A stretch of DNA of 24,045 bases from a virus. The position numbers and the translations under genes were made by a program. Location: positions 1-24,045 of the IMG/VR virus record IMGVR_UViG_3300050821_005101; one strand, written 5' to 3'. Below the pieces are notes generated by a model that saw only the letters and a list, made by a program, of their open reading frames with translations, was not told the DNA's origin and did no database searches. Shown here piece by piece: positions 1 through 24,045 of the stretch (its first letter is position 1; every line of letters starts with the position of its first letter).

Positions 1-446
1 GCCATTTCTATCCATTTTTCTTTAGGATATATCTTTCGATTGTGTTTTATATGGGAACAAGTCCTACATGCTTCCTTTTCAATTTTATGCATTAGAGATT
101 CTAATTTTATTACCTCGGTTCCATGCTTTGGGCATTTTATTCTTACTTTACTTTTATATCCTTTGAATTTTTTGCCTACTAATTTTATAGTTGCCTTTCC
201 ATCAAATCTATTACATATATCTATAAAATCTTGATAAATCATATGTCCATTGGGATTACAACAATCTATTTTTCTGCAATCAGTAGCATTTTGTCTTATT
301 TGTTTCATCTCGAATTTATGTTTAGGACAATAAACTATTATCTTATCTTGTTGACGTTCTTGGCCAGTGTATGTGTATACATAACCAGTTTCCAAAGAAG
401 CAATATTAAGTTTATCTTTTATTTGCTGGGGTGTTAGTTTTTTCAT
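1..446 (-). CDS. Partial protein with two CPKH Cys/His modules (homing-endonuclease-associated type)
   Basis: The frame opens with ATG at 446-444 and runs uninterrupted off the left edge of the window, so only the first 148 residues are present. Two similar modules are visible: C40-P-K-H followed by C57, C62 and C63, and C105-P-K-H-G followed by C127-R-T-C130. These look like tandem small zinc-binding units. C-P-x-H-G modules of this kind are typical of the DUF723-like repeats found in free-standing phage endonucleases, whose nuclease part lies further C-terminal; that part is outside the window, so the activity is inferred. A clear sigma-70-like promoter lies just upstream, and the gene starts beyond the capsid-gene terminator, so it is an independent unit. 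A relative of the module occurs in the 6139-6465 ORF. Confidence 0.7.
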   Translation of the reverse strand, partial: MKKLTPQQIKDKLNIASLETGYVYTYTGQERQQDKIIVYCPKHKFEMKQIRQNATDCRKIDCCNPNGHMIYQDFIDICNRFDGKATIKLVGKKFKGYKSKVRIKCPKHGTEVIKLESLMHKIEKEACRTCSHIKHNRKIYPKEKWIEM

Positions 447-455
447 ACGACTTAT

Positions 456-484
456 ATTATACTATAGGAATACTTCTTAATCAA
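456..484 (-). promoter_or_regulatory. Sigma-70-like promoter for the left-edge gene
   Basis: On the minus strand TTGATT (484-479) is separated by 17 nt from a perfect TATAAT (461-456). The -10 box ends 9 nt before the ATG at 446, so the mRNA leader would be only a few nucleotides long. Confidence 0.6.
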
Positions 485-506
485 GTAATATTTTTATAAA
501 ACAAAT

Positions 507-540
507 AAAAAAGAGTAGGTGTTTCTACCTACTCTTTTTT
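507..540 (-). terminator. Bidirectional intrinsic terminator after the capsid gene
   Basis: A perfect 14-bp inverted repeat (507-520 against 527-540) with a 6-nt loop has a core AGAGTAGGT/ACCTACTCT flanked by A and T runs. Read on the minus strand it follows the capsid stop codon at 577 by about 37 nt and ends in a U-tract. The symmetry means it would also stop plus-strand transcripts. A strong terminator after the most heavily expressed late gene fits T4-like organisation. Confidence 0.85.
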
Positions 541-576
541 AACTCTTATGAAACTAATCTACTAATTACGGATCAA

Positions 577-1974
577 TTATCGAGAACCAGCAAGAGTGCT
601 GTTCTGGAGGCCAAGAATCTGGATGAAGCGATAATAGTTTTCGGCTCCGAAAAGATTGTCGCAAATTCCGTATCTTGTCATTACGCCTATAACTGGTTGG
701 AATGACTCGACTTGTGTCGTTCTGGAAAACATCACGGGTACATATGGGCAATATATAATTCCAGCGTCATTGTCTTTAGGACCCTTATAACCACAAACCG
801 CGTAGTCTTGAGCAGCGAAGCTGTCACGATACAGGGTGAAGCGGCCGAGAGTACCAACCTTCGCAACACCAGAAACTTCAGTGTTGAGTGATGCTGACAT
901 CGGGCTCATAAGGAAGTTGTCGAGTGATTCGAGGGCTGCAACTACACCTGGGCTGGCGATAACGAAGTTACCGGCGCCACGGCGGGTTGCGACTGCGATT
1001 TCATTGGAAGCCTTGAGAAGAATTGTGTACAGAGTACGGAACTTCTCTTGTTCCCAACGACCGTCTGCGGTTCCGTTAGCATTACCAACAGTTCCGTAGT
1101 TCCAAGTGAGAACGCCACCTTGAACGGCACGATAGATGATACGGTTCTTGATTTCGAGATCAATTTCCGCAGCAATTTCGTATGCGAGCAAGTCGGTGAG
1201 TTCTTCCTCAACATCGACGTTGTGCATATTTGCCAAGTCTTGTTGAGCTTCAAGTGTCCAGCGAGCCTTGAGCTTGCGGGTACCTGCTGGGATTTCTTTC
1301 TTTTCGATTGTGAGTCCCATTTCACGGATATTACCAGTGTCAACGTCACAGACGAATCCACCAGTGTTTAGACGTTCACCAAACTCAGTGGTATATGCAT
1401 CAGGAACGAGTGCTGTTGGAGCATCGTATGCATCATATGCTGAGGTTGAAGGAAGACCGTTGGCAGTGATGCCAGCGATTCCGCCGGTCGTACCGATTCC
1501 AGGTTGGTTACCATACTGAGCGATAGCAGCGTTGCCAGTGATGCCAGTTCCGCTGAAGGAACCAGAATATTCTGGGTAAACGTTGTTATAACCAGCTTCG
1601 TAGCCAGCAACTTGACCAGTTTGATAGCGATAGCGAAGTGCATACGCGAGACCAACTGGGGTGAACATAGGTTGTACGCCAACGAGGTCGTTGGTGATAA
1701 GTTCTGGGAATACGCGAGCCACTAGAGGCATTGCGATACCCATATACTTAGCGACACCCTGAAGTCCGATGATAGCTTGGTTGACTTCACCGTCAGCGCA
1801 GCCTGCGCCAGCTTCTGATGAGGTTCCACCGTTTTCGTTTAACATTTGTTTGTTAAACCACTTCTCTTCGTTTTCGAGAAGCTTAGCAGTTAAGATCTGC
1901 TTTCTTTCGCTCTTGATGTGGCTGATCATAGGATCCCACTTTTCGAGCAGTTGTTCAAGATTCATTTTTGACAT
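577..1974 (-). CDS. 23: Major capsid protein, T4 gp23-like
   Basis: A 465-residue protein that forms the hexameric lattice of the head. It matches the gp23 family in several blocks: F-P-E-L-I-T-N-D-L-V-G-V-Q-P-M (about residues 88-102), the Q-D-L-A-N-M-H block with its helical partner (about 240-265), G-N-F-V-I-A-S-P, G-Y-K-G-P-K-D-N-D-A-G-I and F-Q-P-V-I-G-V-M-T-R-Y-G near the C-terminus. It is shorter than T4 gp23 (521 residues). The charged, Gly/Ser-rich N-terminal 55-65 residues correspond to the propeptide removed by the gp21 protease in T4. The ATG at 1974 has a strong AGGAG site 8-9 nt upstream. A degenerate late box (CATAAACA, 2006-1999) lies in the leader. It is the last gene of the head block and is followed by a strong terminator. 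Confidence 0.97.
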   Translation of the reverse strand: MSKMNLEQLLEKWDPMISHIKSERKQILTAKLLENEEKWFNKQMLNENGGTSSEAGAGCADGEVNQAIIGLQGVAKYMGIAMPLVARVFPELITNDLVGVQPMFTPVGLAYALRYRYQTGQVAGYEAGYNNVYPEYSGSFSGTGITGNAAIAQYGNQPGIGTTGGIAGITANGLPSTSAYDAYDAPTALVPDAYTTEFGERLNTGGFVCDVDTGNIREMGLTIEKKEIPAGTRKLKARWTLEAQQDLANMHNVDVEEELTDLLAYEIAAEIDLEIKNRIIYRAVQGGVLTWNYGTVGNANGTADGRWEQEKFRTLYTILLKASNEIAVATRRGAGNFVIASPGVVAALESLDNFLMSPMSASLNTEVSGVAKVGTLGRFTLYRDSFAAQDYAVCGYKGPKDNDAGIIYCPYVPVMFSRTTQVESFQPVIGVMTRYGICDNLFGAENYYRFIQILGLQNSTLAGSR

Positions 1975-2015
1975 TTTATGTCTCCTGTAGAATGTTGTTG
2001 TTTATGTGTCAGAGG

Positions 2016-3155
2016 TTATTTCTTGGACGAATCTTCCCTGTATCCAGGTTTGATTTTCTTCGCCCAATCACCCATTGCTGGGTTAGCGGATTCATTGACA
2101 ACCTTTTGAGTTGCCCCAGAAGCCTTGTTTGCCTTCACATCAGTTTCATTCAATGCTTGGAGCACTGCTGTGACTTGATGCTTGACAACTGCTGAGTCTG
2201 CGATTGGAGTTGGTTTTGAGGCTGCTGGCTTAGTAACATTCTTATTAGACTCGTCCAGTTTTTGAGTTTCCTCTACTACTGGCTTAGTCTCTGCTTTTCC
2301 TTCGATGATGATATCACGAATTTTAGCATAATGAGCTTCTAAGTTTTCAACTTCAACACTTTCCAAAAGCTTAACAGCTTTTTCTTTTTGAGATGGGATG
2401 AGCCCTTCTGTCAGAGATTTTATCTTCATATTTCGTTGAACTTCTCTATTCTCTTTCTTCAGTGCAATTTCGTTCTTTGATTTCTCTTGAACGACTGCCT
2501 GTAATTTGGCTATCTCGTCTTTTGCTTCTTTTATTAACGAATAGCTGGACGTATCAAGCTTAATAAAGTTCTTTGAGAATGCCTCATTGATACCTTGTAC
2601 TAAGGGCTTGATAACAGCCAACTCCGCTGCGGATTCCATAATCTCGGCTGGAATGGTTTCTTGGAGTTTCGCTTCTAAATAGTCGCTCACTTTATCCACC
2701 ATAGCAGCTTTGAAGTTTTTAACCTCTTCTACAAGAGCAGCATCTTGCTTGTTTTTGAAATCTTTTGCTTCCTGAAGAACCATCTCTTGGACTTCTGTGC
2801 GGAACTTGGCGATATCATCATCGCGTTGCTTTTCCACATGAGCCTTGTATTTGAGGGTTTCTTCAACGACAGTCTTTTCAAGCTCATTCTTATATTTTTC
2901 AGCTTGTTCGACTAAAACTTTTTCATTGGCTTCAGCTTCATCAGATAGCTTCTTCTGAAGAGCGCTTGCTTCCTCAGTGAGTTTTGTCTTCAGAGCTTCA
3001 GTTTCTTCAGTCAAAAGCTTGGTTTTAGCACCAACTCTTGCTTCGACGGTTTCATTGATAAGAGTTGTCATTTTTGCTTTGGCGTCTTCTGTGAGCAAAC
3101 CTTTGTCAAGGCCTTCAAAGAGAACTTCCAGAGGATTTTTTTCTTTTGTTGACAT
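2016..3155 (-). CDS. 22: Prohead core scaffolding protein, T4 gp22-like
   Basis: A 379-residue, Lys/Glu-rich protein that is almost entirely predicted coiled coil (roughly residues 30-280), followed by a flexible Thr/Pro/Ala-rich linker and a short basic tail ending G-D-W-A-K-K-I-K-P-G-Y. Assignment rests on this composition and on its exact position between the protease and capsid genes, as in T4. It would form the internal core on which the capsid assembles and would then be degraded by gp21. It is longer than T4 gp22 (269 residues). The start has an AGGAG site and a perfect late promoter about 45 nt upstream. No enzymatic motif is visible. Confidence 0.88.
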   Translation of the reverse strand: MSTKEKNPLEVLFEGLDKGLLTEDAKAKMTTLINETVEARVGAKTKLLTEETEALKTKLTEEASALQKKLSDEAEANEKVLVEQAEKYKNELEKTVVEETLKYKAHVEKQRDDDIAKFRTEVQEMVLQEAKDFKNKQDAALVEEVKNFKAAMVDKVSDYLEAKLQETIPAEIMESAAELAVIKPLVQGINEAFSKNFIKLDTSSYSLIKEAKDEIAKLQAVVQEKSKNEIALKKENREVQRNMKIKSLTEGLIPSQKEKAVKLLESVEVENLEAHYAKIRDIIIEGKAETKPVVEETQKLDESNKNVTKPAASKPTPIADSAVVKHQVTAVLQALNETDVKANKASGATQKVVNESANPAMGDWAKKIKPGYREDSSKK

Positions 3156-3200
3156 GTGAGACAGTCTCCTAATCTTTATATAAGACCAATTCTAATAAAG

Positions 3201-3208
3201 TATTTATA
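3201..3208 (-). promoter_or_regulatory. T4-type late promoter (gp22/gp23)
   Basis: The minus strand reads TATAAATA, the T4 late promoter -10 element recognised in T4 by the gp55/gp33-programmed polymerase. It lies 46 nt upstream of the gp22 start in an otherwise empty, AT-rich gap. Confidence 0.75.
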
Positions 3209-3277
3209 TATGTGTTGAAGTATATTTTTTGATTATTTTATATAAGTGATTACTAATACTGGAAGAATGACTTTTTA

Positions 3278-3976
3278 TTAGTTATTGAAATCTTTTAGGA
3301 AGTTTTTTACTGATTCTAAAAACAGTTTTTCTTTGAGTTCTGTGTCTTTAGGAAGAACTGATAAAGCTGTTTCTAATTTCTGATAGCATTCAACGATAAT
3401 ACCATTATCCTGAACGATATATTCTTTATTTTCTAAAATGCCTTGGACGAAGCCTTGTGGGGCGCTTGGGTCTGCTACGATGTCTGAAGCGATCATCTCA
3501 TAGGATGTAACAGTTTTAGAACCATCTGGATTCTCCATTTTAGAGAGAGTTCCTAAGCCTCTGGTAGATGTTCCTAAGATAAGCTTCTTTTCTAAAAACG
3601 TCTGAACAATGCGTCCCATGGCATTTTCAGTGAGGATTTCAGCTTTTCCAATGCAATTTGCGCCTTCCCAGACGAGAGATTGGGTATAATGCGAGACTCT
3701 ATCAAGGTTTATTTCAACGCCATCTGGATGACCAAGCTCACCATAGGAGCGAAAGCCTGCTGGCGACATTCTGTCTTGGATATATTTAGCTACGACAGCT
3801 TCCATCAATTGACGAGGATAGACACGTCCGTTGCGGTTTTTGACGTTTGTTTGGATGAATGGACCACGAATAAAGTATTGTTTGAGGCCTTCATTGTTCT
3901 TTTCAATCAATATTTCTATTGGATTTGCCAACATTTCTGCGGCATCTTTAGATTCTACAATGAGTTTTAGAGCCAT
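3278..3976 (-). CDS. 21: Prohead maturation protease, T4 gp21-like (peptidase family S80)
   Basis: A 232-residue serine protease that cleaves the scaffold and capsid propeptides inside the prohead. Diagnostic features are N-x-N-G-R-V-Y-P (48-54), G-E-L-G-H-P with the catalytic His at 83, and G-T-S-T-R-G with the catalytic Ser at 137; spacing and context match T4 gp21. The length is close to the family norm. A GAGG site precedes the ATG, and a perfect late box lies about 32 nt upstream. It sits in the conserved order gp67-like, gp21, gp22, gp23. Confidence 0.95.
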   Translation of the reverse strand: MALKLIVESKDAAEMLANPIEILIEKNNEGLKQYFIRGPFIQTNVKNRNGRVYPRQLMEAVVAKYIQDRMSPAGFRSYGELGHPDGVEINLDRVSHYTQSLVWEGANCIGKAEILTENAMGRIVQTFLEKKLILGTSTRGLGTLSKMENPDGSKTVTSYEMIASDIVADPSAPQGFVQGILENKEYIVQDNGIIVECYQKLETALSVLPKDTELKEKLFLESVKNFLKDFNN

Positions 3977-4007
3977 ATATAAGAGCCTCTTTCTGCGAGT
4001 TCTCTTA

Positions 4008-4015
4008 TATTTATA
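4008..4015 (-). promoter_or_regulatory. T4-type late promoter (gp21)
   Basis: TATAAATA on the minus strand, followed by T, lies in the short gap between the gp67-like and gp21 genes, 32 nt upstream of the gp21 ATG. Confidence 0.7.
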
Positions 4016-4032
4016 TACTTTTTAGAAAGGCT

Positions 4033-4260
4033 TTATTTTTTATTTTCTTCTGATGCTGGTTTAGGAGGATAGAGTTCCAAAGCCTTAGCAGCGGTTTTCT
4101 CAGCTTCTGTGTTGAGTTTTTCTACAACTGCTGGCTTTTTATTGTTGATGGCTGATTGAAGAGCAGACTTTACAACTTCTGGAAATTGCTTATCTGCTTC
4201 TACATAGTTATCATTGGCTAAGGAAGTTAGAAACTCCTTTATTTTCTCTTTATCTGTCAT
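4033..4260 (-). CDS. 67: Small prohead core protein, gp67-like
   Basis: A 75-residue charged, helical protein. By eye the pattern I-K-x-x-L-x-x-x-x-N-D followed by A-D-K-x-F and A-L-Q-x-x-I resembles the N-terminal half of T4 gp67 (80 residues), and the position between portal and protease genes is that of gp67/gp68. In T4 gp67 is a component of the prohead core. The highly acidic tail of T4 gp67 is missing here; an acidic/lysine tail instead ends the portal protein. A GGAG site sits 6 nt before the ATG. The start overlaps the end of the 53-codon ORF upstream by 11 nt, implying coupled translation. The family assignment is moderate; the structural role is inferred from synteny. Confidence 0.65.
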   Translation of the reverse strand: MTDKEKIKEFLTSLANDNYVEADKQFPEVVKSALQSAINNKKPAVVEKLNTEAEKTAAKALELYPPKPASEENKK

Positions 4261-4411
4261 AGGTATCTCCGTGTTTTATAAACTTGTCTTTATATTTCTT
4301 GATTATAGCCTGTAATTCCTTATCAGAAAGATTGGTAGGGATATTGATGGTAAAAACCTGGCGGTTTGGTTCAGGAAGTCTTTTTAGTTTAGCTGTAAAT
4401 CTATTATTCAT
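4250..4411 (-). CDS. Small unknown protein (53 aa) between portal and gp67-like genes
   Basis: ATG at 4411-4409, TAA at 4252-4250. The start lies 4 nt after the portal stop codon (TGA 4418-4416), and the end overlaps the start of the gp67-like gene by 11 nt, so the frame fills exactly the space between two translationally linked genes. The product is basic, with a predicted helix in the second half (S-D-K-E-L-Q-A-I-I-K-K-Y). I do not recognise the family. There is no clear Shine-Dalgarno site, so initiation probably depends on termination at the portal stop. Its place in the head block suggests an assembly role, but this is inference. Confidence 0.6.
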   Translation of the reverse strand: MNNRFTAKLKRLPEPNRQVFTINIPTNLSDKELQAIIKKYKDKFIKHGDTYDR

Positions 4412-4415
4412 TGGT

Positions 4416-6137
4416 TCATGCGAAACTGTCTAAGTCAGTATCTTCCTTTTTCTCTTTTTTATTATCTTTATCCTTGTTTTCGTCTTTATCTTCGCCTTCT
4501 TTGTCCTTATCTTCTTTATCTTTCTTGCCGCCACCTTTATGGCTTCCACCACCGAGAGATCCTAAGTCGCCAAGGTCAACGTCGTCGTCATCAGTTTCTG
4601 ATTTCTTATTTTTAGCCTTTTCAGCTTTCTCTAGTTTGAGGTAGTCTTCGTTTTCTAAGATTTTTTCTTCTGGGAACTTCAAGAACTCTTTGATGAGCCA
4701 CTTCTTGGAGAACGAAGGAGGATTATCTTCATCACCTTCGGCATAACTAATAAAGCGTTCAAAGTTTTCAGCACGTTGAGTTAGGTTGGCAGTTTCTAAA
4801 AACTCTTCAAAGAGATTGTCATTGTAGATCTTGACTTCAAAATCGTGTTCAGTAATACCATATTCATCAGCATAACCTTTGAGTCTAATATGACTTAGGA
4901 AAATTTCCTTGAACACATCAGAAAAGCGAATGACAAACTTTTGTACCATTTTATTGAAGCGGACTTCTTCACGAGTAATGTCGGATGTATCACCAAGACT
5001 AAAACCAGAATCTTGTTCCATGCGAGACATTGGAACTCTAAGGGCTCTGAAGAGTTTACGTAGGAAGTACGTAACATCTTCAATTTGACCTAAATTTTCT
5101 CCGCCTGGCAACGTCTCAACAGTAGAACCGCGTCCGTCCTGTGAAGGAAGCCAAAAATCTTCTATCATAGCCGTCGTAGTTACAACATTTGAGGCCTCTC
5201 CGGTGCTACTATCATAGGTCTTGCGCTGACGATATTTTTTCATCAATTGTTGCACATATTGTTCTGCTTTAGCTTTAGGAAGTTTTCCTACTTCAATCTT
5301 GAAGACACGACGCTCTGGTGCGCGAATAAGACGATAAATAACTAGAGCATCTTCCAGTTGTTTGAGTTTTCTATAATCCACAGTAGCTACATCAAGATAT
5401 GAACGAACAACTTTTGTCCACCTATCTGGATAATTGAAAATGCCGCTATTGGCGTAACTAATCATTTCGCGGGGCATTATCATAATATTTGTATCTGATT
5501 TATGAATGAACTGATGAATTGTTTCTGATTCAGCTTCTTCCCAAATTGGATATGTATATTCTGGGCGAAGACGCTTGACGCGCAAAATGCCTCTTTCTTT
5601 AGCATTTGTAGGATCTACTACTTTCTCGAAGAAGATTTCTCCATCAACCATAAACTCACTAAACCATTCATTGATTTGAGTCTTGGCGCGCATAACTTCA
5701 TAAATGATGTAATTCCATTCTTTTATTAGATTTCTGGCAATGTTTTCATTTTGAACAAGTCTATCATTTTTTATAACAAGTTCCATAAAATTACCATCAT
5801 CATTGAATGAAATTGCAGAATCTTCTATTTCTCCTAAGGCAAATGATATTTCTGGAAACATAGCCATTCCACGACGAGTGGCTAATATCGCTTTCTTATT
5901 TGGCTCACTTCTATAAACGAATGAATTGAGTTGACCAGATTGCTGTTGAAAATCTCCAGCCGTAACGCTTGTCACGTCTTCCATTTCTGTAGCTGACGGA
6001 ATTTTCTGTCTTCCGTATTTGTCGTCCTGGTGACCCCAAAGATTTACATTTCTTTTATAGTGCTGTTGCTGGGCCGCTTTCGACCACTTGTTTCTTTTTA
6101 CAAATGGTTCTATAATTCTGGATAGGAAGTCGGCCAT
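4416..6137 (-). CDS. 20: Portal vertex protein, T4 gp20-like
   Basis: A 573-residue protein that forms the dodecameric portal at the head-tail vertex, through which DNA is packaged. Family signatures are the N-terminal region with D-V-T-S-V-T-A-G-D-F and R-x-G-M-A-M-F-P-E-I, the central Y-A-N-S-G-I-F and W-T-K-V-V-R-S-Y-L-D blocks, L-P-G-G-E-N-L-G-Q-I-E-D-V-x-Y-F with R-x-L-R-V-P-x-S-R, and the D-I-T-R-E-E block. It is longer than T4 gp20 (524 residues) because of a low-complexity Gly, then Lys/Asp/Glu tail (about residues 505-570). An AAAGGA site precedes the ATG and lies inside the end of the upstream ORF, whose stop is 1 nt away. Confidence 0.96.
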   Translation of the reverse strand: MADFLSRIIEPFVKRNKWSKAAQQQHYKRNVNLWGHQDDKYGRQKIPSATEMEDVTSVTAGDFQQQSGQLNSFVYRSEPNKKAILATRRGMAMFPEISFALGEIEDSAISFNDDGNFMELVIKNDRLVQNENIARNLIKEWNYIIYEVMRAKTQINEWFSEFMVDGEIFFEKVVDPTNAKERGILRVKRLRPEYTYPIWEEAESETIHQFIHKSDTNIMIMPREMISYANSGIFNYPDRWTKVVRSYLDVATVDYRKLKQLEDALVIYRLIRAPERRVFKIEVGKLPKAKAEQYVQQLMKKYRQRKTYDSSTGEASNVVTTTAMIEDFWLPSQDGRGSTVETLPGGENLGQIEDVTYFLRKLFRALRVPMSRMEQDSGFSLGDTSDITREEVRFNKMVQKFVIRFSDVFKEIFLSHIRLKGYADEYGITEHDFEVKIYNDNLFEEFLETANLTQRAENFERFISYAEGDEDNPPSFSKKWLIKEFLKFPEEKILENEDYLKLEKAEKAKNKKSETDDDDVDLGDLGSLGGGSHKGGGKKDKEDKDKEGEDKDENKDKDNKKEKKEDTDLDSFA

Positions 6138-6138
6138 A

Positions 6139-6465
6139 TTATGCCAGTCCTTTGATAAATGATGATAATATTATTTCTATCTCATCAAACTTTGTGTAGG
6201 GTATTCTCAATAAGTTTATACCTTTTGTTTTACAGTAATTAGTTTTTATATTATCTCTAAATCTAATACTTTCTAATGTATCTCTGTGTCCTTTCCATCC
6301 AAAATAATGCTTTTTAGGCTTTTGTTTATAAACTCCATGTACCGGACATGTGATATCTACCATGATATTAGTATCTACATAATTCGTTTGTTCGTAACTA
6401 TAATAGTTATTATGTATTTGGTTAGCCTTTTTTATAAATTCATCAGTTGTCAGCTTTTTTGGCAT
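6139..6465 (-). CDS. Internally shortened homing-endonuclease-like protein (CPVHG module plus C-terminal nuclease end)
   Basis: A 108-residue ORF. The N-terminal half carries one Cys/His module (C40-P-V-H-G44), as in DUF723-type repeats. The C-terminal half (R-D-N-I-K-x-N-Y-C at 70-78, then L-L-R-I-P-Y at 85-90) matches the end of Vsr/phage endonuclease-like domains. In the full-length proteins I know, these parts are separated by more repeats and by the catalytic stretch around an x-x-D-G-x-Q-H motif; here K-K-H-Y-F-G-W appears to join them directly. It is therefore probably a deletion derivative without nuclease activity. It sits between a late promoter and the portal gene, with its stop 1 nt before the portal ATG, so it is co-transcribed with the head genes. 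Confidence 0.7.
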   Translation of the reverse strand: MPKKLTTDEFIKKANQIHNNYYSYEQTNYVDTNIMVDITCPVHGVYKQKPKKHYFGWKGHRDTLESIRFRDNIKTNYCKTKGINLLRIPYTKFDEIEIILSSFIKGLA

Positions 6466-6528
6466 TTCATATTCCTAACCATCCATTATACCATCCATCT
6501 TACTATTTTCTTTCATTTCTCATAATTC

Positions 6529-6538
6529 GTGTTATAAT
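6529..6538 (+). promoter_or_regulatory. Extended -10 promoter for the paralog array
   Basis: TGTTATAAT (6530-6538) is a perfect extended -10 element; only a poor -35 (TTTCAT, 6511-6516) is visible, which extended -10 promoters tolerate. Transcription would begin near 6545, about 20 nt before the ATG at 6567. That argues against the in-frame upstream start codons, one of which overlaps the -10 box. Confidence 0.55.
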
Positions 6539-6548
6539 GCGTCTAACC

Positions 6549-6556
6549 TATTTATA
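6549..6556 (-). promoter_or_regulatory. T4-type late promoter for the portal operon
   Basis: TATAAATA on the minus strand, 84 nt upstream of the 6465 start codon. It can serve the endonuclease-like ORF, portal, 53-aa ORF and gp67-like gene. It lies only 11 nt downstream of a plus-strand -10 box, so divergent transcription initiates over the same stretch. Confidence 0.65.
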
Positions 6557-6566
6557 TTTATTCTCT

Positions 6567-6920
6567 ATGAATCCACCAACCCATCCTCCAGCCGGTAAAA
6601 CTACTGCTCTAATAATATTTGAGTATATCATGGAACATCCTGGGACGATTGACTTAACGCCTATTAGTTCTTATTTAGATGTAGAAGAGGATTCTTATGA
6701 ATTTCTTATAAAGCATATGATCATCAAAGAAACCAATATAGTTTATAAAAAAGTAGAATTACGTTGGGAAGGAGAATTTGGAGATATTGAACAAGATACT
6801 ATGGACATAAGAATGAGTGCGGATGTATGGCCAACATTAGAAGGCATGTGGGCTTATTTTCTTTATAAAAAAGGAATAGCAGTGCCACAAATAGAAGACA
6901 GAATAAAGGCATTTGGATGA
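6567..6920 (+). CDS. Paralog 1 of the LW-FL-KGI family (117 aa, unknown function)
   Basis: The first and longest member of the five-gene array. The open frame extends upstream to 6447, but that stretch contains the promoter and encodes an unlikely hydrophobic peptide, so the ATG at 6567 is preferred; there is no good Shine-Dalgarno site. Shared family features are an N-terminal helix ending in H-P-G (24-26), a middle I-V-Y-K-K strand, A-D-V-W, and M-W-A-Y-F-L-Y-K-K-G-I (residues 93-103). Unlike its siblings it continues 14 residues past KGI. The layout suggests a winged-helix-like fold, but this is inference. The stop overlaps the next ATG as ATGA (6917-6920). Confidence 0.75.
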   Translation: MNPPTHPPAGKTTALIIFEYIMEHPGTIDLTPISSYLDVEEDSYEFLIKHMIIKETNIVYKKVELRWEGEFGDIEQDTMDIRMSADVWPTLEGMWAYFLYKKGIAVPQIEDRIKAFG

Positions 6921-6967
6921 ATGATAAAACCATAACAGAGGTGAAGAAAGGCATTCGACATGAATGA
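6917..6967 (+). pseudogene. Collapsed paralog: 16-codon remnant keeping only the two ends
   Basis: The frame ATG 6917 to TGA 6967 encodes M-N-D-K-T-I-T-E-V-K-K-G-I-R-H-E. The first eight residues match the start of paralog 2 (M-N-D-E-T-I-K-E), and the last six match its end (K-K-G-I-L-H-E). The DNA around its ATG (6917-6934) is near-identical to that around 6960-6977. It is bounded on both sides by the array's junction sequence AAAGGCATT-N3/4-ATGAATGA. The simplest reading is a family member that lost its whole interior by deletion, leaving start and end in frame. It may still be translated as a coupling peptide. Confidence 0.6.
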
Positions 6968-7262
6968 TGAAACCATAAAAGAACACTTGATTGATATTAT
7001 CTGGAATAATCCTGGTATTCATTTACTCATGCCAAGAAGCTGGTCACTAGTCAATATACAGTTCAAAGAATATATTGATACTACAAAATTATTAGATGAA
7101 CTCATTGCAGAAGAAAGAATTATTGCTAAACCAATAGTTAGTGTTACGATACATGGAACTTCTGTAATAAAAACTTTAGTCAATATAGAATTGTTTCCAA
7201 AAATAACTTTGTCTGGATTGTGGAGACATTTTCTTATAAAAAAAGGCATTCTTCATGAATGA
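6960..7262 (+). CDS. Paralog 2 of the LW-FL-KGI family (100 aa)
   Basis: It begins M-N-D-E-T-I-K-E, followed by a helix ending N-N-P-G (16-19), the family's PG turn, a second predicted helix with L-L-D-E-L-I-A-E-E, a beta-rich middle, and the C-terminal G-L-W-R-H-F-L-I-K-K-G-I-L-H-E. The ATG is preceded by AAAGG (6947-6951) at 8 nt, supplied by the KKGI codons of the collapsed copy, and its stop overlaps the next start by 8 nt. No known family is recognised. As a small, variable gene in a tandem array it may act in host takeover or counter-defence, which is speculation. Confidence 0.8.
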   Translation: MNDETIKEHLIDIIWNNPGIHLLMPRSWSLVNIQFKEYIDTTKLLDELIAEERIIAKPIVSVTIHGTSVIKTLVNIELFPKITLSGLWRHFLIKKGILHE

Positions 7263-7542
7263 ATTAGAAAATGATATAATTCATTATATACAAAGCAGTC
7301 CTGATGGAGTCGCCGTCACAAACATATATAATTTCATTCTAAATAAAAGATTTCAGTTTCATTTAGCAAATAACACAATTAGTGCTAATATATCATCAGT
7401 AATTGAAGAAATACGTTATATATTATTAGACCCAAGTGATACCTTTTTGGCGAGTGTTATATATTATAAATCAAAATATTATCCTATAACATGGAAAATC
7501 TTATGGGAAACATTTTTATACAAAAAAGGCATTCTTGTATGA
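7255..7542 (+). CDS. Paralog 3 of the LW-FL-KGI family (95 aa)
   Basis: The shortest intact member. The N-terminal helix ends S-S-P-D-G (14-18), a variant of the family PG turn; the middle is Ile/Asn-rich, and the end is I-L-W-E-T-F-L-Y-K-K-G-I-L-V. The start ATGAATGA has the junction site AAAGGCATT 4 nt before it and overlaps the previous stop by 8 nt. The stop shares ATGA with the next gene (7539-7542). Sequence identity to the other copies is low apart from the C-terminal motif, so the duplication is old or divergence has been fast. Function unknown. Confidence 0.8.
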   Translation: MNELENDIIHYIQSSPDGVAVTNIYNFILNKRFQFHLANNTISANISSVIEEIRYILLDPSDTFLASVIYYKSKYYPITWKILWETFLYKKGILV

Positions 7543-7868
7543 CTAATTTAGAAAATAATCTCGAAACCATAAAAAAACTAAAAGTTGACATCATCTTATT
7601 TCTTTATAGTCATCCAGGAACTTTATTTTTCCATAAAACAGGACGTTCTACTATTATTTTAGATAAATCATTAGAATTGGATGATAATCGTATGCTCATC
7701 ATGGATGTTATGCATCAGTTAAAAACTAATGAATATATTGTCTATAAAAATGAACAGTTATCAGGAACCACCACTAAATATATATCAAATGCTGATGTTT
7801 ATTTGACTAAATCTGCTTTAGCAAGTTTATGGAGATTATTCTTAGAAGATAAAGGTATTGATATATGA
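7539..7868 (+). CDS. Paralog 4 of the LW-FL-KGI family (109 aa)
   Basis: The frame opens at 7491, but the ATG at 7539 overlaps the previous stop as ATGA and has the array's AAAGG site (7525-7529) at the usual distance, so it is preferred. Features: helix L-K-V-D-I-I-L-F-L-Y-S-H-P-G (residues 14-27), a predicted helix around M-D-V-M-H-Q-L-K, a strand Y-I-V-Y-K-N, then N-A-D-V-Y-L-T-K, and the end L-W-R-L-F-L-E-D-K-G-I. It is clearly closest to paralog 5, with the same helix and the same N-A-D-V-Y-L block, so that pair duplicated most recently. Function unknown. Confidence 0.82.
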   Translation: MTNLENNLETIKKLKVDIILFLYSHPGTLFFHKTGRSTIILDKSLELDDNRMLIMDVMHQLKTNEYIVYKNEQLSGTTTKYISNADVYLTKSALASLWRLFLEDKGIDI

Positions 7869-8179
7869 ATGAAATATTGAACGGGGACCTAGTTGAACAA
7901 CTAAAAATTGATATCATTTTATTTCTCTATGACCATCCTGGAATACTTTGGTTTGACAAAAATGATAATATTATAAACGAACAGATAGGAAAAAGTCCAG
8001 AAGCTCAGGAAGCTATAGAACAACTTTATAAAGACTACATAATCGTTCATAAAAACTCTTTTTGTATCAACGGTAACTTAGATACTGCCAATGCGGATGT
8101 CTATCTTGTAAAACCTATATTGCCATATCTCTGGAAATTGTTTCTAGAAAACAAAGGTATCGTACATGAAAGCGTTTAA
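7865..8179 (+). CDS. Paralog 5 of the LW-FL-KGI family (104 aa)
   Basis: The last member of the array. It carries L-K-I-D-I-I-L-F-L-Y-D-H-P-G, nearly identical to paralog 4, then Y-I-I-V-H-K-N, N-A-D-V-Y-L-V-K and L-W-K-L-F-L-E-N-K-G-I-V-H-E-S-V. The start overlaps the previous stop (ATGA, 7865-7868). The end overlaps the gp4-like start by 14 nt, with the K-G-I codons supplying AAAGG (8153-8157) for the gp4-like ATG. The array and the head completion gene therefore form one translationally coupled unit. Function unknown. Confidence 0.82.
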   Translation: MNEILNGDLVEQLKIDIILFLYDHPGILWFDKNDNIINEQIGKSPEAQEAIEQLYKDYIIVHKNSFCINGNLDTANADVYLVKPILPYLWKLFLENKGIVHESV

Positions 8180-8609
8180 GAAAGGCATCTTTACTCCACA
8201 AAATCAAACAAAATATGTAGGGAGAAGACCTTTGATGTATAAAAGTTCGTATGAATATAAGTTCATGAACTTCCTAGATAAAACTGCTGCTGTTACTGAA
8301 TGGTCTTATGAATCAATAGTTATTAGATATGTTCATCCACTGACGGGAAGACCAGCTCGTTATTATCCAGATTTTTTATTCACTTATAAAGATACTTCTG
8401 GAAATACAATCATAGAGATGGTTGAAATAAAGCCTTATAAACAAACCATACCACCAAAAGCTGGCAAAGGTAAAAAGCAGATTTATTTACTACAAGAAGC
8501 TAAAACGTGGGTCGTCAATAAAGCGAAATGGGAAGCGGCCATTCTGTATTGTTCTAATAAAGGCATCAAGTTTAGAATAATGACAGAAAAAGACTTGAAT
8601 ATTAGGTAA
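8166..8609 (+). CDS. 4: Head completion protein, T4 gp4-like (TnsA/restriction-like nuclease fold)
   Basis: A 147-residue protein resembling T4 gp4 (also called gp50/gp65): basic N-terminus with K-G-I-F-T-P-x-N-x-x-K-Y (6-17), then Y-K-S-S-Y-E-Y-K-F (25-33), V-T-E-W-S-Y-E (43-49), Y-Y-P-D-F (66-70) and M-V-E-I-K-P (85-90). E30, D69, E87 and K89 form the E...D...E-x-K arrangement of the TnsA-like endonuclease fold. In T4 the protein acts on filled heads before tail joining. It is a late function placed at the end of the plus-strand array rather than in the minus-strand head block. The end overlaps the RNase H stop by 8 nt. Confidence 0.85.
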   Translation: MKAFKKGIFTPQNQTKYVGRRPLMYKSSYEYKFMNFLDKTAAVTEWSYESIVIRYVHPLTGRPARYYPDFLFTYKDTSGNTIIEMVEIKPYKQTIPPKAGKGKKQIYLLQEAKTWVVNKAKWEAAILYCSNKGIKFRIMTEKDLNIR

Positions 8610-9531
8610 AAAACTCTGGCACGATAACTTCTGGATTATTCGCTTTTGCTTCATTTATTCTCAAGATAATCTTGTCTAATTGGTCCATACGAGACATCAA
8701 GTCTCTGAACTTATTTTTACTAAAATATTGGAATATCTCTTTACCAGTTGGCATCTGATATTCTTTTATAGTTTTCATAAGGAGCTTTACAAATACATCA
8801 GGCGTTTTGTTCAAGTCTATAAGAATCATATTCTTCTTATAGCGTTCTTTATATTCGTCTCCCAGCGTGACATCTTTGCCATCTTGAACATAACTCACCG
8901 TCTTATCCTCAAATAAAGCCTTTATTTCATCTGGATTGTCTACCATCCTGGCTGCGGTCACTTCTCCAACTCTTGGCTTTATAGATGGAATGTTGTCACC
9001 TTTATCACCCATGAGGATTTTCATCTTGAGTTGTCTCACTGGGTCGTCACATTTATTGAACTTATTTTTTATAGGGTCAAACAACTGAATATTGTTATAT
9101 TTGAGAAGTTGTAGATAATCTCCGTCTGATGTAACTATGATTTTCTTTTTATGTTGCCATTCTCGTGCTAAAATACCAGCAATATCATCAGCTTCCAGGT
9201 ATTTGACTTGAAGCACATAAAAAGGAAAATAAGTTTTTACTTCATCTACGAATTCACGAAAGGCAGTAAAAAAGGCATTCCAGTCAATATCTGTCTGTTT
9301 ATCGCGGCTTTCTTTTCTATTTTCTTTATATTCTGGGTGGATTTTTTTACGCCAATTTTCTTTAGAATCAACCATAAGAACCACTTCATCTGCTTCAAAG
9401 CGCGTACAGAGGCTAAAGATAGTATTGAACATGGCGTGTTTGAAGTACGCCCAACCAACTTGTGGAATATCTTTATTTACTGAAAATAAACATCTATAAG
9501 CAACGTGATTGAGGTCAAATAAAACAACCAT
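8602..9531 (-). CDS. rnh: T4-type RNase H, 5'-3' exonuclease of the FEN family
   Basis: A 309-residue enzyme that removes RNA primers and adjacent DNA from lagging-strand fragments. The acidic metal-binding residues are visible: D6 (V-L-F-D-L-N), D55 (V-L-M-V-D), E113/D115/D116 (L-E-A-D-D-I-A-G), D136/D138 (T-S-D-G-D-Y) and D176/D179 in M-G-D-K-G-D-N-I-P, which opens the helix-hairpin-helix region. The length equals that of T4 RNase H (about 305). An AAGGA site precedes the ATG, and a sigma-70-like promoter lies upstream, separating it from the late genes around it. Confidence 0.95.
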   Translation of the reverse strand: MVVLFDLNHVAYRCLFSVNKDIPQVGWAYFKHAMFNTIFSLCTRFEADEVVLMVDSKENWRKKIHPEYKENRKESRDKQTDIDWNAFFTAFREFVDEVKTYFPFYVLQVKYLEADDIAGILAREWQHKKKIIVTSDGDYLQLLKYNNIQLFDPIKNKFNKCDDPVRQLKMKILMGDKGDNIPSIKPRVGEVTAARMVDNPDEIKALFEDKTVSYVQDGKDVTLGDEYKERYKKNMILIDLNKTPDVFVKLLMKTIKEYQMPTGKEIFQYFSKNKFRDLMSRMDQLDKIILRINEAKANNPEVIVPEFFT

Positions 9532-9566
9532 AGATTAGTATCCTTTTATAATTGAACCATCTTACA

Positions 9567-9594
9567 ATTATAGCGAACAATTTTTTAGATACAA
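9567..9594 (-). promoter_or_regulatory. Sigma-70-like promoter for RNase H
   Basis: On the minus strand TTGTAT (9594-9589), a 16-nt spacer and a perfect TATAAT (9572-9567). It lies 36 nt upstream of the RNase H start. Confidence 0.6.
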
Positions 9595-9603
9595 CCTATT
9601 TGT

Positions 9604-10725
9604 TTATTTCTTTTCTACTACTGGCGGTTCTTCTTCATTCAGTGGACGCTTTCTTGTGCCAATTCCAATTGGGGCATCATAATTAGCGACTGCTGAAGTA
9701 GTGGTTCCTGGGCCTGCTGCTGGACCGGAAGCAACTGGACCGCCTTGTCCTCCACTTGCTGCTGAATCTTCAGTCATAGATGGCTCTAGTGGCTTGAGAC
9801 CAGCTTGAGCAAGTTTCTTTGAGAGAATAGAAACTGCTTTATCTACTCCGCCCAATGATTTTATAAAGGTAGCAGAGTGTGGGTCTGATGTCAACCCAAT
9901 AACAGCATGGTCTACATCAATTTCTTTGTCTGGAGAAATAAAGTCATTTTCTCTCGCATAGAGCATAAAGTCTTTGAAGAATTGGTCAAATGATTCATAA
10001 GGAATTGTGGCGCCTTCAATTGGTTCTTCTGACATAGTTTCCATTGAATTGACAGGAGCCCATTCATTCATATCAAGTTCTTTGAGCATTCCAACGAGTT
10101 TTTCCTTGAATAATTTGAGGGCATCTACACGACGCTTTTCATTTTCTGCGTGGCGGTCTTGGACCGTAAAATTAGAGACATCAATACCTATTTTAGGATA
10201 ATTAGGGAAATCTTTGGTTCCATGGGGAACTTCAGTTGAAGTACTTGTTGGTTGTGGGTCGGCAGGAACTACTACTTTTTCTTCTTCAAAGGCTCCTTGA
10301 AGTTCACTTTCACGAACTTTTGGTCTATCTTTGATATCTTTAGGAACTGTAAGTCTTTGAGTTTCTGCTCTTTCTATTTCGCGTTTTTCTCTGGGAGAAA
10401 CGGAAGCTGCTTTTGGAGATGGGTCCACTAAATCGTCTGTCATGTCATACGCATCATCACGCGGCTGTTCTTCTGTAACAGCTAAAACAATCTCATTGTC
10501 CTTTCTTGCGTGTGGAAGCTCTACTGCCGGCTTATCTTGTGGGGGATGGAAGCCTGAAGTATCATCAAGACCTTCTGGCATCTTATCTTCTGGAACTTCC
10601 TCAAAAATGACTTCATTGATAGGATGTTTTTTAGAATAACCAAACCCTGATAGCGTAACTGTCTTTTCGTCCTCTTTTATTACGGAAAAACGTTGTCCTC
10701 TATAATGAGCATATTTGTGGGCCAT
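9604..10725 (-). CDS. Unknown 373-aa protein under a late promoter, Pro/Glu-rich
   Basis: A short folded N-terminal segment (about 1-45: G-Q-R-F-S-V-I-K-E then a T-L-S-G-F-G-Y strand), a long disordered acidic/proline-rich stretch (about 45-180), a probable helical domain (about 185-315, with D-A-L-K-L-F-K-E-K-L-V-G-M-L and F-D-Q-F-F-K-D-F-M), and a Gly/Ala/Ser/Thr-rich tail. No family is recognised. It has a strong AGGAG site and a perfect late box 30 nt upstream, inside the end of the RuvC-like gene. Late expression and this architecture suggest a virion or assembly protein; this is inference. Confidence 0.85.
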   Translation of the reverse strand: MAHKYAHYRGQRFSVIKEDEKTVTLSGFGYSKKHPINEVIFEEVPEDKMPEGLDDTSGFHPPQDKPAVELPHARKDNEIVLAVTEEQPRDDAYDMTDDLVDPSPKAASVSPREKREIERAETQRLTVPKDIKDRPKVRESELQGAFEEEKVVVPADPQPTSTSTEVPHGTKDFPNYPKIGIDVSNFTVQDRHAENEKRRVDALKLFKEKLVGMLKELDMNEWAPVNSMETMSEEPIEGATIPYESFDQFFKDFMLYARENDFISPDKEIDVDHAVIGLTSDPHSATFIKSLGGVDKAVSILSKKLAQAGLKPLEPSMTEDSAASGGQGGPVASGPAAGPGTTTSAVANYDAPIGIGTRKRPLNEEEPPVVEKK

Positions 10726-10743
10726 TTGAGAATCTCCTGATAA

Positions 10744-11280
10744 TTATCCTTCTTTATTTATAATATTTATGATGTTCTTTTTAGTTTCTTCTAAAAAGCC
10801 ATAATAACCAATAGCTATACTATCTGATAACCCATCATGTGGTTTTTTAGACCGTGGTGTTGCTAATAAAGAAACATTTGACCATTTATTTTGGACAAAT
10901 TGTATGGTTTCTTCTTTTTCTCTATGTTCGCCTTTGGGTTTTTTACCCATCAAAGTTTCTTGCCATGTTTTAGGCCCAACCGCTACAATTGGTATTTCTA
11001 ATGCTGCACATATTCCATATATGCCTGATACGCTCCACGCAAAGTTGAACATGCTCACACATCCGTTTTTTGGCATGGCCGACACTTTTTCTATATATAC
11101 AATCTTTGGATTATGTCGTTTGAATAGATTGCTTATAATAGTAAAATCAACCATTTCTTTTTTCTTTTTATTAGATTTTATAACTGTATATGTTGGCATT
11201 ATTATAAGTTCTGTAATATTTTCATCTTCTAAAACAGCTATACCACCATGTTGTCCAGGGTCTATTCCTATTATTTTCAT
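10744..11280 (-). CDS. RuvC-like Holliday junction resolvase
   Basis: A 178-residue RNase H-fold nuclease. Motifs: I-G-I-D-P-G (D7), V-Y-I-E-K-V (E64), A-V-G-P-K-T-W (100-106) and K-P-H-D-G-L-S-D-S-I-A-I-G (H148, D149, D153), giving the RuvC-type D-E-D set. It would cleave four-way or other branched junctions left by recombination-dependent replication so that the DNA can be packaged, the job of endonuclease VII (gp49) in T4. The ATG overlaps the stop of the zinc-ribbon gene (ATGA, 11280-11277), so the two are translated together. No separate promoter is seen. Confidence 0.88.
   Translation of the reverse strand: MKIIGIDPGQHGGIAVLEDENITELIIMPTYTVIKSNKKKKEMVDFTIISNLFKRHNPKIVYIEKVSAMPKNGCVSMFNFAWSVSGIYGICAALEIPIVAVGPKTWQETLMGKKPKGEHREKEETIQFVQNKWSNVSLLATPRSKKPHDGLSDSIAIGYYGFLEETKKNIINIINKEG
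10755..10762 (-). promoter_or_regulatory. T4-type late promoter for the 373-aa protein
   Basis: TATAAATA on the minus strand, 30 nt upstream of the 10725 ATG and within the last codons of the RuvC-like gene. A second, weaker CATAAATA copy lies at 10764-10771. Confidence 0.7.
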
Positions 11281-11579
11281 TTAGTGTCTTTAGGAATAAT
11301 AATTATAAACTCTTGTTTTGGTTTAGACCACGCCTTTCCTTCATTCATTCCCTCATTGGTTCTATTTTTTACTGCCCAATGCTTTATTTGGCTATGTTCA
11401 GTTGATTCGGTTATTGAAGGTATGAAGCTAGCTCTACAGTCGCTACAAATAAACTGTTTCAATTTCTCATTATGAGTATTCTTTACTTCGTTGGTTTCAT
11501 CAAGACTTACATTCGTGCTTCCACAGTTTGGACAAATCATATCATGTTTTTCATCTGGTGGAGAAAATGGCATTTGCAT
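11277..11579 (-). CDS. Zinc-ribbon protein (100 aa)
   Basis: C16-P-N-C19 and C45-S-D-C48, about 25 residues apart, form a classical zinc ribbon in the N-terminal half; the C-terminal half is polar and ends in a short I-I-I-I-P strand. Zinc ribbons of this type usually bind nucleic acid or protein, but no specific family is recognised. An AAGGA site precedes the ATG. It lies between an unknown helical protein and the RuvC-like gene and overlaps the latter, which suggests a role in the same late or recombination context. Confidence 0.75.
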   Translation of the reverse strand: MQMPFSPPDEKHDMICPNCGSTNVSLDETNEVKNTHNEKLKQFICSDCRASFIPSITESTEHSQIKHWAVKNRTNEGMNEGKAWSKPKQEFIIIIPKDTK

Positions 11580-11593
11580 TGTATTATTCCTTT

Positions 11594-11983
11594 TTATAGT
11601 TTCTTGAATATGTTATGGATAGCTAATTCGTCTTTGACTTTTTCTACGAGTGTTGGACCAAAAAAAGACTTTTTGACAAGTTGTTTGCTATCTGTAAAAA
11701 ACAGTTTATGACGACAGTTTATAAAATCATCATTTGGCAGTAATTGATAATACTTGAGTAATTCGCCCATATATTTTTCAACTAATAAATAATCATCTTT
11801 TATAAGTTTAGAAGCCATAATCTCCATCATGGCTAACATAGGCTTCATTTCCTGGTCCTGGTCTTGTAAAATCCTAAAGATTATATGAATATCTTCTTCT
11901 GTCAAATTGATTCCAAGCTCTTTCTTTTGGGAGTATCGTATTTGTTCTAACTCCTGATTCAGACGATAACTTACATCATTCAT
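11594..11983 (-). CDS. Unknown helical protein (129 aa)
   Basis: First gene of the minus-strand operon ending in the RuvC-like gene. The product appears all-helical and charged (L-T-E-E-D-I-H-I-I-F-R-I-L-Q-D near 27-41; M-L-A-M-M-E-I-M-A-S-K near 50-60), with a conserved-looking core K-K-S-F-F-G-P-T-L near the C-terminus. I considered a gp33-type late coactivator because T4 keeps gene 33 near rnh, but saw no sequence support. A GAGGT site precedes the ATG, and a perfect late box lies 56 nt upstream. Confidence 0.8.
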   Translation of the reverse strand: MNDVSYRLNQELEQIRYSQKKELGINLTEEDIHIIFRILQDQDQEMKPMLAMMEIMASKLIKDDYLLVEKYMGELLKYYQLLPNDDFINCRHKLFFTDSKQLVKKSFFGPTLVEKVKDELAIHNIFKKL

Positions 11984-11999
11984 GATTACCTCATTTGAT

Positions 12000-12027
12000 T
12001 TGACAAACTATCTAAACTGTGTATAAT
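12000..12027 (+). promoter_or_regulatory. Strong sigma-70 promoter for uvsY-uvsW
   Basis: A consensus TTGACA (12000-12005), a 16-nt spacer and a consensus TATAAT (12022-12027). The leader to the uvsY ATG is about 35 nt and contains the GAGG ribosome-binding site. Confidence 0.8.
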
Positions 12028-12038
12028 ATTCTATCACA

Positions 12039-12046
12039 TATTTATA
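12039..12046 (-). promoter_or_regulatory. T4-type late promoter for the helical/zinc-ribbon/RuvC operon
   Basis: TATAAATA on the minus strand, 56 nt upstream of the 11983 ATG. It overlaps the leader of the divergent plus-strand uvsY transcript, so early (plus) and late (minus) initiation face away from each other here. Confidence 0.65.
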
Positions 12047-12067
12047 TATTTTCCGAGGTAAACTATT

Positions 12068-12559
12068 ATGAACATCAATCACGACAAATATGAAAGACAA
12101 GACCTTATCGCTGCTTATGTAAAGAAAATAAGCGAAGTTCAAGAGAAATTGGCCACTAATTTCAACATATTGACAGACGAAATAAAGAATGTTCTTCCTA
12201 TAAAAGATACCGAACTTGCTCAGGAATCGGACAGGAATATATCAAAATACCATACTTACTTATCTAAAACATTTGATGAAAAAAGGAAATTAGCCAGTCT
12301 TCGTGGTAAAAAGGATGAAATAGACGGTGAATTGAATGACTATTATAGATTCAATTGGGATAAGAGCACAAAACTATCAGAAACTGCTATTGGAAAGTAT
12401 GTCATGTCTCATCCAGTTTATATGGCTATAAACAACCTTGTCAAAGACCAAGAAGCTGTGGTATCATATTTGGATGGCGTTGTAACTGGTTTTAGAGACC
12501 GTGGTTTTGCTATAAAGAATATGATAGAAATGAGAAAAATTGAAATGGGCATGAATTGA
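12068..12559 (+). CDS. uvsY: Recombination mediator UvsY
   Basis: A 163-residue helical protein. It is recognised by the C-terminal R-G-F-A-I-K-N-M-I-E-M-R-K (about 144-156), which matches the end of T4 UvsY, and by the preceding D-Y-Y-x-F-N-W region with D-Q-E-A-V-V-S-Y-L-D. In T4, UvsY helps load the UvsX recombinase onto gp32-coated single-stranded DNA. It is slightly longer than T4 UvsY (137). A GAGG site lies 9 nt upstream of the ATG. The stop is 2 nt from the uvsW ATG, and the pairing with uvsW is also the T4 arrangement. Confidence 0.9.
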   Translation: MNINHDKYERQDLIAAYVKKISEVQEKLATNFNILTDEIKNVLPIKDTELAQESDRNISKYHTYLSKTFDEKRKLASLRGKKDEIDGELNDYYRFNWDKSTKLSETAIGKYVMSHPVYMAINNLVKDQEAVVSYLDGVVTGFRDRGFAIKNMIEMRKIEMGMN

Positions 12560-12561
12560 TA

Positions 12562-14013
12562 ATGGATTCTCGTTACTGGATAAAAATAGAGAAAGTCAAT
12601 AATGTCTATGGTCGGGTGACTACCAATCATCCTACAATATTTGGCGAATTATACAAATATATGTCAATATATGCCGATGACTATAGATTCATGCCGAAAT
12701 ATAAAATGGGCGTTTGGGATGGAAAAATACCATTTATAAACAAAAGTGGCTATTTCCAAAAAGGTTTATTGAAGTATGTTTATAATTTTATAAAAAATGA
12801 AGACATTTGTATTGAGGTTGACCCTGCTCTTATGGAGCGTTGCGAGGCGACTGATTTAGCTGATATAACCAATGAATGGATGAATGAAAAATATGTTCCA
12901 TATAGACACCAATTTGAAGGAGCTTTGGCTGCTCTCAAGTATCAAAACTGCATTTTAGAACATGCTACATCCAGTGGTAAGTCACTCACTATGAGTATTC
13001 TTATCATGTATAACCTCAAAAAAAATAGAGCTAAAAAAATATTAGTGTTAGTTCCTGGAATTGGTCTCGTAGAACAATTATCAGCGGATTTTATAGACTA
13101 TGGAGTTCCTAGTAAGTTAATAGGAAAATATTATCAGGATATCAAAGAGCCAGAAAAGACTATTGTCATTTCGACATGGCAGTCCATGTATAAGCAGACA
13201 GAACTTATAAAAGATTTTGATATGATATTAGTTGATGAGGCACACGGGGTGAAGGCTGCCATGGTGAGAAGTGTTTCTGAAAATGCCATAAATGCTTCTA
13301 TGCGAATTGGATGTACTGGTACTATGCCTGATACAAAATGCCCCAGGATGCAGATAGAAGGTGCTCTGGGACCCGTTGTTCATACAATGACTGCTAGACA
13401 GCTCATAGATGAAAAACAAGCCTCTGACATAAAAATCAAAATCCCTTATATAACCTATCCTAAAAAAATAACAGCAAAAATAAATAAGGTCTCGTTTGAT
13501 TTAGAAAAAGAATGGCTTGAAAAAAATGATACCAGAAATGAAATTATTAAGAAGATAGTTCTCAAACATCATGCCGCTGACCATAATGCTCTTATTCTTG
13601 TAGAACATCTTGACCACGCAGATGCTTTATTAGCAAAATTTAAGGATATTGAAGGAACTACTGCCTTCTTAGTCACTGGAGCTACTCCATCGGTTGAACG
13701 AGAACAGGTACGTCAGTTTACAAATGTAAATAAAAAAGTAGTTATTATTGCTACATATGGCGTTTTCTCTGTTGGGGTTTCTATAAACAGGCTTCATACT
13801 ATTATTTTTGCTTCTGCTGGTAAATCAAAAATAAAGACTCTTCAATCTATTGGAAGAGGATTGCGACTTCACAAAGAGAAAAGAAAGCTTATACTCTATG
13901 ATATTGGAGACAATTTACATTATTCTGACAAACATCTCCAAGAGAGAATAAATATTTACGATAAAGCGGAATTTGAGATAGATATGTTCGAAATAAACTT
14001 GGATAAAGAATAA
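12562..14013 (+). CDS. uvsW: Recombination DNA-RNA helicase UvsW
   Basis: A 483-residue superfamily 2 helicase that unwinds R-loops and branched DNA and in T4 drives the switch from origin- to recombination-dependent replication. Visible: an N-terminal domain with M-G-V-W-D-G-K (49-55), Y-R-H-Q (114-117), Walker A A-T-S-S-G-K-S (135-141), V-D-E-A-H (224-228), C-T-G-T (251-254) and motif VI Q-S-I-G-R-G-L-R (428-435). An in-frame TTG at 12556 would add two residues and overlap uvsY; the ATG at 12562, 2 nt after the uvsY stop, is preferred. It is followed 4 nt later by the glycosyltransferase gene. Confidence 0.95.
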   Translation: MDSRYWIKIEKVNNVYGRVTTNHPTIFGELYKYMSIYADDYRFMPKYKMGVWDGKIPFINKSGYFQKGLLKYVYNFIKNEDICIEVDPALMERCEATDLADITNEWMNEKYVPYRHQFEGALAALKYQNCILEHATSSGKSLTMSILIMYNLKKNRAKKILVLVPGIGLVEQLSADFIDYGVPSKLIGKYYQDIKEPEKTIVISTWQSMYKQTELIKDFDMILVDEAHGVKAAMVRSVSENAINASMRIGCTGTMPDTKCPRMQIEGALGPVVHTMTARQLIDEKQASDIKIKIPYITYPKKITAKINKVSFDLEKEWLEKNDTRNEIIKKIVLKHHAADHNALILVEHLDHADALLAKFKDIEGTTAFLVTGATPSVEREQVRQFTNVNKKVVIIATYGVFSVGVSINRLHTIIFASAGKSKIKTLQSIGRGLRLHKEKRKLILYDIGDNLHYSDKHLQERINIYDKAEFEIDMFEINLDKE

Positions 14014-14017
14014 AATT

Positions 14018-15880
14018 ATGGCAATATATCAGAATGTAACGAGAAATCCAATTAGAGTGATTGTAAAAGGTGCCCGTAAAACTATAAAACCTGGACAATT
14101 TCTCCATGGTTCAGATAATCTATCGGCTATTCCTGGACTTATATTAGTTGAAGAAACTAAAAAAACTATAATTCCTATCGTGTCTTCAACTGCTCAGTCA
14201 ACCTATACATCCCAACAACAAATAAAACCAATGACACAACCAGAAAAAAGAAATAATAACGACCTTGAGAAAGAAATAAACGAAGAACTATCCTATCTTT
14301 ATAAAATGATGGCAATTGGACACAATCCATCTGTTACTATAGCTATTTTGACTAAAAATGCTCTCAAACTTATAACAGACTGTTGTGAATCTATTTTTTC
14401 TCAAGTCAATTACTCAGATGTTGTTCTTATGATTGCTGATACAGGAACCACAGAACAAGCTGTGCGAGATTATTATAATTCACTACCAGCAAAATGTGCT
14501 CAAAAAAACTGGAAATTTCAATTCGTTCAACTTCCTCATTTTCATTATAGTTCTAATTATAATAGAGCTATCGATGCTGTTGTAACTGATTATGTTCTTA
14601 TACAAAATAACGATACAGTTGCTTTATCTGATTATGTTTCTGAAATGATGTATACAGGAGTTTTGAGGCGAGTTGGTTCTACTGGTTGCCGTATGTTATA
14701 TCCAGATAGAGCTTCCATTCAACATGATGGACAAACTATGTTCAATGCTCCTGGTTTGATGTTTGGAAGTCCGAGTCATGTCAATTTGAGACGAAAACTA
14801 TCAGAAATACCAGAAAATGAGTCACATACTGATATTGTTGATGGAAATACGGCTGCTGGTGCTCTTATGAGAGTGTCAGATTATAAAACTATTGGCGGCT
14901 TTGACGAACATTATAAAGACATCTTTCAAGATGTTGATATGATGATAAAAATACCTCATATGCTTCAGAAATATAATTATTGTAATAAAGAAGCTGTTAT
15001 TACTCATATTGACAATGCAAGTCGTTTGGCGAGTGGACACGACCCAAAACGTCATGCTGCTATGTGGGAAGACACCAATCTTATAAAAAATCATATGATA
15101 AATAATAACTGGATGCGAGGCAGAAGACCCAGAGAATATGATTTTAGTGTTATAACATTGGTTAGAAATATAAAAAATTATGAAGAGTTTTGTCATTCTC
15201 TCAAAAAACAATTAGGAACAGAATCTGTAGAAGTTATCGCTATTCCTAATTTTTTCCAGCAATTTACATCTGTATTCAAGGCTCTCAATATAGCGGCTGA
15301 CACGGCTAATGGAAGACATCTTATTTTCTGTCATGAAGATATTATTGTTCCTCCAGATTGGATTCTAAAAATAAAGAAAAATATAAATGAATTAGAGCAA
15401 CAACATGTCAATTGGGGTGTTCTTGGTCCCGCAGGTGTATTTCTCAATAACAATAACGCTGCTTTCTTTTTATATGATGTCAATGGAAATCCTCTTTATA
15501 ATTGTGTAAAAAATATAATCCATGATAAAACAAGATATGAAATAGAATCATTAGATGAATTATGTCTTATAACTAAAAAATCTAATAAATTGAGGTTTAG
15601 TGATAAACAACTATCTGGATTCCATTTTTATGGAGTAAACCTTTGTTTAGATGCTCGTCTCAAAGGTTATAAAAACTTTGCTATAGATGCTTATTGTTAT
15701 CATAAATCAGATGGTTATAAAAATATTTCAACTCCTGAGAAATATAAAGAGTTTGAGAATTATGCTAAACTTTTTAACATATATGCTCAATCTCGTGGAA
15801 TTACTCAATGGCGGTCTACAACAGCTATGGGTAATAACGGAGTTATTACTTTATTTACAAAATCTCCAGAAGAAAAATAG
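14018..15880 (+). CDS. Two-domain GT-A glycosyltransferase with N-terminal beta domain
   Basis: A 620-residue protein. Residues 1-45 look like a small beta domain (N-V-T-R-N-P-I-R-V-I-V and T-I-K-P-G-Q), followed by a Thr/Gln-rich linker (50-80). Residues 105-330 form a family-2-like glycosyltransferase: S-V-T-I-A-I-L-T-K-N (105-114), the metal motif N-N-D (197-199), G-N-T-A-A-G-A (277-283), G-G-F-D-E (293-297) and Q-D-V-D (304-307). Residues 375-600 repeat the fold more loosely, with F-S-V-I-T-L-V-R-N and H-E-D (439-441). It would transfer sugars from nucleotide-sugar donors to an unknown acceptor. It is the third gene of the uvsY-uvsW operon, has only a weak ribosome-binding site, and ends before a gene-poor stretch. 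Confidence 0.85.
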   Translation: MAIYQNVTRNPIRVIVKGARKTIKPGQFLHGSDNLSAIPGLILVEETKKTIIPIVSSTAQSTYTSQQQIKPMTQPEKRNNNDLEKEINEELSYLYKMMAIGHNPSVTIAILTKNALKLITDCCESIFSQVNYSDVVLMIADTGTTEQAVRDYYNSLPAKCAQKNWKFQFVQLPHFHYSSNYNRAIDAVVTDYVLIQNNDTVALSDYVSEMMYTGVLRRVGSTGCRMLYPDRASIQHDGQTMFNAPGLMFGSPSHVNLRRKLSEIPENESHTDIVDGNTAAGALMRVSDYKTIGGFDEHYKDIFQDVDMMIKIPHMLQKYNYCNKEAVITHIDNASRLASGHDPKRHAAMWEDTNLIKNHMINNNWMRGRRPREYDFSVITLVRNIKNYEEFCHSLKKQLGTESVEVIAIPNFFQQFTSVFKALNIAADTANGRHLIFCHEDIIVPPDWILKIKKNINELEQQHVNWGVLGPAGVFLNNNNAAFFLYDVNGNPLYNCVKNIIHDKTRYEIESLDELCLITKKSNKLRFSDKQLSGFHFYGVNLCLDARLKGYKNFAIDAYCYHKSDGYKNISTPEKYKEFENYAKLFNIYAQSRGITQWRSTTAMGNNGVITLFTKSPEEK

Positions 15881-15883
15881 TAG

Positions 15884-15910
15884 TTGAAAAACAAAAATAT
15901 CTGGTATAAT
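15884..15910 (+). promoter_or_regulatory. Extended -10 promoter opening the gene-poor stretch
   Basis: TTGAAA (15884-15889), a 15-nt spacer and TGGTATAAT (15902-15910), a perfect extended -10. No intact gene lies downstream on the plus strand before the convergent gene at 17193-16558. Confidence 0.5.
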
Positions 15911-15912
15911 AA

Positions 15913-16417
15913 TTCCCCATAACAATATTTCATGAAGGAATCTACCCTTCTATAAAAAATGTAGATAATGGTGATACAGTACCGACGCCAAATAAATGCT
16001 TACCAGCATCGGTTGATAAACTGAAGGACCAAGAATAGCCATTACCTTGTGCGTTATTTGCGGTTTTGTGGACAAAAGTGAATTCGTCTGTTTACGGGGC
16101 AAAGTCGTACTGGACCTGTACAGAGATAACAAGGTAGGCTCTCATTATGATATAGAGCCTGGGATTTTAGAACTGCATTCCTTGATACGGAAAATGTTCT
16201 AAAAACCAAAAAGGCTGACAACCTATCATACACATACAATAGTGTCACTCCAGCAGAAGAACTGGATAACGCATAGAAAGATAAATGCTTAGAAAAAACT
16301 CCGCCAAGGGGACTTTGGGCTCGTTTTGTAGAAACAAAACTCGCAGTGCCTTTTAGAAAACTAAAGAAAATTGTAAGTTTTTGCGAGGCTTCGGGAGCAA
16401 AAACGCGGAATGAAACG
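15913..16417 (+). pseudogene. Probable decayed reading frame in the 15881-16557 stretch
   Basis: No intact ORF covers 15881-16557, but three long open plus-strand segments tile it: 15913-16035 (41 codons to TAG), 16020-16199 (60 codons to TAA) and 16151-16417 (89 codons with one internal TAG at 16274). Adjacent segments overlap and each step is a shift of the same sense (-1). Their translations look protein-like, for example N-V-D-N-G-D-T-V-P-T-P-N-K, D-L-Y-R-D-N-K-V-G-S-H-Y-D-I and Y-N-S-V-T-P-A-E-E-L-D. No start codon with a ribosome-binding site is seen. An alternative is a structured RNA: a 7-bp hairpin (16136-16142/16154-16160) and another at 16377-16404 lie inside it. No family is recognised. 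Confidence 0.35.
16377..16404 (+). repeat. Perfect 8-bp hairpin with a CTTCGG-containing loop
   Basis: GTTTTTGC (16377-16384) pairs with GCAAAAAC (16397-16404) around a 12-nt loop that contains C-TTCG-G, the stable tetraloop sequence. A purine-rich tract with repeating GAA/TGAA units follows (16405-16441). No T-run follows, so it is not a typical terminator on the plus strand. Confidence 0.5.
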
Positions 16418-16515
16418 TAACGAAGTGGAGTGAAATGAAGCTAGGAAGTTATAAACTTATTTTAGAAAACATAATATACTTTAGGGATTCTTGAAGTATA
16501 CATTGCCAGATATTT

Positions 16516-16541
16516 TATATTTACATTATTTTGTAAATATA
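16516..16541. terminator. AT-rich hairpin between convergent genes
   Basis: A perfect 10-bp inverted repeat (16516-16525 with 16532-16541, core TATTTACA/TGTAAATA) has a 6-nt loop. It lies just beyond the stop of the minus-strand gene ending at 16558 and faces transcripts from the plus side. It is weak as an intrinsic terminator because the stem has little GC. Confidence 0.4.
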
Positions 16542-16557
16542 CACCCACATAAGAAGG

Positions 16558-17193
16558 TTATTTCATTCCTGGACCAGTTCTAGGCATTGTGTTATGGAAC
16601 TTTTTAGCTCCAACAATTCCTCTGGCTGTGGGACCTACGGCTATTCCACCATAGTTTTTATTTCTAAAGTTTCCTAATTTCATTCTTCCCATAGTTGAAG
16701 CTTCCCAATCTTCATCAATAACTCGTTTTATTTCTTCTTCAACATTATCAAAAAACTCTGGTTTCATGAATACATTATTATCCATAAAATAAGCTGTTAT
16801 AAGTTTTTTATCGTCATCTGTTGTTTTACCTTCAGAAGCAAAAATAAGTTTATGATTTCCTTTTATATTACCATTAGGATATGGAACATCTTCAGCTTTA
16901 TCACTAATTCTTACTACTCCAGCTAATTTTAGTGATGGGTCTGTTGATTGGGAACTTGGAGCCACTATAACATCCCATCCCATATCATCAACAGGATTGA
17001 GATAATGAGGTATTTCGCCATAATCAAAAGGAGCTACCATTTCATTATTCCAACGCATTCGGGTTCCTCTTCTTTGTTCTATCTGAATAGGAACTGTTTG
17101 AGTCTTGAGAATGTTTATAATTTCTGGAAATGTGTAATAAGCATCACTGTTTCCATCATATAATGTATCAACAATTTTACTGACAATAGACAT
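16558..17193 (-). CDS. Inorganic pyrophosphatase-fold protein, possibly inactive
   Basis: A 211-residue protein. The core (about 33-150) follows the order of family I soluble pyrophosphatases: a P-I-Q-I-E-Q-R strand, Y-G-E-I-P-H-Y-L (58-65), D-D-M-G-W-D-V-I-V (69-77) where the enzymes have D-G-D-P-x-D-V-L-V, V-V-R-I-S-D-K-A-E-D (93-102), and a D-N-N-V-F-M-K-P-E-F-F helix. Two of the three Asp of the signature align (D69, D74), but the central one is Met71; D98 and D102 match the later pair. A Gly/Arg-rich C-terminal tail (about 165-211) is extra. No Shine-Dalgarno site is seen; CATAAATA at 17203-17210 would give a very short late leader. Confidence 0.6.
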   Translation of the reverse strand: MSIVSKIVDTLYDGNSDAYYTFPEIINILKTQTVPIQIEQRRGTRMRWNNEMVAPFDYGEIPHYLNPVDDMGWDVIVAPSSQSTDPSLKLAGVVRISDKAEDVPYPNGNIKGNHKLIFASEGKTTDDDKKLITAYFMDNNVFMKPEFFDNVEEEIKRVIDEDWEASTMGRMKLGNFRNKNYGGIAVGPTARGIVGAKKFHNTMPRTGPGMK

Positions 17194-17211
17194 AGTAATC
17201 TATATTTATGT

Positions 17212-17832
17212 TTATTTTACTATTCTATAAACTCTATTTTTATGGACTTGAATCTTGAATTGATGATGAAATGCCCAATATTCCACAGCTTCTTTGACAT
17301 CAGCCATCTTGTTTTTATAGTTCCAGTCATCACCAAATATCTGAGCCTTTGGAAATAATTGATGAACCAATTCTAAATCTGTTATAACTCCATCAAATGT
17401 ATGATTTCCATCAATATAAACGATATCTGGCTCTACATTGTGTTCTTTTATACGAAATAGAGCCATCTGACTCACAAGTTTTATTGGAATGATGCGTTCT
17501 TTATAATTCCACATATTGACTCTAAACAATTCCCAAACATCAGGAAGTTTCGCAGGTATTGGTATGTCTAAGTCTTGAAAAAATGTTTCTTGAAGCTGAA
17601 AATACCATGGGTCAACACATATAAGAGTTGAATCTGGAGGAGAAGAATCTAACGCCAATTTAGCAGACTTTCCACAAAAAGACCCTATTTCTAAAATTAT
17701 TTTAGTATTTTTCATATAATGACTAAAAACATCATTATGAGCACCAGAAATCCATCCAAAGTCTATTGGAAGAAGGTCTTTAGGCTTTTCTAAAGGAAAT
17801 GGATATTGTCGTCGTAGTGTTTCTATGGTCAT
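17212..17832 (-). CDS. Class I SAM-dependent methyltransferase (Methyltransf_24 type)
   Basis: A 206-residue Rossmann-fold methyltransferase: motif I L-E-I-G-S-F-C-G-K-S (47-56), I-C-V-D-P-W-Y (71-77), P-D-I-V-Y-I-D-G-N-H-T-F-D-G (135-148) and I-F-G-D-D-W (165-170). This subgroup often methylates sugars or small molecules and often neighbours glycosyltransferases, so it may act with the glycosyltransferase upstream; the substrate is unknown. The ATG at 17832 has no strong Shine-Dalgarno site. CATAAATA (17863-17856), one base off the late consensus, lies 24 nt upstream. It is followed after an 18-nt gap by the pyrophosphatase-fold gene. Confidence 0.82.
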   Translation of the reverse strand: MTIETLRRQYPFPLEKPKDLLPIDFGWISGAHNDVFSHYMKNTKIILEIGSFCGKSAKLALDSSPPDSTLICVDPWYFQLQETFFQDLDIPIPAKLPDVWELFRVNMWNYKERIIPIKLVSQMALFRIKEHNVEPDIVYIDGNHTFDGVITDLELVHQLFPKAQIFGDDWNYKNKMADVKEAVEYWAFHHQFKIQVHKNRVYRIVK

Positions 17833-17844
17833 AAAGAGTTTTCA

Positions 17845-17872
17845 TTGAACTTCAATATTTATGTGATATAAT
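17845..17872 (+). promoter_or_regulatory. Extended -10 promoter for the nrd operon
   Basis: TTGAAC (17845-17850), a 16-nt spacer ending in TGA, then TATAAT (17867-17872). The -10 is consensus with the extended TG. It gives a leader of about 200 nt before nrdB. Confidence 0.7.
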
Positions 17873-17893
17873 CTTTAGCATATGAGGAAAGAT

Positions 17894-17936
17894 TTTTGAT
17901 TTTATTTACTCAGTTGTTGGATAAATAAAATCAAAA
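17894..17936 (+). promoter_or_regulatory. Perfect 15-bp hairpin in the nrd leader
   Basis: TTTTGATTTTATTTA (17894-17908) and its exact reverse complement (17922-17936) flank a 13-nt loop. It begins about 15 nt after the predicted transcription start. No U-run follows, so it is not an ordinary terminator; it could be an RNA element controlling nrd expression or a palindromic protein-binding site. Confidence 0.55.
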
Positions 17937-17958
17937 GAAATATGGAGTAGAAGATAAA

Positions 17959-18030
17959 ATGTCAAATACAATATCCAACATAACAAAAGTTAGCAACGGT
18001 TTTGTTCAGGATATTTTCTACATCACGTAA
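17959..18030 (+). CDS. Possible 23-aa leader peptide upstream of nrdB
   Basis: ATG 17959 to TAA 18030 encodes a small neutral peptide starting M-S-N-T-I-S-N-I-T-K and ending F-Y-I-T. A GGAG motif lies 11 nt upstream, slightly far. It sits between the leader hairpin and nrdB, 52 nt before the nrdB ATG. Such a short frame could be chance; its position makes a leader peptide possible. Confidence 0.3.
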   Translation: MSNTISNITKVSNGFVQDIFYIT

Positions 18031-18082
18031 GTTTCTAATAAATCCAAAAATCATATACGTTTTTCAATAAAAGGAAGTCAAA

Positions 18083-19057
18083 ATGACTGTCGCCATAGAA
18101 CCCATTCTGTCAAAAAGTTTAGACCGATTTGTATTATTTCCAATCAAATACCAAGACTTATGGGATATGTATAAGAAAGCAGAAGCATCATTTTGGACGG
18201 CAGAAGAAATAGATTTATCATCAGACCTCAAAGACTGGGAAAAGCTTACAAAAGACGAAAAACATTTTATTTCTCATGTTTTAGCTTTCTTCGCTGCTTC
18301 AGATGGTATAGTCAATGAAAACCTGGCTCAAAGATTTTATAATGAGGTTCAGCTTCCAGAAGCTAGGGCATTCTATTCAGTCCAAATGTGTATAGAAACC
18401 ATTCATTCAGAGATGTATAGTCTATTGATTGACACCTATATTAGAAAACCAGAAGAGAAAACATTCTTATTGAATGGTATAAACACCATTCCATCAGTAA
18501 AAAAGAAGGCTGAATGGGCTATCAAATGGATAGAGGGAACATCCTCATTTGCCGAGAGACTCGTAGCATTCGCCGCCGTAGAAGGAATCTTTTTTAGTTC
18601 AAGCTTTTGTAGTTTATACTGGCTAAAAAAGCGTGGATTGATGCAAGGGCTTACTACGTCTAACGCACTTATTGCAAAAGACGAATCCGCCCACTGCGAG
18701 TTTGCTTGTTTGCTTTATAACCAACTTGATAATAAACTAAGTGGAGAACGAATAAAAGAAATTATTTGTTCAGCCTGTGAAATAGAAATAGAGTTTGCCA
18801 CTGAATCACTTCCTGTATCACTTATTGGAATGAATAAAGAACTAATGGGGCAGTATATAAAGTTTATTACTGACCGCCTTTTCACTTCCTTTGGCTATAA
18901 TAAGTGCTATAATGTGTCTAACCCATTCGATTTTATGGACCTAATATCCCTTCAAGGAAAGACCAACTTCTTTGAGCAAAAAGTATCAGACTATAGAAAG
19001 GCCGGCGTTGGCTATACAGCAGAGCAAAATAGTATAGTCTTTGATGCTGAAATTTAA
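18083..19057 (+). CDS. nrdB: Class Ia ribonucleotide reductase small subunit, eukaryote/Bacteroidetes-like
   Basis: A 324-residue R2 protein that holds the di-iron centre and tyrosyl radical needed for dNTP synthesis. All ligands and the radical Tyr are present: D74 ([10 protein letters not shown]), E105 and H108 (I-E-T-I-H-S-E), Tyr112, E167 (A-V-E-G-I-F-F), E201 and H204 (K-D-E-S-A-H-C); W38 lies in A-S-F-W-T-A-E-E. The blocks [14 protein letters not shown] and [10 protein letters not shown] are those of animal R2 rather than of E. coli or T4 NrdB. The C-terminus (N-S-I-V-F-D-A-E-I) is the R1-binding tail. There is no intron, unlike T4 nrdB. GGAAG site upstream; nrdA follows 56 nt later. 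Confidence 0.97.
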
Positions 19058-19062
19058 ATATC

Positions 19063-19090
19063 TTGACATTAAATAAACTTTAGATACAAT
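19063..19090 (+). promoter_or_regulatory. Sigma-70-like promoter in front of nrdA
   Basis: Consensus TTGACA (19063-19068), a 16-nt spacer and TACAAT (19085-19090), in the gap between nrdB and nrdA. The nrdA ATG is 24 nt further on, with a GGA site. Confidence 0.6.
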
Positions 19091-19113
19091 ACAAATAATA
19101 TTAAAGGAATACT

Positions 19114-21585
19114 ATGTTTATAGTAAAAAGAGATGGGTCAAAACAAGCTGTAAAATTAGAAAAAATTCAAAAAAGAATAAAAATATCATCCAAAGGTCTT
19201 GATAGAGTCGATATTGACTCCGTATCACAAAAAGTAGTAGCAGGATTATATGATGGAGTTAGTTCTAAAGAACTAGATTCTTTGGCTGTCGAGACTGCCG
19301 CGTATATGTCAAGCAAAGAAATACAGTATGATACACTTGCAGTACGTTTAGCTGTTTCGTCTTTACATAAAGAAACAGACAGTTCCTTTTCTTCAGTCAT
19401 AGAAAAACTTTATAATAATAAAGATGTAAATGGAAAATCTAAGCCATATATAGCTGACGATGTTTATAAAATTATAAAAAAGAATGCATCTGTTCTTGAT
19501 TCTGTAATAGTCTATGAAAGAGATTATTTATTTGATTTTTTTGGTTTTAAGACCCTAGAGCGTTCTTATTTACTAAAAATAAATAAAAAGGTCGTAGAAA
19601 GACCACAACATATGTGGCTTCGAGTTGCAATAGGTATTCATAAAACTGATATTGAAAGTGCTATACAAACTTACAATAAAATGTCTACTCTTGAATTTAC
19701 ACAAGCCACTCCAACACTTTTTAACTCTGGCACTCCCAAAAATCAAATGAGTTCGTGTTTTCTTTTACAAATAGAAGAGGATTCAATAAATGGCATATTC
19801 AATTCATTGAAAGAAGTGGCACATATTTCCAAAAATTCAGGAGGAATAGGCATATCATTTTCTAATGTAAGAAGCAATGGTTCTCCAATTTATGGAACTT
19901 CCGGTGGATACAGCGATGGTATTATTCCTTTCTTAAAAATATACGAACAAACAGCAAAAGCAGTGAATCAAGGAGGTCAGAAAAGAAAGGGTTCGTTTGC
20001 AATTTATTTAGAACCACACCATCCAGACATTTTTGAGTTTCTTGATCTAAGAAAAAATAACGGCAAAGAAGAAATGCGCGCGAGGGACCTAAATATTGCT
20101 CTCTGGATTTCCGATTTATTTATGAAACGAGTCAAAGAAAACGAATCGTGGACCCTTTTTGACCCAAATAAATGTTTAGGACTTTACGATTGTTATGGTG
20201 ATGATTTTGAGAAAAAATATATTCAGTATGAAATGGAAGGTAAAGGCGAAAAAACTATAAAAGCACAAGACGTTTGGGCCGCAATTCTAACATCAATTAT
20301 CGAGACCGGAGAACCATATATTTTATTCAAGGATTCTTGTAGTAAAAAATCAAACCAACAACACATGATCGGGAATGGTCGTGCGTTGACCTCAAATTTG
20401 TGTTCAGAAATTTTAGAAGTAGTTGGACCCGATGATATTTCAGTATGTAATCTTGGTTCTATTTCACTAAAAGCATGCGTTGAAGGTAAGAAAGGCGCAA
20501 GAACTTTCAATTTTTCTAAGTTAGAGGAAAATTCAAGAATACTCACTCAAAACATAAACAAAGTGATTGATGTAAATTACTATCCAGTAGAAAAGGCTAA
20601 AAAAACCAATCTGCGAGATAGACCAATTGGTATAGGTGTTCAAGGATTGGCAGATACATTTGCCATGATGGGATATACATGGGAAAGCCCAGAAGCGAAA
20701 CAACTCAATAAAGACATTTTTGAGACTATATATTATGGATTTGTTAGTGAAAGTATATCATTGGCGAAAACAAACGGGACTTACGATAGTTATAAAGGCT
20801 CTCCAGCAAGTAAGGGATTATTACAATTTGATCTATGGAATATCAAACCATCTGATCGTTATGATTGGAAAAAAATAAAAGAACGACTAGCTAAATATGG
20901 AATGAGAAATTCACTAGGAATTGCACTGATGCCAACGGCTTCTACAGGACAAATAATAGGAAACACTGAGTGTTTCGAGATGATTACTTCCAACATGTAT
21001 AAGAGAAACACTTTATCAGGCGAATTTTTTGTAGTCAATAAATATCTTGTTCAAGACTTACTTGAGTTGGAATTATGGAACGACACAATTAGACAAAAAA
21101 TAATGATGGACAATGGTTCCGTTCAGAACATTTCGGAAATACCACAGAACATAAAAAATCTTTATAAAACAGTTTGGGAAATAAGTCAAAAAATAGTAAT
21201 AGAGATGGCAGCCGATAGAGGGCCATTCATCTGTCAAACACAGAGCATGAATTTATTTATGAAAGAAGTGAATTTTGCCAAACTTACTACAGCTTTGTTC
21301 AAAGGGTGGGAACTTGGTCTAAAAACTGGAATGTATTATTTACGACAACAATCGGCAAACGAAGCCATCAAGTTTACTGTTGATACTCAAAAACAAACGA
21401 CTCCTATAGTTCCAGATGAAATGGTGGAAGTTAGCAAAGCTATAGCTAAACTAAAAGAACTCGGGACAACCGATGAAACTATAAAAGAAATGTATAAGAC
21501 TGGTGGAAATAAACTTATAATAGATTCGGCTAAAAGTTCGTGTTCATTGGCAGACCCTGGTAGTTGTGAGATGTGTTCGGGGTAA
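19114..21585 (+). CDS. nrdA: Class Ia ribonucleotide reductase large subunit
   Basis: An 823-residue R1 subunit that reduces ribonucleoside diphosphates. Residues 1-90 form an ATP cone, the allosteric activity site. Catalytic residues are visible: C215 (M-S-S-C-F-L-L), N428-L-C430-S-E432, C445 (S-V-C-N-L-G-S-I), the radical-transfer Tyr pair 741-742 (G-M-Y-Y-L-R) and the redox pair C818-E-M-C821 at the C-terminus. The length matches the animal enzyme, and the flanking blocks are of the same type as those of its NrdB partner. It has its own promoter as well as read-through from nrdB. No frameshift or inserted element is seen. Confidence 0.97.
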   Translation: MFIVKRDGSKQAVKLEKIQKRIKISSKGLDRVDIDSVSQKVVAGLYDGVSSKELDSLAVETAAYMSSKEIQYDTLAVRLAVSSLHKETDSSFSSVIEKLYNNKDVNGKSKPYIADDVYKIIKKNASVLDSVIVYERDYLFDFFGFKTLERSYLLKINKKVVERPQHMWLRVAIGIHKTDIESAIQTYNKMSTLEFTQATPTLFNSGTPKNQMSSCFLLQIEEDSINGIFNSLKEVAHISKNSGGIGISFSNVRSNGSPIYGTSGGYSDGIIPFLKIYEQTAKAVNQGGQKRKGSFAIYLEPHHPDIFEFLDLRKNNGKEEMRARDLNIALWISDLFMKRVKENESWTLFDPNKCLGLYDCYGDDFEKKYIQYEMEGKGEKTIKAQDVWAAILTSIIETGEPYILFKDSCSKKSNQQHMIGNGRALTSNLCSEILEVVGPDDISVCNLGSISLKACVEGKKGARTFNFSKLEENSRILTQNINKVIDVNYYPVEKAKKTNLRDRPIGIGVQGLADTFAMMGYTWESPEAKQLNKDIFETIYYGFVSESISLAKTNGTYDSYKGSPASKGLLQFDLWNIKPSDRYDWKKIKERLAKYGMRNSLGIALMPTASTGQIIGNTECFEMITSNMYKRNTLSGEFFVVNKYLVQDLLELELWNDTIRQKIMMDNGSVQNISEIPQNIKNLYKTVWEISQKIVIEMAADRGPFICQTQSMNLFMKEVNFAKLTTALFKGWELGLKTGMYYLRQQSANEAIKFTVDTQKQTTPIVPDEMVEVSKAIAKLKELGTTDETIKEMYKTGGNKLIIDSAKSSCSLADPGSCEMCSG

Positions 21586-21593
21586 AATAGTCA

Positions 21594-21621
21594 TTGCTTC
21601 TCATATTTTCCATTGTATAAT
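21594..21621 (+). promoter_or_regulatory. Sigma-70-like promoter for the two small unknown genes
   Basis: TTGCTT (21594-21599), a 16-nt spacer and TATAAT (21616-21621), 29 nt before the ATG at 21651. Confidence 0.5.
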
Positions 21622-21650
21622 GGTCTTTCATATAAAATGGAGAAACCTTT

Positions 21651-22175
21651 ATGTCAATTCCTGTAATTCCCAAAAATGGTGAATCTTTCGAAGACTTGAT
21701 GAAACGAGTTTATAACTTGAAAGAACCTAAAAAGCCCAAGGCTACAAAAGGCAAGAAACTTTCTAAAGCAGAAGAAAAGAAATATAAAGAAGCTGCTAAG
21801 AAATATAATGAGCAGCTTGCTGAAATAAGAAAATTAGAGAAAGAAACCAACGAGGAACTTTCTAAGAATCGCGCTTTTACCGATTTTGACTCATCCCATC
21901 ATCCGTTTGAGATTCCAAACGATAGAATGACACCAGCACAAGTAAAGGCTATGAAGACATGGGTCAAAACGACATATATGGAAAGCTTTGTTCGCCAAGT
22001 TTATAATCTTAGTGACTATCAATTGGCCGTTGTTGACAAAACTGGGAAAGTAATAATGACATCATTATACACAGAAAAAGTCTTCAATGCTCTCTTTGAT
22101 ATTCGAAATAAAGAAAAAGAAGAAAGAAAAACTCAAAAAGAAGCCCTAGATAAGGCAATGCAGGAGCAAGTGTAA
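21651..22175 (+). CDS. Unknown Lys-rich protein (174 aa)
   Basis: The N-terminal half is extremely Lys/Glu-rich, with a predicted coiled coil (about 28-80: repeated K-P-K, A-E-E-K-K-Y-K-E-A-A). It is followed by a more globular domain (about 85-155: H-P-F-E-I-P-N-D-R-M-T-P-A-Q-V, then V-V-D-K-T-G-K-V-I-M-T) and a charged C-terminal helix. No family is recognised. GGAG lies 8 nt before the ATG, and a promoter lies just upstream. The next gene starts 1 nt after its stop, so both are co-translated. Early or middle expression is inferred from the promoter type. Confidence 0.82.
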   Translation: MSIPVIPKNGESFEDLMKRVYNLKEPKKPKATKGKKLSKAEEKKYKEAAKKYNEQLAEIRKLEKETNEELSKNRAFTDFDSSHHPFEIPNDRMTPAQVKAMKTWVKTTYMESFVRQVYNLSDYQLAVVDKTGKVIMTSLYTEKVFNALFDIRNKEKEERKTQKEALDKAMQEQV

Positions 22176-22176
22176 A

Positions 22177-22377
22177 ATGACTCCATTATATTTGGTAGGA
22201 TGGATAGACGAAAACACAAAAGCATATAAGTTTCTATGTAGGGATGCACCAGAAACAGAAAATCCTCAAGAAGCAACAAGTTATGGCGAACAAAGAGCAA
22301 GAGAAGTTGCTCAACTATTTGGTTATAAAGTTATAGAAGTAACTGTTCATTATAGTTATGATTATAGAATTATATAG
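22177..22377 (+). CDS. Unknown small protein (66 aa)
   Basis: A 66-residue protein with alternating strands and one helix: L-Y-L-V-G-W-I-D, then A-Y-K-F-L, a helix R-A-R-E-V-A-Q-L-F-G, and a final strand V-I-E-V-T-V. It is probably one compact alpha/beta domain. AGGAG lies in the end of the upstream gene, and the start is 1 nt after that gene's stop. Its 3' end overlaps the convergent metallopeptidase gene by 8 nt. Function unknown. Confidence 0.75.
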   Translation: MTPLYLVGWIDENTKAYKFLCRDAPETENPQEATSYGEQRAREVAQLFGYKVIEVTVHYSYDYRII

Positions 22378-22846
22378 AGTAAATAACATCCATCTTCAAG
22401 TCTCTGACAAAAGTCTTGAGTAATTCTCCAGCTTTGGCATTTGCTTCGTTTTCTATAGGTCCACCAGCGTCTTGGACAGTTTCACCCACTTTGAACTTGC
22501 CAGTTTCTCTTTGCATCGTGTGAACCAATTCATGAGCTACTGTTCTCAAAATATCGGCTAATAAACGACCTTGAGCTAAAACATATATCTTGTCTTCTTG
22601 TGGATTATAAGCTCCAGTTGTCATACTTCCTATTTTTTCAGCCACAAAGTTTATTTTAGGCATCTTTTTTATGCCTAGTATTTTAGAAACATAATCAACA
22701 AATTGCTTTATTATGTTCTTTTTATCGTCATTGAAGCCCAATGACATAGAATAGGAAATAGGACCAGGGTCCATACTGACTGCTTCGAATGTAATAGATT
22801 CTTGTAGTATGCCTCTAATAGAACCTTTAAGGTCTTCTGGGAGCAT
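22370..22846 (-). CDS. Small zinc metallopeptidase with HELVH motif
   Basis: A 158-residue protein using the ATG at 22846. The zinc site H105-E-L-V-H109 sits in a helix (V-A-H-E-L-V-H-T-M-Q), with a candidate third ligand in I-E-N-E-A-N-A-K-A (131-139), the gluzincin arrangement. A Y-N-P-Q-E-D-K-I-Y-V strand precedes the active helix. A GTG at 22888 in the same frame would add 14 residues but overlap the upstream gene by 32 nt; neither start has a good Shine-Dalgarno site, so the start is uncertain. It is likely co-transcribed with the 64-aa gene from a late promoter, which points to a role in virion maturation or release. The target is unknown. Confidence 0.8.
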   Translation of the reverse strand: MLPEDLKGSIRGILQESITFEAVSMDPGPISYSMSLGFNDDKKNIIKQFVDYVSKILGIKKMPKINFVAEKIGSMTTGAYNPQEDKIYVLAQGRLLADILRTVAHELVHTMQRETGKFKVGETVQDAGGPIENEANAKAGELLKTFVRDLKMDVIYSI

Positions 22847-22856
22847 TGACGTTCTA

Positions 22857-23051
22857 TTATTTGCCCGTAGGACAGCCGTGTGGACCACAAGGACCGATAT
22901 CTGTGCCTTTGTTGTGTCTACGGCTCTGGCGTTCTTCTAAGTGCTTCTTATTGATATCTACAGCCTTATCAACGTTCATTTTTTTAACGTCTTCATGGCT
23001 CTTGAGAAGCTTTTTGATGCCAGTTAGCTTACGATGGTCGTGGTTTTTCAT
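22857..23051 (-). CDS. Small basic Cys/His-containing protein (64 aa)
   Basis: It begins M-K-N-H-D-H-R-K, is rich in Lys and His, and ends G-P-C-G-P-H-G-C-P-T-G-K, where C-x-x-x-x-C with His could bind a metal. A GAGG site lies 10 nt upstream of the ATG, and a perfect late box lies 22 nt upstream, so it is a genuine late gene. The metallopeptidase gene follows 10 nt after its stop if the ATG at 22846 is used. No family recognised. Confidence 0.75.
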   Translation of the reverse strand: MKNHDHRKLTGIKKLLKSHEDVKKMNVDKAVDINKKHLEERQSRRHNKGTDIGPCGPHGCPTGK

Positions 23052-23072
23052 AGTCTTGGTCCTCTTTTTATG

Positions 23073-23080
23073 TATTTATA
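23073..23080 (-). promoter_or_regulatory. T4-type late promoter for the 64-aa/metallopeptidase pair
   Basis: TATAAATA on the minus strand, 22 nt before the ATG at 23051. Confidence 0.7.
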
Positions 23081-23085
23081 CGTTC

Positions 23086-23113
23086 TTGACTTTTGTTTTT
23101 TGGGAAGTAAAAT
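23086..23113 (+). promoter_or_regulatory. Possible promoter for the ADP-ribosyltransferase-like gene
   Basis: TTGACT (23086-23091), a 16-nt spacer and TAAAAT (23108-23113). The -10 would lie only 6 nt before the ATG at 23120, giving an almost leaderless mRNA, so the assignment is weak. Confidence 0.3.
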
Positions 23114-23119
23114 CCAGCT

Positions 23120-24025
23120 ATGCCCACTAAAGAGCTTATGTTTCATGGAACATCATCTGTCAACTGCAAAAGCATCTTGAAAAACGGATTGGTGTGTCAT
23201 ACTGACCATAAAATCTATAAAACAATAGGGAAGACAAGTCTAGAACAACCAAGTCTCAAATCTCTTGATGGAGTCTATTTTTCTTCATCGTTTTTTATGC
23301 CAAGTTTGGCTGGAGCTATGGGGGCATATAAACTAGGAGGACATCCTTTATATGTTATATCTGAAATAGACATGAACGAAGCTGTTCCAGATGAGGACCA
23401 GATTCGTCCGCATTTAGAATCATCATTTTCAAGTTGTATAGCGCATTTTCTAAAAGTTTCTCTTGAGAACGTATTTTCTTGTAAGGAACGTTGGGCATCT
23501 TATTTTGGATACATTGATTCATCCTCATCACATAAAGTTCAAGAATCACACTTTCTTTTCAATGAACTTTATAAAAAAATTGATATAGAAGATATGTGTG
23601 ATGGCGCCTATAAAGAATATATTTTTAGCAGCGTAAGCGAACGAATAAAGGCGCACTTATTTTCAGAAAATAAAAATAATTATATTGCCAAATATACATC
23701 ACATCATAAGGAGTTCAGAACTCCACCCATTCCATTATCAACACATGAGGCAGAAGAATCATATTTGTCAATGTTAGATAGTTTATGTAAAAAATGTCAA
23801 TGTTTTGTTTATAAAAATAATAAAGATAAAAGAATACGAGTCCCAAAAACAGTAGGATTTTTAGGAAGTAGTAAAATTATTAGTATCTATTCATATAAAG
23901 ATAATAAACTTATTCTTCGCTATGGTAAAGAAATAGACCTGACTCATACTGATTTCATTGATAGACATGCTAAACCTAAACTTGAAGCACCTGCTCACAC
24001 GATTGTATCTCATCAATCTTCGTGA
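23120..24025 (+). CDS. Probable ADP-ribosyltransferase-fold protein (301 aa)
   Basis: The N-terminal domain has the order typical of the H-Y-[E/Q] ADP-ribosyltransferase fold: L-M-F-H-G-T (H9) followed by S-I-L-K-N-G-L (18-24), then L-D-G-V-Y-F-S-S (49-56, Tyr53), an Ala-rich helix and P-L-Y-V-I-S-E-I (76-83). The third catalytic residue is not obvious. T4 encodes ADP-ribosyltransferases (Alt, ModA, ModB) that modify host RNA polymerase and other proteins, but this shows no similarity to them that I can see. The C-terminal half (about 110-300) is unassigned. A weak promoter and a distant GGGAAG precede the ATG. It is divergent from the late metallopeptidase pair. Confidence 0.6.
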   Translation: MPTKELMFHGTSSVNCKSILKNGLVCHTDHKIYKTIGKTSLEQPSLKSLDGVYFSSSFFMPSLAGAMGAYKLGGHPLYVISEIDMNEAVPDEDQIRPHLESSFSSCIAHFLKVSLENVFSCKERWASYFGYIDSSSSHKVQESHFLFNELYKKIDIEDMCDGAYKEYIFSSVSERIKAHLFSENKNNYIAKYTSHHKEFRTPPIPLSTHEAEESYLSMLDSLCKKCQCFVYKNNKDKRIRVPKTVGFLGSSKIISIYSYKDNKLILRYGKEIDLTHTDFIDRHAKPKLEAPAHTIVSHQSS

Positions 24026-24045
24026 AGTTATTTTCCTTTTTGAGT

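Follow-up and report, generated by a model that had tools for sequence, protein, structure and literature searches.

The stretch of DNA analysed here, referred to as the window, comprises 24,045 bases of a virus and was taken from the IMG/VR record IMGVR_UViG_3300050821_005101. Between the genes for the gp20 portal and a T4 gp4-type protein it carries an array of five head-to-tail ORFs on the plus strand (p1 to p5, positions 6567-8179), which lies upstream of the gp4-type gene. The initial annotation had recognised five consecutive small ORFs of 95-117 residues at this place, and the ORF coordinates agree. It had also described the array as fused to the gp4-like gene by overlapping starts, of which only a part can be retained. 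The genes do overlap from p2 through gp4, but p1 and p2 are separated by a 39-nt gap and none of the genes are fused. The features of the region are listed below, L004 being a contig from a sister phage.

4416-6137, minus strand: gp20 portal gene (PF07230, E 2e-96), to the left of the insertion site
6142-6465, minus strand: homing-endonuclease-like ORF of 108 aa between gp20 and the array (PHROG 559, E 8e-18)
6567-6920, plus strand: p1, 117 aa
6960-7262, plus strand: p2, 100 aa
7255-7542, plus strand: p3, 95 aa, the most diverged paralog
7539-7868, plus strand: p4, 109 aa, with a differing allele in L004
7865-8179, plus strand: p5, 104 aa, identical in L004
8166-8609, plus strand: gp4-like head-completion gene with a TnsA-N-like nuclease fold (PF08722, E 2.8e-20)

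The gp20 gene belongs to a minus-strand block of T4-like structural genes in which Pfam also identifies the major capsid protein gp23 (PF07068), while gp22 and gp21 were assigned from position and resemblance. The gp4-like gene additionally matches PHROG 218 (head closure, E 1.5e-45). The homing-endonuclease-like ORF covers only positions 367-413 of the 607 in the PHROG 559 profile and is missing from L004, where it has been deleted; it is probably a remnant. A megablast search against phage records found no DNA shared with the window, and the closest relatives of the major capsid protein are cyanophages, about 35-36% identical at best. NrdB (18083-19057, plus strand) is 60-67% identical to proteins of Tenacibaculum phages and huge uncultured phages and is possibly of separate origin from the capsid, whose closest relatives are the cyanophages at about 35%. 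A search of the window for tRNAs and Rfam RNAs returned none. Elsewhere in the window, a 620-aa protein (14018-15880, plus strand) has two glycosyltransferase-2-type domains, a 172-aa ORF (22370-22888, minus strand) without a PHROG or Pfam match contains HELVHTMQRE, a zinc-metalloprotease-like HExxH motif, and a 301-aa ORF (23120-24025, plus strand) has MFHGTSS near its start and a sub-threshold match to PARP/ADP-ribosyltransferases (PF00644, E 0.0027).

The genes of the array are joined in a characteristic manner. The overlaps amount to 8 nt for p2/p3, 4 nt each for p3/p4 and p4/p5, and 14 nt for p5/gp4. The 3' ends of p2 to p5, which encode KKGI or a close variant, also place AAAGGYAT 4-5 nt ahead of the following ATG, and each gene thereby ends in the ribosome site from which its successor is translated. 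The C-terminal motif is nevertheless not a mere by-product of this ribosome site, since p1 keeps KKGI with no start codon directly after it; the motif is therefore conserved as protein too. A second KKGI, at the start of gp4 (MKAFKKGIF), was rejected as an array motif, since the gp4 of array-free phages conserves it as well. The joint between p1 and p2 is doubled, as follows.

6905-6985, plus strand: duplicated joint, with the ribosome-binding site and p2 start (AAAGGCATT..ATGAATGATRAAACCATAA) present twice, 42-43 nt apart

This repeat (D3; 23 nt, 91%) appears to have been left when a cassette joint underwent duplication or deletion.

Each of the five proteins has an N-terminal stretch that closes with PG, or with PDG in p3, and the C-terminal motif [LM]W..FL..KGI. 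The shared motifs of the initial annotation are thus found in all five, with the correction that p1 has MW in place of LW. Its choice of p4 and p5 as the closest paralogs holds (40% identity, E 1e-19), and p2-p5 (E 3e-7), p2-p4 (E 2e-6) and p1-p2 (E 4e-5) are further recognisable pairs. Whether a single profile unites the five was addressed by removing each paralog together with its L004 counterpart, searching with a profile of the rest, and taking 2000 shuffles as the control. The held-out proteins scored 23.9 (p1), 31.4 (p2), 17.9 (p3), 46.4 (p4) and 57.8 bits (p5), against 8.6, 13.1, 17.8, 12.9 and 12.2 bits, respectively, for the best of the shuffles. By these scores p1, p2, p4 and p5 clearly form one family, as had been proposed for all five, while the membership of p3 is borderline by sequence (17.9 bits against 17.8). 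The C-terminal motif of p3 is 65% identical to that of p2 over 17 aa, and motif, position and joint also place it, as a borderline member, in the family.

Outside the array, relatives are scarce. Profile searches with the family in Pfam, PHROGs, NCBIfam and PADLOC (the last consisting of models of defence proteins) gave no match, PDB sequences gave none either (best E 0.12), and the earlier statement that no known family is recognisable has held up. Nothing credible came from tblastn searches of phage records with p1 to p5, and two family profiles found no relatives in genome contigs. Viral contigs were searched with profiles, with single proteins and with the DNA pattern of the joint, and the family occurred only in L003 and L004. 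The pattern itself (W..F[FL]..KGI followed by ATGA) occurred in seven stretches of the viral contigs, of which the five beyond L003 and L004 encode unrelated proteins. L003 is 99.98% identical to the window and is therefore not independent.

The site of the array can be followed in more distant relatives. In four related contig lineages (L021/L024, L023, L025 and L005) gp20 and gp4 are likewise divergent neighbours, and none has array genes between them; the portals of L021/L024 and L023 are 61-63% identical to that of the window. The gap is an empty site in L021/L024 and L023, with a short intergenic stretch only in L021 and L023, and in L005 it holds a 215-aa ORF on the minus strand. An unrelated orphan ORF of 182 aa was observed at the gp20/gp4 site of L025 (4451-4999, plus strand). 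With the gap empty or differently filled in relatives, the site can be regarded as a variable insertion spot, and on sequence comparison the array is a lineage-specific insertion between gp20 and gp4. The comparison of copy number that the initial annotation had called for gave five copies in both the window and L004 and none in the four lineages, and tandem small paralogs were seen in no other locus compared. As to the marks of an accordion locus, repeats lie at the joints and p4 is exchanged at the joints, with the copy number being five in the window and in L004.

The exchange of p4 emerged from the comparison with L004. Over positions 3572-10763 the window and L004 are mostly 92-100% identical, and p2 and p5 are 98% and 100% identical as proteins; p4 is only 56% identical. 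The p4 cassette is the only one replaced, with about 66% DNA identity inside DNA that is 98-100% identical.

7535-7836, plus strand: exchanged cassette, approximate extent, with 66-89% identity inside and 98-100% on either side

On the left, divergence starts directly after the terminal AAAAAAGGCATTC of p3; on the right, the joint falls among the codons for the LW..FLEDKGIDI of the p4 C-terminus. The breakpoints of the exchange thus lie in the junctions of C-terminal motif and ribosome site, and neighbours and reading frames are left intact. Synonymous divergence from L004 is about 1.0 for p4, 0.02-0.07 for p1 to p3 and zero for p5. A dS of about 1.0 is beyond what selection on the protein gives and indicates that p4 was replaced by recombination with a diverged allele; fast evolution in place was rejected, with synonymous sites saturated and the flanking genes nearly identical. 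The L004 allele is itself an intact, correctly coupled gene, and all five ORFs are intact with coupled starts in both phages. Even a misassembly of one contig would have brought together two real p4 alleles. Further dips in identity to L004 (72-82%) were noted at 4300-4400, 9500-9600 and 10600-10700, between genes or at their edges, and may represent more mosaic joints.

In p1 to p3, divergence takes a different form. Measured against this one sister phage, dN/dS is about 0.5 for p1 to p3, still below 1, and 0-0.18 for gp21, orf75, gp20, gp4 and rnh. Pooled counts are 17.5 nonsynonymous to 8.5 synonymous changes in p1 to p3 and 12 to 44 in the comparison genes (Fisher P 5e-5). Among the amino-acid changes of p1 to p3, 10 of 14 lie 2-13 residues past the PG motif, compared with two of the seven synonymous changes. 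A permutation test in which the best 15-residue window is sought puts this clustering at P 1.5e-4, on small numbers and a single phage pair; a simpler count in p1 and p3 gives the same picture with a window picked after looking. Together with the replacement of the p4 cassette, the raised dN/dS bears out the earlier description of the paralogs as fast-diverging. What the sister comparison adds is an exchangeable cassette and a variable post-PG segment, both of which are testable.

The nature of the fold bears on what such proteins might do. An AlphaFold2 model of p4, run with nine family sequences, is of low confidence (pTM 0.62, mean pLDDT 66) and has helices at 2-24 and 51-63, strands at 67-70 and 86-89 and a helix at 93-104, with the middle helix not resolved and much of the post-PG segment below a pLDDT of 50. 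Its Foldseek neighbours in the PDB are mostly winged helices (SSV1 F-93, MarR, PadR, RTP; best E 0.03), and a Foldseek search against viral models found nothing firm. The model of p3 with its one ortholog is uninformative (pLDDT 44). Curated HTH and wHTH models gave no match above cut-off, the best being HTH_46 on p4 (12.8 bits against 29.3, E 0.12). The winged-helix layout suggested by the initial annotation is thus weakly favoured by the layout and neighbours of the p4 model, although no neighbour falls below E 0.03 and p3 says nothing. With a pI of 4.6-6.5 and a net charge of -1 to -10, the five proteins range from neutral to acidic, which favours protein targets over DNA; of the two kinds of binding proposed earlier, that to protein fits the charge better.

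It is from this fold that p1 to p5 could be read as DNA-binding winged-helix regulators of phage or host promoters, comparable to MarR/PadR, SSV1 F-93 or T7 Gp5.7, with the paralogs reading different operators. Although most of the best Foldseek neighbours of p4 are DNA binders of the winged-helix type and the HTH_46 match, weak as it is, points the same way, we consider this reading unlikely. No Foldseek match falls below E 0.03, the charge of the proteins does not favour it, most of the differences between strains lie in the post-PG segment and not in the predicted recognition helix, and five tandem exchangeable copies are rarely needed by a regulator.

The time at which the array is expressed bears on a second alternative. 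The T4 late promoter core is TATAAATA, and in five T4-like phages late promoters occur only before orthologs of late genes, while novel ORFs accompany early genes (PMC1524935). Two sites lie ahead of p1.

6533-6538, plus strand: putative sigma-70-type extended -10, TGT-TATAAT (TCGTGTTATAATGCG), identical in L004
6549-6556, minus strand: T4-type late promoter -10, TATAAATA, of the divergent gp20 operon

All six TATAAATA sites of the window are on the minus strand and none on the plus strand, and five of the six immediately precede gp22, gp21, the gp20 operon, orf373 and orf129. Their number does not exceed what chance would give (6 sites, 3.3 expected), and it is their placement that matters. 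The extended -10 (TGTTATAATG), a consensus match about 34 nt upstream of p1 that is conserved in L004, is the probable start of the array transcript; in a general consensus scan the array region was not enriched in sigma-70-like sites. A sigma-70-like promoter, combined with the company that novel ORFs keep in T4-like phages (PMC1524935), makes early expression of the array likely. Since the structural gene gp4 shares the array transcript, late or virion roles retain some probability. One such role would be that of accessory head or virion proteins made together with gp4 (decoration, head completion or partners of gp4) that vary as parts of the virion surface do. The position of the array between gp20 and gp4 and its translational coupling to gp4 are what one would expect of such proteins, but related phages have gp20 and gp4 without any such gene between them, and the promoter ahead of the array differs from the late-type ones of gp22, gp21 and gp20. 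We therefore regard a virion role as rather improbable.

Slightly less probable still is that the array is nearly neutral, a duplicated and weakly selected accessory gene drifting and recombining at an AT-rich insertion site. Its AT-rich third positions, the dN/dS of p1 to p3 and the adjoining homing-endonuclease-like remnant would all be compatible with this, but the ORFs and their coupled starts are intact in both phages, the motif is retained across very diverged copies, the changes in p1 to p3 are clustered and not spread, and the replaced p4 allele has a dN/dS of 0.29. Action between phages, to confer immunity to superinfection or to inhibit relatives that co-infect, with one competitor per cassette, is the least probable of the alternatives, for although the cassette swap between sister phages and the lineage-restricted distribution would suit it, no membrane or exclusion features were seen.

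The reading that we tentatively prefer, at somewhat less than an even chance, is that p1 to p5 are early, exchangeable binders which neutralise variable host proteins, most likely components of defence. Tandem duplication within the space that separates the divergent gp20 and gp4 of a T4-like phage would have produced this lineage-specific family of small (95-117 aa) early accessory proteins under a sigma-70-type promoter. The proteins may share a winged-helix-like fold in which the C-terminal helix is the common scaffold or a dimer element and the post-PG segment the contact surface. Each copy would bind and neutralise its own host protein or protein allele, most likely part of a defence system, with duplication and cassette swapping serving to widen or refresh the set of targets. 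Use against host targets or defences is consistent with these data, with the raised dN/dS of p1 to p3 (0.5) still below 1. It is also possible, if somewhat unlikely, that the array as a whole is a diversity-generating locus of exchangeable small binders against host defences. The segment running from the C-terminal helix through the ribosome site to the next start would then be a standard recombination joint, at which whole recognition cassettes could be swapped, gained or lost with reading frame and translational coupling preserved.

Rapid divergence and the lack of resemblance to anything known make phage anti-defence genes difficult to find. Here the comparison of two sister phages points to the small orphan genes under exchange and to the short segment of each protein that is changing. 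Among known small viral winged-helix proteins, SSV1 F-93 (PDB 1TBX) and T7 Gp5.7 (PMC5569994) are alike in size and in the predicted helix-helix-strand-strand-helix layout. However, they have no sequence similarity to p1 to p5 and the fold match is not significant, and p1 to p5 differ from them in being neutral to acidic and in forming a tandem array. The placement of the array is better compared with the hyperplastic regions of T4-like phages, in which variable accessory genes between conserved structural genes are thought to allow adaptation to the host (PMC2984593). Here, too, accessory genes are inserted between conserved structural genes, and the insert between these core genes varies among relatives. 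The cyanophage region, however, lies between g15 and g18 (PMC2984593), while the array occupies the gp20/gp4 gap and consists of five tandem copies of a single family.

As for its tandem arrangement, recombination between short repeats is how T4 and T6 raise the copy number of anti-defence genes, as seen for dmd-tifA (PMC9391042) and in SegB-driven amplification (PMC13096335), the latter driven in T6 by a homing endonuclease (PMC13096335). Tandem copies of small genes arising via short repeats are the common element, and a homing-endonuclease-like ORF likewise lies beside the array; this parallel to T6 is suggestive only. The ORF looks like a remnant and is absent from the sister phage. Moreover, the T4 and T6 copies are recent duplicates under selection, in contrast to the diverged paralogs of the array, of which a single cassette has been exchanged. 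If the preferred reading is true, the tandem array would be a replaceable set of host-targeting proteins and a diverged, lasting counterpart of the gene amplification that T4 and T6 undergo under defence pressure.
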